The translations under genes and the position numbers were made by a program. From positions 62,001 to 126,000 of the forward strand of contig NZ_JAUKPO010000017.1 of the NCBI RefSeq assembly GCF_030503435.1: a stretch of 64,000 nt of DNA, in the 5' to 3' direction. The stretch is from Rhodocytophaga aerolata. Lineage in GTDB: Bacteria > Bacteroidota > Bacteroidia > Cytophagales > 172606-1. The first letter of the stretch is position 1; each line of letters starts with the position of its first letter. Shown here piece after piece: positions 1-64,000 of this stretch. The notes beneath the pieces are model-generated. The model was given only the letters and a program-made list of their open reading frames with translations. It was not told where the DNA came from and did no database searches.

Positions 1-48
1 GCAGGCATTGCTACAGTAATTGCTCTAGTCTTTATTAAAAGTAAATAA
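1..48 (+). CDS. C-terminal end of an unidentified protein (partial)
   Basis: The first 15 codons read AGIATVIALVFIKSK and end at TAA. The piece is hydrophobic with a basic tail, as at the C-terminus of an inner-membrane protein. The rest lies outside the window, so no function can be given. Confidence 0.4.
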   Translation, partial: AGIATVIALVFIKSK

Positions 49-139
49 GTTAGGTTTTATTTGATAGGCAGACCTGCAAAAGTTTCTTTTATCTGTAGAT
101 CTGTCTATTACAAAGAAATAAAATAACACTAATATTGTT

Positions 140-466
140 ATGAAAACATACCAAAGGCTCCTTAAGGTAAAAAATGTGGTGAAGGAAACGATGGATGCGA
201 TTACCATCTATTTTGACGATGCGGATCAAAAAATCAATTATAAGCCAGGACAATTTTTCACCCTTACTAAAGAGATAGAAGGTAAAAGGGTGAGCAGAAC
301 ATATTCCATTTGTACTTCTCCTTACTTAGATGCTATCTTGGCTGTAACCATTAAGAAGGTACCCAATGGGGTAATGTCAAACTATTTGGTAGAACATATA
401 CAAAAAGGCGATGTATTGGAGGTATCAGGACCAAACGGCAACTTTACAACAGAGTTATTGTATTAA
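140..466 (+). pseudogene. Truncated ferredoxin-NADP reductase-like FAD-binding domain
   Basis: The 108-residue product matches the N-terminal FAD-binding barrel of the ferredoxin/flavodoxin reductase and phenylacetate-oxygenase-reductase families. It has the flavin motif RTYSICTSP at about residues 53-61 and the PNGVMSNYL and GPNGNF segments. Members normally run ~230-350 residues and go on to a GGSGITP-type NAD-binding domain, often followed by a 2Fe-2S domain. Both are missing, and the next ~270 bp show no trace of them in any forward frame. I infer a gene remnant, perhaps cut when the neighbouring copper module was assembled. A functional stand-alone flavin domain is unlikely. Confidence 0.6.
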
Positions 467-656
467 GTTTAATTGATACAAAATTATATTAGGGAATCTT
501 AGGCAAATGATTTGAATTATAGGACATTATGACTTTAATCATACTCTTCTATATTAGCTGTTAATACTTTTGAGTTAACCAATATAATAAGCTTAGCTTA
601 AATAAACTTTATTAACCAAGGGTCTTTTATTGTAAATTTTGCAACCTCTATCTTAA

Positions 657-717
657 AATTTTGCAAAAACGAAACAAAATTGTGTAAAACATAGTAATTA
701 AAATATAGTTAATTTTG
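657..717 (+). promoter_or_regulatory. Putative HMA-AraC operator and promoter for the copper efflux operon
   Basis: Two direct half-sites, AATTTTGCAAAAA (657-669) and AATTGTGTAAAAC (678-690), are exactly 21 bp apart. They are followed by TAATTTTG (710-717), a perfect TAnnTTTG box. A further partial copy (AATTTTGCAA) lies at 635-644. Similar 21-bp-spaced pairs precede the DUF305 gene (11,202-11,235) and the Csp gene (12,392-12,425). The spacing suits an AraC-family protein. Assignment to the regulator at 9,118-9,693 is inference. Confidence 0.55.
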
Positions 718-739
718 CAATTGCTAAATTTATATTGCT

Positions 740-1144
740 TTGAAAAAAAATGTTAGTATTCTCCTGATGTTTGTCTATTTGCTTTCCATCCCTGGATTAG
801 CCTATAGCCTGCATTTTTGTGGAGAAAAACTAACATCCTATACTTTCAAATCAGCTGAGAAAAAATCTTGTGTTTGCAATCAAGCAAAGACGCAGCAAGA
901 AAATCCTCCTGCAGCCTCTGACTGTTGTGATGATCAGCAAGTAGACCTATCAACAGACAATAAACAGGCTTCGAGTTTTGATTTTAAGTTAGGAGCACCT
1001 GCTTACACTTTACTTCCTTTATTTTTCCTACAACTTATTTCAGGACTTCTGTACTCATATGAGGCAGCCTTTTTCCCTGACACTACTCATACATCCTCTT
1101 TAAAGGTTCCTATTTACCTTTTGAACCGGTATTTCAGAATTTGA
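740..1144 (+). CDS. HYC_CC_PP-like small Cys-rich protein of copper loci
   Basis: A 134-residue protein with an N-terminal hydrophobic signal or membrane segment (residues ~4-23). It then has HFCGEKL (26-32), CVCNQ, SDCCDDQQVDL (~60-70) and a second hydrophobic stretch near the C-terminus (~85-110). This layout fits the Bacteroidota HYC_CC_PP family, commonly found beside CusA-type efflux genes; the biochemical role of that family is not established. The Cys/His motifs suggest periplasmic metal binding. It is the first gene after the putative copper operator and lies 121 bp before cusA, so it probably leads the efflux operon. Family assignment rests on motif recall only. Confidence 0.65.
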   Translation: MKKNVSILLMFVYLLSIPGLAYSLHFCGEKLTSYTFKSAEKKSCVCNQAKTQQENPPAASDCCDDQQVDLSTDNKQASSFDFKLGAPAYTLLPLFFLQLISGLLYSYEAAFFPDTTHTSSLKVPIYLLNRYFRI

Positions 1145-1265
1145 TACCCTTCTTATTTACACAGCCGTGTAGCAGAAAGCCTATGCAAAATAGGAGCTAA
1201 TATCTATTTGCTTTCACGCTGAGGCTCATCACATTTTCTTCTTTTAGTAATTTTTTATTATTGAC

Positions 1266-2543
1266 ATGATCAATAGAATCATTTCCTGGTCTATCCATAA
1301 CCGGTTTTTTGTATGGATAGGTATTGGGCTAATCATCATCGGAGGCATTTACTCTATATGGCAAACCCCCATAGATGCTATTCCTGATTTATCCGAAAAT
1401 CAGGTTATCGTCTACACAGAATGGATGGGCAGAAATCCGCAGATCATAGAAGACCAGATTACTTATCCACTTGTTTCCAATATGCAGGGTTTGCCAAACG
1501 TGAAAGCCATCCGGGCATCTTCTATGTTTGGCATGAGCTTCATTTTTGTCATATTCGAAGACGATACTGATATCTACTGGGCTAGAACAAGGGTATTGGA
1601 AAGATTAAATTATGCCCAGCGTTCCCTTCCACAAGGCATTACCCCCACACTCGGTCCGGATGGAACAGGCGTAGGCCATGTATTCTGGTACACCCTGGAT
1701 GCGCCTGGATATAACTTGGGCGAACAAAGAGCCATTCAGGACTGGTATGTAAAGTTCGCCTTACAGAATGTGGAAGGGGTAAGCGAAGTAGCTTCTTTCG
1801 GTGGTTTTCAGAAACAATACCAGATCACCATTGACCCTCAAAAACTGGTGTATTACAACATACCCTTGATGAGCTTACTACAAAAAGTAACGCAGAATAA
1901 CCGGGATGTCGGCGGAAGCATTTATGAGATGAATGACATGGGCTATATGATCCGTGGCCTCGGCTATATAAAAAATGTAGCAGATATAGAGAACATTCCC
2001 CTGGGCATGAACAAGTCTATTCCCATTCTGGTGAAAGATGTGGCTACCGTTCAGATGGGCGGGGAGTTTAGGCTGGGAATTACAGAAGAAAATGGAGAGG
2101 GAGAAGTAGTAGGCGGTATTGTGGTGATGCGCTATGAAGCCAACGCCAAAGCAGTAATCGACCTGGTCAAAGAGAAAATGCAGGAAGTAGAAAGAGGCCT
2201 TCCACCAGGAGTAAAGTTTAAAATTGCTTACGATAGAAGTGATCTCATTGAAGCGGCAGTAGCCACCTTGCAAGAAGCGCTTTGGGAAGAACTACTGGTA
2301 GTGTCACTAGTGGTCATGGTATTTATTTTTCATGTCAGAACGGCCCTGGTAGCTATTATCACCATACCACTGTCTGTGCTGATTGGCTTTATCCTCATTC
2401 AACTCTCCGGAATCAGCCTTAATATTATGTCACTTGGAGGCATTGCCCTGGCGATTGGTGATTTAGTGGATGCAGGGATTGTGATGGCTGAAAATACTTA
2501 TAGGGAACTGACAGATGAAGTGTTAAACAAAGAAAGGGTATAA
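1266..2543 (+). CDS. cusA: CusA-type copper/silver RND permease, N-terminal part (frameshifted gene)
   Basis: Residues 1-425 of a heavy-metal-efflux RND permease: the first membrane helix (WSIHNRFFVWIGIGLIIIGG), the first porter half, then helices 2-4 up to DLVDAGIVMAENTYREL, which holds the Asp of the proton relay. The frame stops at TAA 2541-2543, while the next ORF continues the same protein in the +1 frame. Removing one base in the AAAGGG run at 2533-2538 would join them as ...NKERYKMEREP.... Together they give ~1,067 residues, normal for CusA. The pump exports Cu(I)/Ag(I) through a tripartite complex with the adaptor and outer-membrane proteins encoded just downstream. Whether the shift is a mutation or a sequencing error is open. 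Confidence 0.85.
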   Translation: MINRIISWSIHNRFFVWIGIGLIIIGGIYSIWQTPIDAIPDLSENQVIVYTEWMGRNPQIIEDQITYPLVSNMQGLPNVKAIRASSMFGMSFIFVIFEDDTDIYWARTRVLERLNYAQRSLPQGITPTLGPDGTGVGHVFWYTLDAPGYNLGEQRAIQDWYVKFALQNVEGVSEVASFGGFQKQYQITIDPQKLVYYNIPLMSLLQKVTQNNRDVGGSIYEMNDMGYMIRGLGYIKNVADIENIPLGMNKSIPILVKDVATVQMGGEFRLGITEENGEGEVVGGIVVMRYEANAKAVIDLVKEKMQEVERGLPPGVKFKIAYDRSDLIEAAVATLQEALWEELLVVSLVVMVFIFHVRTALVAIITIPLSVLIGFILIQLSGISLNIMSLGGIALAIGDLVDAGIVMAENTYRELTDEVLNKERV

Positions 2544-2544
2544 A

Positions 2545-4470
2545 ATGGAACGGGAACCAATTGTACATACCAGATCTCTCTCAGAAGAGCAAAGAGTCGC
2601 AACCATAGAAAGATCTGCCAGGACCGTAGGAAGGGCTGTTTTTTTCTCTATTCTGATCACCCTTGTTTCTTTTGCACCTATACTTTTCCTCACCGGGCAG
2701 GAGAATAAGCTCTTTTCACCACTGGTGCTTACCAAAACTTTTACCATGATCGGATCAGCTATTGTGGCCTTACTTATCGTGCCGATGCTGATGCGTACCT
2801 TAATCAAAGGCAAGCTCATTCCTGAAAGCCGCAATCCGATTTCGAGATTTTTTATCAGGATATACAGCCCGATAATAAGACTTTGCCTGAGATGGAAAAA
2901 AACAGTAATCGCCCTCTCAGTGCTTATCGTGCTGGGAAGTATTCCTTTTATTATCCGGATGGGAACAGAGTTTATGCCGCCACTAGATGAAGGCTCCATT
3001 CTGTTTATGCCCGTTACCTTACCGGATATCTCCAACTCAGAGGCCAAACGAATTCTGCAGGTACAGGATAAAATTATTAAAACGATTCCGGAAGTAGAAA
3101 ATGTGCTGGGTAAAGCCGGAAGAGCCTACACTGCCACAGACAATGCCCCCATGAGTATGATTGAAAGCATCATCATACTTAAGCCCCGTTCAGCGTGGAG
3201 GGATGGCATGACAAAAGCAAAACTCATTGCAGAGCTTGATGAGAAAATGCAGATTCCAGGCGTAACCAATGGCTATACGCAGCCCATCATCAATCGGATC
3301 AATATGCTTTCTACTGGTATTAGGACAGATGTAGGCGTAAAAATTTATGGTGCTAACCTGGATACCATTTACTCCATTTCCCGGCAGGTAGAAACGGCAC
3401 TGAAGGGAGTGGAAGGATTAGCAGATTTGTATACCGAACAACTCACCGGAGGAAAGTACCTGGACATACAAATCAAAAGAGACCAGCTAGGAAGATATGG
3501 GCTGAGTGTAGATGATGTGAATATGATTATTGAATCGGCCCTTGGCGGAATGAGCTTGACCAACACCGTGGAAGGCAGAGAAAGATTCAGTGTGAGTGTA
3601 CGGCTGGCACAGGATTATAGAAATGATTTTTCAGAAATTGCTCGCATTCCTATCCAGACAGCCGCATATGGTGTCATTCCTTTGTCGGCTGTTGCAGCAA
3701 TTGAAATTACGGAAGGCCCACCCATGATCAGTTCTGAAAATGCTTTGCTGCGTGGTACAGTACTATTTAACGTGAGAGGAAGAGACATGGGAAGTGTAGT
3801 AAGTGATGCCAAAGAACGCATAGAAGAAGCCTTTGATAAGCTGCCCAGCGGCTACTTTATTGAGTGGAGCGGTCAATACGAAAACCAGATCCGGGCAGAA
3901 AACAGGCTAAAAATCATTATTCCTGTAGCCCTTATAATCATTTGCTTTATCCTGTATTTCAACTTCAAATCCATCACAGAACCTTTGATTGTGCTTTCCA
4001 GCCTGCCCATTGCGTTGATCGGAGGTGTGTATTCATTGTACTTCTTTGAAGTGAACTTCTCAGTAGCCGTAGCGGTAGGTTTCATTGCCCTGGCAGGTAT
4101 TGCCATAGAAACAGGTATTCTCATGATTGTGTATTTAAATCAGGCCATCGGGCAATTGATAGCAAGAAAAGGAAATTCCGCTGCTACTATCTCCCGGAAA
4201 GACCTAGAAGATGCTGTGTTTGCAGGAGCCGTGTTAAGGGTTAGGCCTAAACTGATGACGGTAATGGCAGATATGCTTGGACTGCTCCCGGTGCTGTTAG
4301 CTACCGGGGTAGGAAGTGATGTAATGAAACCTATAACCATACCCTTTGTATTCGGACTGATTTCATCCACATTATTTGTACTGATCGTGCTACCGGTTAT
4401 CTATCAATTAATTAAAGAAAGGGAGCTTACAAAAAAAGGGAAACTGCAAGTGCTGGACATTAAAGAATAA
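2545..4470 (+). CDS. cusA: CusA-type copper/silver RND permease, C-terminal part (frameshifted gene)
   Basis: This is the remaining 641 residues of the pump, in the +1 frame relative to the upstream part. Three Met residues match the Cu/Ag-binding triad of E. coli CusA (M573, M623, M672): M155 in LFMPVTLP, M205 in APMSMIESI and M254 in RINMLSTGI. This supports Cu(I)/Ag(I) rather than Zn/Co/Cd specificity. The second porter half and the last membrane helices (IIIPVALIIICFILYF, FIALAGIAIETGILMIV, FVFGLISSTLFVLIVLP) follow. The ATG at 2545 is only the first Met after the shift and has no initiation region of its own. The stop lies 4 bp before the outer-membrane-factor gene. Confidence 0.85.
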   Translation: MEREPIVHTRSLSEEQRVATIERSARTVGRAVFFSILITLVSFAPILFLTGQENKLFSPLVLTKTFTMIGSAIVALLIVPMLMRTLIKGKLIPESRNPISRFFIRIYSPIIRLCLRWKKTVIALSVLIVLGSIPFIIRMGTEFMPPLDEGSILFMPVTLPDISNSEAKRILQVQDKIIKTIPEVENVLGKAGRAYTATDNAPMSMIESIIILKPRSAWRDGMTKAKLIAELDEKMQIPGVTNGYTQPIINRINMLSTGIRTDVGVKIYGANLDTIYSISRQVETALKGVEGLADLYTEQLTGGKYLDIQIKRDQLGRYGLSVDDVNMIIESALGGMSLTNTVEGRERFSVSVRLAQDYRNDFSEIARIPIQTAAYGVIPLSAVAAIEITEGPPMISSENALLRGTVLFNVRGRDMGSVVSDAKERIEEAFDKLPSGYFIEWSGQYENQIRAENRLKIIIPVALIIICFILYFNFKSITEPLIVLSSLPIALIGGVYSLYFFEVNFSVAVAVGFIALAGIAIETGILMIVYLNQAIGQLIARKGNSAATISRKDLEDAVFAGAVLRVRPKLMTVMADMLGLLPVLLATGVGSDVMKPITIPFVFGLISSTLFVLIVLPVIYQLIKERELTKKGKLQVLDIKE

Positions 4471-4474
4471 ACAG

Positions 4475-5737
4475 ATGAAGACAACCCATATTTATACCCA
4501 AATCATTATGCTGGCCGCCATGGTAAGTTTTCTGCCTCATATAGTCGCTGCCCAGGAGCATGTGAGTTTAGCTGAATTACTTGAGCGGGTAGAAACAACT
4601 TATCCTGACATCACTAAATATGAAGCCAACCTGAAGGCAGCGCAAGCAAGAGTAGAAGGTGCCAGGAGCTGGATGCCGCCTACATTTTCTGCCGGCCTCA
4701 ACCGCATTCCTTATAATGTTTCTATTATGCAAAATGAAATGGACCCAATGAATCAGGCAGGGCTGATGTTTTCACTAGAGCAAATGATACCCAATCCTGC
4801 TAAGCTGAATGCAAAGGAAAATTATTACAGGTCTTTAGGGCAAATACAGCAAAAGAATGCCGATTGGGCTAAAAATTCCTACAGGGCTCAGGCAAAAGTC
4901 TTCTACTACAACCGCTATATCAATGAAAAGCGCTTAGCCATTATCGGAGAAAGTGAAGAGCTATTGGGGCTTTTTATTAGTACTGCTGAAAACCGCTATG
5001 CTTATAATCAGTCGGAATTAAGTAACATTTACACCCTGAAAGCCCGCCTGGAAGAAGTAAAAAATATGCGCCTGATGGCAGAAGCAGGCATTGCTGAATC
5101 TACTATAGGCATCAATACACTGCTGAACCGAGATCCGGATCTAACTTTTTCGATTGATACAGTAATGAAGGCGAAAGAGTACGTGAATATATCTGCGGTA
5201 ACAGCGGCCCAGAACCGGGCTGATATTGAAGCCATGGAAAGCAGTATAGCGTCCATGCAATTAAATAGAGAGGTGATGGCAGCAGGCCGCAAACCCGATT
5301 TTGGTGTCAGGGTGGAGCATATGCAGATGTTTGGTATGCCCAATCAATTCTCTCTGATGGGAATGGTCACAATTCCTATTGTTCCCTGGTCATCGGGAAT
5401 GTATAAGTCAGAAGTAAAGTCTATGAACTTTGAGATTGAAGCGATGCAAAAAGAAAAGGAGGGCATGCAGTTGATGGCCGGTAGAATGATCAGTGAGAAG
5501 CTTACGATGCTGAAATACGAAAAAGCACAACTAAAGAATTATCAGGAAAACATCATTCCTGCCTTCAGAAAAAGCCTGGATGTAAATTTTATTGCTTACA
5601 GGCAGAATACCGGCAGCTTTGCTTCGCTGATGGATGCCTGGGATATGCTGCTGATGAAGCAGTTAGAAAAGTTGGATAAAGAAGGAAATGTGTTAAAACT
5701 TGAAGCAGAATATGAATATGAAACGGGTAATCAATAG
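4475..5737 (+). CDS. TolC/CusC-family outer membrane efflux protein
   Basis: A 420-residue protein with a signal peptide (residues ~1-26, ending VAAQ) and two outer-membrane-efflux repeats rich in coiled-coil helices (for example ANLKAAQARVEGARSWMPPTF near 51-71). Length and pattern are typical of TolC-like trimers forming the exit duct of RND pumps. It starts 4 bp after the cusA stop and overlaps the next adaptor gene, so translation is probably coupled. In context it should carry Cu/Ag out of the cell together with CusA and the adaptors. Confidence 0.88.
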   Translation: MKTTHIYTQIIMLAAMVSFLPHIVAAQEHVSLAELLERVETTYPDITKYEANLKAAQARVEGARSWMPPTFSAGLNRIPYNVSIMQNEMDPMNQAGLMFSLEQMIPNPAKLNAKENYYRSLGQIQQKNADWAKNSYRAQAKVFYYNRYINEKRLAIIGESEELLGLFISTAENRYAYNQSELSNIYTLKARLEEVKNMRLMAEAGIAESTIGINTLLNRDPDLTFSIDTVMKAKEYVNISAVTAAQNRADIEAMESSIASMQLNREVMAAGRKPDFGVRVEHMQMFGMPNQFSLMGMVTIPIVPWSSGMYKSEVKSMNFEIEAMQKEKEGMQLMAGRMISEKLTMLKYEKAQLKNYQENIIPAFRKSLDVNFIAYRQNTGSFASLMDAWDMLLMKQLEKLDKEGNVLKLEAEYEYETGNQ

Positions 5738-6980
5738 GCAATATCAAGTTTATAGAAATTTAATAAGATTGGGATTCCGCATAGGTAGTATACTACTCAT
5801 GTTTCTGTTAGCAGCTTGCAACCCTGCAACAGAAAAGACTGACCACGAGGGTCATACAATGGGTCCGAATCAGAATCATGCTACATCCACAGTAGATACT
5901 TCCTTAGCAGATATTGTGCGCTCGGTAAATCAGACGGTAATTTCCAGCCAGGAAACAGTAGAACCTGTTGTGAAAGCATCCGGAAGTGTAGTTAAGCTAA
6001 ATGGATATATCAGCGAAGACCCCATGAGAAACCAGGTGCTATCAACCAGGGTGGGAGGAAGGATTGAAAAGTTGTATGTAAAATATAACTACCAGTATAT
6101 CGGGAAAGGCGAAAAAGTACTGGATTTATACAGCCCCGAATTAAGAACCAGTCAGGAAGAGTACCTGTATTTGTTAAAAAGTAATGCAGATGAAAACCTT
6201 ATTAAAAGCGCTAAAAGAAAGCTGGTATTACTTGGCCTTTCCGAAACTCAAATTAATAATCTGGAACAGAGAGATAAAATATCACTTACCATAACTATTT
6301 ACAGTCCTTATACCGGGTATGTTATTCTGGAAAGCGCCAGCCCGGCTATGACAAGTAGTAGAGAAGAAGGTACAGCGGAAGGAATGAGTATGATTGGGGA
6401 TGCTTCCGCTACCAGCGATAAAGCCTCAGGTAATACGCAGACAAATCCACAATTGAGGGAAGGTGCCTATGTGAATGCCGGACAAACACTTTTTACGATC
6501 AATGATTTCAAGAAAGTATGGGCATTATTAGCAGTAGATGTAGAAGACCAGTCTTTTATAACGGAAAATACCCCAGTTAAAGTAGTAAGTGAGGTTTATC
6601 CGGATAAACCCATTGAGGGCAAAATCAACTTTATTGAGCCTGTATATAGCGAAGGAATACAATTTATGCAGGCCCGTGTGTATCTGGATAATTCCGAGGA
6701 AGATTTGAAAGCAAATTCACTGGTAAGAGCAGAAATTCAGACGGGCAGTCAAGCACGCATGTTAGTACCCAATAGCAGTCTATCCGATTTAGGTGGGCGG
6801 AAAATAGTGTGGGTGAAAACAAAAGATACCCCATCCGGAAAAAAGGTGTTTGTGCCTAGAACTGTTTTGACAGGCATCAGAAGTGATGATTTTACTCAAA
6901 TTACTGAGGGGCTGAATAAGGATGAGGTGATAGCAAAATATGCAGGGTATTTATTAGACAGTGAAAGTATTGTAGAATAA
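5712..6980 (+). CDS. RND periplasmic adaptor (CusB-like membrane-fusion lipoprotein)
   Basis: A membrane-fusion protein linking the RND pump to its outer-membrane duct. I chose ATG 5712 (or ATG 5718) over the upstream TTG at 5700. A signal peptide ends in a lipobox, LLAAC, with the Cys about 36 residues in. A His-rich segment (DHEGHTMGPNQNH) follows and may bind metal. The core has barrel-sandwich and beta-barrel segments (GRIEKLYVKYNYQYIGKGEKVLDLYSPEL; LREGAYVNAGQTLFTINDF). The start overlaps the end of the TolC-like gene and the stop shares one base with the next adaptor's ATG, indicating one operon. Confidence 0.85.
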   Translation: MNMKRVINRQYQVYRNLIRLGFRIGSILLMFLLAACNPATEKTDHEGHTMGPNQNHATSTVDTSLADIVRSVNQTVISSQETVEPVVKASGSVVKLNGYISEDPMRNQVLSTRVGGRIEKLYVKYNYQYIGKGEKVLDLYSPELRTSQEEYLYLLKSNADENLIKSAKRKLVLLGLSETQINNLEQRDKISLTITIYSPYTGYVILESASPAMTSSREEGTAEGMSMIGDASATSDKASGNTQTNPQLREGAYVNAGQTLFTINDFKKVWALLAVDVEDQSFITENTPVKVVSEVYPDKPIEGKINFIEPVYSEGIQFMQARVYLDNSEEDLKANSLVRAEIQTGSQARMLVPNSSLSDLGGRKIVWVKTKDTPSGKKVFVPRTVLTGIRSDDFTQITEGLNKDEVIAKYAGYLLDSESIVE

Positions 6981-8320
6981 TGGAAAGATTAAAAAAATAT
7001 ACACTTTGTATACTTACACTCCTGAGTATGTTTTCCTGGTCATGTAACCGGGAGCAGGGACATGACCATACCAATCAGACGGGGCAAGAAGAAGCTTATT
7101 ATACCTGTCCTATGCATCCAACTGTGCGGTCTGAAGAGCCTGGTAGTTGTCCTGTTTGTGGGATGGATCTGGTGAAAAAAAACGCACAAAATGCAACACC
7201 ACAAGCTAATAGGCAAGAGGAAAGTTACTACACCTGTCCTATGCATCCAACTGTGCGGTCCCAAACGGCAGGCAATTGCCCTATTTGCGGTATGGATCTG
7301 GTGAAAAAGGAGGCCGGGCAAAGTCATGAAAACATGATCCATTTAACAGAAAGACAGCAGCTTTTGATCAATCTTGGTACTGATACCGCAGGCGTTAAAA
7401 ACATGCATGAAAATAACCTACTGCTAGGCACAGTGGCGCAGGATGAGAAAAGTGTACAAGTGATCAGTGCCCGGGTGCGTGGCAGAATAGAGAAGCTATA
7501 TGTACGAAACCCTGGAGAAAGGATCAACAAAGGGCAGTTACTTTATGCTTTATATAGCGAAGAACTATTAGCCGTACAGACCGATTTCATTCAGTCTTTG
7601 AAACAGTCCCAAAAATTTGCTTCACAGAAAGAAATACTTGATCAGTTAATAGAGGCAGCCAGAAATAAATTGCTTTTGTGGGGTATGAGCGAAAAGCAAA
7701 TAGCAGAGCTTTCAAAAGCTGGAAAGCCTTCGCCTTATAGCAGTTTTTACAGTCAGGCGAGTGGCTATTTAGCCGATTTGAAGATAACTGAAGGGGTTTA
7801 TGTAGAAGAGGGGATGCCTTTGTTTGAAATAGCCAATCTAAGTTCATTATGGATTGAAGCGCAAGTGTATCCCCAGGAGTTCACTATTTTAAAACAGAAT
7901 CCTACGTTAATAGCCGAATTTGAATCGCTGCCCGGAAAAAAATATACCGCCAAACCAGTTTTCAGCGCCCCGGCTCTGGAAGAAAATCAAAAGATAGGCC
8001 TTGTCAGGTTTGCCATCCAAAATCCGGATGAGCAGATAAAGCCTGGAATGATGGCCTATATCCGCCTGAGCCATGGTGGAAAAGAGGCGTTGGTCATACC
8101 TAAGTCAGCCCTTTTACTCGAGCAGATGAAAATAGTGTGGGTGGAAGGTGAAAAAGGAATGTTTGAAAGAAGAATGGTAACAACCGGCATTGAAAACAAA
8201 CGGGAAGTAGAAATTCTTTCCGGCATAGAAGCCGGCGAACGGGTAGTCAGTTCCGGTGCCTATCTGTTAAATAGTGAATTTGTGCTTCAGCAAGGAGGCG
8301 CTCAAAAACATACGCATTAA
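6980..8320 (+). CDS. RND adaptor with two N-terminal heavy-metal-binding domains (CusB-like)
   Basis: A 446-residue lipoprotein adaptor (lipobox Cys at residue 22). Two heavy-metal-binding domains stand in tandem: YYTCPMHP...CPVCGMDL (C43, C57, C60) and YYTCPMHP...CPICGMDL (C86, C100, C103). The adaptor core follows from ~residue 117 (VRGRIEKLYVRNPGERINKGQLLY; ASGYLADLKITEGVYVEEGMPLFEI). These domains are thought to pick up Cu/Ag in the periplasm for the pump. The ATG overlaps the preceding stop (TAATG). Having two adaptor genes in one operon suggests a hetero-oligomeric adaptor or a division between metal capture and assembly; this is inference. Confidence 0.88.
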   Translation: MERLKKYTLCILTLLSMFSWSCNREQGHDHTNQTGQEEAYYTCPMHPTVRSEEPGSCPVCGMDLVKKNAQNATPQANRQEESYYTCPMHPTVRSQTAGNCPICGMDLVKKEAGQSHENMIHLTERQQLLINLGTDTAGVKNMHENNLLLGTVAQDEKSVQVISARVRGRIEKLYVRNPGERINKGQLLYALYSEELLAVQTDFIQSLKQSQKFASQKEILDQLIEAARNKLLLWGMSEKQIAELSKAGKPSPYSSFYSQASGYLADLKITEGVYVEEGMPLFEIANLSSLWIEAQVYPQEFTILKQNPTLIAEFESLPGKKYTAKPVFSAPALEENQKIGLVRFAIQNPDEQIKPGMMAYIRLSHGGKEALVIPKSALLLEQMKIVWVEGEKGMFERRMVTTGIENKREVEILSGIEAGERVVSSGAYLLNSEFVLQQGGAQKHTH

Positions 8321-8377
8321 TAACACAAACAAATTCATAACTAAAACAAATTCAACATACATAAACCAATTAAAACG

Positions 8378-9013
8378 ATGAAAAAACAAATGAAAAAGGT
8401 ATTGGCAACAGGAGTTATTGCCCTATTTGTATTCAACTTTACTGCATGTGACTCTAGTACCTCCAATCATTCCACTAGCGAAAATGCTACAAGCGAAGAC
8501 CACACCGGCCATGCAGATGCAGGTGAAGCCCTAACAAATACGCCTGACCTTACTGCTGTTTCTGAGGAGGTTAAAAATCAAATTGGGGAAACCTATAAAA
8601 GCTACATTACTTTAAAAAATGCATTAGTAGCTGCAAATCCGGAAGAGGCAAAAAAAGGCGCTCAGTCGCTGAAAGCAAATGCAGAGAAGGTTGCTAGTGC
8701 ACCAGTGAATGGAGAAGCAAAAACATTTATCAGTGAACAAGTAGCCATGATCAATCAACATGCTGATCAAATTGCCAGCAGCGGAGATATAGAAGCTCAA
8801 AGAGCTCAATTGGATATGCTCTCCACCAGTTTATTTTCTTTAATAAAAGCTACAGAGGCTAACACCGAGACAGCTTATTATCAATATTGCCCGATGGCCA
8901 ATAATGAAAAAGGCGCCTACTGGATCAGCGAGAATAAAGAAATCCGCAATCCCTACTTTGGAGATAAAATGCTCAAATGCGGAGAGAATAAAGAAACACT
9001 ATCTGTGCAGTAA
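8378..9013 (+). CDS. DUF3347-domain lipoprotein of the copper operon
   Basis: A 211-residue lipoprotein (signal peptide, FTAC lipobox with Cys 24). A helical DUF3347 domain spans ~60-165. The C-terminus holds a conserved metal-ligand-like motif: YYQYCPMANNEKGAYW, ENKEIRNPYFGDKML, KCG. DUF3347 proteins accompany Cus systems in Bacteroidota and are presumed periplasmic copper binders. It follows the adaptor gene by 57 bp in the same direction, so it is probably the last gene of the operon. The exact role is unknown. Confidence 0.8.
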   Translation: MKKQMKKVLATGVIALFVFNFTACDSSTSNHSTSENATSEDHTGHADAGEALTNTPDLTAVSEEVKNQIGETYKSYITLKNALVAANPEEAKKGAQSLKANAEKVASAPVNGEAKTFISEQVAMINQHADQIASSGDIEAQRAQLDMLSTSLFSLIKATEANTETAYYQYCPMANNEKGAYWISENKEIRNPYFGDKMLKCGENKETLSVQ

Positions 9014-9117
9014 GAACAATCAAAAGCTTACGTCTGATATCTTAAATGCTGACTCAAAGTATTGGATGTAAGCTGCTGGTTTTTATTTTTTGAACCACTT
9101 ATATTGAAACTTCTATA

Positions 9118-9693
9118 ATGGAGATAGCCACATTACATGTGAAAAACATGGTCTGTCCGCGATGTATCAAAGTCGTAAAGGATGATATGGAGAAGCTGGG
9201 ACTTGAAGTAGAGCACATTCAATTAGGTGAAGTTACAGTAAAATCAGCTGACAGCTCCATTGATATGAATGCTGTGAAAAATATCTTAGTAAGCGAAGGT
9301 TTTGAGTTAATAGAAGATAAACAAGGGTTAATAGTAGAAGAAATAAAAACTACCATTATTGAGTTAATCTATTCAGGCAAAATTGAGAATATACACATTA
9401 ATTTTTCTGATTATCTGGCTGCTATCCTGAATAAGGATTATCATTATATGAGTAATGCCTTTTCAACCCTTGAGCATATAACCGTAGAAAAGTTTTATAT
9501 TTTACAGAAGATTGAACGGGCCAAGGAACTTCTTTCTTACCATGAATTAAGTCTGGGTGAGATTGCCAGAAAGTTAGGCTATAGCAATATTGCCCATTTT
9601 TCCAATCAATTCAAGCGTATTGTTGGAACATCTCCTACTCAATACCGGAAAGAAAATGGCAGTAGAAGAAAGTTTATTGACCAGTTGAAGTAA
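9118..9693 (+). CDS. HMA-AraC fusion regulator (probable copper-responsive activator)
   Basis: A 191-residue protein. The N-terminal ~70 residues resemble an HMA metal-binding domain with MVCPRCIKVV (C13, C16). The C-terminal ~95 residues form the two helix-turn-helix units of the AraC/XylS family (ERAKELLSYHELSLGEIARKLGYSNIAHFSNQFKRIVG). Fusing a metal-chaperone fold directly to an AraC DNA-binding domain suggests direct metal sensing. It lies at the end of the efflux operon behind a 104-bp gap. Three 21-bp-spaced repeats at copper-gene promoters are candidate operators. HMA-AraC proteins exist in Bacteroidota copper loci, but I know of no detailed characterization. Confidence 0.8.
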   Translation: MEIATLHVKNMVCPRCIKVVKDDMEKLGLEVEHIQLGEVTVKSADSSIDMNAVKNILVSEGFELIEDKQGLIVEEIKTTIIELIYSGKIENIHINFSDYLAAILNKDYHYMSNAFSTLEHITVEKFYILQKIERAKELLSYHELSLGEIARKLGYSNIAHFSNQFKRIVGTSPTQYRKENGSRRKFIDQLK

Positions 9694-9741
9694 ATTGTTT
9701 TATAATCAAATAATTTTTGACAAATCTTAACATGTAGATAA

Positions 9742-10821
9742 ATGGCTCTTTCTCTTATACATCAACTTTTTATATTATATACTTTCATCTCCGTTGTCTT
9801 CTATACTCAGGTGCAAGAAGAGGAGCCAATCACTATCGGCTCTGGCCTGCAACCTAAAGCGGTGATTAATGACCATGGGATACTAAAGCTGGTATACGGG
9901 TTGGAAGATAACCTTTATTACATAGAATCTACAGACAAAGGTAAAAGCTTTACCAAACCCGCCTTAGTAGCTGGCCTGCCTGAGGGGCTGATGCTTGGGA
10001 TGGGGAGAGGTCCTCAGATAGCTAGTTGGGGCGATCATACGGTCATTACTGCTGTCAACGAAAAAGGAAATATCTATAGCTGGAAACTAAATAGGCATTC
10101 CCAGAAATGGGAAGGCCCCAGTAGAATCAATGATGTAGATACAGTAGCCAAAGAAGGTTTCGTGGCAATAGCTAAGGGTAAAGGAAGTAATATATACTCA
10201 GTCTGGAACGATTTGAGGAGTGGTAATAATCAGCTGTATGGTTCAGTTTCAAAAGATGGAGGTAAAACATGGAGTAAGAACAAATTAATTTACGCTTCAC
10301 CTGATACTACTATCTGCGAGTGTTGTAAAGTATCCATGATTTATAATAACCGCGATAAGCTGTATGTGATGTGGAGAAATCAATTGGATGGATTCAGGGA
10401 TATGTATTTAGTGTCTGTTGAAGACGGGATGAATAAGGTTTCCTCTCCTGTAAAATTAGGAAGCGGTAGCTGGAAATTGGAAGGATGTCCCATGGATGGA
10501 GGTAGCCTCTATAGCGATGAAAAAGGTGATGTAATTACTGTCTGGAGACGGGAAGGAGACATATTTTTGTGTGAGCCTGGTAAAGAAGAAGTAAAATTAG
10601 GTACAGGTAAAACGCCAGTTGTAACAAAGAATGAGCAGGGAATCAAGGTATTATGGAGTGAAAACAATGAAATTTTATCGCTTTCTACTACATCCAATAA
10701 AATTACTTCCTTAGGGAAGGGACGTTATCCAAATGTTGTTTCAGTAAAAGATTTTACACTAGCATTCTGGGAAACTGAAAACAAAGAAATTGTAGTGAAG
10801 CCGTTAGATGCCAAATATTAG
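9742..10821 (+). CDS. Exported BNR/Asp-box repeat (sialidase-fold) protein
   Basis: A 359-residue protein with a hydrophobic N-terminal segment (residues ~3-22) that should export or anchor it. At least two Asp-boxes (S-x-D-x-G-x-[ST]-[FW]) occur: STDKGKSF near 75 and SKDGGKTW near 170, as in six-bladed sialidase-like propellers. The usual sialidase Arg triad is not obvious, so glycosidase activity is doubtful. A Cys cluster CECCKV near residue 193 is unusual and could bind metal, which would suit the copper neighbourhood. It follows the regulator by 48 bp. Function is unknown beyond the fold. Confidence 0.6.
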   Translation: MALSLIHQLFILYTFISVVFYTQVQEEEPITIGSGLQPKAVINDHGILKLVYGLEDNLYYIESTDKGKSFTKPALVAGLPEGLMLGMGRGPQIASWGDHTVITAVNEKGNIYSWKLNRHSQKWEGPSRINDVDTVAKEGFVAIAKGKGSNIYSVWNDLRSGNNQLYGSVSKDGGKTWSKNKLIYASPDTTICECCKVSMIYNNRDKLYVMWRNQLDGFRDMYLVSVEDGMNKVSSPVKLGSGSWKLEGCPMDGGSLYSDEKGDVITVWRREGDIFLCEPGKEEVKLGTGKTPVVTKNEQGIKVLWSENNEILSLSTTSNKITSLGKGRYPNVVSVKDFTLAFWETENKEIVVKPLDAKY

Positions 10822-10892
10822 ATATTTACCTCCAGCTGTATTTATTATCTTATTTTAAAGAGTAAAACCAATAAAGCCATACTAAGTAATAA

Positions 10893-11189
10893 ATGATTCA
10901 TCTGGTACTTCATTTACTTATGCCAGGCCTGATAGCCTGGATTTTTTTCAGGCATCAGTGGATTCGTGCCTGGCTAATAATGGGGGCTACCATGATAGTT
11001 GATGTAGACCACTTATTAGCAACTCCAGTATTTGATCCAAACCGGTGTAGCATTGGCTTTCATCCCTTGCATTCATATATAGCCATTTTCATATATGCTT
11101 TGATGGTTCTACTTCCAAAGCTTCGTATACTATCAATAGGGTTACTTATTCATATGCTACTTGACTATCTAGATTGTTTAACTATGTAG
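10893..11189 (+). CDS. DUF6122 small membrane protein
   Basis: A 98-residue protein with about four hydrophobic segments. The polar motifs DVDHLLATPVFDPNRC and FHPLHSY match the Bacteroidota DUF6122 family, which resembles metal-dependent membrane hydrolase-like proteins with Asp/His clusters. No specific function is known. It sits alone, 71 bp after the BNR protein and ahead of the DUF305 promoter. Confidence 0.65.
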   Translation: MIHLVLHLLMPGLIAWIFFRHQWIRAWLIMGATMIVDVDHLLATPVFDPNRCSIGFHPLHSYIAIFIYALMVLLPKLRILSIGLLIHMLLDYLDCLTM

Positions 11190-11201
11190 TTTGTTCTAAC
11201 A

Positions 11202-11235
11202 AATTATGTAAAACTCTCCAAGAATTATGTAAAAC
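11202..11235 (+). promoter_or_regulatory. 21-bp-spaced direct repeat upstream of DUF305 gene (putative HMA-AraC operator)
   Basis: AATTATGTAAAAC occurs twice, identically, at 11,202-11,214 and 11,223-11,235, with starts exactly 21 bp apart. The same kind of pair precedes the copper efflux operon and the Csp gene. The downstream -7 box is weak (TACAATTA at 11,254), consistent with a promoter that needs an activator. Confidence 0.55.
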
Positions 11236-11350
11236 CTTTAGGGATTTTATTTGTACAATTAATTGATTTCTGATTTTATCTTTTTGCTCTGATAGAATCC
11301 TTTACTGGGCTTGTATAAGCATATGACACACCATATTTAACCTTAAAACT

Positions 11351-12022
11351 ATGACAAACCACCGTTTACTTTCACTGTTAACTTTAGTCTTTGCCTGTTG
11401 CTTTGTTTTCACAGGCTGTCAATTTCTTGGATTGCCTGAAGATTTCAATCCTATCAAAGAAAATCAAAAGAAAGAAGCCTTTCATAAAGAGATGGACGCA
11501 GCCATGATGACAATGATGAAAGCCATGATGGAAACGCCCATGACTATGGACCCGGATGTTGATTTTGCTAGGATGATGATACCCCACCATATAGGTAGTG
11601 TTGATATGGCCCAAATAGAATTAAAGTATGGACATGAAGCAAAAGCACGGCAGTTAGCACAGGAAGCAAAAGATGCAGATGAAGCAAGTATAAAAAGATT
11701 ACAAGCTTTTCTTGACTCTTATGGATCGCCAGAACCTGTATCTGAAGAAACCTATAGTAAATTTAAAATGAAGATGGATGAAGCCATGAAGAAAATGGAA
11801 GAAACAATGGGATCTGTACCTGAAACAATTGATCCAGATTATGATTTTGCTGAAATGATGATACACCATCATCAGGGAGCAATTGATATGTCGAAAATAG
11901 AGCTTGAATTTGGGGATGATGAACCTGCTAAAAAGGAGGCACAAATGATAATAGATCACCAGGAAGAAGAAATTATCAAATTAGGTGAATTCCGCAACGA
12001 GCATGGCCAGCCTCTTTTCTAA
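11351..12022 (+). CDS. Tandem DUF305 lipoprotein
   Basis: A 223-residue lipoprotein (Cys 23 in VFTGCQ). It has two DUF305 units: DVDFARMMIPHHIGSVDMAQIEL (~65-87) and DYDFAEMMIHHHQGAIDMSKIEL (~162-184). Both are rich in Met and His and lie in long ferritin-like helices. DUF305 proteins are typical of Cu/Ag resistance loci and are presumed periplasmic metal binders; the function is not established. The 21-bp-spaced operator-like repeat lies ~115 bp upstream, so copper-responsive expression is likely. Confidence 0.85.
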   Translation: MTNHRLLSLLTLVFACCFVFTGCQFLGLPEDFNPIKENQKKEAFHKEMDAAMMTMMKAMMETPMTMDPDVDFARMMIPHHIGSVDMAQIELKYGHEAKARQLAQEAKDADEASIKRLQAFLDSYGSPEPVSEETYSKFKMKMDEAMKKMEETMGSVPETIDPDYDFAEMMIHHHQGAIDMSKIELEFGDDEPAKKEAQMIIDHQEEEIIKLGEFRNEHGQPLF

Positions 12023-12106
12023 AGAAAGGCAAAGGTGAAAGTAAGACTAAAATTGTCTATTTCAAAGACTCCTTAAGAATTGTTAACCTCAATTAGAATT
12101 GTTGAT

Positions 12107-12346
12107 ATGGAAATACTTAAATTCAAAACAAACATTAAATGTGGCGGCTGTATAGCAACAGTTACTCCTTTTTTAGACAAAGAAGAAAGCATACAAAATT
12201 GGCAGGTGGATACTAGCAGTGCAGACAAAGTGCTTACTGTCTCCGGCCATGATGTAAATCCGCAAAAAGTAAAGAATGTTGTGGAAAAAGCAGGCTTCAA
12301 GGCAGAAGTTATACAAGTTGCTGGCATAGGTGGTAAGGATTTATAG
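12107..12346 (+). CDS. HMA-domain copper chaperone
   Basis: A single heavy-metal-associated domain of ~79 residues with KCGGCIATV (CxxC), followed by the beta-alpha-beta pattern ending VVEKAGFKAEVI. It is CopZ/Atx1-like and should carry Cu(I) in the cytosol. The ATG at 12,107 fits the family start; an upstream TTG-initiated extension adds only residues foreign to the fold. It lies between the DUF305 and Csp genes. Confidence 0.85.
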   Translation: MEILKFKTNIKCGGCIATVTPFLDKEESIQNWQVDTSSADKVLTVSGHDVNPQKVKNVVEKAGFKAEVIQVAGIGGKDL

Positions 12347-12391
12347 ATATTCTTGTTGTCAGAATTAATATATAATTAAATCAATATCAGA

Positions 12392-12425
12392 AATTTTGTA
12401 AATAATACTATAAATATTGCAAAAC
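12392..12425 (+). promoter_or_regulatory. 21-bp-spaced direct repeat upstream of Csp gene (putative HMA-AraC operator)
   Basis: Half-sites AATTTTGTAAATA (12,392-12,404) and AATATTGCAAAAC (12,413-12,425) are exactly 21 bp apart and related to the repeats at 657-690 and 11,202-11,235. They lie ~55-90 bp before the start codon. Confidence 0.5.
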
Positions 12426-12479
12426 TGCTTGAGATACAGACCGTAGTAATAAATATATTAAACCTAAAATTATATTACT

Positions 12480-12830
12480 ATGTCCCACGAAAAATTTCAA
12501 AGCTGTATTGATGCTTGTTTAGCTTGCGCCGTTGAATGTAATCACTGTGCTACTGCCTGTTTGCAAGAGCAAGAGGTACAAATGTTAGCGCGCTGTATAA
12601 AATTAGATTTGGATTGTGCCCAAATATGTTCACTGGCTGCTGATTATATGGCTAGAAGCAGTGAATATGCCAGACAAATATGTGATCTGTGTGCTCAAAT
12701 TTGTGATGCTTGCGCAGCTGAATGTGAAAAACATGCCTCTCATCATGACCATTGCCGTGCTTGTGCAGAAGCTTGCCGACGTTGCGCAGAAGAGTGCCGC
12801 AGCATGATGAGCATGAGTAGTAGTATGTAA
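12480..12830 (+). CDS. Cys-rich four-helix-bundle copper storage protein (Csp-like)
   Basis: A 116-residue protein with 19 Cys residues, many in CxxxC or CxxC spacing along amphipathic helices (CIDACLACAVECNHC; CDLCAQICDACAAEC; CRACAEACRRCAEEC). This is the hallmark of the Csp/DUF326 family, whose bundles can store many Cu(I) ions. There is no signal peptide, so it should be cytosolic, like Csp3. The C-terminus is Met/Ser-rich. It belongs to the copper module by position and by its operator-like repeat. Confidence 0.9.
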   Translation: MSHEKFQSCIDACLACAVECNHCATACLQEQEVQMLARCIKLDLDCAQICSLAADYMARSSEYARQICDLCAQICDACAAECEKHASHHDHCRACAEACRRCAEECRSMMSMSSSM

Positions 12831-12924
12831 AAAGGAGCCATTCATTTATAAGGTGAAATTTATATCCTATTCTATCAAATATATTTGGATTTGGTATCTT
12901 TAACTGGAGTAAAAAAGTAGGAGG

Positions 12925-13140
12925 GAAGTGGCTACCTTTCAAGGGCACTGCTTGTGCCCCTTAGCTTTATAAGCCAAACTTAGTTGACGTTTTTCCTAGC
13001 GAAACGAGATAAAAAGGGTGATTTAGAAATTATTTTTTCGGACCTATTTCAGACCTGCATATCATAAATATCTGATTTACAGTATATAGTCTACTTGCTT
13101 GTAATCAGTAGGTCGTTGGTTCGATTCCGACTGGGGGCTC
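12925..13140 (+). repeat. Right-end repeat, copy 1 (partner at 50,869-51,086)
   Basis: Positions 12,990-13,056 match 50,936-51,002 at 61 of 67 bases without gaps (both begin TTTTTCCTAGCGAAACGAG and end GACCTATTTCAGACCT). The 39-bp tRNA segment follows at the same distance in both copies. Weaker similarity reaches back to ~12,925. The middle ~45 bp differ completely. I read these as related element ends lying against att sites. Confidence 0.7.
13102..13140 (+). repeat. tRNA-Thr 3'-half direct repeat, copy 1 (putative att site)
   Basis: Thirty-nine bases identical to 51,048-51,086. They cover the 3' side of the anticodon arm, the variable loop, the full T-arm (GTTGG/TTCGATT/CCGAC) and the 3' acceptor strand. 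The loop here reads CTTGTAA (13,098-13,104), anticodon TGT, so the source is tRNA-Thr. No D-arm or 5' acceptor strand lies upstream, so this is not an intact tRNA. Confidence 0.7.
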
Positions 13141-13149
13141 TTGAAAATC

Positions 13150-13182
13150 AAGCACTTAGCATTATTTGTTAAGTGCTTTTTT
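13150..13182 (+). terminator. Rho-independent terminator after tRNA 3' half
   Basis: Stem AAGCACTTA (13,150-13,158) pairs with TAAGTGCTT (13,170-13,178), followed by a T-run. It probably once terminated the tRNA transcript. Confidence 0.7.
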
Positions 13183-13405
13183 ATTTAGTTGCAATACAAC
13201 TTGCAATACTTTAATTAGATCATCCCAGCTGGCCTACTTAGAATAAAAAAAGCCTCGAATTTTTTAAAATTTGGAGTTTCTCTGATTTTGTATATAGTGA
13301 ATAGATCTACGTTCATCACTTAACAGTTTACTGTAATTCAATTAGAATAAAAATCCTTTTTATCTGATGTTGTTAGAAAAAGTTAGTTAAATTGATAGGA
13401 AAAAT

Positions 13406-13708
13406 ATGCAAACTATCAAAGAAAAATGTGAATCTGCACCTATCGTTGCAACTGTTATAATTTATGACCATCAAGAAACACTTATCTATAGTACTTCTGA
13501 TAACAAAGATTTTTATAATGAGGTATTAGGTGATAAACATCCTACTCCTTTACAAAAAGATGTATTGGTTCCTGATAAAGAAATTACGATTCAAAACAAA
13601 AAATATAGAATATACAGAATAGCTATTGAAGGTTATTCTTCCATGACAGAGGGTGTAGCCCAACATCCTATCAATACATTGATCAAAATATATGTTAAGC
13701 CCTTATGA
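13406..13708 (+). CDS. Hypothetical protein, 100 aa
   Basis: I do not recognise this protein. It is soluble, mixed alpha/beta, with no signal peptide or membrane helix. The C-terminal part (ITIQNKKYRIYRIAIEGYSS) looks like alternating beta strands. It is the first ORF inside the island. Confidence 0.5.
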   Translation: MQTIKEKCESAPIVATVIIYDHQETLIYSTSDNKDFYNEVLGDKHPTPLQKDVLVPDKEITIQNKKYRIYRIAIEGYSSMTEGVAQHPINTLIKIYVKPL

Positions 13709-13750
13709 TCATTCACAAATTGAATCTTATAACAAGACAACATAACCTAT

Positions 13751-13945
13751 ATGGGCTTTTTTAACAATCTTTTTGGCACTAATGAACAAGAAATATTAGC
13801 AAAAGCAAAAGCTGGAGAGAGAAATTCAGGTATTATAATTTTTGATTTAGCTTATACTTTTGCTGACATACTTATTAACTCAGATGGAAAAAGCAGTGCC
13901 TATAAATGTATAAAGTCAGCCAAAAGTGGACAGAAAGGAGTATAA
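13751..13945 (+). pseudogene. ORF interrupted by the IS3 element
   Basis: Begins MGFFNNLFGTNEQEI and is open for ~56 codons; the frame then enters the IS terminal repeat at ~13,921 and stops at 13,945 inside the IS. The last residues are therefore IS-encoded, and the original gene has lost its 3' part. I find no obvious continuation beyond the other IS end. Function is unknown. Confidence 0.5.
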
Positions 13946-13959
13946 GCGTAAGAGACTTT

Positions 13960-14934
13960 TTAGTTTGTTTGTAACTTTTGATAAATATAACTTTTTCTTC
14001 TTTTTTCTATTGACTGCTTTTTAACTATTTCTCTTTCTTTGAGCTTTTCCTGCTTTTTACCTTTAAAGACATCTACCGGAAGCAGATTATCTAAGGATTC
14101 ATGATAGCGGAAATGATTATAATACTCCACCCACTCAGCTATACGAATCGATAACTCCTGCGGGCTATAATAGTGCTCCAACAGCAATAAGTTTTTCATC
14201 GACCGGTGATAACGTTCTATTTTGCCTTGGGTCATGGGATGTAAGGGTGCACTACGCACATGTTTAATGGATTGTCCCTCAAAATACTGCTTGAGATACT
14301 TAGACACATAAGCTGAGCCGTTGTCAGTCAATACACGTGGTCGCTGGTCTTTCTGTAGACCGGCTACTTGCATAGCCTTTTGTAGTGTGCGTTCTGCATC
14401 GGTGGCTTGCATGGTCGAACACAGCTCCCAGGACAGGATAAAGCGGGAGTAATCATCCATGACAGTAGATAAATAATACCAGCCCCAACCTTGAATTTTG
14501 AAATAAGTAAAGTCTGTTTGCCACAACTCATTGACAGTTGTAGTAGGATTGATAAACTTATCTGTTGCTTCCATTAACCGGTAAGCCGGAGTAGTGATCA
14601 GATTGTAACTTTTCAGAATACGATATACGGTAGATTCAGACACAAACCACTTCTGCTCATCAGTGATATAGCAGGCCAATTCCCGACACGATAAATCTGT
14701 ACGTTCTAAAGCTAGATCTACTACTTTCTGCCGCTCTTGGGTAGGCAACTGATTCCAGTACCCTTTTCTTTGAGGCTTCTTATCTGCTAATCCATCGTAA
14801 CCTGCCTGTAAATACTTTTTATACCACTTATAAAAGGTAGAACGGTTGATACTTAGTTGCTGTAAGGTAGCCTTCACACCCAGGTCAGATTGTTCAACGA
14901 TGGTGATAATTTCCATTTTCTCTGATTGAGTCAT
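13960..14934 (-). CDS. IS3-family transposase OrfB (DDE integrase core)
   Basis: A 324-residue protein. An N-terminal helix-turn-helix (~18-45) is followed by the retroviral-type integrase core with DDE residues in WQTDFTYF (~139-146), VLTDNGSAYVS (~202-212) and E in KIERYHRSMK (~238-247). It lies in the -1 frame relative to OrfA and is open upstream of its ATG to the slippery site, so the active enzyme is probably the OrfAB fusion. No internal stop is visible, so it may be functional. Confidence 0.92.
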   Translation of the reverse strand: MTQSEKMEIITIVEQSDLGVKATLQQLSINRSTFYKWYKKYLQAGYDGLADKKPQRKGYWNQLPTQERQKVVDLALERTDLSCRELACYITDEQKWFVSESTVYRILKSYNLITTPAYRLMEATDKFINPTTTVNELWQTDFTYFKIQGWGWYYLSTVMDDYSRFILSWELCSTMQATDAERTLQKAMQVAGLQKDQRPRVLTDNGSAYVSKYLKQYFEGQSIKHVRSAPLHPMTQGKIERYHRSMKNLLLLEHYYSPQELSIRIAEWVEYYNHFRYHESLDNLLPVDVFKGKKQEKLKEREIVKKQSIEKRRKSYIYQKLQTN

Positions 14935-14948
14935 ACGTCGGTACTTTT

Positions 14949-15350
14949 CTACTCCTGTTCCGCCTTTAAGTTTTTTTTAAGCAAGCGGTTCTCCAGACTC
15001 AGTTCTGCCACTAATTGTTTAAGGGCTTCATTTTCAGATTTTATGGATTGCACCTCTGGAGCAGTGGCTTCCCTGGTAGTATCTCCATTGAGCCGTTTTT
15101 TACCTGCCTCCAAAAATTCTTTGCTCCATCGGTAGAAGATATTGGTATTCAACCCTTCTCTACGGCAGATTTCTGCTACGGATTCTTCGCCTCTGAGACC
15201 TTCTAATACAATGCGTATTTTTTCTTCAGCTGAATAATGCCGTCTGCTCTGTCTTTGGATATCTTTAATAACAGAAAGAACAGGCTTGGACTTTTGCTTT
15301 TTGGGTTGTTCTGTAGTGCTTGTAGTGGGAACATTACTTGTTTTGGACAT
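14949..15350 (-). CDS. IS3-family transposase OrfA (helix-turn-helix)
   Basis: A 133-residue protein with a Lys/Arg-rich N-terminus, a helix-turn-helix (YSAEEKIRIVLEGLRGEESVAEICRREGLNTNIFYRW, ~40-75) and a C-terminal leucine-zipper-like coiled coil (~100-130). This is typical of IS3 OrfA, which binds the IS ends. The coding end contains the frameshift heptamer at 14,970-14,976. Confidence 0.9.
   Translation of the reverse strand: MSKTSNVPTTSTTEQPKKQKSKPVLSVIKDIQRQSRRHYSAEEKIRIVLEGLRGEESVAEICRREGLNTNIFYRWSKEFLEAGKKRLNGDTTREATAPEVQSIKSENEALKQLVAELSLENRLLKKNLKAEQE
14970..14976 (-). promoter_or_regulatory. Programmed -1 frameshift site A_AAA_AAC
   Basis: On the minus strand OrfA reads CTT AAA AAA AAC TTA AAG. 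The heptamer A AAA AAC is a classic -1 slippery sequence, and a -1 shift leads straight into the open OrfB frame. Confidence 0.75.
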
Positions 15351-15557
15351 AACCTAGTTTGTTAAAGGGTGGATAATTTAGAAATTTATCTCTTCTTTTT
15401 CTTTCCCTTTTGTCCACTTTCATTTGACTACATACACAAGCCATTTTGATAGAAACAAATGTAATAAGATGAAAATAAATATTCAAGAGAAAAGTGGGTT
15501 TTCTACAATTTTATTCAGACCAATTTTAATGGTTAAGCCACGATAAATTTTAAACAA

Positions 15558-16076
15558 ATGGCAAAGAAACAAACAATTCCCCAACAAGCACGAATAAGAA
15601 AAATTGACCTGTGGCAATCACAAAAAGCAGCTTTCCTTAAAATTAAAACCTATAATAAAGGTAAAAGCTATGGAGCAACTGTTACCACCTCTCAGGTAAC
15701 TACGATTAACAAAATACTGGAGGATTATATATCTAAGTTTAGACATCATAGCGCTTCCAGAGCAAAGCTTTATATCACCATGGGAAATTTGGCTGAACTT
15801 GCAGGATGTTGTGTAAAAACGGCATATAATCACCTATTGCGGTTGGTGCGGGCAGGTTTAGTAAAAAAGAAACTAACCGCCCATAGCTTCGATGGGAAAA
15901 CGCTTACCCCTTGTATAGAAATTGAACTATGTAGGGACATTGTAAAATTCTCTGAGTTTACCTCTACGCCCTATGTGAATAACCCGGTGGATAGAGGCAA
16001 AAACAGAAGATTTATCGCCCCTCCGATAAGTTCTGCAAATATGGACTTGTATAAAGCAGGAGGGCATATTCCGTAA
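15558..16076 (+). CDS. Winged-helix/HTH protein
   Basis: A 172-residue basic protein. The middle (~65-115: LYITMGNLAELAGCCVKTAYNHLLRLVRAGLVKKKL) forms a clear winged helix-turn-helix, as in replication initiators and small regulators of Bacteroidota mobile elements. No metal or ligand domain is recognizable. The position near the island's left end suggests a role in element biology, but this is inference. ATG 15,558 follows a 136-bp gap after the IS. Confidence 0.6.
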   Translation: MAKKQTIPQQARIRKIDLWQSQKAAFLKIKTYNKGKSYGATVTTSQVTTINKILEDYISKFRHHSASRAKLYITMGNLAELAGCCVKTAYNHLLRLVRAGLVKKKLTAHSFDGKTLTPCIEIELCRDIVKFSEFTSTPYVNNPVDRGKNRRFIAPPISSANMDLYKAGGHIP

Positions 16077-16417
16077 TAGTCTTTCTTTTTGTCCTCAGTA
16101 AAAGTTACCGACACTTTCTTTTAAGAGAGTTTTAAACGAAAGTTTAAAATGAAAGAGCTGTGGATTATGTGGATAACTTTTTAAAGTATAAAATAAATCA
16201 AAGGGAAAAAGAAAAATATAACCAAGCAGCTTTTGCAGAATAAAGAACAAATCTGAAAAATATAAAAGAAAGTTACGAAGTCGGGGCAGTTGTGAGGAGA
16301 ATGATCCCAACATAGTATCCATTGCTAATGTCTTGCTATACATACAAGATTCCAGTTACGCCCCGTTGCAGGGCTGGCTTTGAAATTAATCCACAACATT
16401 ATAATATATTAGATACG
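16077..16417 (+). other. Non-coding gap, nothing identified
   Basis: AT-rich sequence between the winged-helix gene and the next ORF. A reading frame can be extended back to TTG 16,322, but the extra residues look non-genuine. No RNA gene, repeat or clear promoter is seen. Confidence 0.4.
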
Positions 16418-16735
16418 ATGAAGAAAAAATTGCCACCTAAAGATATAAGCGATTCCAGATACAAAACCGTTATTTTTTTCTTTAACGATTCGTCCCAGAC
16501 CACTACAAGAAAACAAGATTTCTATTCTAAATTCATCGGACAGAAGGAACCTGTGAATGGTTTTGAGTACTGGCGCAACAGGATTTATTGGTACATTGGG
16601 CATTCAGAGTTTGGAATCAAATGGGCAGCTATTTATGATAATAAAGATGTAAATCGAGAAAAAGAACCTATTCTGACTATTTTCGGAAATGGTGTTGAAA
16701 AAGCGAACGAGGCATCTATTACTACATGTGATTAA
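16418..16735 (+). CDS. Hypothetical protein, ~105 aa
   Basis: I do not recognise it. From ATG 16,418 it reads MKKKLPPKDISDSRYKT and contains an aromatic-rich middle (FEYWRNRIYWYIGHSEFGIKWAAIYD). It is soluble with no signal peptide. Its 3' end overlaps the next ORF by 47 bp in another frame, so the two may be one frameshifted gene. Confidence 0.4.
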   Translation: MKKKLPPKDISDSRYKTVIFFFNDSSQTTTRKQDFYSKFIGQKEPVNGFEYWRNRIYWYIGHSEFGIKWAAIYDNKDVNREKEPILTIFGNGVEKANEASITTCD

Positions 16736-16973
16736 ATGGAGGCAGCACTCAAATATCAACTTCGGTCTGATATATCCAAAGAAAACTGGGGCAGAAATAA
16801 TGTTACTTCCTTTGCTTCCAAAAGGGAAAATTAATTTGTTTGATTTTTTGCTAAACTTTAAGGCGTTATATAAGCCTCCATTTCCTGAAACTCATAATTT
16901 GGCAAGTGGAGAAATTATTATACTTGCCAAAGTTTCTGCAATGGTATTATCTATATATCATGTATATGAGTAA
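16689..16973 (+). CDS. Hypothetical protein, 94 aa (possible continuation of preceding ORF)
   Basis: Unrecognised. The sequence after residue 20 (NFGLIYPKKTGAEIMLLPLLPKG...) looks protein-like, while the first ~18 residues overlap the previous gene and look like frame noise. Either translation starts later or this is the 3' part of a broken gene. Confidence 0.3.
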   Translation: MVLKKRTRHLLLHVIKWRQHSNINFGLIYPKKTGAEIMLLPLLPKGKINLFDFLLNFKALYKPPFPETHNLASGEIIILAKVSAMVLSIYHVYE

Positions 16974-17144
16974 GCATGTCCTACAAACAGAATAGTGAAT
17001 TTATTAATGAGAAGGCAAGTTAAAATATTCTCTAAGTCCTTCTTTAAATTTGACTTTCCTCTATATTCTTAATCATTAGTCAATAATTGAAATGTGAAGA
17101 ATGCGACTTGTTATAAAAAAGTTTTGGCCCTTAGTAGAAAACTA

Positions 17145-18041
17145 CTAATTAAGCCTCCTGTAATCATTAGGAGATTGCCCAACCCACTGTTTGAACAAGC
17201 GGGTAAAATGTTGGGGATACTTAAATCCTAATTCGTAGGACACTTCATTTACTGTTTTGCTTACATCAAAGAGTTTCTCTTTGGCTAGATCAATTACCTT
17301 TGATTGGATGTAATCCTGGGCTGTTTTGCCTGTTTCTTTTTTTATCAAGTCCCCAAAATAATTGGCCGACAAATTCAGTTCACCCGCACAATAGGCTACC
17401 GAAGGAAGTCCAATTGATAGTGGTTTGTCTGACTCAAAATACTCGTTCAACAAAGCCTCAAACCTTTCTAAAATGCCTTTGTGGACAGTATCACGGGTAA
17501 TAAACTGACGGTCGTAAAAACGGATGCAATAGTTTAAAAACAGTTCAATATTGGATACGATCAGTCTCTTGCTATGCTTGTCAATTGCATGCTCTAATTC
17601 ATATCCAATTTTGGAAAAACACTCCAATACAATTTGTCTTTCCCGCTTGGACAAATGAAGGGCTTCATTGGATTGATAGCCGAAGAAACTGTAATCTCCA
17701 ATATGCCGTCCGAGCGTAGTACCATGGATTAAATCAGGATGAAATATAAGCGCATACCCTTTGGGCTGATAAGTTTCTCCATGGCTGTTCACTCCTGCCA
17801 CCTGTCCCGGGGCAAGGAAAACGAGGGTGCCTTCCTGGTAGTCATAGGTATGCCGGCCGTAGACCAGATCTCCACATTTTACATCTTTTAAGAAGATGGT
17901 GTAGAAGCCGAAATACATCTGTGAACCTTGTCTTGGGGAAGCCTTCGATAAATCCACCACACTCACTAGTGGGTGGAGTGTTTCATGGTTGTTGAAGGCA
18001 TTGTAATCACTGATTGTTTCAAATCGTCTCATCGTATCCAT
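17145..18041 (-). CDS. AraC-family transcriptional regulator of the exported redox cluster
   Basis: A 298-residue protein. The N-terminal ~180 residues hold a cupin-like sensing domain (SQMYFGFYTIFLKDV; GTLVFLAPGQVAGV). The C-terminal ~100 residues hold two AraC helix-turn-helix units (LSANYFGDLIKKETGKTAQDYIQ; KTVNEVSYELGFKYPQHFTRLFKQWVG). It is divergent from the NTF2/flavodoxin operon across a 234-bp gap. That gap and the gap before the IorAB genes carry the same 21-bp-spaced direct repeats, its likely operators. The inducer is unknown. Confidence 0.85.
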   Translation of the reverse strand: MDTMRRFETISDYNAFNNHETLHPLVSVVDLSKASPRQGSQMYFGFYTIFLKDVKCGDLVYGRHTYDYQEGTLVFLAPGQVAGVNSHGETYQPKGYALIFHPDLIHGTTLGRHIGDYSFFGYQSNEALHLSKRERQIVLECFSKIGYELEHAIDKHSKRLIVSNIELFLNYCIRFYDRQFITRDTVHKGILERFEALLNEYFESDKPLSIGLPSVAYCAGELNLSANYFGDLIKKETGKTAQDYIQSKVIDLAKEKLFDVSKTVNEVSYELGFKYPQHFTRLFKQWVGQSPNDYRRLN

Positions 18042-18043
18042 AA

Positions 18044-18075
18044 CACTATTGTTTTAACATCACTATTGTTTTAAC
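18044..18075 (-). repeat. 17-bp tandem repeat just upstream of the AraC gene
   Basis: CACTATTGTTTTAAC occurs at 18,044-18,058 and 18,061-18,075, period 17 bp, within 35 bp of the AraC start codon. It could be an autoregulatory site or a duplicated leader. Confidence 0.5.
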
Positions 18076-18126
18076 TCTTTCAAAAGTAGTACTTAATTCA
18101 TTTCTAAGGTAATGAGCCTGCCAAAA

Positions 18127-18193
18127 CCAGTAATATTGGTAGAACAATCCGTAATCTGTATACCATTTGGGTCAATAAATACTAAGACCTTTG
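18127..18193 (+). promoter_or_regulatory. AraC-type operator and promoter for the NTF2/flavodoxin operon
   Basis: Half-sites CCAGTAATATTGGTA (18,127-18,141) and TCCGTAATCTGTATA (18,148-18,162) are 21 bp apart. GACCTTTG, a near-match to TAnnTTTG, starts 24 bp after the second half-site (18,186-18,193). The same module with the same distances lies at 23,190-23,256. Confidence 0.65.
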
Positions 18194-18275
18194 CATTGTA
18201 AAAAAATACAAGCTATGCCACTATAAATTTTTTTAATCTTAAACCTATACATATCTCTAAACTTATAAAATCTCT

Positions 18276-18773
18276 ATGAACGCTATAAAAATATCCATCC
18301 TCGGATTCTATCTCTTACTTATGAGTGTACAAGGGTCCTTGGCACAAACAAAAAAAGCAAGCACTTCTGCTCAAAGCAGCACGAATGAGGAACAAGCACT
18401 CATAACGCTATCCAAAGACAAGTGGCGTTGGATGGCAGACAAGAAAGTAGATTCCCTGGCTAATCTCTTCCATGAAAAGTCTATGTTCGTCCATATGGGA
18501 GGAAGTTGGGGCAAAGAACAGGAACTCAATGTCATCAAAAGCGGAGGAATTTGGTACAAGAAAGCCGATGTCTACTCAGCTTCAGTGAATATCATTGGTA
18601 ATACGGCCATCCTGTTAACTGACATTGACTTGCTGGCAGTCGTCGGCGGAAATGAAGTCACCAATCCATTTATGGTAACTGAGGTATATATCAAAGAGAA
18701 TGAAAAATGGACGATGGGCTCACTCACTTTTTCAAAATTAGCCAGGCCAATTAAAAATAATAAGCAGAACTAA
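18276..18773 (+). CDS. Exported NTF2-like (DUF4440) protein, copy 1
   Basis: A 165-residue protein with a signal peptide (residues ~1-24, ending SLAQ) and one NTF2-like cone fold (KWRWMADKKVDSLANLFHEKSMFVHMGG...). Such domains bind small ligands or act as ketosteroid-isomerase-like enzymes; nothing in the sequence fixes the substrate. It is clearly paralogous to 19,615-20,097 (shared LAQTKKA, WMADK, IWYKKADV). It is first in the AraC-controlled operon. Confidence 0.75.
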   Translation: MNAIKISILGFYLLLMSVQGSLAQTKKASTSAQSSTNEEQALITLSKDKWRWMADKKVDSLANLFHEKSMFVHMGGSWGKEQELNVIKSGGIWYKKADVYSASVNIIGNTAILLTDIDLLAVVGGNEVTNPFMVTEVYIKENEKWTMGSLTFSKLARPIKNNKQN

Positions 18774-18824
18774 CACCACTCATTTTCGAGATAGCTATTT
18801 ATTCTATTATCAATACCCATTTCT

Positions 18825-19442
18825 ATGACGCATCTGCTGTTGGCATTTTTTCTTTTGATTGCTTCTTGCTCTTCCTCCCAACCGGAGGACACGCCTGTTA
18901 TAGCTGAGTCTATGTTAGACACCAATAAAGTATTGATTGTGTATTTGTCCCGGACAAATAACACGAAGGCAATAGCGGAAATTATTCACAAAAACGTAGG
19001 CGGGACACTAGTGGCATTGGAGCTAGAAAATCCTTATCCCAAAGACTACCTGACAACCGTTGAGCAGGTAGCCAATGAAAATGCCAGAGGCTATTTACCT
19101 CCTTTAAAAACTAAGATTGAGGGCATTGAAAATTATGAGGTGGTATTTGTAGGCTTCCCTACCTGGGGAATGCAGTTACCACCCCCCATGAAGAGTTTTT
19201 TAAAGCAATATGATCTAAGCGGAAAAACTATTATTCCGTTTAATACCAATGGAAGCTATGGCATTGGAAGCAGTTTCCAGACCGTAAAAGAGTTATGTCC
19301 CAACAGTACAATCTTAGAAGGTTTTTCAACCAAGGGCGGAGTGGAACGAGACGGAATTTATTTTGTGATGGAGGGAGAAAAAGGAAAACAGGTACAAACT
19401 GAAGTAAAAAAATGGTTGGCAAAGATTAAGCAAATGAAATAA
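18825..19442 (+). CDS. Flavodoxin-like lipoprotein
   Basis: A 205-residue flavodoxin fold with the FMN-phosphate loop YLSRTNNTKAIAEII (~45-59) and the flavin segment GFPTWGMQLPPP (~112-123). Unlike ordinary cytosolic flavodoxins it has a lipoprotein signal (LLIASCSSS, Cys 15), so it should act outside the inner membrane. It could shuttle electrons among the exported enzymes of this cluster, which is inference. A decayed second copy lies at 20,127-20,279. Confidence 0.8.
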   Translation: MTHLLLAFFLLIASCSSSQPEDTPVIAESMLDTNKVLIVYLSRTNNTKAIAEIIHKNVGGTLVALELENPYPKDYLTTVEQVANENARGYLPPLKTKIEGIENYEVVFVGFPTWGMQLPPPMKSFLKQYDLSGKTIIPFNTNGSYGIGSSFQTVKELCPNSTILEGFSTKGGVERDGIYFVMEGEKGKQVQTEVKKWLAKIKQMK

Positions 19443-19614
19443 ACACGACCAAGTTGTCTCTACACCTATATTGAACCCGACTGAGGACACTTCCGGAGTA
19501 ACTGGCAAAGGTATATGTTGCCATACACGCCGCTTTTAGTCAATGAATAAGCCTACTATCGGGCGTGAGAAATGGCCAATCAACAATTTGTATAACTAAT
19601 AAATAATCATAAAA

Positions 19615-20097
19615 ATGAATAGATCAATTATAGGACTATTATTCATCATCCTGAGTGCGCAATTGTCCTTGGCACAAACGAAAAAAGCAAACGCTTCTTC
19701 TATAAGCAGCGCAGATGCGGAACAAGAAATCATTACCCTCTCCAAGGAAAAGTGGCAATGGATGGCAGACAAGAATGTAGACAAGTTGGCTCCACTCTTC
19801 CATGATGAGTCAAAGTTTGTCCATATGAGTGGAACCTGGAAAAAGAACGAGGAGCTCGATATCATTAAAACCGGAAGAATCTGGTACAAGAAAGCGGATG
19901 TCCACGATGTTGCGGTAGAAACTGTTGATGACACGGCCATCCTTTGGAACCGTATTACGCTGACAGCTGTGGTTCGGGGCAGTGACGTAATCACTGAATT
20001 TACCGTTACCGAAGTCTATAAAAAACAAGGCAACGATTGGAAACTGCTAGCCTTGACCTTTAGCAGTGTGCGGGATACGCATAAAATTGAACACTAA
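19615..20097 (+). CDS. Exported NTF2-like (DUF4440) protein, copy 2
   Basis: A 160-residue paralogue of the protein at 18,276-18,773, with a signal peptide ending SLAQ and the shared KWQWMADKNVDKLAPLF and IWYKKADV stretches. It is followed by a flavodoxin remnant, so the NTF2-flavodoxin pair was duplicated as a unit. Substrate unknown. Confidence 0.75.
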   Translation: MNRSIIGLLFIILSAQLSLAQTKKANASSISSADAEQEIITLSKEKWQWMADKNVDKLAPLFHDESKFVHMSGTWKKNEELDIIKTGRIWYKKADVHDVAVETVDDTAILWNRITLTAVVRGSDVITEFTVTEVYKKQGNDWKLLALTFSSVRDTHKIEH

Positions 20098-20126
20098 TAA
20101 AATCAATTTGAAAGACTATTGCTAGC

Positions 20127-20279
20127 TATGGGCTGGGTAGTAGTTATGAGAATGTTGAAAGAATTTGCCCAATAGTGTCATATTGGATTCACCAGAAATG
20201 GAGTGCAAGGAGATAAAATTTATTTTGTAATGAAAGAAGAAAAAATGGCTGCAAAATTAAAGATAATTAAAATAATAGA
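20127..20279 (+). pseudogene. Flavodoxin remnant (decayed second copy)
   Basis: Translation gives YGLGSSYENVERICP from 20,127 and, after a frame change, GFTRNGVQGDKIYFVMKEE. These align with YGIGSSFQTVKELCP and GFSTKGGVERDGIYFVMEGE in the intact flavodoxin at 18,825-19,442. The N-terminal two-thirds is gone. It directly follows the second NTF2-like gene. Confidence 0.75.
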
Positions 20280-20281
20280 TA

Positions 20282-20749
20282 ATGAATCTACCTCAAAATG
20301 AAATGATAAGGCAAAACGCAGGCTTTAAAATCAAAGCTCGTAAAGCAATCTTTTCTTTATTATTCTTAGCCTGTATAATGCTTAGTTACCATACTGCTCC
20401 GGCCCAGCAACAGGAAATGATGGTGCGTATGGCAGAAATTGAGATAGATCCGCAATATCTGGAAGCATACAAAGCCATTCTGAAAGAAGAAGCAGCTGCC
20501 TCTATAAAACTGGAGCCAGGTGTCATTTCCATTTTTCCCATGTATCAAAAGGAAGATTCCACGAAAGTAAGAATACTGGAAATATATGCCAGCAAAAAGG
20601 CGTATGAGCATCACTTGAAAACACCACACTTCCAGAAGTACAAAACCTCTACGCTTAATATGGTAAAGTCATTAAAGTTAGTAGAGATGGAAGCAATAGA
20701 TGCGGCAACAATGCCCCTGATATTTAAAAAATTAAAACAGGATAAATGA
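20282..20749 (+). CDS. Exported antibiotic-biosynthesis-monooxygenase (ABM) domain protein
   Basis: A 155-residue protein with an N-terminal hydrophobic export signal (~residues 22-41, ending PAQQ). A single ABM ferredoxin-like domain follows (VRMAEIEIDPQYLEAYKAILKEEAAASIKLEPGV, RILEIYASKKAYEHHLKTPHFQKY). ABM proteins include quinol monooxygenases and heme-degrading enzymes, usually cytosolic; the exported form is notable. Start could be ATG 20,282 or 20,303. Confidence 0.75.
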   Translation: MNLPQNEMIRQNAGFKIKARKAIFSLLFLACIMLSYHTAPAQQQEMMVRMAEIEIDPQYLEAYKAILKEEAAASIKLEPGVISIFPMYQKEDSTKVRILEIYASKKAYEHHLKTPHFQKYKTSTLNMVKSLKLVEMEAIDAATMPLIFKKLKQDK

Positions 20750-20771
20750 TGCACCTGCTAACTGCTCGAAA

Positions 20772-21509
20772 ATGAAAGAATTTCAATATTATTTATTCTT
20801 AACTATGGCTTTGTTACTTTATAGTTCAAACACCATGCAGGCACAAAATAATGCTGGCGGAAATCAAGGCCTGCAACCTCGGCAGCAACATATTGTAACG
20901 ATTTCGTCCTTCACTGCAAAAGGTGATGGGCAGCGGTTAAAAAAAGCATTGAATGATGGACTGGATGCTGGTCTTACCATTAATGAATGTAAGGAAGTGC
21001 TCGTTCATTTATATGCTTATTGTGGCTTTCCTCGAAGCATTAGTGGATTAAATACGCTCATCAACTTAGTAGAAGAAAGAAAGGCGAAAGGTGTGCAAGA
21101 TAAGGTTGGGAAGGAAGCTACGCCTATAGAAGAGGAAGGGAACAAATACGAAAGAGGCAAGAAAGTATTGGAAACCCTTACCGGACGGCCTGAAGAGGGG
21201 CCTAAAACCGGGTATGCGGCCTTCAGCCCCGAGATAGAGGTGTTTTTGAAAGAGCATTTGTTTGCAGACCTTTTTAGCCGGGATGTGCTCTCGTATGCAG
21301 ACCGGGAAGTTGCAACTATATCTGCCCTTATCAACCTGGGCGGAGTGGAACCGATGATGCAAGGCCATATGGGTATAGCCTTACACATTGGCATTACAGA
21401 ATCCGGGCTCAAGCAAATCCTTTCTTTGATTGAGTCGAATGGTGGAAAAAAAGAAGCCGATGCTGGTAGACAGGTTCTCTCTACGGTGCTGACAACAAGG
21501 GGGAGGTAA
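20772..21509 (+). CDS. Exported carboxymuconolactone-decarboxylase (CMD) family protein
   Basis: A 245-residue protein with a signal peptide (~1-25). Two CMD-like helical domains follow: LNDGLDAGLTINECKEVLVHLYAYCGFPRSISGLN (~60-95) and SYADREVATISALINLGGVEPMMQGHMGIALHIGI (~175-210). The AhpD-type CxxC redox pair is not present (YAYCGF has one Cys; the second domain has none). A lactone-decarboxylase or peroxidase role is therefore uncertain. It is 22 bp after the ABM gene in the same operon. Confidence 0.8.
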   Translation: MKEFQYYLFLTMALLLYSSNTMQAQNNAGGNQGLQPRQQHIVTISSFTAKGDGQRLKKALNDGLDAGLTINECKEVLVHLYAYCGFPRSISGLNTLINLVEERKAKGVQDKVGKEATPIEEEGNKYERGKKVLETLTGRPEEGPKTGYAAFSPEIEVFLKEHLFADLFSRDVLSYADREVATISALINLGGVEPMMQGHMGIALHIGITESGLKQILSLIESNGGKKEADAGRQVLSTVLTTRGR

Positions 21510-21605
21510 TAGAGAAAAGCAGCCAAAGAATAGCACAAGCTTTGAATAACTCATGAAGATGTAGTAATTACCTGACTTCGTCTCAAAAAACTAATTCTTC
21601 TTTAA

Positions 21606-22094
21606 ATGAACCGTTCCCTTACAAAAACCATCTATTTGTTTGCATTATTTAATTTATGTTGTTTTAGCGCCAAAGGGCAAAATACCACAGATGCAACCCA
21701 AAGCGGCAGTATGCCTTTTCCAAAAGGAGAAAAAATTGAGTCTGCTAATTTTACGGGCAGCGCATGGCTACACATGCTGGTAAGTAGCGATACTACATTC
21801 AATACTTCCATTGGTAACGTAACCTTTGAAAAGGGTGCCAGAACCAATTGGCATTACCATCCTGGCGGGCAACTATTACTGGTAACTAGCGGCAAGGGCC
21901 GTTACGGTGAAAAAGGAAAGACCGTAAGAGAACTCAAGAAAGGAGATGTAATCAAATGTACACCAAATACGATTCATTGGCACGGTGCTGCGCCAGATAG
22001 TGAACTAAGTCATATTGCCATCGGCACAAATTTGAGTAAAGGGGCTGTTGTATGGATGGAGCCGGTGTCGGATGAAGAATACAAAATGAAGTAA
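21606..22094 (+). CDS. Exported cupin-domain protein
   Basis: A 162-residue protein with a signal peptide (~1-24, ending SAKGQ). The single cupin barrel has WHYHPGG, then GKGRYGEKGKTVRELKKGDVI and PNTIHWHGA, which supply His/Glu metal ligands. Similar small cupins include (R)-mandelonitrile lyase-like and quercetin-dioxygenase-like proteins. Substrate unknown. It sits between the CMD and aldo/keto reductase genes. Confidence 0.8.
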   Translation: MNRSLTKTIYLFALFNLCCFSAKGQNTTDATQSGSMPFPKGEKIESANFTGSAWLHMLVSSDTTFNTSIGNVTFEKGARTNWHYHPGGQLLLVTSGKGRYGEKGKTVRELKKGDVIKCTPNTIHWHGAAPDSELSHIAIGTNLSKGAVVWMEPVSDEEYKMK

Positions 22095-22130
22095 ACTAAG
22101 GATAACCTTTAGGTTTGATTAATCACGTAA

Positions 22131-23126
<996 letters not shown>

Positions 23127-23189
23127 ACGTATCTAAAACTGGTATGGTCTATTCTTAAATTGACTCTACACTATCAAGAGCCCTGGAAA

Positions 23190-23256
23190 CCAGTAATTTT
23201 GGTAGATAATCCAGTAATCTGTATAAGTAGTTACAGAAAAATTATTGAGACCTTTG
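23190..23256 (+). promoter_or_regulatory. AraC-type operator and promoter for the IorAB operon
   Basis: Half-sites CCAGTAATTTTGGTA (23,190-23,204) and CCAGTAATCTGTATA (23,211-23,225) are 21 bp apart, with GACCTTTG at 23,249-23,256. Sequence and distances match 18,127-18,193, which indicates shared control by the AraC protein at 17,145-18,041. Confidence 0.7.
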
Positions 23257-23300
23257 CCTAAAATTTGACTTAATTAAGATCACATATAATTTTTACCCTT

Positions 23301-23771
23301 ATGGCCATCTTCAACTTAAACATCAATGGAAAGCAAAGTCAGGTGGATGTGGACCCTGCTACCCCCATGTTGTGGGTACTGCGTGATCACTTGAACCTGG
23401 TCGGCACCAAGTATGGATGCGGCGTTGCCCAATGTGGGGCCTGCACCATCCACCTGGGCAATGTAGCCACCCGCTCTTGCATGCTGCCTGTATCAGGGGT
23501 AGGCAATCAGGCTATCACGACCATTGAAGGCTTGTCAGAGAAAGGCGACCACCCGGTACAAAAAGCCTGGCTGGAGCACGATGTGGCCCAGTGCGGCTAT
23601 TGTCAGGCCGGGCAGATCATGAATGCCGCTGCCTTGTTAAAAAGCAATGCTAGTCCGAGTGATGCAGAGATTGAATCGGCCATGAATGGCAATATCTGCC
23701 GCTGTGCTACGTACTTGCGTATCAAAGCGGCCATCCATACAGCGGCCAAATTAACTACCACTAAATCCTAA
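23301..23771 (+). CDS. (2Fe-2S) subunit of a molybdenum hydroxylase (IorA-like)
   Basis: A 156-residue small subunit with two [2Fe-2S] domains: GCGVAQCGACTIHL with the upstream loop (~40-60), and the four-helix domain with QCGYCQAGQIM and NICRCATYLRI (~99-140). It passes electrons from the molybdenum subunit encoded 20 bp downstream. The pair resembles isoquinoline 1-oxidoreductase/aldehyde dehydrogenase types. No FAD subunit is visible, so electrons may go to a cytochrome, quinone or the flavodoxin-like protein. No signal peptide; it may be exported bound to its partner. Confidence 0.92.
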   Translation: MAIFNLNINGKQSQVDVDPATPMLWVLRDHLNLVGTKYGCGVAQCGACTIHLGNVATRSCMLPVSGVGNQAITTIEGLSEKGDHPVQKAWLEHDVAQCGYCQAGQIMNAAALLKSNASPSDAEIESAMNGNICRCATYLRIKAAIHTAAKLTTTKS

Positions 23772-23791
23772 TCACTAAACCCTTCTTATCC

Positions 23792-26053
23792 ATGGAATCC
23801 GTAAAAACAACGATAAATCGCAGATCTTTCTTAAAGGTTTCTGCCCTTGCCGGTGGAGGGATGATGCTTAGCTTTAGCTGGCTGGCCGGTTGTAATCCAT
23901 CTGCGCCGGAAGAGGTAGCCACTCTTCCCAAAGAATGGTTTGAGCTTAATAGCTACATCAAAATTGCAGATAATGGACTCATCACCCTGATGGCTCCTAA
24001 TCCTGAATTTGGATCGAATGTGAAAACTTCTCTGCCCATGATGGTGGCAGAAGAGTTAGATATAGACTGGAAGGATGTAATGGTAGAGCAAGCTGATTTC
24101 TTTCCGGAGCGCTATGACCGGCAGTTTACCGGAGGTAGCCTGGCCATGCAGATGGCCTGGAAACCCTTGCGCACCGCTGGAGCAACTGCCCGGCACATGC
24201 TCATTGCCGCTGCTGCACAAGCCTGGCAAGTACCTGCCGGGGAAATTACTACTGAGAACGGAATGTTGCACCACAAAGGAAGTAGCAAAAAAGCGAGCTA
24301 TGGGGAAATGGCTTCTAAAGCAGCCGGCCTTGAGGTGCCAAAAGAGGTACCTTTGAAAAATGTCAAGGATTTCAAAATTATTGGCAACTCGAAAAGAAAC
24401 GTAGAAGGAGTAAATATTGTAACTGGCAAACCCTTGTTCACCCTGGACTACAAAAGGGAAGGAATGCTCATTGCCATGATTGCCTTTCCGCCTGCCTTTG
24501 GTTTGAAAGTGAAATCGGTAGATGATGGGGCTGTTAAAGCCATGCCTGGCATCAAGGATGTATTTACGATTAAAACCCTCGCGGATGATTACGAGAGAAA
24601 CTTTTTTGACACGACCAGTTTTACTGAACTTGTCGTAGTAGTGGGAAATACCACCTGGGAAGTGATGAACGCCAAGAAGGCCTTGAAAGTAGAATGGGAA
24701 AAAATAGCTGATACGACGATTGCCTTAGCTGGCAGGGGGGGTAGTAAACAAACCGTCACCATTCCTGCAGGCCTGGAAAGCACCGAGGGGCATTTAGCGA
24801 AAATGGCCCAAATGGCCAAAAAACCTGGGAAAGAGCTTAGAAAAGATGGAGATCCGGAAGGAGTCTTTAAAAAAGCTACCAAAGTGATTGAGCGAACCTA
24901 TACAGCTCCCTTCCTGGCACACAATGCGATGGAACCGGTCAATTGTTTTGCCCATGTGACAGCAGAAAAAGCCGAAATAGTGGCTCCCATTCAGGCACCT
25001 GAAATCATTTCACAAACCCTGGTGGCTCGCCTGGGTTTGCCCAAAGAAAAAATCCATATCAAGCTAGCCAGAATGGGCGGAGGCTTTGGTCAACGGGCGT
25101 ATGGTCATCATTTGGTGGAAGCAGCAGTCATTTCTCAAAAGCTAAATGCTCCGGTCAAGTTAGTCTACACCAGGGAGGATGATATGACCTACGGCATTTA
25201 CCGGCCTACCTACACGGCCACCTATAAAGCGGCGCTGGATGAAAATAATAATATGATTGCCTATCAAGTGAAGGCAGGAGGTATTCCGGAAAGTCCGCTG
25301 GGCTTTTCCCAAAACCGCTTCCCGGCAGGTGCCGTGGATAACTACTTAGCAGAAGAGTGGGTGATTAACTCTAATATCACGATTGGGGCATTCCGGGCAC
25401 CCCGGTCCAACTTCCTTGGGGCAGTTGAGCAGGCATTTCTAGATGAAGTGGCCCAACTGGCTGGTAAAGATCCGATAGAGTTTCGCTTAGAGTTGCTGGA
25501 GCGTGCTAAGAAAAGTCCAGTAGGAAAGCAAAACGATTATGACCCGGACCGCTATGCAGGTGTGTTGAAACTTGTAAGAGATAAGTCTAATTGGAAAGGG
25601 GCTAACAAGGATGTGCACCGGGGCGTTGCGGCTTATTTTTGTCACAACACCTACGTAGCCGAGGTAGTGGATCTGTCGATAAAGGAAAACAAACCGGTGG
25701 TAGAAAAAGTATTTGCAGCCGTTGACTGTGGCATCGTAGTAAATCCTGATGCAGCCGCTAACATGGGAGAAGGAGCCATTATAGATGGTATCGGAAATGC
25801 ACTCTATGGGGAGATGACATTTAAGGATGGGGTGCCACAGAAAAATAATTTTCACAACTATCGTATGATCAGGCATAGTGAAGCACCGAAGTCCATTGAA
25901 GTACATTTTGTCAAAAATGATAAAGATCCCACTGGCCTAGGTGAACCCTTGTTTCCACCCATTTTTGCTGCCTTGGCAAATGCTATATACAAGGCGACAG
26001 GCAAGCGGGAATATTCCCAGCCTTTCCTTCAGGGAAAAGGGCCACTGGTCTAA
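23792..26053 (+). CDS. Molybdopterin-binding subunit of a xanthine-dehydrogenase-family enzyme (IorB-like)
   Basis: A 753-residue catalytic subunit. A twin-arginine signal (NRRSFLKVSALAGGGMM, ~9-25) and a Cys in LAGC direct it across the inner membrane, possibly as a lipoprotein. The Mo-cofactor motif RMGGGFGQRAYG (~428-439) and the catalytic Glu in GLGEPLFPP (~717) are present. It hydroxylates aldehydes or N-heterocycles with water-derived oxygen; the substrate is not predictable. No cofactor-insertion chaperone (XdhC or MobA type) is nearby. Confidence 0.92.
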   Translation: MESVKTTINRRSFLKVSALAGGGMMLSFSWLAGCNPSAPEEVATLPKEWFELNSYIKIADNGLITLMAPNPEFGSNVKTSLPMMVAEELDIDWKDVMVEQADFFPERYDRQFTGGSLAMQMAWKPLRTAGATARHMLIAAAAQAWQVPAGEITTENGMLHHKGSSKKASYGEMASKAAGLEVPKEVPLKNVKDFKIIGNSKRNVEGVNIVTGKPLFTLDYKREGMLIAMIAFPPAFGLKVKSVDDGAVKAMPGIKDVFTIKTLADDYERNFFDTTSFTELVVVVGNTTWEVMNAKKALKVEWEKIADTTIALAGRGGSKQTVTIPAGLESTEGHLAKMAQMAKKPGKELRKDGDPEGVFKKATKVIERTYTAPFLAHNAMEPVNCFAHVTAEKAEIVAPIQAPEIISQTLVARLGLPKEKIHIKLARMGGGFGQRAYGHHLVEAAVISQKLNAPVKLVYTREDDMTYGIYRPTYTATYKAALDENNNMIAYQVKAGGIPESPLGFSQNRFPAGAVDNYLAEEWVINSNITIGAFRAPRSNFLGAVEQAFLDEVAQLAGKDPIEFRLELLERAKKSPVGKQNDYDPDRYAGVLKLVRDKSNWKGANKDVHRGVAAYFCHNTYVAEVVDLSIKENKPVVEKVFAAVDCGIVVNPDAAANMGEGAIIDGIGNALYGEMTFKDGVPQKNNFHNYRMIRHSEAPKSIEVHFVKNDKDPTGLGEPLFPPIFAALANAIYKATGKREYSQPFLQGKGPLV

Positions 26054-26168
26054 CTAAAAGGATTTCCAATAAAGAAATCAGGGAAACAACGGCTCTAATC
26101 TTATTTAAAGGAGCATGTCAACTCGTATTAGGCTAATACGACCTACGGCTAATTTTAGAGCAAAGCAT

Positions 26169-26366
26169 ATGTCCACTATGAAAAATAAGTTATTAATCGT
26201 CGCTATAGCTGGTTTTTTTGCGGCTTGCGGTAATGGTAGTGAAAGTTCTACCAGTGCAGACAGTACTGTCAATAGTACCACTCCTCCACCAACCCTTGAT
26301 TCAACCAGTGAGATAGGACCCATGATGAGTGATACATCAACAGCAGTAGCAGATAGTATAAAGTAG
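26169..26366 (+). CDS. Small Ser/Thr-rich lipoprotein
   Basis: About 65 residues. The N-terminus MSTMKNKLLIVAIAGFFAAC carries a lipobox (FAAC), followed by a low-complexity Ser/Thr/Asp/Pro tail. I start at ATG 26,169 (or 26,178) because the upstream in-frame ATG at 26,115 would place charged residues before the signal. Function unknown. It may be co-transcribed with the IorAB genes. Confidence 0.55.
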   Translation: MSTMKNKLLIVAIAGFFAACGNGSESSTSADSTVNSTTPPPTLDSTSEIGPMMSDTSTAVADSIK

Positions 26367-26626
26367 CAGGAGTACGTTTATTTTTAATGAACAGCCTCTG
26401 CCATATGATGAATTAAAGTAACCCTTTCCTTAAAGTAATATATAAGCTACCAGAATCATTTTTAGCAAAAAGATCCCGTACAATTATACAAAAAGCTATA
26501 AAACAACAGAACAATTAAATAGAATATAACCTAGGTTTTACCCTATTTATATTCATAGAATTTATAAACGTATCAGCAAAATTTTCACCTTGATAAGCTA
26601 ATATGATATAATGTATTCCTTTCAGT

Positions 26627-27904
26627 CTACTTATAGAAAGTAAACTGAAAAAATGTTAATAAACTAGGATTTTTCAAAGCTGATTTGTTCCGGCAAAACA
26701 TCCTGAAATGGATAACTAAAGATGACAAGATTGTGATAGCTCCCACTACGAGCATAGCATAATCAATGCCTAAAGAATCAGCTAATACTCCTGTCAGTAA
26801 GGCTCCAATGGCATAGCCTAAATCCCGCCAGAAACGAAACACGCCCATACTTGCAGCCCTTTGGTCTGGGTGGGTATCTGCAGCAATGGCAGCTAAAAAG
26901 GTAGGATATACTACAGCTGTTCCCAAACCCAATATAGCAGCAATGGATATAAAATGAACGAAGGAAGTGGACCAGGGGAAGAAAACAATAGCTATACCCT
27001 GCAACAGCATTCCATAGAAAAGTAAGGTCTTTTTGCAATACTTATCTGCTAAAGCCCCTGTAAAAAGTTGTCCAACTCCCCATACAGCCGGATAGGCTGC
27101 CACAATTAACCCTATCTGACTCAGAGAGAATCCTTTGATGGAAAGCAGTACGGGCAATAGGCCCCAGATCATTCCATCATTTAAGTTATTTACTAGCCCT
27201 GCCTGGGTTACTGCCCCAAGATTTGAGTGAATAAAAGTAGTATCCCAGAATACATGTTGTAGTCTTGCTTGTTTGGTCGTAGATGCCTCCTGCTTTACAT
27301 GAGCTGCCGTATCCTTCACCAAAAAAATACTAGCCAGTAAGCCAAAAATAGCAAAGAGGATTCCAATCAAAAAAGGGTAAGGTCTGATCCCATATCCGGA
27401 AGCAATCCATCCGGTAAGAAAAGCAACCAGTGCAATGGACAGATAACCTGCAAATTCATTGATACCCATAGCCAGTCCCCGGTTTTTCTCTCCCACCAGA
27501 TCTATTTTCATCACCACAGTAGAAGACCAGGCCAGGCCCTGGTTAATGCCTAACAGCACATTGGCGAAAACAATATAGTTCCAGGATGGCGCATACATTA
27601 AGATAAGCGGAACGGGTAAGCCAAATAGCCATCCATACACCAGTAAATTCTTGCGCCCAATTTTATTGGCTAAAGCCCCGGTGAAATAATTGGTAATAGC
27701 TTTGGTAAGGCCAAAGACCACAATAAAGGAAAGCAGGGCTGATTTGGCAACCAAGCCAAATTCCTGCTCAGCCAATTGGGGCAAAAGGGTTCTTTCCAGT
27801 CCAATCATGCCCCCAACAAAAGCGTTAATGATCACTAGCATGCTAAACTGCTGCCAGTTCTCTCGTAAACCTAATTTAGCTTCTGTAGTTGAATGTAAAT
27901 TCAT
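26627..27904 (-). CDS. MFS transporter
   Basis: A 425-residue major facilitator with about 12 membrane segments and the family loop motif NKIGRKNLLVYG between helices 2 and 3 (~81-92), repeated as DKYCKKTLLFYG in the second half. Substrate is not evident. It is last in a minus-strand operon with a rhodanese and a Crp/Fnr regulator, which suggests transport of a sulfur or organic anion (inference). Confidence 0.85.
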   Translation of the reverse strand: MNLHSTTEAKLGLRENWQQFSMLVIINAFVGGMIGLERTLLPQLAEQEFGLVAKSALLSFIVVFGLTKAITNYFTGALANKIGRKNLLVYGWLFGLPVPLILMYAPSWNYIVFANVLLGINQGLAWSSTVVMKIDLVGEKNRGLAMGINEFAGYLSIALVAFLTGWIASGYGIRPYPFLIGILFAIFGLLASIFLVKDTAAHVKQEASTTKQARLQHVFWDTTFIHSNLGAVTQAGLVNNLNDGMIWGLLPVLLSIKGFSLSQIGLIVAAYPAVWGVGQLFTGALADKYCKKTLLFYGMLLQGIAIVFFPWSTSFVHFISIAAILGLGTAVVYPTFLAAIAADTHPDQRAASMGVFRFWRDLGYAIGALLTGVLADSLGIDYAMLVVGAITILSSLVIHFRMFCRNKSALKNPSLLTFFQFTFYK

Positions 27905-27962
27905 GTTTTTATAATAAATATCACATTAAGGTTGCTAGCTTAATTTGGTGTAGAAAACTAAC

Positions 27963-28406
27963 CTATTGTGTAATTGGGTAGCCTTTATCAAGCCAATCTG
28001 TCTTCACATTAGTTGATAGATCCAGTAGCTGATGATGAGTGAACTGCATCTCATTTAGTAAATTAAAGGCAGGACGAACATTGGGACAGTTTTTGAAGGG
28101 GCAACATCCGCAATAAATTACAATATGCCGGTCCTTTGCCTGTTTGGCTAGAAGTTGTTTTAATTTTACAATATTCTCTTCTTCGCTTGCTGGGCCTATT
28201 TCCAGCGAACCTTTAATGAGACCAGCCGGACCTATGCTGATGATCAATGGAAGAGCCGTATCATGGCGGGCAATCATACCGGCTAAAACATTTGGCGCAA
28301 GCAATTGCTCTTTTTTCCAGGGCTCTGTTTGTTTACTGATCAAGCTGATGGAAAAAGCACTAAATAGTATAAGTCCTATCAGCAGGAGAATAGTTGTTTT
28401 TTTCAT
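27963..28406 (-). CDS. Exported rhodanese-like protein
   Basis: A 147-residue protein with an N-terminal signal or anchor (~4-24) and a rhodanese-like domain. The active-site region IVIYCGCCPFKNCPNVRPA (~95-113) supplies a Cys-rich loop in place of the usual CxxGxR loop, so its chemistry may differ. It is likely to handle sulfane sulfur outside the inner membrane. It lies between the Crp/Fnr gene (30-bp gap) and the MFS gene (58-bp gap). Confidence 0.7.
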   Translation of the reverse strand: MKKTTILLLIGLILFSAFSISLISKQTEPWKKEQLLAPNVLAGMIARHDTALPLIISIGPAGLIKGSLEIGPASEEENIVKLKQLLAKQAKDRHIVIYCGCCPFKNCPNVRPAFNLLNEMQFTHHQLLDLSTNVKTDWLDKGYPITQ

Positions 28407-28436
28407 TTAAATGGTTAATAGGGTAATAAGGAATGG

Positions 28437-29096
28437 TTAAAGCCGGTTCATAAATTCTTCTATGTTATCCCGGACATATACTTTGTTTCTACCTAGCTCA
28501 ATGAGTTTGAGTTTTTCCAGTTGCTTCATAAGCCTTGAAATGACTTCTCTGGAAGTTCCCAGTTCACTAGCTATTTCCTGATGAGTAATAGAAAGTTCAT
28601 TTGTTTTTAATTGCTTTGCTTTTACAATCAGGTAGCTAAGCAAACGCTCATCCATCTTCTTAAAAGCCACGGCATCTAAGGCATTTAATAATTCCTGAAA
28701 CCTGGTTTGATAAGTCATTGCCACAAAGTCTTTCCATTGTTTGTAAGCATTGGTCCAGGATTCATGCAGCCCAAAGGGGATGCCTATTACTTTGGTTTTT
28801 TCTTCTGCCACTGCCTTGATGTCGCTTTTCTGTAATCCGCTACAACAGGTAAGTGTCACGGCACAACTATCCCCTGCATCCAGGTAATACAAAAATAACT
28901 CTCGTCCATCAGGATCCATCCGCATTACTTTAATGGAACCTTGCAGAATCAAAGGCACCATTTTAATATATTGTCCCGGTTCAATCAGAGATTCTCCTGC
29001 TTCTAGCTCATAGATTTTTCCATGTTTGATAATGGCTTCAAGCAAATTTGGGTCAGTGATCGATGGTAAATAGGTTTTTAATTCTTGTATATCCAT
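28437..29096 (-). CDS. Crp/Fnr-family regulator of the sulfur region
   Basis: A 219-residue protein: cyclic-nucleotide-binding-like beta roll (~20-105), dimer helix, and C-terminal winged helix with ITHQEIASELGTSREVISRLMKQL (~170-193). The recognition helix keeps the E-x-x-S-R pattern of FNR-like proteins. Cys 78, 84 and 85 (DSCAVTLTCC) cluster where the ligand pocket or a redox/persulfide switch could sit. No FNR-type four-Cys N-terminal cluster is present, and the cAMP-binding Arg is not evident. Four matching palindromes at sulfur-gene promoters make it the likely local activator. Confidence 0.85.
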   Translation of the reverse strand: MDIQELKTYLPSITDPNLLEAIIKHGKIYELEAGESLIEPGQYIKMVPLILQGSIKVMRMDPDGRELFLYYLDAGDSCAVTLTCCSGLQKSDIKAVAEEKTKVIGIPFGLHESWTNAYKQWKDFVAMTYQTRFQELLNALDAVAFKKMDERLLSYLIVKAKQLKTNELSITHQEIASELGTSREVISRLMKQLEKLKLIELGRNKVYVRDNIEEFMNRL

Positions 29097-29187
29097 AGCT
29101 GTGTTTTTTTATTGATAGGTGAAGGCAAACAGGTTTTTATTTACTACGTATACGCTCATACCTTGGGATAAAAAGGTAACCATAAGG

Positions 29188-29787
29188 CTATACTTTTATT
29201 CCATATAGTCTCACGATATGTGCCTTTCCATCGTGCCCTTTTCCTTCCATTAAGATTACTTCTAGGTCATGTTCCTCTACCCAGGTGATATCGGTAAATT
29301 CATTCTTTAGCTCATTTACATCAAAAAGCAGATCTTTATTGGAGGGTCCACCTGATGTGTATTGCAACTGGTTTTTACCAAAACCCTCTAGCATTAATGC
29401 TCCCCCTTTTTGTAAAGACGCACTTAGTTGAGCATGTACGCTTGCTCTGATCGTAAGTGGAAGGTGAAAATAGATAAGTGCCACCGCATCATAAAGTTCT
29501 TTTGGGTATGGGAAGTCTAGCGCATCACAAACCGTATATTCTAAAAGAGTATTTTCGACTTTTGCTTTATTTAAGGCCTGTGCAGCGGCTATTGCACTCT
29601 GGTCAAAAGCCCTTACCTGCCATCCTTTCCTTGCAGCAAATAAGGCGTTGCGCCCTTCACCTTCACCTGGTAAAAGCAATTTTCCAGGGGATAGTATGCT
29701 TAATTTTTCCTTAAAATATTCATTTGGAGCTTTCCCGTATAGCTCCCGATGAGTAGCATATCTAGTGTTCCAAAAATTGATATTCAT
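29188..29787 (-). CDS. Class I SAM-dependent methyltransferase
   Basis: A 199-residue Rossmann methyltransferase with the SAM loop LLLPGEGEGRNALFAARKGW (~37-56), acidic motif AFDQS (~59-63) and VCDALDFPYP (~88-97). It resembles the TehB/thiopurine methyltransferase group that methylates small thiols or chalcogen compounds. It is first in a minus-strand operon, preceded by its own Crp/Fnr promoter. Substrate is inferred only from the sulfur context. Confidence 0.8.
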   Translation of the reverse strand: MNINFWNTRYATHRELYGKAPNEYFKEKLSILSPGKLLLPGEGEGRNALFAARKGWQVRAFDQSAIAAAQALNKAKVENTLLEYTVCDALDFPYPKELYDAVALIYFHLPLTIRASVHAQLSASLQKGGALMLEGFGKNQLQYTSGGPSNKDLLFDVNELKNEFTDITWVEEHDLEVILMEGKGHDGKAHIVRLYGIKV

Positions 29788-29812
29788 TAGTTCTATACAT
29801 TCTTATTCACTT

Positions 29813-29857
29813 CAAAAATAGCCAATTCCTACAGAAGACTCTGTGACATTTGTTACA
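29813..29857 (-). promoter_or_regulatory. Crp/Fnr site and promoter for the methyltransferase-Crp-rhodanese-MFS operon
   Basis: On the minus strand the palindrome TGTAACAAATGTCACA (29,842-29,857) is followed by TATTTTTG (29,820-29,813). The centre-to-box distance is 29.5 bp, the same as at three other promoters here. Confidence 0.7.
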
Positions 29858-29877
29858 TAAGGACACTTGATGCGCTA

Positions 29878-29922
29878 TGTAACAAATATCACTGACTTCC
29901 TTAAGTGAAGGGTCTAGTTTTG
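29878..29922 (+). promoter_or_regulatory. Crp/Fnr site and promoter for the TauE-PDO operon
   Basis: TGTAACAAATATCACT (29,878-29,893) is followed by the box TAGTTTTG (29,915-29,922). The centre-to-box distance is 29.5 bp. It mirrors the minus-strand site 28 bp away. Confidence 0.72.
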
Positions 29923-29941
29923 CAGCAGTTAAACGTAAACA

Positions 29942-30742
29942 ATGACTGCTTTGGAAATTATAGGATATGCTGCATCGATCATGATCGGTCTAAGCCTTGG
30001 CCTGATAGGGGGCGGAGGCTCTATTTTAACAGTACCAGTATTAGTGTACTTACTAGGAGTGAATCCGGTACTGGCTACGGCCTACTCCTTGTTTGTGGTA
30101 GGGGCTACTTCCCTGGTGGGTTCTTTCTCCTTTATGAAGAAAAAACTTGTAGACTACCGCACAGCCTTGGTATTTGCCGTGCCTTCTTTTATCTCGGTCT
30201 TTCTCACCCGTAAATACCTGGTGCCGGCTATTCCAGATTCGCTGTTTACCATCGGCGGCTTTGAAGTGAGTAAAAGTATAGCCATTATGGTCTTTTTTGC
30301 CCTAGTCATGGTGGCCGCTTCTATCTCTATGATCAAAAGTAAACGCAAGGAAGAGGAAGCAACTGGTGAGATCAAGTATAACTATCCACTCATTGGCCTG
30401 GAAGGCGCATTGGTAGGTGTACTAACAGGCATCGTAGGTGCAGGTGGTGGTTTTTTGATCATTCCTGCTCTAGTGATACTAGCCAGATTACCCATGAAGA
30501 TGGCCGTAGGTACATCGCTTTTAATAATCGCTGCCAAATCCCTGGTAGGATTTTTAGGAGATATTAGTAATCAGCCGATCAACTGGACATTCATGCTCAT
30601 TTTTACGGCTCTATCGGTAGGTGGAATCTTTATTGGAAGCTACTTATCCAGTAAGATTAATTCAGATCTATTGAAGAAAGGCTTTGGCTGGTTTGTGCTG
30701 CTGATGGGCTTTTATATTCTGTTTAAAGAACTTGCTATGTAA
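29942..30742 (+). CDS. TauE/SafE-family sulfite/organosulfonate exporter
   Basis: A 266-residue membrane protein with about eight hydrophobic segments. The paired Gly-rich motifs GLIGGGGSILTVPVLVYLLG (~20-39) and TGIVGAGGGFLIIPALVIL (~160-178) are diagnostic of the family. These carriers export sulfite or related anions, fitting a role in removing sulfite made by persulfide dioxygenase encoded next. Its start lies 20 bp after a Crp/Fnr-controlled -7 box. Confidence 0.9.
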   Translation: MTALEIIGYAASIMIGLSLGLIGGGGSILTVPVLVYLLGVNPVLATAYSLFVVGATSLVGSFSFMKKKLVDYRTALVFAVPSFISVFLTRKYLVPAIPDSLFTIGGFEVSKSIAIMVFFALVMVAASISMIKSKRKEEEATGEIKYNYPLIGLEGALVGVLTGIVGAGGGFLIIPALVILARLPMKMAVGTSLLIIAAKSLVGFLGDISNQPINWTFMLIFTALSVGGIFIGSYLSSKINSDLLKKGFGWFVLLMGFYILFKELAM

Positions 30743-30791
30743 ACTTTTACTCGAAACAAGTAGTAACTAACATTTAAAATAGAAATACACG

Positions 30792-32138
30792 ATGAAAATA
30801 CATCAATTTGAAGATAAAGGACTTTCCCATTTTTCGTACGCGATTTTAAGTGAATGTGAATCGCAAATTATATTGATTGATCCTGCCCGTGACCCCAGCC
30901 CTTATTATGCCTATGCCGGTGAAAATGGTGCAAAGATTATTGGGGTGATCGAAACCCATCCCCATGCTGACTTTATCAGTTCGCATCTGGAGATACATCA
31001 GCTTACAGGTGCTACAATTTATACTAGTTCACTAGCCGGGGCAGATTATCCCCATCAGGCTTTTGATGAAGGGGATGTGATAAGCTTTGGAAAAATCAAG
31101 TTAAAGGCATTCAATACCCCAGGCCACTCTCCGGATGGTATCAGCATTGTGCTGGAGCACCAAGGAAAAGATAAAGCCGTATTTACCGGCGATACCCTTT
31201 TTATTGGAGATGTGGGAAGGCCTGATCTGCGGGAAAACGTAGGGAATATGAAAGCTAAGCGTGAGCAGCTAGCCAGGCAACTGTATCAAAGTACCCGCCA
31301 TAAACTCATGAAATTAGCAGATGAAGTAGTGGTGTATCCGGCACATGGATCAGGATCACTTTGCGGTAAGTCCTTAAGCGATGCCCATAGCAGCACCATT
31401 GGGGGAGAGAAGGTAAGCAATTATGCTTTGCAGCCAATGTCAGAAGAGGTGTTTGTAAAGGTGCTTCTGGAGGATCAGCCTTTTATACCTAAATATTTTG
31501 AATATAACGTAGCCTTAAATAAACAAGGAGCACCAGATTATGAACCAAGTATCAAAGCAGTCAGGCGCCTAGAGGATAACTTCAAGCCAGAGGAAGGAGC
31601 TATTATTGTAGATGCCAGAGGGCAGAAGGAATTTAAGTCTTCTCACCTCAAAGGTTCCATTAACATACAGAACGGCGCTAAGTTCGAAACCTGGCTGGGA
31701 AGTATTGTGAGCCCCCAGGAGGCCTGGTATTTAGTAGCAGACTCAGAAAAAGAGCTGAATGAGCTAATAAGGAAAGCGGCCAAAATAGGTTATGAGCTTA
31801 CCCTAAAAGGAGCCTTTTTGTACAATAAGACAGAAGGTAAAAAATCTGCCTTTTTTGATAAAGGAACTTTCCTTGATGCTCAAGATAAATTCACCATCGT
31901 TGATATACGCAATGAAAGTGAGACAAAAGAAGGGACGTTTTTCAAAGATGCCATCACCATACCCTTGCCAGAGCTGCGCGAAAGGGCTAAAGAAATTCCG
32001 GCAAACAAGCCTATTGTAGTGCATTGTGCCGGTGGGTACCGTTCAGCTGCTGGCAGCAGCATTCTGGAATCTTTAATAGGTGCAAAGGCAGAAATACTGG
32101 ATATGAGTGAAGCAGTCAATGAATTAAAGAAATCCTGA
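30792..32138 (+). CDS. Persulfide-dioxygenase-like MBL hydrolase fused to two rhodanese domains (copy 1)
   Basis: A 448-residue cytosolic protein. The N-terminal metallo-beta-lactamase domain has ETHPHADFISSH (H56, H58, D60) and FTGDTLFIGDVGRPDL, as in ETHE1-type dioxygenases that oxidise glutathione persulfide to sulfite. Two rhodanese domains follow: the first lacks a catalytic Cys, the second has VVHCAGGYRSAAG (Cys 412). It starts 49 bp after the TauE-type exporter gene, suggesting that sulfite is made and exported together. It is a paralogue of 33,840-35,255. Confidence 0.9.
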   Translation: MKIHQFEDKGLSHFSYAILSECESQIILIDPARDPSPYYAYAGENGAKIIGVIETHPHADFISSHLEIHQLTGATIYTSSLAGADYPHQAFDEGDVISFGKIKLKAFNTPGHSPDGISIVLEHQGKDKAVFTGDTLFIGDVGRPDLRENVGNMKAKREQLARQLYQSTRHKLMKLADEVVVYPAHGSGSLCGKSLSDAHSSTIGGEKVSNYALQPMSEEVFVKVLLEDQPFIPKYFEYNVALNKQGAPDYEPSIKAVRRLEDNFKPEEGAIIVDARGQKEFKSSHLKGSINIQNGAKFETWLGSIVSPQEAWYLVADSEKELNELIRKAAKIGYELTLKGAFLYNKTEGKKSAFFDKGTFLDAQDKFTIVDIRNESETKEGTFFKDAITIPLPELRERAKEIPANKPIVVHCAGGYRSAAGSSILESLIGAKAEILDMSEAVNELKKS

Positions 32139-32176
32139 TACAAATTGCCACATAAGAACGTGGTATTAAGTATAAA

Positions 32177-32210
32177 GGCGGATAGTGACGCACATTTGTC
32201 AATATCCGCC
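32177..32210 (+). terminator. Hairpin after PDO gene 1 (possible terminator or attenuator)
   Basis: GGCGGATA (32,177-32,184) pairs with TATCCGCC (32,203-32,210) around an 18-nt loop that contains GTGAC...TTGTC-like symmetry. There is no T-run, so termination is uncertain. Confidence 0.4.
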
Positions 32211-32273
32211 CTCATACAGCTATTCTCAACCCATTAGCTAATAAATCGTTATAACCTAAAAAAAACAAAGGCC

Positions 32274-32660
32274 ATGAGTTACAACTTCACTAAAAAAACC
32301 TCTCTTCCTTTTGAGGAGGCAATCAAAAAAATCACTGAAGAGCTAAAAAAAGAAGGCTTTGGTATTATTTCGGAGATTGATCTGAAAGAAAAGTTCAAAG
32401 AAAAGCTTGGGGTTGATTTCCGCAGTTACAAGATTCTGGGTGCCTGCAATCCCAAAATGGCTTATCAAGCGATAGAAAAGGAAAGCAACATTGGAACCAT
32501 GCTGCCTTGCAATATACTGGTGCAGGAACATAAGCCGGGAGAGGTGGAAATCTCAGCCATCAATCCCATGGAATCTATGTCAGCCGTACATAATAAAGAA
32601 TTAGAAGCCATTGCCACGCAGGTAAGCAATAGTCTGCAGGCGGTCATCAACCGTCTATGA
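32274..32660 (+). CDS. DUF302-domain protein
   Basis: A 128-residue cytosolic protein matching DUF302: SLPFEEAIKKITEELKKEGFGIISEIDLKEKFKEKLG, then YKILGACNPKMAYQAIEKE and GTMLPCNILVQE. Cys in GACNP and LPCN are conserved in the family and could react with sulfane sulfur. DUF302 proteins often sit beside sulfur- or metal-stress genes; the activity is unknown. Confidence 0.85.
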   Translation: MSYNFTKKTSLPFEEAIKKITEELKKEGFGIISEIDLKEKFKEKLGVDFRSYKILGACNPKMAYQAIEKESNIGTMLPCNILVQEHKPGEVEISAINPMESMSAVHNKELEAIATQVSNSLQAVINRL

Positions 32661-32692
32661 AAGGAATAATCAGTAACTAAAAACAAACCGCT

Positions 32693-33172
32693 ATGAATAC
32701 AGCACCCCAGGAAAATCAAACAGATCCATCCAGAAGAAGCTCCTCTGAAGAACTAAACCGGGAAATAGACCAGAAAACCCGGCAAAACCTGCAAGACTAC
32801 CGCAATAAATTAAGTAATGAAAAAGTCTCAGAACGGATAGAAGAATTAGACAAGGAATGGGATATAGACCGCACCCTGATCGCCAATGCCTCCACGTTGA
32901 GTCTGACAGGGGTAATCCTTGGAGCCACGGTAGATAAGAAGTGGTTCATGGTGCCAGGGGTCGTCACTTCCTTTTTACTATGGCATGCCATACAAGGATG
33001 GTGCCCGCCATTACCTGTTTTTAGAAAGCTAGGTTACCGTACCCGAAAAGAAATAGATACAGAAAAGTATGCTTTAAAAGCACTGAGAGGTGATTTCTCC
33101 GGTCTTGAAACACCTGGTAACAGGGCTGAAGAGGGTAAAATTGATCAGGCTTTAGAAGCCGCTAAGAAATAA
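32693..33172 (+). CDS. DUF2892-like (YgaP-type) membrane protein
   Basis: A 159-residue protein. A hydrophilic, helical N-terminus (~1-65) is followed by two hydrophobic segments (LSLTGVILGATV and FMVPGVVTSFLLWHAI, ~70-105). The family hallmark GWCPPLPVFRKLGYRTRKEIDTEKYALKALRGDF completes it. The homologous membrane module is fused to rhodanese in YgaP. Here a free rhodanese gene lies 190 bp downstream, which supports a shared role. Confidence 0.75.
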   Translation: MNTAPQENQTDPSRRSSSEELNREIDQKTRQNLQDYRNKLSNEKVSERIEELDKEWDIDRTLIANASTLSLTGVILGATVDKKWFMVPGVVTSFLLWHAIQGWCPPLPVFRKLGYRTRKEIDTEKYALKALRGDFSGLETPGNRAEEGKIDQALEAAKK

Positions 33173-33200
33173 ATTATACATAAAACATTAGTTTGATAGG

Positions 33201-33225
33201 AGGCTACCTAAGAGTAGCCTTTTTT
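33201..33225 (+). terminator. Rho-independent terminator
   Basis: AGGCTAC and GTAGCCT form a short stem followed by a T-run, 28 bp after the DUF2892-like gene. It separates that operon from the next Crp/Fnr promoter. Confidence 0.8.
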
Positions 33226-33269
33226 ATGCTCAATTCAATACTGTTTTGGAGGTATGCGCTTTTTTGCTA

Positions 33270-33314
33270 CGTAACAATTGTCACAGACTTTGGCTCTATG
33301 GCAGGTTATCTTTG
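33270..33314 (+). promoter_or_regulatory. Crp/Fnr site and promoter for the single-domain rhodanese gene
   Basis: CGTAACAATTGTCACA (33,270-33,285) precedes TATCTTTG (33,307-33,314), a perfect TAnnTTTG box. The centre-to-box distance is 29.5 bp. Confidence 0.75.
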
Positions 33315-33359
33315 CATAGAAATTAACTAGAATCATTCACATATAAACGATCATAGGCT

Positions 33360-33701
33360 ATGTTTAATTTATTTAAAAATAACCCAACTACAAGTTATAC
33401 AAATGTTTCAGCCGCCGAATTTAAGCAGTTGCAGGAAGATAAAAATGCCCTCGTGCTGGATGTGCGTACAGCAGGAGAAGTAGCTGGAGGTAAAATCAAT
33501 GGAGCCAGAAATATAGATCTCATGAGTAGCAGTTTTGAAAAGCAGTTACAAGGCTTGGATAAATCTAAAACCTACCTGCTGTATTGCAGAAGTGGCAGCC
33601 GCAGTGCACAAGCCGCCAGTACAATGACAAGTATGGGTTTTGAGAAAGTATATAATCTCAAAGGAGGTATTTCTGCCTGGCCCTATGAGCAAACAAGGTA
33701 A
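33360..33701 (+). CDS. Single-domain rhodanese (sulfurtransferase)
   Basis: A 113-residue cytosolic rhodanese with the active-site loop YCRSGSRSAQAA (Cys 76). It is GlpE/PspE-like in length, without a signal peptide. It can carry sulfane sulfur between thiosulfate, persulfides and acceptors. It stands alone between a terminator and the next Crp/Fnr promoter, with its own promoter. Confidence 0.9.
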   Translation: MFNLFKNNPTTSYTNVSAAEFKQLQEDKNALVLDVRTAGEVAGGKINGARNIDLMSSSFEKQLQGLDKSKTYLLYCRSGSRSAQAASTMTSMGFEKVYNLKGGISAWPYEQTR

Positions 33702-33742
33702 TGTCCTGAAGGCTAATCCTTAAAAAAGTGATACCCGGTTAT

Positions 33743-33787
33743 GTGATAAATGTTACTGTAGAGGCCTAGTAAGATCGCTACCTTTGT
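33743..33787 (+). promoter_or_regulatory. Crp/Fnr site and promoter for PDO gene 2
   Basis: TGTGATAAATGTTACT (33,743-33,758) precedes TACCTTTG (33,780-33,787). The centre-to-box distance is 29.5 bp, as at the other three promoters. Confidence 0.72.
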
Positions 33788-33839
33788 ATCAGATAAAGAT
33801 ATAACCAGAAAAAACACCATTCAAAAACGTAATATAACT

Positions 33840-35255
33840 ATGAAAATAGAACAAATATATACCGGATGTTTAGCGCAAGGCGCTTATTATATTGAATCAG
33901 CAGGAGAAGTAGCCATCATTGATCCTTTGCGGGAAACAGCCCCTTACCTGGAGAAAGCAGGGAAAGATGAGGCAGTAATTAAATACATTTTTGAGACCCA
34001 CTTCCATGCTGACTTTGTTTCCGGCCACCTGGACCTGGCCAAAGCTACTGGTGCTCCTATTGTCTATGGACCTAATGCAAGGCCAAACTTTGCGGCTTAC
34101 ATAGGCAAAGATGGCGAGGAGTTCCGCTTAGGAAAAATACAAATAAAGCTATTACATACACCAGGTCATACCCTGGAATCTACCTCTTATCTGCTCAAAG
34201 ATGAAGAGGGCAAAGAAATAGCCTTATTCACTGGAGACACGCTGTTTATTGGCGATGTAGGCCGGCCAGACCTGGCTCAAAAAGCCTTGAGTATCACACA
34301 AGAAGAACTAGCTTCTACCTTGTATGATAGCCTGAGAACCAAAATTATGACCTTGTCAGATGAGGTGATCATTTATCCTGGCCATGGCGCAGGTTCGGCT
34401 TGTGGAAAAAACATGAGTAAAGAAACCACTGATACCTTAGCTAATCAGAAAAAGACCAACTATGCCCTGCGGGAAAATATGAGCAGAGAAGAGTTTATCA
34501 AAGAAGTGACCGATGGCCTGCTTCCTCCGCCTGCCTATTTTGGCATGAATGTAAAAATGAATAAAGAAGGGTACGAAAGCTTTACGGATGTGCTCAGCAG
34601 AGGCGTACAGGCTTTAGATCCGGAAGCTTTTGAAGCAGCAGCCAATGAAACAGGCGCCTTGATTCTGGATACAAGAAAAGCCGGGGAGTTTGCCAAAGGT
34701 TTTGTACCTAATGCTATTAACATCGGTTTGGATGGAAGTTTTGCGCCATGGGTAGGAGCTTTGATACCGATGGAACAGCAGATTCTGCTCATTACCGACG
34801 AAGGCCGGGAAGAAGAAGCCGTTACTCGTCTTTCAAGAGTAGGCTACGACCATACCATCGGCTACTTGAAAGGAGGATTTACTGCCTGGATTGAGGCAGG
34901 CAAACAAATAGATACTATAGCATCTATTCCGGCAGGAGAATTTGCAGAAAGAATGAAAGATGAAAAAACAGCCTTGATCGTAGATGTGAGGAAACCGGGT
35001 GAATATCAGTCAGAGCATGTAGAAGGTGCGATAAATGTGCCATTAGATTACCTAAATGAACACCTGGCAGAGCTTTCAAAAGATAAGCCGTTTTATCTGC
35101 ACTGTGCCGGTGGCTACCGGTCGATGATTGCCGCTTCTATTCTAAAAGCCCGTGGCTGGAATAATCTGATAGACATTGCCGGAGGTTTTAGCGCCATTGC
35201 TAATACAGATGTGGCTAAAACCAACTACGTGTGTCCTTCTACCCTTAAAAAGTAA
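33840..35255 (+). CDS. Persulfide-dioxygenase-like MBL hydrolase fused to two rhodanese domains (copy 2)
   Basis: A 471-residue paralogue of 30,792-32,138 with the same order. MBL domain: ETHFHADFVSGHLD, FTGDTLFIGDVGRPDL, YPGHGAGSACGK. First rhodanese without catalytic Cys (LLITDEGREEEAV). Second rhodanese with YLHCAGGYRSMIAAS (Cys 422). A short C-terminal tail adds another Cys (NYVCPST). The first rhodanese probably serves as scaffold. It has its own Crp/Fnr promoter and is 4 bp from the porin gene. Confidence 0.9.
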   Translation: MKIEQIYTGCLAQGAYYIESAGEVAIIDPLRETAPYLEKAGKDEAVIKYIFETHFHADFVSGHLDLAKATGAPIVYGPNARPNFAAYIGKDGEEFRLGKIQIKLLHTPGHTLESTSYLLKDEEGKEIALFTGDTLFIGDVGRPDLAQKALSITQEELASTLYDSLRTKIMTLSDEVIIYPGHGAGSACGKNMSKETTDTLANQKKTNYALRENMSREEFIKEVTDGLLPPPAYFGMNVKMNKEGYESFTDVLSRGVQALDPEAFEAAANETGALILDTRKAGEFAKGFVPNAINIGLDGSFAPWVGALIPMEQQILLITDEGREEEAVTRLSRVGYDHTIGYLKGGFTAWIEAGKQIDTIASIPAGEFAERMKDEKTALIVDVRKPGEYQSEHVEGAINVPLDYLNEHLAELSKDKPFYLHCAGGYRSMIAASILKARGWNNLIDIAGGFSAIANTDVAKTNYVCPSTLKK

Positions 35256-35259
35256 TTCT

Positions 35260-36666
35260 ATGCAAGGGCAAAGGAGAACCCTGCTGACTATTCTTGTACT
35301 CATGCTGGCACTCACACTGCCAGCATGGGCACAGCAGCAGTTGGAGCAGCAGCAAGATCGTGAAGAAGAGAAGCAAAAAGGATTACGTAAGTTTTTAAAA
35401 AGGGGAGAATTTGAGTTGCACCTGCGATCATACTTTATGAGCACACTTAACCAGGGATCACTGACAGATTACAGCACACTAGCTACTGGAGCAGGCATTG
35501 GGTATTATTCTCCTGCCTACAAAAACTTCAGGGTAGGGATGAGTGGGTTTTTTATCCTGAGAATCTATGCGCATAATCTGGAAAAAATCGATCCGGCTAC
35601 AGGAGCCATGAACCGCTATGAGATTGCTTTATATGATACGCATCATCCGGAGAATGGGATAGATTTAGATAGGCTAGAGGAACTGTTTATAGAATATAAA
35701 AAGAACCGCTGGCAATTTACCCTGGGAAGACAGAAACTACATTCACCCTTCCTCAACAAGCAAGATAACCGCATGCGGCCAAACCTGTTTAGCGGACTAA
35801 CCGGGCATTATAGGGTAGGAAAGTGGGAAGCTACCGGAGCATGGATCACCGGTGTTACTCCACGAGGCACAATTGACTGGTATTCTATAGAGGAATCTTT
35901 TGGCGTATATTCTTCCGGAAAGCACACCGATGGTTCACCTTCTGGTTATAAAGATCATATCCGCAGCAAAGGAATCGGACTAGCAGGTTTGAGCTACAAA
36001 AATGATGTAGTAAAAGCACAAGCCTGGAATTACTTTACAGAAGATGTTTTTAACATTTCTATGTTCCAGGCAGACTATCATGCCAAAAAAAATACAATCA
36101 ATCTGATAGCTGGTGTACAAGGATTTTATGAAAGGGCTATCAGTAGGGGAGGAAACACAGATCCGGGGAAGAGTTATATACTGCCAAATGAAAGCACTTT
36201 TGGAATGGGAATGAGCATAGGTGGGCAAGTAAAATCGCATACCCTTACTTTCAATTATTTAGGCATCAACAAAGGGGGAAGATTTCTGTTCCCAAGAGAA
36301 TGGGGCCGGGAAATATTTTATGTGAGCCTGCCCAGGGAGCGTTTCGAGGGTCAAGGAGGAGTGCAAGCCTACGCACTCAAATATGAGTATCAAATCCCAG
36401 GCACCAAGCTAAACACGCAAGTAGGCGTAAGTAAGGTGGTGTCCCCGGCAGCCGATAATTTTGAGCTAAATAAATATGGCATTCCTTCTTACTATCATTT
36501 GAGTGGAATGCTCGATTATAAGCCTGCAGGCAGTTTGGAAGGATTAGATATTAAACTACTAGCGGTGCATAAACTACCAGATCACAAAGCCACATTACCC
36601 GATCAGGTAGCAATAAACAAAGTAAACATGTGGAACCTGAATGTAGTAGTAGATTATAAATTTTAA
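35260..36666 (+). CDS. Outer-membrane beta-barrel (porin-like) protein
   Basis: About 468 residues from ATG 35,260. The N-terminus [21 protein letters not shown] is a clear signal peptide, so the longer frame starting at 35,176 inside the PDO gene is rejected. The rest shows alternating amphipathic strands and ends [11 protein letters not shown] with a C-terminal Phe, as in outer-membrane barrels. It resembles OprD/porin-like proteins of Bacteroidota. It may admit thiosulfate or another sulfur anion for the YeeE transporters encoded next; this is inference. Confidence 0.75.
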
Positions 36667-36693
36667 CAATACGAATTAAATTTAATAACAAGC

Positions 36694-37272
36694 ATGGAAC
36701 AACTCATAGAAACCATAAAACAGCCCTGGCCATGGTACGTAGCCGGACCCCTGATCGGACTTACTGTACCGCTTTTGCTTTTACTAGGCAATAAATCCTT
36801 TGGGATATCTTCTTCCCTTAGGCACATTTGTGCAGCCTGCGTGCCAGCCAAGATCCCGTTTTTTACCTATAACTGGCGCAAGGAAACCTGGAACCTGGTG
36901 TTTGTAGTAGGTATTTTGATCGGAGGATTTATTGCTACCACCTTCTTTGCCAACCCGGAAGCTATTACTGTAGCTGCTTCTACACAGGAAGACTTGAGAG
37001 CCTTAGGTATCACAAATTTTACACAACTACTACCCCAAGAAATATTCACATGGGATAACCTGTTTACAGGCAAAGGCCTGGTATTCTTTGTGCTCGGCGG
37101 ATTGCTGATAGGCTTTGGTACCCGCTATGCCGGTGGATGTACCAGTGGGCATGCCATTATGGGATTAAGCAACCTGCAGTGGCCATCCCTGATTGCAACC
37201 ATTTCCTTTATGGCAGGCGGATTTACTATGACTCACCTGCTGATGCCTTACATTATGGCATGGGTGCAATAA
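36694..37272 (+). CDS. YeeE/YedE-family transporter subunit 1
   Basis: A 192-residue membrane protein with about five hydrophobic segments. Conserved Cys occur in HICAACVP (~46-53) and in [16 protein letters not shown] (~144-159), the thiosulfate-binding type of motif in YeeE. It is half the length of full YeeE and works as a pair with the next gene, as in the PmpA/PmpB arrangement. The likely cargo is thiosulfate or a related sulfur species. Confidence 0.85.
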
Positions 37273-37335
37273 GATAATTACCATTTGTAAGACAAGCATA
37301 GTTTAGAATAGCTATAGAGTTAAATAAAATAAAGA

Positions 37336-37848
37336 ATGACAATGAATAGAGAGCAAATAATGATAAAAGAACGAGTAAAAACCGCACAGCCAGTTGTTTG
37401 CGATGCTCCCAATGAACAAAAATATGGAGATAGCCCTCAAGGATTGATCAAGTATCTGATTGTAGGAATCGTGTTTGGGATTGTGTTCACCAAAGCAGAA
37501 ATTATCTCCTGGTTTAGAATACAAGAAATGTTCCGCTTACAATCCTTTTTCATGTATGGGGTGATTGGTTCAGCTATCCTGGTAGGGATTCTATCGGTAC
37601 AACTCATCAAACGGTTCAACATTAAAACCATACAAGGCGAAAAAGTAGTACTTCACGATAAAGAGTTTAGAAAAGGGCAGATCATCGGTGGCTTTATTTT
37701 TGGCTTAGGCTGGGCAATCACAGGCGCTTGTCCGGGTCCTATCTTTGCCCAGATTGGCAGTGGCTTTAGTGTGGTTCTGGTCACTCTACTAAGTGCCATA
37801 GCAGGTACCTGGCTGTATGGAAAGTTTAGCCATAAACTCCCTAACTAA
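37336..37848 (+). CDS. YeeE/YedE-family transporter subunit 2
   Basis: A 170-residue partner of the preceding gene, with about four hydrophobic segments and the motif GWAITGACPGPIFAQIGSG (~130-148), whose Cys lies in the transport path of this family. It is 63 bp downstream and followed by a strong terminator, so it ends the operon. Confidence 0.85.
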   Translation: MTMNREQIMIKERVKTAQPVVCDAPNEQKYGDSPQGLIKYLIVGIVFGIVFTKAEIISWFRIQEMFRLQSFFMYGVIGSAILVGILSVQLIKRFNIKTIQGEKVVLHDKEFRKGQIIGGFIFGLGWAITGACPGPIFAQIGSGFSVVLVTLLSAIAGTWLYGKFSHKLPN

Positions 37849-37888
37849 AAATTCATTTGGTAAGTAATAAATTGTTTGTTTAGGTGAT

Positions 37889-37926
37889 TAAAAAGGAGGA
37901 TACGCAACTGAGTGCCTCCTTTTTAA
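37889..37926. terminator. Terminator after the YeeE pair
   Basis: AAAAAGGAGG and CCTCCTTTTT form a strong stem with T-runs on both strands. It can stop the plus-strand sulfur operon and the converging VIT gene. Confidence 0.8.
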
Positions 37927-38009
37927 TTTTACTGATTTTATTAAAGTTTATGTGTATTAAAGATACTACTGCCTTTACTAATTATAAAATTGCTATTCCT
38001 AACCATATA

Positions 38010-39098
38010 CTAGGCTAGAGAAACCCCTATCAATTTCCCAATCCCAAACGTTAAGGCAGCAGCGGCTAACCCAAATAAAACTTGTCTAAATCCTGAATAC
38101 CAGACATTTTTACCTGTAAATAAGGTGATGGCAGCACCAATCATAAAAAGGCCTATTGCGCTAAGGGAAACACTCAAAATGATGCCTTTCATGCCACTTG
38201 TAAACATGAAAGGTAAAACCGGTATCACCGCACCTATCGCAAAGAGAATGAAGGAGTATATAGCTGCTTCCATGGCAGAACCTTTTAGTTCCTCTGCATC
38301 TATTCCTAATTCTTCTTTTACTAATAGCTCATGAGCCAGGCTTTTATCTTCCATCATCTCTGCCGCCATTTGATAGGATTGTGCTTCCGGGATACCTTTG
38401 GCCATATATACTAAAGCTAGTTCCTTCTGTTCACCTTCCGGATCAGCTTCCAGCTCCTCCATTTCTATCTGCATTTGGTTTTCGTATAATTCCTGCGAAC
38501 TCTTTACCGAAATCCATTCTCCTAATGCCATAGAGAGGGAGCCTGCTAATAAGCCGGCAATTCCGGCTAACAAAACTCCTTCCTGGGAAGCCGTAGCTCC
38601 GGCAATGCCCATCACTAAACTAAAATTGGAAATTAAGCCATCATTTCCTCCTAATACAGCTGCCCGGATGGCATTTCCTCCAACAGACCGATGACGGCTT
38701 TCAAATTTTGAAATTTGTGCTCCAGTAACTTTTTTTTCTTTTTCAAGAATGGTTCTAAGTATGGATACATGGTTTGTTTCCATACCGGTCAATGGTTGTT
38801 TATTTTTTTGTTTTTGGTTAATCATGGCATTTGAAATACTCTTTTCAGTATCCATCAATGCGCCCAATACATAATTGTAGCCGAATAGTTTACCTATGAT
38901 ATTTAACGTTTTTGCTCTCCAGGAAGGCTGAAGTAAAGTAGCTAAAGGTATATTCTTCTTTTTGGCAAAGGCTTCAGCATGGCCCTTTTCGATCGCACTC
39001 ATTTGCCTGTATACACTGGAAATAGTCTCATCCGTTTCCTGATTGGCAAGCTGTTGATATAAAAACCATGCATCAATCTCAGTTTGTATATTGTTCAT
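38010..39098 (-). CDS. Ferritin-like/VIT1 fusion membrane protein
   Basis: A 362-residue protein. The N-terminal ~140 residues are a helical rubrerythrin-like domain (TEIDAWFLYQQLANQETDE, E-rich with AIEKGHAEAFAKK). The C-terminal ~220 residues form a VIT1/CCC1-type transporter with GGNAIRAAVLGGNDGLISNFSLVMGIAGA and SMALGEWISVKSSQE. The family moves Fe2+ or Mn2+; the fused ferritin-like part could bind the metal first. It is not obviously linked to sulfur and has a gap of ~150 bp to cysE. Confidence 0.88.
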   Translation of the reverse strand: MNNIQTEIDAWFLYQQLANQETDETISSVYRQMSAIEKGHAEAFAKKKNIPLATLLQPSWRAKTLNIIGKLFGYNYVLGALMDTEKSISNAMINQKQKNKQPLTGMETNHVSILRTILEKEKKVTGAQISKFESRHRSVGGNAIRAAVLGGNDGLISNFSLVMGIAGATASQEGVLLAGIAGLLAGSLSMALGEWISVKSSQELYENQMQIEMEELEADPEGEQKELALVYMAKGIPEAQSYQMAAEMMEDKSLAHELLVKEELGIDAEELKGSAMEAAIYSFILFAIGAVIPVLPFMFTSGMKGIILSVSLSAIGLFMIGAAITLFTGKNVWYSGFRQVLFGLAAAALTFGIGKLIGVSLA

Positions 39099-39200
39099 AT
39101 GGATTGTTTACCTTAGAAATATAGAGAATGGTTTCTGTTTAATGAATCGAGACTTGTGTGAGCCTGTTAGCAAGAAAAGCCAGTGTAAATATTGATTTTA

Positions 39201-39233
39201 AAAAGGAAGCTATTTAAGTAAATGCTTCCTTTT
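39201..39233 (-). terminator. Terminator after cysE
   Basis: AAAAGGAAGC (39,201-39,210) pairs with GCTTCCTTTT (39,224-39,233). On the minus strand the stem is followed by a T-run, fitting the end of cysE. Confidence 0.75.
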
Positions 39234-39248
39234 ATTCAACAACTTCTA

Positions 39249-40085
39249 TTAAATACTAGTCTTAAATACAATCAAATCCGTATCGCCTGTTTCTTCATTA
39301 TGCATTTTAGCCTTATAATAAACTTTCGTGGAAGGGGGTATGCTTCTGGTAATCCATACATTTCCGCCAATAATGCTATCATGCCCAATTACGGTGTTTC
39401 CTCCTAAGATGGTAGCGCCTGCATAGATCGTTACATGATCCTCAATAGTGGGATGTCGTTTTTTTGCAGCATCTTCCTTATTTACACTTAAAGCGCCTAG
39501 CGTTACACCTTGGTAAATCTTCACATGATTGCCGATAATAGCAGTTTCTCCGATGACTATGCCGGTGCCATGATCAATACAAAAGGACTCCCCAATTTGA
39601 GCGCCGGGGTGTATATCAATTCCTGTTTTACTATGAGCATGTTCGGTAATAATTCTTGGAATCACCTGCACACTCATTATATGCAATTGATGGGCTATCC
39701 TGTAGGCAGCAATAGCATAGAACCCAGGATAGGTGCGGCGAACTTCATTGGGACTTTTTGCTGCCGGATCTCCTTGATACATCGCCTCTACATCCCCATC
39801 TAATTTTGCTTGTATTCCGGGAAGCGCCTCAAAGAAAACTTCTACTTGCCCTTCCCAATCCACTTGTTCCCTGCTTGGGTTTTTAAATAGAATATGCGAT
39901 AGTTGTAATTTTAACTTATTTATATGGAGATCCAGTTCATCTACGGAAGCAAAATATTTCTTGGAAAAATCAGGAAACATGGTTCCTAAAAGTTCATCAA
40001 AAAAAGCCGCTACTACGGCAGGGGGAGGGCAATCCGGGCACTTGACATGTGCCTCGTATAAATTTTGCAAATAGGCTCTATCCAT
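39249..40085 (-). CDS. cysE: Serine O-acetyltransferase
   Basis: A 278-residue enzyme making O-acetylserine, the carbon acceptor for cysteine synthesis. An N-terminal helical domain (~1-130) is followed by a left-handed beta-helix with hexapeptide repeats (GIDIHPGAQIGESFCIDHGTGIVIGETAIIGNHVKIYQGVTLG) and catalytic His in the CIDHGTG segment. It resembles the EpsC/SatA form. Its presence links the island's sulfur handling to cysteine formation. It lies between the VIT gene and the RND operon with a 13-bp inverted repeat upstream. Confidence 0.92.
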   Translation of the reverse strand: MDRAYLQNLYEAHVKCPDCPPPAVVAAFFDELLGTMFPDFSKKYFASVDELDLHINKLKLQLSHILFKNPSREQVDWEGQVEVFFEALPGIQAKLDGDVEAMYQGDPAAKSPNEVRRTYPGFYAIAAYRIAHQLHIMSVQVIPRIITEHAHSKTGIDIHPGAQIGESFCIDHGTGIVIGETAIIGNHVKIYQGVTLGALSVNKEDAAKKRHPTIEDHVTIYAGATILGGNTVIGHDSIIGGNVWITRSIPPSTKVYYKAKMHNEETGDTDLIVFKTSI

Positions 40086-40109
40086 AATTTATAAACGCTT
40101 TGGAAGTAG

Positions 40110-40143
40110 GATTGGTTGAATAAAAATAGCTATTCAACCAATC
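40110..40143. repeat. Inverted repeat between the RND operon and cysE
   Basis: GATTGGTTGAATA (40,110-40,122) and TATTCAACCAATC (40,131-40,143) are perfect 13-bp arms around an 8-nt loop. There is no T-run on either side, so a regulatory or mRNA-stabilising structure is as likely as a terminator. Confidence 0.6.
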
Positions 40144-40165
40144 GAATGAAACTACACTCTAGAAT

Positions 40166-41326
40166 TTACTCTTTATCTTGATAGGCTACCTTTTGATTTT
40201 GTTGATTTGAGGTAAGAGTTTTTACCTGCGTATCATCCGCTAGTTCTTCGCTACCTTTTACTACTATTAACTCACCTGGGGCAATATCTCCGAAGACTTC
40301 TTGCAAAGAATCCCTGCGGATACCTTCACTGACCGGCACCCGTTTAACCCGCCCATCCTGTACTTTCAACAGAAATACGCCAGACTGACTATGCACCACA
40401 CTTTTTACAGGAACCCAAAGGGTAGAATCCCTGCGACGCAGCATTAATTGTACCTGTGCATATTCTCCCCCATTTAAGGCTTTCGTTTGATTATCTACAT
40501 CAAATTCTACCGTAACTGAACGCTGCTCGGAGTTTAGCACAACCCCATTTCTAGATATTAAGGAAGTAAATACTTTTCCAGGCCTGCTGCTGACAGTAAA
40601 TCTTGCCTGCATATGGGGTTGTATGGACTGGGCATGTTTTTCTGGAACAGCCACAGTTAAGCGCAAACGATCCCCTTGTGCAATGGTAAACAAAGCCATG
40701 CCTTTGCCTGTATTTTCCCCTACTAAAGCACCCGCTGATACATTGCGTTCGATGATAGTTCCAGTAAAAGGTGCCCGGATGCTCAGGTATTCCTTCAGTT
40801 CTGCGACAGCTTGTGTGTTCGCTTTGCCTTCTACATACGCAGCACTATCACTTGCTAGTTGCGTGCGGGCTTTGTCTAATTCAATAGCGGCCACAGCACC
40901 ACTTTTTGCTGAAGCCTTTTGCAAGCGTTCAAAGCTTTGCTTGCTGTATAAATAGTTTTCATGCAATTTTCTGCCAGCTGCTTGAGCCGATAAATATTGC
41001 TGGGTAATTTCCGGAGCTTCTAACAGGGCAAGCAGCTGTCCTTTTTTTACCTGACTTCCACGGTCTACATATAGGGCTTTTACAAAGCCTTTTACCTTTG
41101 GAAAAATGGCTACCTGCTCATAGGGTAGTAATTCTCCGGGCAGTGTCAAGGTATATTCCGGGTTGTCCGCTTGAGCTTCTTTCACGAGTACATCTGGCGC
41201 AGTAGCCGATGCTTGTTTTGACGTTTTTACAGGCTCATCTTTTTTCTGAGAACAACCTTCAAAAAGGAAGATTCCAAAGAAAAAAAGGATGAACGAATAT
41301 ATTGAAAAATGCTTAGTGATGTTCAT
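40166..41326 (-). CDS. RND periplasmic adaptor (membrane-fusion lipoprotein)
   Basis: A 386-residue adaptor with a lipobox FEGC (Cys ~25), biotinyl-lipoyl-like segments (VKGFVKALYVDRGSQVKKGQLLALLEAPE; IRAPFTGTIIERNVSAG), an alpha hairpin between them and a beta-barrel domain. No metal-binding extension is present. It partners the RND permease encoded 33 bp upstream. Confidence 0.88.
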   Translation of the reverse strand: MNITKHFSIYSFILFFFGIFLFEGCSQKKDEPVKTSKQASATAPDVLVKEAQADNPEYTLTLPGELLPYEQVAIFPKVKGFVKALYVDRGSQVKKGQLLALLEAPEITQQYLSAQAAGRKLHENYLYSKQSFERLQKASAKSGAVAAIELDKARTQLASDSAAYVEGKANTQAVAELKEYLSIRAPFTGTIIERNVSAGALVGENTGKGMALFTIAQGDRLRLTVAVPEKHAQSIQPHMQARFTVSSRPGKVFTSLISRNGVVLNSEQRSVTVEFDVDNQTKALNGGEYAQVQLMLRRRDSTLWVPVKSVVHSQSGVFLLKVQDGRVKRVPVSEGIRRDSLQEVFGDIAPGELIVVKGSEELADDTQVKTLTSNQQNQKVAYQDKE

Positions 41327-41359
41327 AGAATTGATAAGAGTATAAATGAATAGATTATT

Positions 41360-44300
41360 TCAGGCTACTTGAAGTGATGCAAACTCACTTTCCGGGTCAT
41401 CCGGATCTAAGGAGTTACTTTTTCTAGATGCTTTCTTGCGGATAAGGGTAAATAGGTGAGGCAAGACCAGTAAAGCGGTGATGGTGGAAAAAAGCAATCC
41501 TCCGATAACTGCCTGGCCTAAAGGAGCCACTTGTTCACCCCCGTCCCCCATGCCGGAAGCCATGGGAATCATGCCTGCAATCATGGCAAGGGTAGTCATG
41601 ATAATCGGGCGTAGACGCGAAGAAGCAGCAAGCAGCGAAGCTAAGTTAGCCGACATTCCTTTCTCAAGCCGGTTAAATTCCGCCTGGTTTACCATCAGTA
41701 CGGCATTAGATACAGATACGCCTACAGACATAATGATGCCCATATAGGATTGCAGATTAAGCGTGCTATCAAAGAGTAATAAAAACATCAAACTGCCTCC
41801 AATAACTGCCGGTACAACCGATAAAATCAGGGCAGATACTGAAAAAGACTGATAATAGGCTGCCAGCATCAGGAAAATAACGACAACGGCTACCAGCAAT
41901 CCGGTTTGTAAACCACTCAGTGTTTCTGAGAGTAGCTCCAAGGTGCCTTCCCTTTTGACTAGCACACCTCGGGGTGGCTCTCCGGCATTTTTGATCGCTA
42001 GATCTACTGCTTTCGAAGCTGATCCCAGATCTTTCTGATAGGTATTGGCCAGAATAGTGACGTAGCGGTTTGGGCCTTTCCGGTTTACCTGCGCTGGTAG
42101 CTTAGTAAGTTTTAAGCTTGCCACATCTTCTAAAACAGGCCTTGGCTGACCAGCCTTCAAAGGAAGCGTGCGGAGCTTTTCTACGGACTGCATTTCGGCT
42201 TCAGGTATTTGAACCTGGGTTTGAAAAACAAGCCCTGATTTTGGATCAAGCCATAGATTTTTACTTGTGAAACGGGTAGAAGAAGTAGCCAGTGTGAGAG
42301 CTTTGGTCACATCTTGCATGGTAATGCCTAGTTGTCCTGCCCGCTGCCGGTCTACTTCTATTTCAAGACTTGGATATTCAAGTGGCTCTGCAATGCGAAC
42401 ATCCCGTAGAAACTCAATTCCCTTTAGTTCTTTGGCAATTTTGCCTGCATATGCGCCTGCTTGCTTAAGTTGCCCGGCAGCCACGCTAATCTGGATAGGG
42501 GTAGTAGCTCCCTGGCTCATAATCTTCTGCACCAGCTCCATGGGCTCAAAAGTTAAGGCAAGTTCAGGTAATTGCTCTTTTACCTCCTTTCTCACCCGTT
42601 CTTTCAAATCTTCCATAGAACCATCCACCAGATTTGCATCAATGGAAAGTTGCAGAACGGCTTCATGTGAGCCGCTTGTAAACATGAATATGGGATTAAT
42701 GGCTGTAGCAGAGGGTTGTAATCCCACATAAGAAGAAGTGATTTTCAAGGCATCTTTGGGAAATTGCTGCTGAAAAATAGCTGTTACCTGTTTTACGTAC
42801 TTTTCTGTTTTTTCCAGGCGTGATCCTGCAGGAGCCGTAATTCTTACAGCAATATCGCCGCTATCGCTAGCAGGTAATATATCTGTTCCAATCAGATAAC
42901 CTCCTACACCAATCATAACCATTACGATCAGGGCATAGACGGCTATTACTTTTGGCACAAGCCTCTGGGCTTTTCTTGTCAGGGTCAGATAGTGGCTTTT
43001 AAATTTACCAAACCAGTTCGGCTTCTTTTTAGCATCCTTGGAATGGTGAGCAAAAGCATCATTTTTCATCAGCCAGTTAGCTAGAATCGGAACAAATGTT
43101 TGGGAAGCGATGAATGAGGCAATCATGGCAAAAGCCACAGCGAGTGACAAAGGCAAAAACATATCTTTGGGAATGCCACTCATCATAAAAGATGGCACCA
43201 GAACAGCCAGAATGCAAAACAGAATCAGCAGTTTCGGAATAGAGATTTCTAGTAAAGCATCCAGAATGGCTCTTTGTTTCGGCTTTTGCAGTTCAAAGTG
43301 CTGATGGATATTCTCTATCGTCACCGTTGCTTCATCCACCAGTATGCCTATGGCGAGTGCAAGGCCACTTAAGGTCATAATATTAATAGTCTGCCCAAAC
43401 AGGTAGAGCATGATAACGGCTGATAAAATGGCTATTGGAATGGTCAGTACGACAATCAAGGCTCCCCGTTTATCTCCTAAGAACAGTAGCACCATTAAGC
43501 CGGTCAGCACGGCTCCCAGGATTCCTTCGTGGATCAGATTACTTAGGGCCCGCTCGATATACCCGGACTGGTCAAACACATATTTCACATCCACATCTTC
43601 TGGCAAAGCTGCTTTCAGCATGGGAATGGAGCTTTTCAGATTGTCTACTACTTCTAAGGTGGAGGCATCCGCTTTTTTAATTACTGGTAAATAAACGGAG
43701 CGTTTGCCATTGATCACCGCATAACCTGTGGTGATATCTGCCGCATCTTCTACGCTGGCAATATCCTTTACAAACACGGTGGGGCCACTGCCCACACGGA
43801 CGGGTATGTCGAGAAATTCTTCCGGGCTGCGGGCAATGGAATTTACAGGGCTCATCAGATTCTGATCCTCTATGCGGATATTTCCCGCCGGGGAAGGCAA
43901 GTTGTTTTGAGCAATGGCCATGGTAATTTCTTCGGCTGAAAGCCCATAGGATTGCATTAGTTCCGGATTCACTTTAACAACCATCGTACGCACGTTTCCA
44001 CCAAAAGGAGCTGGGGCAGTTACCCCCGGAATATTGACAAACATGGGCCGGATACGGGTTAAAGCAAGGGTTTGTAATTCGGTGATAGACCGCTGCGGAC
44101 TCTCAAACACCAGCTGGCCAATGGGCTGTGAGCTGCCATCAAAGCGCACTACTTGTGGAGGTACAGCGCCTGGTGGTAAAAAGCCCAGCGCTCTTGATAC
44201 CTGGGTAGCCACTTCGCCAGATGCCTGGGCCATATCGGTACCGGGATAAAAGGAGAGTTTCATGAGGGTAAATCCCTGCACACTCTTAAAATCAATATCC

Positions 44301-44533
44301 TTCACCCCACTTACAAAAATGAGCACTTTCTGAAACTCATTGGCCATAAAGCCATCCATGTAAGCAGGCGTTAATCCGCCGTAAGGCATGGCAATGTATA
44401 TGGTGGGCAGTTCCATGTTTGGAAATATATCCACGTTGACTTTCCGGATGGCTGTCACAGAGAAGTAGCCAATGGCAAGAACCATCACCATGATGGTAAT
44501 AGGTCTGCGCAGCGCAAATCGTATGATATTCAT
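41360..44533 (-). CDS. RND efflux permease
   Basis: A 1,057-residue inner-membrane proton antiporter with the usual 12 membrane segments, duplicated porter halves and the relay region SGLALAIGILVDEATVTIENI in helix 4 (~385-410). The Met triad of CusA is absent, so it is more likely an HAE1/CusA-distant pump for organic compounds or another ion than a Cu/Ag pump. Operon order is TolC-permease-adaptor, read on the minus strand. The substrate cannot be fixed from sequence. Confidence 0.9.
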   Translation of the reverse strand: MNIIRFALRRPITIMVMVLAIGYFSVTAIRKVNVDIFPNMELPTIYIAMPYGGLTPAYMDGFMANEFQKVLIFVSGVKDIDFKSVQGFTLMKLSFYPGTDMAQASGEVATQVSRALGFLPPGAVPPQVVRFDGSSQPIGQLVFESPQRSITELQTLALTRIRPMFVNIPGVTAPAPFGGNVRTMVVKVNPELMQSYGLSAEEITMAIAQNNLPSPAGNIRIEDQNLMSPVNSIARSPEEFLDIPVRVGSGPTVFVKDIASVEDAADITTGYAVINGKRSVYLPVIKKADASTLEVVDNLKSSIPMLKAALPEDVDVKYVFDQSGYIERALSNLIHEGILGAVLTGLMVLLFLGDKRGALIVVLTIPIAILSAVIMLYLFGQTINIMTLSGLALAIGILVDEATVTIENIHQHFELQKPKQRAILDALLEISIPKLLILFCILAVLVPSFMMSGIPKDMFLPLSLAVAFAMIASFIASQTFVPILANWLMKNDAFAHHSKDAKKKPNWFGKFKSHYLTLTRKAQRLVPKVIAVYALIVMVMIGVGGYLIGTDILPASDSGDIAVRITAPAGSRLEKTEKYVKQVTAIFQQQFPKDALKITSSYVGLQPSATAINPIFMFTSGSHEAVLQLSIDANLVDGSMEDLKERVRKEVKEQLPELALTFEPMELVQKIMSQGATTPIQISVAAGQLKQAGAYAGKIAKELKGIEFLRDVRIAEPLEYPSLEIEVDRQRAGQLGITMQDVTKALTLATSSTRFTSKNLWLDPKSGLVFQTQVQIPEAEMQSVEKLRTLPLKAGQPRPVLEDVASLKLTKLPAQVNRKGPNRYVTILANTYQKDLGSASKAVDLAIKNAGEPPRGVLVKREGTLELLSETLSGLQTGLLVAVVVIFLMLAAYYQSFSVSALILSVVPAVIGGSLMFLLLFDSTLNLQSYMGIIMSVGVSVSNAVLMVNQAEFNRLEKGMSANLASLLAASSRLRPIIMTTLAMIAGMIPMASGMGDGGEQVAPLGQAVIGGLLFSTITALLVLPHLFTLIRKKASRKSNSLDPDDPESEFASLQVA

Positions 44534-44547
44534 GTTGTGAAACTAGT

Positions 44548-45930
44548 TTAAAAGTGAGTGGACAGGTAAGAAAAATCGCCTGTAAATTCTGCCTTAAGAA
44601 TAACTTGGTTCCAGAACTGATGGAAGGCTTCAATCTCTGATCTCTCGGCTTGCTGTAACAGCAGTTGTAATTGCAATAGCTCCGTCATAGAAATTAAGCC
44701 GCTTTCATAGCGGGTCATATACAGCGCGTAAGCTTGCCTGGCGCTGTGAACCGCAGATTTTGTGCTAATCAGTTGTTTTTGCTGTTCTGAAAGCCTTTTT
44801 TCAATCGCACGCAAGGTGGTATGGAGCTTTAATGCCTGCGTTTTATAGCGTGACTGAGAAATATGTGTATTTTGCTCCGCTAGTTTATTTTCCAGCCTGT
44901 TGTTATACACACTTGTCAGATTCCAGGTGAGCCCAATACCCACAAGATAATTATCTGCCCGGTTACCAAATCCGGCTGACCACTGCTCCCCAATGCCACC
45001 TGCCGAATAGCCGCTTCCCCTGGTGGAGATACCTCCTAAAAGAGATAAGGAAGGAAACAGATTCCGTCTGGTAAGTTGCCTTTGCACATGGGCTCTGCTT
45101 ACCTCGTGTTGCAGGGTAATTAAATAGGGATGGTTGCTCACTGAATCAGGCGCTGTAAATAAGTTTGCTTCTGTAGGAGTCAGGTAAGAGGTAGTAGAGA
45201 AGCTAAGAGTATCCGTGGGAAAGGCCATGAACTCGCTTAATGCTGTTCTGCTTTCGAAGGCTTTTCCTTGCCAGTTTTCTCCTTCCCCTACAGCCTGCTG
45301 GTAAGCAGATAAAGCAAATAAAGTATCTGCACCGGGTTTCAACCCAGCTTCTGCTAAGCTTTTCGCTAAAGCAAGAATTTCCTGCATGCGGTCAGCATTT
45401 CTATGTGCCCATTCTACATTGACCTGATTATAGAGTATATCCAGGTAGCGTGAGCTGATTTCTGATCTCACCTTAATCTGAGACGCATGATACCGGCTTT
45501 TGTAAGCTTGCTCTTGTATGCTGGCTGCTTCTAACTGCTTTCCTCGCCTGCCAAACGCATAGATTTCCCAATCCATTAAAAGGGAGCCATACAGGTTAGT
45601 CATCGCATGAGGACTACCGGTTAGCTCTGCCGGACTTGCGCTGACATTGAATATACCTGGCAGCGGAAAAAAAGAGCCAATACTGCCAGCATAGCTGCCA
45701 TAGGTATTCTGCAGTTGCAACTGCAGTTGAGGTAAAAACTGATGTTGAATGAGTTGTTTCTGGTAACTGGCAGCCTTGATTTGTGCCTGATCTTCTGCAA
45801 AAAGGGGATAGTTAGCTAAGGTTAGTTCCCATGCCCTCGAAAGGGATAGCTCAGAAGGCGCTTGGGAATAAGCGTGCAACTTAACAAATAGCAGAAGGAT
45901 TCCTACCAGATAAAGTTTTAGCCTTATCAT
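44548..45930 (-). CDS. TolC-family outer membrane efflux protein
   Basis: A 460-residue protein with a signal peptide (~1-23, ending AYSQ) and two OEP repeats of coiled-coil helices. It is the first gene of the minus-strand RND operon and lies 14 bp before the permease gene. Confidence 0.88.
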   Translation of the reverse strand: MIRLKLYLVGILLLFVKLHAYSQAPSELSLSRAWELTLANYPLFAEDQAQIKAASYQKQLIQHQFLPQLQLQLQNTYGSYAGSIGSFFPLPGIFNVSASPAELTGSPHAMTNLYGSLLMDWEIYAFGRRGKQLEAASIQEQAYKSRYHASQIKVRSEISSRYLDILYNQVNVEWAHRNADRMQEILALAKSLAEAGLKPGADTLFALSAYQQAVGEGENWQGKAFESRTALSEFMAFPTDTLSFSTTSYLTPTEANLFTAPDSVSNHPYLITLQHEVSRAHVQRQLTRRNLFPSLSLLGGISTRGSGYSAGGIGEQWSAGFGNRADNYLVGIGLTWNLTSVYNNRLENKLAEQNTHISQSRYKTQALKLHTTLRAIEKRLSEQQKQLISTKSAVHSARQAYALYMTRYESGLISMTELLQLQLLLQQAERSEIEAFHQFWNQVILKAEFTGDFSYLSTHF

Positions 45931-46055
45931 AGAATATGAGTAAAAATTGAAATGTGAGAAAAAGATTTACTGACTTCTCTGTAGATAAAAGAGAAGCGAA
46001 AAAGAGATCTCTTTTCCAAGCTATTGCAAGGGAAGAGATAAATTGAGGAAAGGAA

Positions 46056-46517
46056 TCAAATTAGAAGTTTGCGCAGGCGCAGAAACAGAGCAGTATTACC
46101 TGCTAGGAAATTACCTGAAAAGGCAGGGGGAATAACTTTTCTACCTCTCTCAGTTATTAGTAAGAGGTATACGCTTGCAAGGCTTGCAGCCAGAAGGAAA
46201 AATGGATTTTTTACAGCAAAATTCTTTAAGAGCGGATTTAACTCTGTATCTGCTAGTATAGAATAGACAGCCATACTACAAGCTACGGTTGTAGCTTTCT
46301 GATCAAAATCGTATACTAGACTTTTAGCCTTCTTTTGAGAAGCCGTGCCGTTTTCTACTGGTGCACTCTTTGAGAATGCCCTTTTAAGTTCTTGCTTAAG
46401 TGGGCAGGAAAGAAGTAAACACAGCATTAAAACTGCTAAAAACATTGACCGAAAAGCGCTTACTAAAACCATCTCATCTTTGGCTGTTTTCGGTTTTGTT
46501 ACATGAAATTTATTCAT
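46056..46517 (-). CDS. Hypothetical membrane protein
   Basis: A 153-residue protein with two to three hydrophobic stretches (AVLMLCLLLSC ~30-40; FFLLAASLASVYLLLI ~106-121) and a basic tail. I do not recognise the family. It lies 125 bp ahead of the RND operon and 36 bp after the SoxB-like gene in the same direction. Confidence 0.5.
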   Translation of the reverse strand: MNKFHVTKPKTAKDEMVLVSAFRSMFLAVLMLCLLLSCPLKQELKRAFSKSAPVENGTASQKKAKSLVYDFDQKATTVACSMAVYSILADTELNPLLKNFAVKNPFFLLAASLASVYLLLITERGRKVIPPAFSGNFLAGNTALFLRLRKLLI

Positions 46518-46553
46518 AAGCCATGTATTTTGTGTTCATCTATTTTATTAAAT

Positions 46554-48017
46554 CTACACGCTTATAAAGGTGGTTTCAAGCGTTATTTGCACTGGCGCAT
46601 GTTTAGACAGAAATTGCTCCATGGCTTCTACTGCCCCAATGGTAGTATCCCTCCGGTTACGGCCTAATTCTTTGGGCACTCCCTGTACGGTGATAAAGGC
46701 CACTTTATAATACCTATCCGGTTCTATAGCTCTATCATTGATAAACAAAGCCTGAATGCGGCAACCTTTGGGGTTTTCCATCTTGAAAAATACTTTTATT
46801 CCCATTGCCCGCTTTACAAAACCACCGGCTTGTTTATAAGCATCGGCAGAAAAGGTGTTTTCTAAATTATTTTCCAGCATAGCTAACATTTCTTCACCTG
46901 ATAACTCTACCAGTGAGATCACAGGGTTCATTGGGGTAATATCATACAAATCATTTCTTGTAATAATACCTGCCCGAATCGGAGCACCATACCGCCATCC
47001 ATTTGAAAAAGCAATCTCTGCCCCTGAGCTTTCCAGAATAGCTTTCAATAAAAAATTATCCATCGTGGATTCAAGGCAAGTACTTCTATCTAATGGTGTG
47101 GCGGTTGTTCCTACTACCTTTGATAAATGGTCTTTATAAGGAGCCATGCTTTGGTCAATTAACACTTGCATATCCTGGTCAGGCATTATTGTCTGGGATA
47201 CCTCTATTAACTGATGCGTATAGTGAATGATCTTCCCTGCTTTAATCTCCAGTGCTAATTCGCCTATAAAAGCACCATGGCAGCCCGATTCAATCACAAT
47301 GGTGTTACCTTGTATGATAGGCTTCGTAATCCGGTCATGGGTATGGGCATTCAGGCAGATATCTACCCCTTCAACCTCTGATAGCAGCTTCATAGTTTGA
47401 GGTAGACCCAAATGGGATAGCAAGATAATCAACTCTACTTTTTCTTCTTCACGCAAAGTCTCAATGATAGGAGGTAGTTCTTCCCGTCCGAGTGTAAAAT
47501 ATATCCCTTCACTAAATGAAGCAGGCATTGTTTTATCAACAATATTGTAAGCAATACCAATGATTCCTACCCGTATGCCGTTTACTTCTTTTACCAGGTA
47601 GGGAGGCAAAAAAAGCGTATCCGACTTTTTATCAAATACATTAATGGCAAGCATAGGGAAGTTGAGCCTGCTCACTAACTGTTGAAGTCTCTTCGGTCCA
47701 TAGGCAAAATCCCAATGGGCAGTCATGGCATCAAATCCTACCTGATTCAATACCTCTATCATGACTTCCCCCTGTGATTGCACAGCTGGATAGGTACCAT
47801 GAAAGGTATCTCCGCCATCAAAGGCTAAAACCTGGTTAGGATATTGTTTCCGTTTTTGATTAATAAGTGAAGCTATTCGGGCATAGCCGCCAGCAGGCCG
47901 GTAAACAGTACGGCCATTCTCCCAGAACCATTCCTGATGCAGCTCTAAATAAGCATGCACATCATTTAACTGTAAAATGACAAGTTTATTCCTGTTATCA
48001 TTATCTGTGTCTTCCAT
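46554..48017 (-). CDS. SoxB/5'-nucleotidase-like metallophosphoesterase
   Basis: A 487-residue protein with a calcineurin-type metal site: NDVHAYLE (~18-25), FDGGDTFHG (~66-74), and later HTHDR. The segment MTAHWDFAYGPKRL resembles the SoxB signature rather than plain nucleotidases. A 5'-nucleotidase C-terminal domain follows (~300-487). SoxB cleaves sulfate from carrier-bound thiosulfate in the periplasm, but this protein has no signal peptide and no SoxAX or SoxYZ genes are near. A cytosolic hydrolase of another sulfur compound or nucleotide is possible. Confidence 0.75.
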   Translation of the reverse strand: MEDTDNDNRNKLVILQLNDVHAYLELHQEWFWENGRTVYRPAGGYARIASLINQKRKQYPNQVLAFDGGDTFHGTYPAVQSQGEVMIEVLNQVGFDAMTAHWDFAYGPKRLQQLVSRLNFPMLAINVFDKKSDTLFLPPYLVKEVNGIRVGIIGIAYNIVDKTMPASFSEGIYFTLGREELPPIIETLREEEKVELIILLSHLGLPQTMKLLSEVEGVDICLNAHTHDRITKPIIQGNTIVIESGCHGAFIGELALEIKAGKIIHYTHQLIEVSQTIMPDQDMQVLIDQSMAPYKDHLSKVVGTTATPLDRSTCLESTMDNFLLKAILESSGAEIAFSNGWRYGAPIRAGIITRNDLYDITPMNPVISLVELSGEEMLAMLENNLENTFSADAYKQAGGFVKRAMGIKVFFKMENPKGCRIQALFINDRAIEPDRYYKVAFITVQGVPKELGRNRRDTTIGAVEAMEQFLSKHAPVQITLETTFISV

Positions 48018-48040
48018 CTTTGTGAGTTTAAATACCTGTA

Positions 48041-48505
48041 TTAGTTTCCAGCTTTCAGATAACTCCAGCCTTCTTCTTGCTTTTTAACAATCTCAGCCAC
48101 TCCTGATGGAACAGTTGTGATCCCTGGAAGTAGCGCAAACTTGTCGAGTTTACGTGATTTGAGTGTATTCTCACAGGCTGCAAATACAACTCCTTTTTTG
48201 ATAAACCCGCTGATTTCTTTGGAGAATAAGCTCTCTTTGGCTAATACAAAGTCAAGGCCCTGGCTGTGATTTACAACTTCAATCTGCGCATCCGGCCACT
48301 CGGTTAATAAGTTCTGCAAATTCTTTAACAGCCCTCTTTGAGTAAGCGTATCGGCTGAAGATAACTGGAAGACGATTCTATGTCTTTGTTGCTTCTCACT
48401 TGTAGGTACAGAATTGTTTTTAGGTACCAGTGCTAGTAAAGTCATACTGACCAATACAAGGATGGCAACCCATAAATTGATACTTATATTTTTATTCAAA
48501 TTCAT
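48041..48505 (-). CDS. DsrE-family sulfur-carrier protein with membrane anchor
   Basis: A 154-residue protein with an N-terminal hydrophobic segment (~8-25) and a DsrE-like domain (HRIVFQLSSADTLTQRGLLKNLQNLLTEW; VVFAACENTLKSRKL; GITTVPSGVAEIV). The Cys in AACENT corresponds to the sulfur-carrying Cys in DsrE/TusD relatives. The anchor places it on the outer face of the inner membrane. It lies 23 bp from the SoxB-like gene, which supports a joint role in sulfane-sulfur transfer. Confidence 0.75.
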   Translation of the reverse strand: MNLNKNISINLWVAILVLVSMTLLALVPKNNSVPTSEKQQRHRIVFQLSSADTLTQRGLLKNLQNLLTEWPDAQIEVVNHSQGLDFVLAKESLFSKEISGFIKKGVVFAACENTLKSRKLDKFALLPGITTVPSGVAEIVKKQEEGWSYLKAGN

Positions 48506-48596
48506 AGTTATCTTTTGTTTGATATGTTGCTCATATAATTGCCCGTAAGCTTCATTTTAACTAAAGGTTGAACGTACATATATGAGTCATCTACTT

Positions 48597-49214
48597 TTAC
48601 TTGGTAAGTGAGAGTAGATAGTTACTAAACTCTTCATTATCATAGTCTGCCATTCCTTCGTGTCTTGCCAGTATTTTTCCATCTTTACCCAGAATAAAAG
48701 TAGTAGGAATAGCATTTGAGTGAAAGTCAGCAGGCATACTTCCGGCAGGCAGGTATACAGGAAAAGAATACCCTTTTCTATCAATAAATTTTTTAGCCTT
48801 TTGCGGATCTTCATCTAAGGAAAGCATTACAAAAGCTACTTTCGTAGTATCCATTTTCTTATATAAGTTATGGATACTAGGCATTTCAGCGATACAAGGC
48901 GGACACCAGCTGGCCCACAAATTCATAAATACTACTTTGCCTTTCAGTTCTTGTAAGTTGATTTGCTTACCATTTAAATCCTGTAGAGGCATATTATACG
49001 CGTAGTTGCTGGTTTCTACGGTGTTCGTAGAAGACACTTGCTGAATAGGAGCAGATTCGGGTATGTCAGGTTTGCTAATACCTGTTGCTAAGACTAGGCG
49101 TTGCAAACCACCAATTACTTCTGTATGTAATCCGGTAGTAAATAAGATTACGATAATACCAATAGTAACTACCCATTGAATAATATCCTTTTTATTTCTT
49201 GTTGATTGAGTCAT
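48597..49214 (-). CDS. TlpA-like thioredoxin-fold protein
   Basis: A 205-residue protein with an N-terminal membrane anchor (~13-30) and an AhpC/TlpA-type thioredoxin domain. The active site is WASWCPPCIAEMPS (Cys 104, 107) and the cis-Pro segment is AIPTTFILG. It should act as a periplasmic thiol reductase, possibly keeping the DsrE protein or a sulfur carrier reduced. It leads the minus-strand group TlpA-DsrE-SoxB-like. Confidence 0.88.
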   Translation of the reverse strand: MTQSTRNKKDIIQWVVTIGIIVILFTTGLHTEVIGGLQRLVLATGISKPDIPESAPIQQVSSTNTVETSNYAYNMPLQDLNGKQINLQELKGKVVFMNLWASWCPPCIAEMPSIHNLYKKMDTTKVAFVMLSLDEDPQKAKKFIDRKGYSFPVYLPAGSMPADFHSNAIPTTFILGKDGKILARHEGMADYDNEEFSNYLLSLTK

Positions 49215-49470
49215 GATTGTAAAATTTATTGAATGAAATGGTAGCAGATCTTCTTTATAGGATATATTAAGCCTATTAATGATTAGAAATCATTGTAGCT
49301 TTTATAAAACCAAAAAGAAGATTACAATAGATTTTGAATAGTTGTACCCCAAGACAGAGGCACAATAAAATAAGACTTGCAAGGAATACAGTACAGTTAC
49401 CCTCTTTTAAGAAAGAAGTAATTTATGTAATCTTAAAAAAGAAAAGTGTAGTATTTTCTACCAGCCAGTC

Positions 49471-49872
49471 TTAAGCCATCTTGGGAGGGCCAACGTCTGT
49501 GAGTAGATTCGGAGAAGTATAGTGTGTGGTAACACCAGGCAAATAAACTATTTGCTGAGAAAAGGTACTTTCTAAAGAATAAGCGTAGCTATAAGGTAGA
49601 TTAGTTATATCTGCACCACATTGGATAACAAGTGCTTCTGCAGGTACAGACGCTTCATCGGATTGGTTTTGGTATACAACCCACGAATGACTAGTTAGCT
49701 TCTGTTTCTTTGCTTTCTTGAACTTACACTCCTTACGTATTTTAATATTACCTGTAGCAACAGAGGAGGGAATGGCCATAGCCTGTATAGCCTGCGCAAA
49801 CAGATAAATAATCAAAAGTAAGCTGGCTATATACGTTCTAAGATAATACAAGATACTATGGTCTTTGGTCAA
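49471..49872 (-). CDS. Hypothetical exported protein
   Basis: A 133-residue protein with a hydrophobic N-terminus (~11-32) and a basic KECKFKKAKKQK segment (~45-57). No family recognised. Two single Cys residues (~47 and ~87) could pair. It lies between the TlpA gene and DUF305. Confidence 0.5.
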   Translation of the reverse strand: MTKDHSILYYLRTYIASLLLIIYLFAQAIQAMAIPSSVATGNIKIRKECKFKKAKKQKLTSHSWVVYQNQSDEASVPAEALVIQCGADITNLPYSYAYSLESTFSQQIVYLPGVTTHYTSPNLLTDVGPPKMA

Positions 49873-50151
49873 TTAAAGCAACGCAAAGATAAAGAAAATA
49901 GTTGCTTTACAAAAACGACTGTCTATAACAATGAGAGAGGCACTTTGCCATGGGGTAACAGAATTATGGTAATTAAATTTGATTCCTATTTCTGTAATCA
50001 CTGAAATATTTTTGGGACTTACACTTAGTTGTGTTAATAGGGGTAGATGCTAATTTATTCAAGTTGATCAAAGAGAGATAAAGCTACAAATATTGTAAAT
50101 TCACTTTTATTACTTCCATTTGCCTATTGATAAACTATTTGCTAAAAAAGA

Positions 50152-50637
50152 TTACTTTGCTGACTCCAATTTTTTAATATAGGCTTTCATTTTTACAATT
50201 TCTTCTTCTTGCGCTTTTATGATTTCATCAGCTAACTTCCTTACCTGAGGATCTTTTATATTCGCTCTTTTACTTGTGAGAATAGCAATTGAATGGTGCG
50301 GAATCATTGCTTTCATATATAGCACATCACTTATGGGAGTTTGCGTTCTCGCCAATGTCAAAGCAGTAACAAACACTAGCAAACTGGTTACTAGGACGGC
50401 TATGTTTTTCTTCCTGTTTTTGTACATAGGTTGCATAAAAGAAAGCATGATCACTGCCATTGCGGCAATCCCTAAACAGGCCATATAAAACCGGGTCAGG
50501 CTGAAATATACATGGTCCAATGCGTAGGTGTTAAAATACATAGTGATGTACATAGCAATAAAGGAGGCAACTAACATCAAAACAAATTTTGTGTAAGGCT
50601 TACTATGCTTCTGATTCATTACTTGATGGTTTTCCAT
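50152..50637 (-). CDS. DUF305 protein with membrane domain
   Basis: A 161-residue protein with about three hydrophobic segments in the first ~100 residues. The C-terminal DUF305 part follows (MKAMIPHHSIAILTSKRANIKDPQVRKLADEIIKAQEEEIVKMKAYI). The family is tied to copper/silver stress. It is the last gene before the island's right end, just as a different DUF305 gene lies near the end of the left element. Confidence 0.85.
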   Translation of the reverse strand: MENHQVMNQKHSKPYTKFVLMLVASFIAMYITMYFNTYALDHVYFSLTRFYMACLGIAAMAVIMLSFMQPMYKNRKKNIAVLVTSLLVFVTALTLARTQTPISDVLYMKAMIPHHSIAILTSKRANIKDPQVRKLADEIIKAQEEEIVKMKAYIKKLESAK

Positions 50638-50868
50638 TTAATAGATTTAAAGGTTATATATAATTTGTTGAGTTGTTCTAACTTGTAATAACAAATGCCT
50701 TATAAGGATTTTACGAAGATGTATTCTTTTAAGTTAGTTTATTGTTAGGCAAGCAACTGGAGTTATGTTGACGGGATTACATGCCCAACTACCTTATTAA
50801 TTTTAAATGTTAATGTGTTGTATGTTGTCAGATAAAAGTGGACAAGTAAAGCAAAAACTAGTAGAGCA

Positions 50869-51086
50869 GAGGTAGCTAACTTTCAACAGGGATTGCTCGT
50901 GCAAAACGCTTCTTTAACTTGTCTAAGCCATTCAATTTTTCCTAGCGAAACGAGGTAAAAAGGGTGTTTTTAAAATTATTTATTCAGACCTATTTCAGAC
51001 CTATGGCATCTAACTGCTTGACTGACAGCAGACAGGCGCTATACTTATAATCAGTAGGTCGTTGGTTCGATTCCGACTGGGGGCTC
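50869..51086 (+). repeat. Right-end repeat, copy 2 (partner at 12,925-13,140)
   Basis: It mirrors copy 1 in order and spacing: 67 bp with 61 matches (50,936-51,002), a 45-bp unrelated middle, then the tRNA 3' half. The offset between copies is 37,946 bp. Confidence 0.7.
51048..51086 (+). repeat. tRNA-Thr 3'-half direct repeat, copy 2 (putative att site)
   Basis: It is identical over 39 bp to 13,102-13,140. The base before the shared block differs (loop CTTATAA instead of CTTGTAA), so identity starts inside the anticodon loop, as expected for a recombination boundary. Confidence 0.7.
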
Positions 51087-51090
51087 CGAA

Positions 51091-51123
51091 AAAACCGCTA
51101 AATTTGCGAAATTTGGCGGTTTT
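51091..51123 (+). terminator. Rho-independent terminator after tRNA copy 2
   Basis: AAAACCGCTAAATTT (51,091-51,105) pairs with AAATTTGGCGGTTTT (51,109-51,123) apart from one G-U pair, and a T-run follows. Confidence 0.8.
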
Positions 51124-51540
51124 TGGTATTCAAAATTTGCAGTACCCAAAATGCAGATATATTTTTGAGAATTTTTTTAAAATCGAAAAGGGGTGTTTTT
51201 GTGCTTTTCGCTAGTAACTTTAGTAAGTGGGCATTTTTTACTACTAACTACATTCACTAAGCAATGTAAGAGTAGATAGCCAATGGGGATATAAAACATC
51301 GTACTTAAAGGCTTTGTTAGTAATCAAACCTGTTGAAGGAATTGAATGGGATTCTGCAGCTAGTATAATATGCAATATGTTCTTGGGAACAGCCATATTG
51401 TTTCTACATACATCAATTTGTTAGTTAATTTTAAACAAGCAAAACAGATGGGGCGATTCCCTTTCCTACCTATAAATCAATCGACTTTATATAAAGAGCG
51501 TATATAAAATTTCAGCATACGATCCTAGTTTTCCAATAAT

Positions 51541-52464
51541 TTAAGTATACCTTTTGCGCAACAAGTGTAGCATATGCACATTTATGGCCCATTGGTCAAC
51601 TATAGGTTGCTGTGTATAGGGCATAGTAGGCATATAATTGGGAGGCCCGAACTCTGTTAAAATCGTTAACGTTTCTCCTTTTGTTTTTTTTAGCTGCACA
51701 ACTTTGTCCCACCAGGCAAAATGGGTTTCCACTGCCTCTACCCATTCCGGAGCCTGTGGGTCATTAACCTGAGGACCTTGTGCATGACCAATACGGGCAT
51801 GTATATGATCTACTCTCGACAGTACCAAATCCATGGTGGTCTGTTGATCCTTCAATAAACTCTCACTTACATTACACCAATGGGATGCATCCAGCGTAAT
51901 TCTCAGTTCCGGGTTTTTCTCGATGTATTGTTTAGCAATGGGAGCAGCAAATAACATGCGCGACCGGTGGGTTTCATGACAAATCCGGATGCCGGTTTTT
52001 TTGGATAGGGCTACAGTATAGTCAATAAAAGCTTTATTCTCATCTATACTGAAGTAGTCCTTTCCTGAGTGACAATTAATATACAAAGGCTTGATACCTG
52101 TATTTCCTGTGGCTGCATCAATCATTGCTTTAAAATAATCAAGATTTTCCCGCCAGTTGCTTTGATTAGCACCACAAAGGAAACCTGCCTCCAGGTTGTA
52201 TTTTTTCAGAAGGGAGAATAACTCCTCCTGCTCCGTTTTTTTCATGGGCCACCATATCTCTATACCATTATATCCTTCCGCTTTTACTTTTGCACAGTAG
52301 CTATCCAAAGAGCCAGGAAAACCCCAATTGGTGGCTAGTATTTTTAGTTCAAAGGCGGCGTTCATCTGATAAGCAGATGGATGTTTGGCTGCAAATACAT
52401 CCAGGGATGATAGCATTAAAGCAGTTGTAGAGGTTTGAATGAATTTTCTTCGGTTGATGCTCAT
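51541..52464 (-). CDS. Exported sugar-phosphate isomerase/epimerase-like TIM-barrel protein
   Basis: A 307-residue protein. A Tat-like signal (INRRKFIQTSTTALMLSSL, ~3-21) precedes an AP-endonuclease-2-type TIM barrel with metal-ligand-like segments YNGIEIWWP, YINCHSGKDY, ICHETHRSR, ITLDASHWCNV and HIHARIGHAQG. Such proteins isomerise or epimerise sugars; substrate unknown. It is last in the minus-strand group with PSCyt1, DUF1501 and PSD1 proteins. Confidence 0.85.
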   Translation of the reverse strand: MSINRRKFIQTSTTALMLSSLDVFAAKHPSAYQMNAAFELKILATNWGFPGSLDSYCAKVKAEGYNGIEIWWPMKKTEQEELFSLLKKYNLEAGFLCGANQSNWRENLDYFKAMIDAATGNTGIKPLYINCHSGKDYFSIDENKAFIDYTVALSKKTGIRICHETHRSRMLFAAPIAKQYIEKNPELRITLDASHWCNVSESLLKDQQTTMDLVLSRVDHIHARIGHAQGPQVNDPQAPEWVEAVETHFAWWDKVVQLKKTKGETLTILTEFGPPNYMPTMPYTQQPIVDQWAINVHMLHLLRKRYT

Positions 52465-52489
52465 TGGTTTTAGCCAGAAAAATGATTTC

Positions 52490-53938
52490 TTATTTTGTTG
52501 ATGCTACGGATAGTTGTTGGGAAGAAGTACTTGTTTGTAAAGGGATTCCTGTGATAATTTGAAGCTTTTGCTGCTTTTGTTGCAAGGCGGCTACACCATC
52601 AGGGGTTACTTCTGTCTGCCATAGATATACTTTGCGTAAGTGTGGGAACTTTGCTAGCAGTAGAATCCCTTTATCCGTAACGGGATTGCCGTATAGATTG
52701 AGGTATTCAAGAAAAGACAAATCCAGCAGGCGATTAATGCCTTCATCCGTGATTTGGGTGTTCTCCAGATGCAGGCGTGTCAGATTTTCAAATCTGCTTA
52801 TACTTGCCAGTATGCTATCAGAAACGGAAGTGCCATTCAGATCTAGGCTTACTAATTGTTCAGCCAAAGGTGCTAATGCAGATAGATCCTTCATTGCTGG
52901 GGCATTCACCTTTTTTTGCGCCTGCAGGAAAGGCTGATCTTTGGCCAATGGTAAGACTAAAAAGCCAGCGAGGTCGGCCGCTTGTAGGGCTTCTTTCGAA
53001 GCAGGATTTATCTTTTTAGCAAACACTGGATTAATCCATTTACTTTCTGCTGTTCGGTTCGCCAATGCCGCTTTAATGGTGGAGGTCTGCGTGAGTTCTT
53101 TCACCTTCTTATCTGCCGCTGCACCTCCTTGATTTATCCACCAGGCAATCAATTGCATCTCAGAATCGGTGAGCGGATCTTTGCCTTTGGGTGGCATAGC
53201 ATGTTTATCTTCCGGCGGCAGCAACAAACGTTTGTAAAGCTTACTTTGGGCCACCTGACCGGCCTCTACCACAGAACCACCTTTGCCACCGGCCATCAAT
53301 CCAGTAAAGTCATTTAACCGTAAATCTCCTTTCTTTTTAGCCGGATTATGGCAACTAATACAGCGGTTATCTAATATTGGCTGGATAATATCCGTATACA
53401 CCACCGCTTCCGGCAGATTAGTAATTACCTTTGGTTGCTTCTTTTTATTTGCCGATCCGCTCGTAAAGGATTCCATAGAGGTGGGAAAGTAGGCGGTTAG
53501 ATAATCTGCTCCATGGGTAAGAGAACCGCCATAATGGCCTGCCCCCATCATCAAAACCACTGAGAGAGTAAGCATCAGTCCATAAACCCGTTCTTGTAAA
53601 CGGGTGGTATGCTTAGATAGACGTGTTTTTAAAAATAAAGCCACAACAGATGCGCCGGTCATGCCTATTCCCATCCACTGGTGTGTAGCTAAGAGATCTT
53701 CATCGTAACCACCGCCTAAGGATAGAAAATACCCGAATCCGGCTGCTAGTATAGAGCTCAACGCTCCTAAAAACAATACAAATGCACCAGCATGCCGGTA
53801 GCCATCAAAGCGAGGCAGCCGGGAAAACAGCTCAAGCAGAAAAGCGATAAGCAGAAAGCCTATAGGCAAGTGTACAAGAAGGGGGTGGAAACGTCCCAGA
53901 AACAGCACAACTTCAGGTGGGGCGGAAGTATCAAACAT
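52490..53938 (-). CDS. Membrane protein with DUF2231, PSCyt1-type heme motif and leucine-rich repeats
   Basis: A 482-residue protein. Four or so N-terminal hydrophobic segments (~15-140) have the DUF2231-like start FHPLLVHLPIGFLLIAF. A cytochrome-like domain carries CISCHNP (C193, C196, H197). C-terminal leucine-rich repeats (LVSLDLNGTSVSDSILASI; LTRLHLENTQITDEGINRLL; LEYLNLYGNPVTDKGILLLA) complete it. The layout is shared by planctomycete-type degradation clusters. It probably passes electrons at the membrane and binds partners. Confidence 0.88.
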   Translation of the reverse strand: MFDTSAPPEVVLFLGRFHPLLVHLPIGFLLIAFLLELFSRLPRFDGYRHAGAFVLFLGALSSILAAGFGYFLSLGGGYDEDLLATHQWMGIGMTGASVVALFLKTRLSKHTTRLQERVYGLMLTLSVVLMMGAGHYGGSLTHGADYLTAYFPTSMESFTSGSANKKKQPKVITNLPEAVVYTDIIQPILDNRCISCHNPAKKKGDLRLNDFTGLMAGGKGGSVVEAGQVAQSKLYKRLLLPPEDKHAMPPKGKDPLTDSEMQLIAWWINQGGAAADKKVKELTQTSTIKAALANRTAESKWINPVFAKKINPASKEALQAADLAGFLVLPLAKDQPFLQAQKKVNAPAMKDLSALAPLAEQLVSLDLNGTSVSDSILASISRFENLTRLHLENTQITDEGINRLLDLSFLEYLNLYGNPVTDKGILLLAKFPHLRKVYLWQTEVTPDGVAALQQKQQKLQIITGIPLQTSTSSQQLSVASTK

Positions 53939-54063
53939 AAAAAACGCAAATTAATTAAAAGATCCTAATTGATGACACAAGCATCATTTTTACAGAGGCA
54001 ACTGAGTAATTATACTACAGTTCGGATGAAAACCTAATTAATGACTTTCCTACTTTTGTCTAC

Positions 54064-55563
54064 TTAGGCAATAACTTCTTTAATAACCTTACCATGTACA
54101 TCTGTTAAGCGGAAGTTGCGGCCTTGGAAAGCATACGTTAATCTCTCATGATCCATGCCTAATTGGTTTAAGATGGTGGCTTGTAAATCAAAAACGCTGG
54201 TACGCCCACTAATGCCATAATAGCCAATCTCATCAGTTTCGCCATGGGTGTAACCACCTTTGATACCTCCACCAGCCATCCAAACTGTAAAAGCATCCGT
54301 ATGATGGTCCCGGCCTTTAAAGGCCATCTCTTTCCCCTCCCGATTCTCCTGCATGGGTGTACGGCCAAACTCTGCCCCCCATACCACTAAGGTCTCGTCC
54401 AATAATCCTCGCATTTTCAGGTCCTGTAGAAGAGCTGCTACTGGCTTATCAATAGTGTGGCACAAGTTACCGAATCCTTTATCCAGCGCATTATTGGGAT
54501 CATTACCGTGGGAGTCCCAGCCCCAGTCAAATAGTTGCACAAACCGCACGCCTTTTTCCACAAGCCGCCGGGCTAGCAGACAATTATTGGCAAAAGAAGC
54601 TTTACCTGGCTGAGTGCCATACAAATCATGAATGTACGCAGGCTCTTTATTAATATCCATTACTTCTGGTACAGAAACCTGCATGTTAAAAGCCATTTCG
54701 TACTGCGAAATTCTGGAGATGGTTTCGGGATCTTTCATTTCCTGGTAATGCAATTGATTTACTGCATTAATGGTTTCTATTGATTTCTTACGCAAATCAC
54801 GGCTCATTCCGGCAGGATCACCCACATATAAAACTGGTTCACCATGCTGCCGACATTCCACTCCTTGATAAACCGTGGGTAAAAACCCGCTGCCATAACC
54901 GGCTTTACCGGCATCCGGAGCCTTGCCTCCGGAAAGCAACACGATAAAACCTGGCAGATTTTCATTTTCTGAGCCCAGACCATAGGTGGCCCAAGCCCCT
55001 ATACTAGGCTTGCCAAGGCGGGCATTACCAGTTTGCATCAGTAGTTGGGCAGGTGCGTGATTAAACTGGTCGGTATACATAGCTTTGAGAAATGAAACCT
55101 CGTCAACCATTTTACTAAATTCAGGTAAGTGTTGCGACACCCAGGCACCAGATTGTCCGAATTGTTGAAATTTTGCCTGAGGTCCAAGCATTTTGGGTAC
55201 GCCTTTAATAAAGGCAAACTTTTTACCTTCCAACAGCGAAGGTGGGCAATCCAGGCCATTGAGTTTTTGTAGCACAGGTTTGTAATCGAACAGTTCCAAT
55301 TGGGAAGGTGCACCGGCCATATGCAGGAAAATAACTGACTTGGCTTTTGCTGGAAAATGCGGCTCTAAAGGCATAAAAGGTTTGCTTAGGTCACGAACCA
55401 GCCCACCTGTCGGTGATGATGAATCATTACCGGATTTTAGCCAGTTACAACCAATCAAAGATGTTAAAGCTGCTGCTCCTAATCCAGTCATACATTTCCA
55501 GAGAAAATGCCTGCGTGTCTGATATTCGGCCTTGCGTACCTGTGCTTCTTCAAAAATATTCAT
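54064..55563 (-). CDS. DUF1501-family exported protein
   Basis: A 499-residue protein with a Tat-type signal (RRHFLWKCMTGLGAAALTSLIGC, ~17-39) and the DUF1501/sulfatase-fold motifs (HMAGAPSQLELFDYKP; DWGWDSHGNDPNNALDKGF; WGAEFGRTPMQENREGKE; GRDHHTDAFTVWMAGGGIKGG). DUF1501 genes nearly always pair with PSD1 genes, as here. The enzymatic role is not established. Confidence 0.92.
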   Translation of the reverse strand: MNIFEEAQVRKAEYQTRRHFLWKCMTGLGAAALTSLIGCNWLKSGNDSSSPTGGLVRDLSKPFMPLEPHFPAKAKSVIFLHMAGAPSQLELFDYKPVLQKLNGLDCPPSLLEGKKFAFIKGVPKMLGPQAKFQQFGQSGAWVSQHLPEFSKMVDEVSFLKAMYTDQFNHAPAQLLMQTGNARLGKPSIGAWATYGLGSENENLPGFIVLLSGGKAPDAGKAGYGSGFLPTVYQGVECRQHGEPVLYVGDPAGMSRDLRKKSIETINAVNQLHYQEMKDPETISRISQYEMAFNMQVSVPEVMDINKEPAYIHDLYGTQPGKASFANNCLLARRLVEKGVRFVQLFDWGWDSHGNDPNNALDKGFGNLCHTIDKPVAALLQDLKMRGLLDETLVVWGAEFGRTPMQENREGKEMAFKGRDHHTDAFTVWMAGGGIKGGYTHGETDEIGYYGISGRTSVFDLQATILNQLGMDHERLTYAFQGRNFRLTDVHGKVIKEVIA

Positions 55564-55711
55564 GGTGCAACTATTAATTTTGTTTTAATTATTCCTTATT
55601 GCCAGAAAGTATTTGAGACCACAAAATGGAATTAGTCAACAAATGCCTTTGGGGTATAAATCTTTCAGATGTTCAACTACCTACTATTTGGTAGAAAATT
55701 TCTACAGAAAC

Positions 55712-58465
55712 TCATTCTTTCATTACAAACTCATCCAGGTTTAAAATCGCATTAGCTACCAATGTTAAAGCGGCCAGCTGGGGTGGGTTTCTATTGGTTG
55801 AGTAAGTTTCTTTGCCCAAAAATGAAACTACCTGATGAGGATTTTGCTTGTAAAAAGTATCCGCCTCATGGTAAAATTTAGTCAGCAATTTTAGTTTGGC
55901 TTCCGGTACCTGACGGAAAAGAGCAGAATAGTATCCTGCTGCAATCTGTTTTTCAGGAACTTCTTCAGCCATCTGCATTTTTTGAGCTAAACCACGGGCT
56001 GCCATCAAATATACTGTGTCATTCAAGGTAACCAGGGCTTGCAAGGGTGTATTGGTCCGGATACGTCTGGAAACGCATATCTCGCGACCAGCCGCATCGA
56101 AGGTAAGTAAGGAGGGATACGGACTTGAACGACGCCAGAAAGTATAGATAGCCCGCCGGAAAGCATCTTCTCCAGGACTGGTTTCCCATTTCATATCGCT
56201 GTATACTACCTTCCATACTCCCTCGGGTTGCATAGGCATGACACTCTTCCCATACATCTTTTGGCTCAGCAAACCGCCTACAGATAATGCCTGATCCCGG
56301 ACTTGCTCCGCCGTGAGACGAAAACGGGGCCCCCTGGCAAGCAGTCGGTTAGCCGGGTCCTTCTCAATCAGCTCCGGAGAAGTAACAGACGATTGGCGGT
56401 AGGTATGGGATAAAACCATCAATTTAAGGAGTTTTTTTACTTGCCAGCCTTGTTGGCGCTGAAAGTTCATCGCCAGCCAATCTAGCAGTTCGGGATGGGA
56501 AGGCTGGGTCCCTTGCGAGCCGAAGTCTTCCATACTCTCTACCAGGCCATATCCAAAAAGCTGCTCCCAAAAACGGTTTACCGTTACACGTGCCGTGAGT
56601 GGGTTTTCCGGGCTCACCAGCCATTGCGCCAGGCCCAAACGATTTTTAGGATAAGAGTCAAATGATGGCAATATTTCCGGTGTTCCTGGCTGTACTTCTT
56701 TTCCTTTAGTCAGCCAGTTGCCCCGGTCAAACATATGGGTACGGCGCCTAAATTCTGCCGGGTTCTCCTGCATAACAGGCGTTTTTTCGGCATTGGCATT
56801 CAAAAGCTGCAGCAGCGTTTCTTTAGCTTTAGCGTACTCTGCTTTGTCAATTGTTTGAGGCAAGTCAGTAAACAAAATCCAGTCTATCTGGAAAACATAA
56901 TCCTGGGCGTTTTTCAAGCTTGAGTTCTGGAATACAAAATATAAATCGTGCTTACCCGATGTTTGTTTAATTGAAATGATTTCCCGTTGTGCAGGTTGCC
57001 GCTTCCCATTCACTGATTGAGGTACTTTATATTCTGCCAGTATTTCTCCATCTAATCGGTCTTTCCGGATTTTGAGCGTACCACCATTACGAGTCGATAT
57101 ATTTAGAATAAGGTTTGTTTTGCCAGTTAAATCTATTCCTTTCAGACGGGCAAAACCATCATGGCCACCACCTAAATATTTCCCATCGATTAAAGCCGCA
57201 TTTGTAAGCTGGTCAAACGTATGGGGATGTATCTTCGGTTCACCAATCCGCACCAGACTTTCCATTCGGTCTAGTTCCTGTTGTTGCTGCGTAGGGGGCA
57301 ATGCCTGCTTTACCCAATCTTTAAGTTGAGTTATTTTAAGCTCATCGGCCGGATCAAAATGTACTAGCGTGGGAGCTTCACTGGGAACATCCTCATCCCG
57401 GGTGTTGTCAAAAAATGCCATCGACTGATAAAATTCCTCGTGTTTAATGGGATCATAAGGGTGGCTGTGGCATTGTACGCAACTCATGGTAACGCCTTGC
57501 CATACTTCCCAAGTATTGCTTACCCGGTCCAGCAGCGCTGCCGTACGGAATTCTTCATCATCCGTGCCACCCTCATCATTATTAGCAGTGTTGCGATGGT
57601 ATGTAGTGGCAATAAGTTGTTCTTCGGTTGGCTGTGGCAACAAATCACCAGCCAGTTGTTCAATGGTGAATTCACTAAATGGTTTGTCTTCGTTAAAAGA
57701 TTTGATTACATAATCACGATAGCGCCACACATTTCTGTACTGGTCTTTTTCATAGCCTTTCGTGTCAGAATAGCGGGCCATATCCAACCACATTGCAGCC
57801 CACCGTTCACCAAAATGCGGAGAGGCCAGCAAACGGTCTACTTGTTTCTCGTAAGCCTGGGAAGATGTATCATTTGTAAAAACCTGCACTTCTATTTCTG
57901 TAGGAGGCAACCCAGTTAAATCAAGGCTTAGCCTGCGCAGTAAAACAGATTTTGAAGCTTCCGGCATTGGGGTAAGTCCCTGTTGTTGAAGCTTTGCCCA
58001 GATAAAATTGTCTATTGGATTGATAGCCTTGCCCGAAGTATCAGCAGGTACCGATGGCTTCTGCGGTGCAATATATGCCCAGTGTTTGGACCAATGTGCC
58101 CCTTGTTTTATCCATTCTTTAAGCTTGGCTATTTCCTCAGTAGATAAAGGTTGCGCGTGATAGGGCATCCGTTCTTCAGTATCCTGGGAAGTAAGGCGGC
58201 GCATGAATTCACTGTTGTCAGGGTCTCCGGGAATAATAGCTGGCTTTCCTGAATCTGTTTTGCGTAAGGCATCCTCCCTGGAAAACAGACTAAAGCCGGC
58301 GCTTTCCTTTACACCTCCATGGCACGAAATACATTTGGTATTTAGAATTGGCCGGATGTCAGCATTAAAATCTATGGAGTCTGAAGGTTGCCTGGTACAG
58401 CTAAGGTAAGCTGTAACGGCTATTAAGAGGATCGATAAAGATGTATAAAAATATTTACCGAGCAT
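55712..58465 (-). CDS. PSD1 protein: cytochrome-type domain with DUF1549 and DUF1553
   Basis: A 917-residue lipoprotein (Cys 23). It has a PSCyt1-type heme motif CISCHGG (C45, C48, H49), then DUF1549 (about 150-380, containing [19 protein letters not shown]) and, towards the C-terminus, DUF1553 ([25 protein letters not shown] onwards). A carbohydrate-binding-like insert lies between (~430-540). These proteins are abundant in Planctomycetota/Verrucomicrobiota and some Bacteroidota in polysaccharide-degradation loci. It is likely a periplasmic redox enzyme acting on sugars, coupled to the DUF1501 partner. Confidence 0.92.
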
Positions 58466-59222
58466 TATATATAAAATTAGAAGTTACTTAACAATTGTGC
58501 TGCACACCTTACCCAAAACTTATTAATTTAAAGGCTGGGAGTCTATAAAGGTAACATAATGATTATAATCATTATAATTATTATACAATATTACCTCCTT
58601 ATGTGAGGTTAAACAATAGAGATAAATGGGGTAATGATGGATGTTTTTATTATCCAATTACTAATCATGCTCAGAGGACAGCCTCATTAGAAATAGGTTT
58701 CTTTGAAATTCAGGCAAGAATAGAAACTTAACTTGTTATTGAAATTTAATTTTCATACAGTCTCTAATTTCTTCTGTTTTCTTTAAGTTGCTAACTATTT
58801 TAGGGGAAGGTAGGCCGGTGAGCCATCTTGTGCTACCCTCTCTTTTAATAATTTTTCGTAGAGATTCCAGGGGGACTCGTCCGGAAAAAAAATGACGATT
58901 TTAGATTGATAAAAAATGAAATTTCAATAACAGATATAGCTTGACAAAAGTAAAATATTTCTTTTTTTGTACACTTGAATACTGATTTAACTTGACAATA
59001 AAAACATAATAGTTTTATCAGCCTATAGCCTGGGAAGACTTTTAGCTTCTGAAAAACTCATCTTCATTATGAGTTAAAAAAGCATGAATAAATCTCCAAC
59101 TATTAGAAAAGTACAGGTTGTGATTATAAAAAGAACTCTAAATTTGTCATTCATTAAAATGCTGTTTCAGTCTAATAAGCGCATTAGTTTTGTTTTTTTG
59201 AGAATATCACACATATTGATGC
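58466..59222 (+). other. Non-coding gap with palindrome and possible gene remnant
   Basis: A perfect 20-bp palindrome (ATAATGATTATAATCATTAT, 58,556-58,575) lies ~90 bp before the PSD1 start, a possible operator. On the minus strand from ~58,890 to 58,795 an open stretch reads PDESPWNLYEKLLKERVAQ and stops; it looks protein-like but has no start and no recognised family. The rest is AT-rich with nothing identified. Confidence 0.4.
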
Positions 59223-60059
59223 ATGGATAAAAAATATGGCTGTTCCGAAAAACATATTGCTCATTATACCAGTTGCAGAACCCCTAAATCTATAGAAATC
59301 AATGGCGACCTGGAGAAACCGGTTTGGCAAAGAGCCCAGAAATCACCCCGGTTTGTAGATATGGTAACAGGAGAACCCGGCTTTTTTGATACTAGGTCTG
59401 CAGTGCTGTGGGATGATCAAAACTTGTATATAGCTTTTTGGGTGGAAGAACCTTTTGTACAGGCGCACCTCACCGAGCGGGATTCTTTGATCTTTAATGA
59501 GAATGACATTGAAGTGTTTATAGATGGTGACGATGCATATTATGAGTTTGAAATCAATGCTTTAGGAACAGTTTATGAAGTGTTTTTCATCTGGCGGGAT
59601 GCCTACAAAAAAGGTTCGAAGTTCGATGTGCCGGAGTTCGACTTAATTGATCAGAAAGCCTTATCCTTTGGCGGAAATGAAGACCGCATGGCCGATTCCT
59701 TCTGGCATGGCCGCCATCCCCGCAAAACCAGGTGGGCTTTTATTAACTGGGATTTTCCTGGTATGCAATCTGCCGTACGGGTGCAAGGTACGATTAATGA
59801 TAACACTGATATAGACAAAGGCTGGACAGTAGAACTGGCGTTTCCCTGGGCGGGGATGAAATCTTTAGCCAATGGCCGGTCTTTACCCCCCAAAGATGGA
59901 GATACCTGGCGGCTTTTTCTGGGCAGATTCCAGAAACTCACCCCCAGCGGACAGGAAGTAAACCCTCATCCGGCATGGGCCTGGAACAGACACGGCGTAT
60001 ATGATACCCACTTGCCTGAATGCTTTACCTATATTCATTTCTCGGATAAGATTATTTAA
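59223..60059 (+). CDS. CBM9-like carbohydrate-binding protein
   Basis: A 278-residue protein with a CBM9/DOMON-like beta-sandwich: SIEINGDLEKPVWQRAQKSPRFVDMV near the start, AVLWDDQNLYIAFWVEEPFVQA, and NENDIEVFIDGDDAYYEFEINALGTVYE. No signal peptide or catalytic domain is evident. Such single-domain proteins occur beside glycosidases and heparinase-like genes in Bacteroidota. It converges on the GH2 gene across a shared terminator. Confidence 0.85.
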   Translation: MDKKYGCSEKHIAHYTSCRTPKSIEINGDLEKPVWQRAQKSPRFVDMVTGEPGFFDTRSAVLWDDQNLYIAFWVEEPFVQAHLTERDSLIFNENDIEVFIDGDDAYYEFEINALGTVYEVFFIWRDAYKKGSKFDVPEFDLIDQKALSFGGNEDRMADSFWHGRHPRKTRWAFINWDFPGMQSAVRVQGTINDNTDIDKGWTVELAFPWAGMKSLANGRSLPPKDGDTWRLFLGRFQKLTPSGQEVNPHPAWAWNRHGVYDTHLPECFTYIHFSDKII

Positions 60060-60100
60060 AACGGAAAGCCTTGAATCTATAGATTCAAGGCTTTCCGTTT
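60059..60100. terminator. Bidirectional terminator, 42-bp perfect palindrome
   Basis: Arms of 21 bp (starting AAACGGAAAGCCTTGAATC) are perfectly complementary without a spacer. T-runs end both strands, and it sits between two converging genes. Confidence 0.85.
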
Positions 60101-60124
60101 ATACTTTGTCTAATGTTCAGATGT

Positions 60125-62989
60125 TTAATTCATCAGTCCCTTTATCTTTTCTACCTCTACCTGAATAGCCGGCTGGCATGCATTACTTGTCATGTAGTGG
60201 CGCAGGCTATAAAGCAATTGCCTGGCTTCCGGTCGTTTATCCTGGTCAGCAAGTAGGTCGATACCCGACACGAGGAGTTTTCCTTTTCCTACCATGCATT
60301 CAAAAAGCAGACCGAGCGGCTGGGCCGTTACCCAATCGTCAATCACCCGGACAATCGGCTTCAGATCGGGAGCTACAGCATCCAGGCGGATGGCACTCGA
60401 ATGACTCATGGCATCCCACCATTGCCAGTTACTATGATATTCTGTTGGAAAAGCTTGCAGGGCTGGGTGACTGGGGTCGCAAAGAATACCTAGAGTATTT
60501 GGTGCCTGGCCATTTGTCCAGGCGGTGTTCCAGAAGATGCTGGAGAATCCGATTTTTACATCTCCTCCTTTATCTGGCTTAATGGATCCTTTTTTTGGCG
60601 TAAGCAACACATTGCCACCCTTGCGGAGTACTTTAAGCGCTCTTTCATCCAATTGCTGGGTAATTAGAATATTGTCATTGCCGGTGGGAAGGGTGGAGGG
60701 ATAGACAAAAAGATCCCAGGTATTTTGGTAGTTGCCAATGGCTACTGTCAGCACCAGCTTACCAGGTTGAATGATTGACGTGAGGGACTGCTTGATCTCT
60801 CCTAGCTTAATGGCATTTCCAAGCGCAATATTCGTCTTGGCAAGCTGTCCGCCCAATACTGTTTTTCCGGTGGCATCAGATAGGGTCCAAGATGGAATTA
60901 CTTCCTGTAGTTCGCTTTCCCCAAAATGAGCTACTTCCACAGGTATACGTAGTTCTTCATTATTCAGGTATATCATTTTGGGAAGTCGGGCCAATGGAAC
61001 TGTTGTATTACAGAAGCGGCTGTATTCCTTGCCAGTGATATAACCTTTGTCTTCCCAGAAAGGATTGAGTACACCTACCAGTGCTGTGCCCTGTCCTGGA
61101 AAATCATGTAAATCCAACAGCTGGAATCCGCCGAAGCCAGGCGTGCGCAGAGCCGCTTCAATATCTGCCTTATAACACAGCGCCTGCAACTTGCCCGAAG
61201 CCAGCAAAAAACTATCTGCTAGGCTGGCCATACCATGATCCCGTAATTTTTCCTGGAATATTTCAAAATTCTTGGCTTTAAGTACCCCATTGTACTTGGC
61301 GATTTCTTTAAAATCGGGATACACGCACCACTGACCAATTTCATGGCTTACCGTAGGGTGCTGCCACTTGGCTATGGTATCAGACCAGTCGTAATTGCTA
61401 CTCGGCGGCTGGCTGTTAATAATGCTTTTTAGTCCGGCTCCCCACGCTTGAATCCGCGGATCTGGCGTGCTGTTATAGTCACTCTCAGAAGTGACCGGCC
61501 ATCCGGCAGCTGTTGTATACAGCAGACGCGGGTCTTTCTCCTGCCATTGTTTTACAAAATTGGTTAGGTATTTTACGTGGTTTTTGCCGGCAGGCTCATT
61601 TCCGTAGGTCAGCATACAAAAAGAAGGATGATTACCATATGCCTTTACCATGCGTTCGCTTTCAGCGTAAATGTACTGATCTAATGGACTTCCATCGCCA
61701 ATGGTAGCCCCTTGGTTTGCCCAGGAACTACTTTCCAGTTGTAGGTAAAATCCTGCCTGGTCGGCGGCTTCAAAAGCTGCTTTGGGTGGACACCAGGAGT
61801 GAAAACGCATGTGATTCAATCCATAGGATTTACACACTTCAAATATGCGTGTCCAGGATGCTACGTCTGTAGGCGGATAACCAGTTTTTGGAAAAATAGC
61901 GCATTCCAAAGTGCCACGCAAAAAGGTAGGACGACCATTAATGGTAAACTGGGTGCCTGTTGTTGCAAACTCACGCATCCCAAAAGATGTTTCTTTCTCA
62001 TGTACTATTCCTTTGCCAGTTGTGAGTTTAACTTGTAATGAATAGAGGTTGGGCTTAAATTCATCCCAAAGCAAGGGTGCTGCTCCCATGGGATAAACCA
62101 ATTCAAGTACCGTACTATCTCCGGTTAAATTTACTTCTTTACGCAGTGGAGTTAATTTTTCGGCTTGCGGATTAGTGGAGGTAGCTAGCAATTCAATACT
62201 AGCTTTTCCCGGTTTACCGGCAGGTCGCCGAATCGTTACTTTGGCGGTAATTTGCTTGTTCTGGAGATCCGGATATACTTGTACCTCTTGAATCGAAACA
62301 ACCGGACGGGTAGCCAGGAATAGTTGCCCTACCATGCCATTCCAGTTACTTTGCGTATGATCGGATATGCTATGTGAGTTTTGTCCTACATTGAACTCTT
62401 TTACCCGGTTATCAATGCGAATGGTGAGTTGGTGGGTTCCGGGTGCTAATGATTCAGTTAGGTCAAATATGTGCGGTGTGCCTAAGCTGTTTTGCATACC
62501 TATAGGTTTATTGTCCACCCAAAGGGTAGTTTCCCAGTGACTACGTTCAATAAAGAGCTCAATGCCTTTTCCTTTCCAGGTGTTGGGAATGGTGACGGTT
62601 TTCTGGTACCAGGCGGGGCCTTTGTAATACTTCACAGGTTGCAACCAGAAGGGCACTTTAATATTACCTGGTTGCCGGTATTTTGCGTATTCTGGGTTTT
62701 TAAAATAAGCCGAATCGAAAATGCTGCCAGTCCAGGGCGTTTCTAAACTAATATCATACCCTTTGTCATTAGAAGCCATGGAGCCGGGAAGTCGTATATT
62801 GTCTTTTAGTTTTTTTGTAAACCATTCTCCCTGTACACCTTCATCCTGCGGATCTATGCCAAAAGCCCACTCTCCCGAAAGGTCTATTTTCTCATTGTTT
62901 TGAGCATACGCAGAAACAAAAGATAAAATGCAAAGCTGACAAATCCAGAAGACGATGTTCAGTCTATAATTTTTGGGTGTTTTTCTCAT
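60125..62989 (-). CDS. Glycoside hydrolase family 2 enzyme
   Basis: A 954-residue exported enzyme (signal peptide ~1-29, ending SAYAQ). It has a GH2 N-terminal sugar-binding domain (~35-230), an immunoglobulin-like domain and a TIM barrel. The acid/base Glu is in TYGNEPAG (E465) and the probable nucleophile in VSHEIGQW (E550). GH2 includes beta-galactosidases, -glucuronidases and -mannosidases; which applies is not clear. It is followed on the same strand by nothing before the terminator, and the DUF5107/TPR gene lies upstream. Confidence 0.88.
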   Translation of the reverse strand: MRKTPKNYRLNIVFWICQLCILSFVSAYAQNNEKIDLSGEWAFGIDPQDEGVQGEWFTKKLKDNIRLPGSMASNDKGYDISLETPWTGSIFDSAYFKNPEYAKYRQPGNIKVPFWLQPVKYYKGPAWYQKTVTIPNTWKGKGIELFIERSHWETTLWVDNKPIGMQNSLGTPHIFDLTESLAPGTHQLTIRIDNRVKEFNVGQNSHSISDHTQSNWNGMVGQLFLATRPVVSIQEVQVYPDLQNKQITAKVTIRRPAGKPGKASIELLATSTNPQAEKLTPLRKEVNLTGDSTVLELVYPMGAAPLLWDEFKPNLYSLQVKLTTGKGIVHEKETSFGMREFATTGTQFTINGRPTFLRGTLECAIFPKTGYPPTDVASWTRIFEVCKSYGLNHMRFHSWCPPKAAFEAADQAGFYLQLESSSWANQGATIGDGSPLDQYIYAESERMVKAYGNHPSFCMLTYGNEPAGKNHVKYLTNFVKQWQEKDPRLLYTTAAGWPVTSESDYNSTPDPRIQAWGAGLKSIINSQPPSSNYDWSDTIAKWQHPTVSHEIGQWCVYPDFKEIAKYNGVLKAKNFEIFQEKLRDHGMASLADSFLLASGKLQALCYKADIEAALRTPGFGGFQLLDLHDFPGQGTALVGVLNPFWEDKGYITGKEYSRFCNTTVPLARLPKMIYLNNEELRIPVEVAHFGESELQEVIPSWTLSDATGKTVLGGQLAKTNIALGNAIKLGEIKQSLTSIIQPGKLVLTVAIGNYQNTWDLFVYPSTLPTGNDNILITQQLDERALKVLRKGGNVLLTPKKGSIKPDKGGDVKIGFSSIFWNTAWTNGQAPNTLGILCDPSHPALQAFPTEYHSNWQWWDAMSHSSAIRLDAVAPDLKPIVRVIDDWVTAQPLGLLFECMVGKGKLLVSGIDLLADQDKRPEARQLLYSLRHYMTSNACQPAIQVEVEKIKGLMN

Positions 62990-63070
62990 GATAAAGGAGT
63001 TAATAAGCGGCTTATAAAAATATTTATATGCGATTCAGCTACGACCAGCATTGTAAAAGGCAGTGTTGTG

Positions 63071-64000
63071 TTAACGTAGGCTGTACTGTTTATCAATAAA
63101 ATTTTGCAGCAGTTGCCTGTGCACAATTGCTCCCTGGTGCGCTGTATCCATAGCGAGCACCTGATCTAAATGGGCTTTTGCTTCCTGAATTTGGCCTTCT
63201 CCAAGTTTCCCCAGGCCAATCAGGTAGTGGCAATGAATCTGGTTACGCTTGGTCAAGTCATCGTCGAATATCATCAGGTCGGGCAAAGACACTGCAAAGA
63301 AATCAATTTTTACCTGGTCATCCATATGTGTAATGCCATAGGAAATCAGGTTTTGGAAGCGTTTCTTAGCCTCCTGAACATGGCCTAGTTTAAGGAGTGC
63401 CTGCCCCTGGTAAAATATCTTATCAGGCGATTGATCGTTGTAAAAAATGGCAGGCGCAGGTTCAGAAATGCCTACTGCTGCTTTCTCCCAGTAGAACATA
63501 GCTTTTTCCTGGTTGCCCAATCCCTCATATGCACACCCTAACCAGTAATGGATGTCATTTTCCTGCGCACCGTACAGCTTGCCTTCTCCCAAATTAGTTG
63601 GATAGACTTCTGCCTTTTGGAGTAGGGTGATTGCCTGCTGATACTGATCTTCCGTAATCGCCTGTTTGGCTAATTCCACATGTACCTGAATGTACTGTCC
63701 CGACACCTTTCCTTCGCCGCCTTCCCAGGGGTGGAAGGTACGTGAAGCTAATAATTTGGCAGCTTCCGTATGCTTACCTGTCAGATTATGCAGGGTCACA
63801 TACTCAATAAAAAGATCGTCCCGGTCTTGTATTAGCTCGGGATAGCTATTCAGGAAGGCAAACCGTGTTTCTACCGGACGGTTTAATCGTTTATGTAACT
63901 GGTCTAGTTCAAACAAAATACGGGAGTCGCTCCGGTCCAATGAGAAAGCTTTTTCGAAGGAGTCCAGGGCTTTATGTACTTGTGCCAGACGGTTAAAGTA
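63071..64000 (-). CDS. DUF5107/TPR-family protein, C-terminal part (partial)
   Basis: The frame is open to the window edge; the apparent TTG start at 63,940 is internal, since codons continue back to 64,000 (YFNRLAQVHKALDSFEKAFSLDRSD). The visible ~309 residues form tetratricopeptide repeats (QQAITLLQKAEVYP; HYWLGCAYEGLGNQEKAMFYWEKAAVG; HVQEAKKRFQNLI). This matches the C-terminal TPR region of DUF5107 proteins, which have an N-terminal mutarotase-like part and travel with GH2 genes in Bacteroidota. The N-terminal part is outside the window. Confidence 0.75.
   Translation of the reverse strand, partial: YFNRLAQVHKALDSFEKAFSLDRSDSRILFELDQLHKRLNRPVETRFAFLNSYPELIQDRDDLFIEYVTLHNLTGKHTEAAKLLASRTFHPWEGGEGKVSGQYIQVHVELAKQAITEDQYQQAITLLQKAEVYPTNLGEGKLYGAQENDIHYWLGCAYEGLGNQEKAMFYWEKAAVGISEPAPAIFYNDQSPDKIFYQGQALLKLGHVQEAKKRFQNLISYGITHMDDQVKIDFFAVSLPDLMIFDDDLTKRNQIHCHYLIGLGKLGEGQIQEAKAHLDQVLAMDTAHQGAIVHRQLLQNFIDKQYSLR

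Follow-up and report, generated by a model that had tools for sequence, protein, structure and literature searches.

A Crp/Fnr-type regulator gene lies among sulfur genes in a 64,000-nucleotide stretch of the Rhodocytophaga aerolata genome (the window), and its product carries three closely spaced cysteines that a first-pass annotation had proposed as a persulfide switch. The locus raises two questions: which genes does the regulator control, and what do its cysteines sense? The protein is well supported as a dedicated activator of persulfide-detoxification genes, and members of its family very probably switch on genes that clear toxic sulfur in many bacteria. With moderate confidence we adopt the whole model, a Crp/Fnr activator of persulfide and sulfide detoxification genes that would sense persulfide through Cys78.

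The crp gene is a real open reading frame (ORF) on the minus strand (positions 28437-29096) that encodes 219 amino acids (P0001). Pfam locates a cNMP_binding domain (PF00027) at residues 30-107 with 30.2 bits (cut-off 27.5) and an HTH_Crp_2 domain (PF13545) at residues 150-210 with 48.7 bits (cut-off 27). The annotated Crp/Fnr identity is thus borne out by two domains above cut-off, a cNMP-binding-type β-roll and a Crp helix-turn-helix (HTH), and Foldseek matches the protein to 4ev0, 3dv8, and CRP. The product does not reach the NCBIfam equivalog cut-off for cAMP-CRP (59.7 versus 266 bits) or that for NtcA, the next score after CRP (42 versus 244.95 bits). No ArsR, CsoR, or σ54-activator domain is present among its Pfam and NCBIfam matches, which means that it is not a regulator of the SqrR/BigR, CstR, or FisR type. 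Cys78, Cys84, and Cys85 are the only cysteines in the protein and none precedes residue 78, so the FNR-type N-terminal cysteine set for a [4Fe-4S] cluster is absent, as had been claimed.

Genes with predicted roles in persulfide metabolism surround crp. On the plus strand, Pfam identifies a TauE/SafE-family exporter (29942-30742), a metallo-β-lactamase-rhodanese fusion (PDO1, 30792-32138), a single-domain rhodanese (33360-33701), and a second such fusion (PDO2, 33840-35255), followed by two halves of a YeeE-type sulfur transporter, one a Sulf_transp protein (36694-37272) and the other DUF6691/Sulf_transp (37336-37848). The nearest solved relatives of PDO2 are the metallo-β-lactamase/rhodanese proteins 3tp9 and 3r2u, with the EthE1 persulfide dioxygenase and BpPRF further down, and both fusions are called persulfide dioxygenase (PDO)-type from their sequences. 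On the minus strand, the first gene in the methyltransferase-crp direction encodes a TehB-like SAM-dependent methyltransferase identified by Pfam (29188-29787). Directly downstream of crp is the gene for a divergent rhodanese-like protein (27963-28406, minus strand) that matches Pfam Rhodanese below cut-off (E = 0.046) and contains the stretch CGCCPFKNCPNVR. The earlier description of the regulator as sitting among persulfide dioxygenases and rhodaneses agrees with the two fusions, the rhodanese, and the TauE, YeeE, and DUF6691 genes. A search of the genome with an SQR query from locus L137, run without a positive control, found no SQR.

The window genome (9.07 Mb) has a second crp copy (G000:C22) that is 89% identical and divergent from a TauE gene, a PDO-type ORF of 369 aa, a rhodanese, and two YeeE halves. 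This PDO-type ORF (locus L133, 7501-8610, minus strand) differs at its end from the 448-aa PDO1 and looks shortened, and the second-copy locus is without PDO2. Elsewhere in the window, two genes at positions 23301-26053, one for a [2Fe-2S] protein and the other for a protein that binds molybdopterin cofactor, likely make up an oxidoreductase; an aldo/keto reductase and a cupin are encoded upstream of the pair. The product of positions 38010-39098 belongs to the VIT1 family and has a weak match of the rubrerythrin type at its N terminus.

To collect homologues, 395 genomes of the phylum were searched at the protein level; 153 of them gave matches at E ≤ 1e-20, with at most seven candidates scored per genome. 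Together with the window, 120 loci picked by hand among the matches listed gave 122 distinct homologues. As controls, 40 further Crp/Fnr genes were drawn from the sampled genomes; L301 was removed as a Cys78 family member, leaving 39. A PDO-type gene is located within 8 kb of 51/122 family members and 0/39 controls (Fisher p = 4.8e-8, not corrected for relatedness), and the members with a PDO nearby span 27 of 66 genera. No PDO, YeeE, TauE, or SQR gene was found within 8 kb of the 39 control genes, and two of these have a rhodanese. Unsupervised clusters of neighboring proteins, labelled by inspection and by reference to the window genes, contain PDO at 45 of the 122 loci, rhodanese at 41, TauE at 34, thioredoxin at 27, the YeeE halves at 26 and 23, OsmC at 13, and SQR at 7; at the controls rhodanese occurs in 3/39 and the other named clusters in none. 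Genes resembling cytochrome bd subunits are near the regulator in 9/122 loci, mostly of the CCA/CCT/CCS type (such as L164 and L229), which would fit a link to sulfide-resistant respiration.

A perfect-dyad search of intergenic DNA detected GTAAC-N4-GTTAC in 18 of 45 loci whose regulators have all three cysteines, compared with 0.7 expected from controls. Longer dyads (6-mers) gave nothing for the all-three-Cys and C-only groups. The dyad was generalized to GTRAC-N4-GTYAC, the probable operator of the crp product, and the sulfur region of the window contains two exact and two one-mismatch copies. Operator 1 (exact; 29843-29856, minus strand) is upstream of the methyltransferase and crp genes and ends 22 bp before TATTTTTG (29813-29820, minus strand), a -7-type box of the methyltransferase(-crp) promoter. 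Operator 2 (one mismatch; 29879-29892, plus strand) is upstream of TauE-PDO1, 22 bp before the box TAGTTTTG (29915-29922, plus strand) of the TauE promoter. Operator 3 (exact; 33271-33284, plus strand) has the same spacing to the rhodanese promoter box TATCTTTG (33307-33314, plus strand), as does operator 4 (one mismatch; 33743-33756, plus strand) to the PDO2 promoter box TACCTTTG (33779-33786, plus strand). All four operators, each within one mismatch of the consensus, are thus followed after exactly 22 bp by TAnnTTTG, which we take to be the -7 element of Bacteroidota promoters. In ten Markov shuffles of the window, such an operator-box pair was absent at up to one mismatch and occurred once at up to two. 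Two further one-mismatch operator matches in the window are at 54457 and 60467. The exact operator is not enriched genome-wide (13 occurrences versus 45 for a reversed control pattern); the box follows at 22 bp in just three of the 13, which belong to the promoters of methyltransferase-crp, rhodanese, and the second-copy TauE.

Relatives outside the phylum were sought by tblastn in plasmid records, of which the window protein matched 91 and a Ruegeria relative 31; 15 were examined. Eleven are from Pseudomonadota (Paracoccus, Ruegeria, Thioclava, Chelativorans, Pseudosulfitobacter, Azospirillum, and Thiothrix), with the usual gene order crp, DUF2892, YeeE, DUF6691, and MBL, and SulP further on. 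An MBL-fold hydrolase gene is beside the regulator in 8/11 and was not seen in the stretches from Azospirillum, Thiothrix, and one Thioclava, whose stretch ends at the record start. The palindrome GTGAC-N3-GTCAC is located between crp and the next gene in 10/11 records (six exact, four with one mismatch; none in L234), and 200 shuffles of each gap never matched it in any of those 10 gaps. The center of this palindrome is 3 bp (L233-L237, L240, L241, and L327-L330), compared with 4 bp in Bacteroidota. A Bacillota relative from Pusillibacter has both Cys78 and Cys84 equivalents and is without a sulfur operon.

The same neighborhoods and operators could belong to a regulator that responds through its thiol site to stress of a general kind (disulfide, peroxide, electrophile, or nitrosative), with the persulfide genes forming only part of its regulon. 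The thioredoxin and OsmC neighbors are consistent with such a role, as is the plasmid-borne relative from Paenibacillus (Bacillota), which has one cassette cysteine and a peroxiredoxin neighbor. There is no PDO within 8 kb of 71/122 members, so some members may sense something else. Against this explanation, all operators in the sulfur region of the window, like the three boxed exact ones of the genome, are at sulfur or crp promoters, and no catalase-type cluster is among the top neighbor clusters, which were named by eye from sequence. We regard general stress sensing as unlikely, though it keeps some weight. Loci with Cys78 only (L153, L167, L195, and others) often neighbor OsmC-like and thioredoxin-like genes rather than PDO, and these members may perhaps sense something else.

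The annotation located the three cysteines within the β-roll; this holds, and alignment with CRP and a structure model place them more exactly in the phosphate-binding cassette, the cyclic-nucleotide-binding loop of CRP, on which the stretch DSCAVTLTCCSGLQKS aligns. CRP holds cAMP with the cassette residues Glu72 and Arg82. The crp product has Val80 and Lys90 at these positions in the alignment, and column 80 is Met, Ile, Leu, or Val in 121/122 members, so the Glu/Arg pair of a cAMP-binding cassette is missing. The AlphaFold model of the product (pLDDT 86.7, built with 39 sequences) has Cys78 after strand 66-73 and before a short helix at 80-83. Residues 81-90 of the cassette are its least certain part with a mean pLDDT of 60, so the distances between Cys78, Cys84, and Cys85 cannot be judged from the model. 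Structural comparison with Foldseek and VIA-align returned the usual Crp/Fnr proteins and did not pick out a single functional relative.

Conservation separates the three cysteines. Loci that had been found with a Cys-containing pattern were left out of these counts. Cys78 (codon 28863-28865, minus strand) is present in 122/122 sampled homologues, which is beyond chance, Cys84 (28845-28847, minus strand) in 70/122, and Cys85 (28842-28844, minus strand) in 49/122; all three occur in 45/122 and neither Cys84 nor Cys85 in 48/122. The position 78 column is a gap in the 38 control proteins aligned to the family (L278 was omitted because an antisense ORF had been picked). A loosely written regular expression scored a cysteine elsewhere in the cassette loop in 3/38 controls; it failed to locate the loop in 8/38 and hit a segment outside it in some others. 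Two proteins of another Crp/Fnr type, L300 and L305, have a cassette cysteine one position off (SVCELLLF) and no sulfur genes within 8 kb.

A conserved triad beside PDO genes, the check that the annotation had called for, was not found: among the 51 members that adjoin a PDO, Cys78 is present in 51/51, Cys78 and Cys84 in 38/51, and all three in 24/51. Neither Cys84 nor Cys85 occurs in 13/51, and two of these (L131 and L152) are beside a second copy with all three. The presence of a second cysteine changes five times on the tree and has no link there to a PDO neighborhood, with four independent pairs that mostly show no difference. The triad was rejected as the conserved unit on these frequencies, and the existence of homologues without a second cysteine argues that a triad is not required; the window protein itself has the potential bridging partners. 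All 11 proteobacterial plasmid relatives have Cys78 and Cys84 and none has Cys85, so Cys85 looks like a Bacteroidota addition. Cys78 is thus the core residue, Cys84 is a frequent partner, and Cys85 was gained late by some Bacteroidota.

One invariant cysteine fits a binding site as well as a modification site. The cassette could bind a small sulfur molecule (thiosulfate, sulfite, or a thiol persulfide) noncovalently, with Cys78 as a contact or structural residue. A lone Cys78 suffices in 48/122 members, Ser91, which aligns with a CRP cassette residue, is kept in 114/122, and YeeE transporters of the thiosulfate type are common among the neighbors. An invariant cysteine in a variable, flexible loop would be more typical of a reactive thiol, and we consider noncovalent binding unlikely.

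The link between regulator and operator was measured across the loci by cysteine class. The operator is upstream of sulfur genes in 27/77 cases for regulators with all three cysteines, 11/39 for those with Cys78 and Cys84, and 4/47 for those without Cys84; before other genes of the same loci the counts are 25/544, 6/216, and 7/644, and before genes of control loci 1/541. An operator within one mismatch is found at 29/51 PDO genes within 8 kb of a regulator and at 0/17 PDO genes in genomes without one (Fisher p = 1.2e-5). The regulator-free genomes had no match at E ≤ 1e-20, and 12 of 20 such genomes carry the 17 PDO genes; in one (L338), a PDO gene has a two-mismatch operator with a 22-bp box. 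Near members without Cys84, PDO genes have the operator in 2/11 and the operator with box in 0/11, and TauE genes have the operator in 4/11. Six PDO-adjoining loci without Cys84 and Cys85 (L130, L132, L174, L188, L194, and L206) are the single match in their genomes, and the operator is before TauE in four, with an exact 22-bp box in two. The rarer PDO operator near members without Cys84 may stem from operons that begin with TauE or from a weaker link.

Residue 184, readable in 74/76 loci with operators, was considered as independent support from operator/recognition-helix covariation. Val184 loci have GTAAC half-sites in 138 cases versus 12, and Glu184 loci are mixed (38 versus 42). The Fisher value of 1e-13 is not trustworthy, since residue 184 changes once among the 74 loci and provides only one independent evolutionary contrast, and the covariation was rejected as independent support. 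The pairing of Val184 with GTAAC and of Glu184 with GTGAC mixtures fits a predicted role of the recognition helix, and the proteobacterial relatives with a printed region have Glu184 and GTGAC half-sites, in keeping with the Bacteroidota pattern.

The spacing between operator and promoter box indicates the direction of control. For 119 operators upstream of sulfur genes in all loci, the gap to TAnnTTT[GA] is 22 bp in 73, 23 bp in 9, and 21 bp in 2; with the Cys-biased loci excluded (n = 45), it is 22 bp in 28, 23 bp in 3, and 21 bp in 1. A gap of 22 bp centers the operator near -41, the position from which class II activators of the Crp type contact polymerase, and we infer a class II activator geometry for the predicted operators. 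A repressor that occupies the promoters until persulfide releases it, like SqrR or CstR, would also fit an operator at the position of the upstream promoter element, where bound protein could block polymerase. The single, fixed spacing is expected of an activator in contact with polymerase and unneeded for a repressor, which argues for an activator and makes repression quite unlikely.

Ligation of a metal, haem, or Fe-S center that reports H2S, CO, NO, or O2 as in CooA or FNR is very unlikely: CooA (1ft9) is a structural match (Z = 15.0, rmsd 4.1, 198 aligned) whose haem is ligated by a cysteine in the corresponding region, but 48/122 members would offer a single thiol, no histidine is invariant in the cassette, and the invariant His172 is in the HTH domain.

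Operator, spacing, and regulon rest on sequence statistics, and on sequence grounds the regulon is close to settled. Shared operators and a neighborhood absent from control Crp/Fnr genes tie the regulator to the persulfide genes and point to control of persulfide and sulfide detoxification. In the proposed activator mechanism, a dimer would occupy a GTRAC-N4-GTYAC site centered some 41 bp ahead of the start and, bound there as a class II activator, would switch on the genes for PDO, rhodanese, TauE, and YeeE. It would probably also activate its own gene through the methyltransferase-crp promoter, with putative cotranscription across a 91-bp gap.

Judged by their families, the products of the regulated genes would eliminate persulfides and export or transport sulfite and sulfur of the thiosulfate type, which makes sulfane sulfur the probable natural inducer. 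The cyclic-nucleotide cassette appears to have been turned into a thiol site, and Cys78 in the emptied cassette would be the natural receptor of sulfane sulfur. Persulfide sensing through Cys78 is likely: this invariant residue would probably be persulfidated by polysulfide or a low-molecular-weight persulfide, and where Cys84 (or Cys85) is present the modification may lock as a di- to tetrasulfide bridge. Modification of Cys78 would reorder the flexible cassette and shift the long dimer helix to the DNA-binding form; the sensing chemistry and allostery of this model are inferred. A broader proposal is tentative and, in our estimate, somewhat doubtful: that in a Crp/Fnr branch of Bacteroidota, Pseudomonadota, and Bacillota the cassette is a reactive-sulfur receptor built on one invariant cysteine, that its members are class II activators, and that one persulfidated thiol suffices with no obligatory bridge, unlike in SqrR, CstR, and FisR.

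Known Crp/Fnr proteins resemble the regulator in part. NtcA and cAMP-CRP share its fold, with scores far below their NCBIfam cut-offs; they recognize palindromic sites of the GTA-N8-TAC kind and act from a class II activator position near -41.5. FNR shares the fold and HTH (VIA-align Z about 17), and the crp product lacks its N-terminal cysteines. The likeness to the CooA-type haem sensor is a fold match only. The nearest solved sequence, 3dv8 from Eubacterium rectale (E = 3e-19; 5e-29 with a profile), is a Crp/Fnr protein titled 'putative transcriptional regulator' in its record, and it has cysteines at the Cys78 and Cys84 positions without a Cys85 equivalent. Searches of the open-licence PMC literature, some of which may have missed the spelling with a slash, turned up neither a persulfide sensor of the Crp/Fnr family nor one from Bacteroidota. 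The Acinetobacter baumannii Crp-like protein A1S_1182 is reported to be highly persulfidated in sulfide-treated cells, with a functional effect described as unknown; it differs in being close to Escherichia coli Crp and Vfr and in having its cysteine opposite the ligand pocket (PMC7315123).

If the model is true, sulfur sensors also exist in the very large Crp/Fnr family, whose best-known signals are cAMP, O2, and CO, and the Bacteroidota gain a candidate persulfide sensor for which operator and targets are defined. With a single cysteine, a 14-bp site, and four promoters, the system is tractable, and a thiol that persists through gain and loss of its partners tests the minimum chemistry of persulfide sensing. 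The persulfide sensors named in two reviews belong to repressor families (SqrR/BigR of the ArsR family and CstR of the CsoR family) or are a σ54 activator (FisR) (PMC9774590, PMC12170894). As described there, these proteins are, as is proposed for the crp product, cysteine-based regulators of PDO, rhodanese, SQR, and TauE-type genes, and they use two or more conserved cysteines joined by di- to tetrasulfide links (PMC9774590, PMC12170894). The crp product differs from all three in its Crp/Fnr fold, its predicted activator geometry, and its single universally conserved cysteine.
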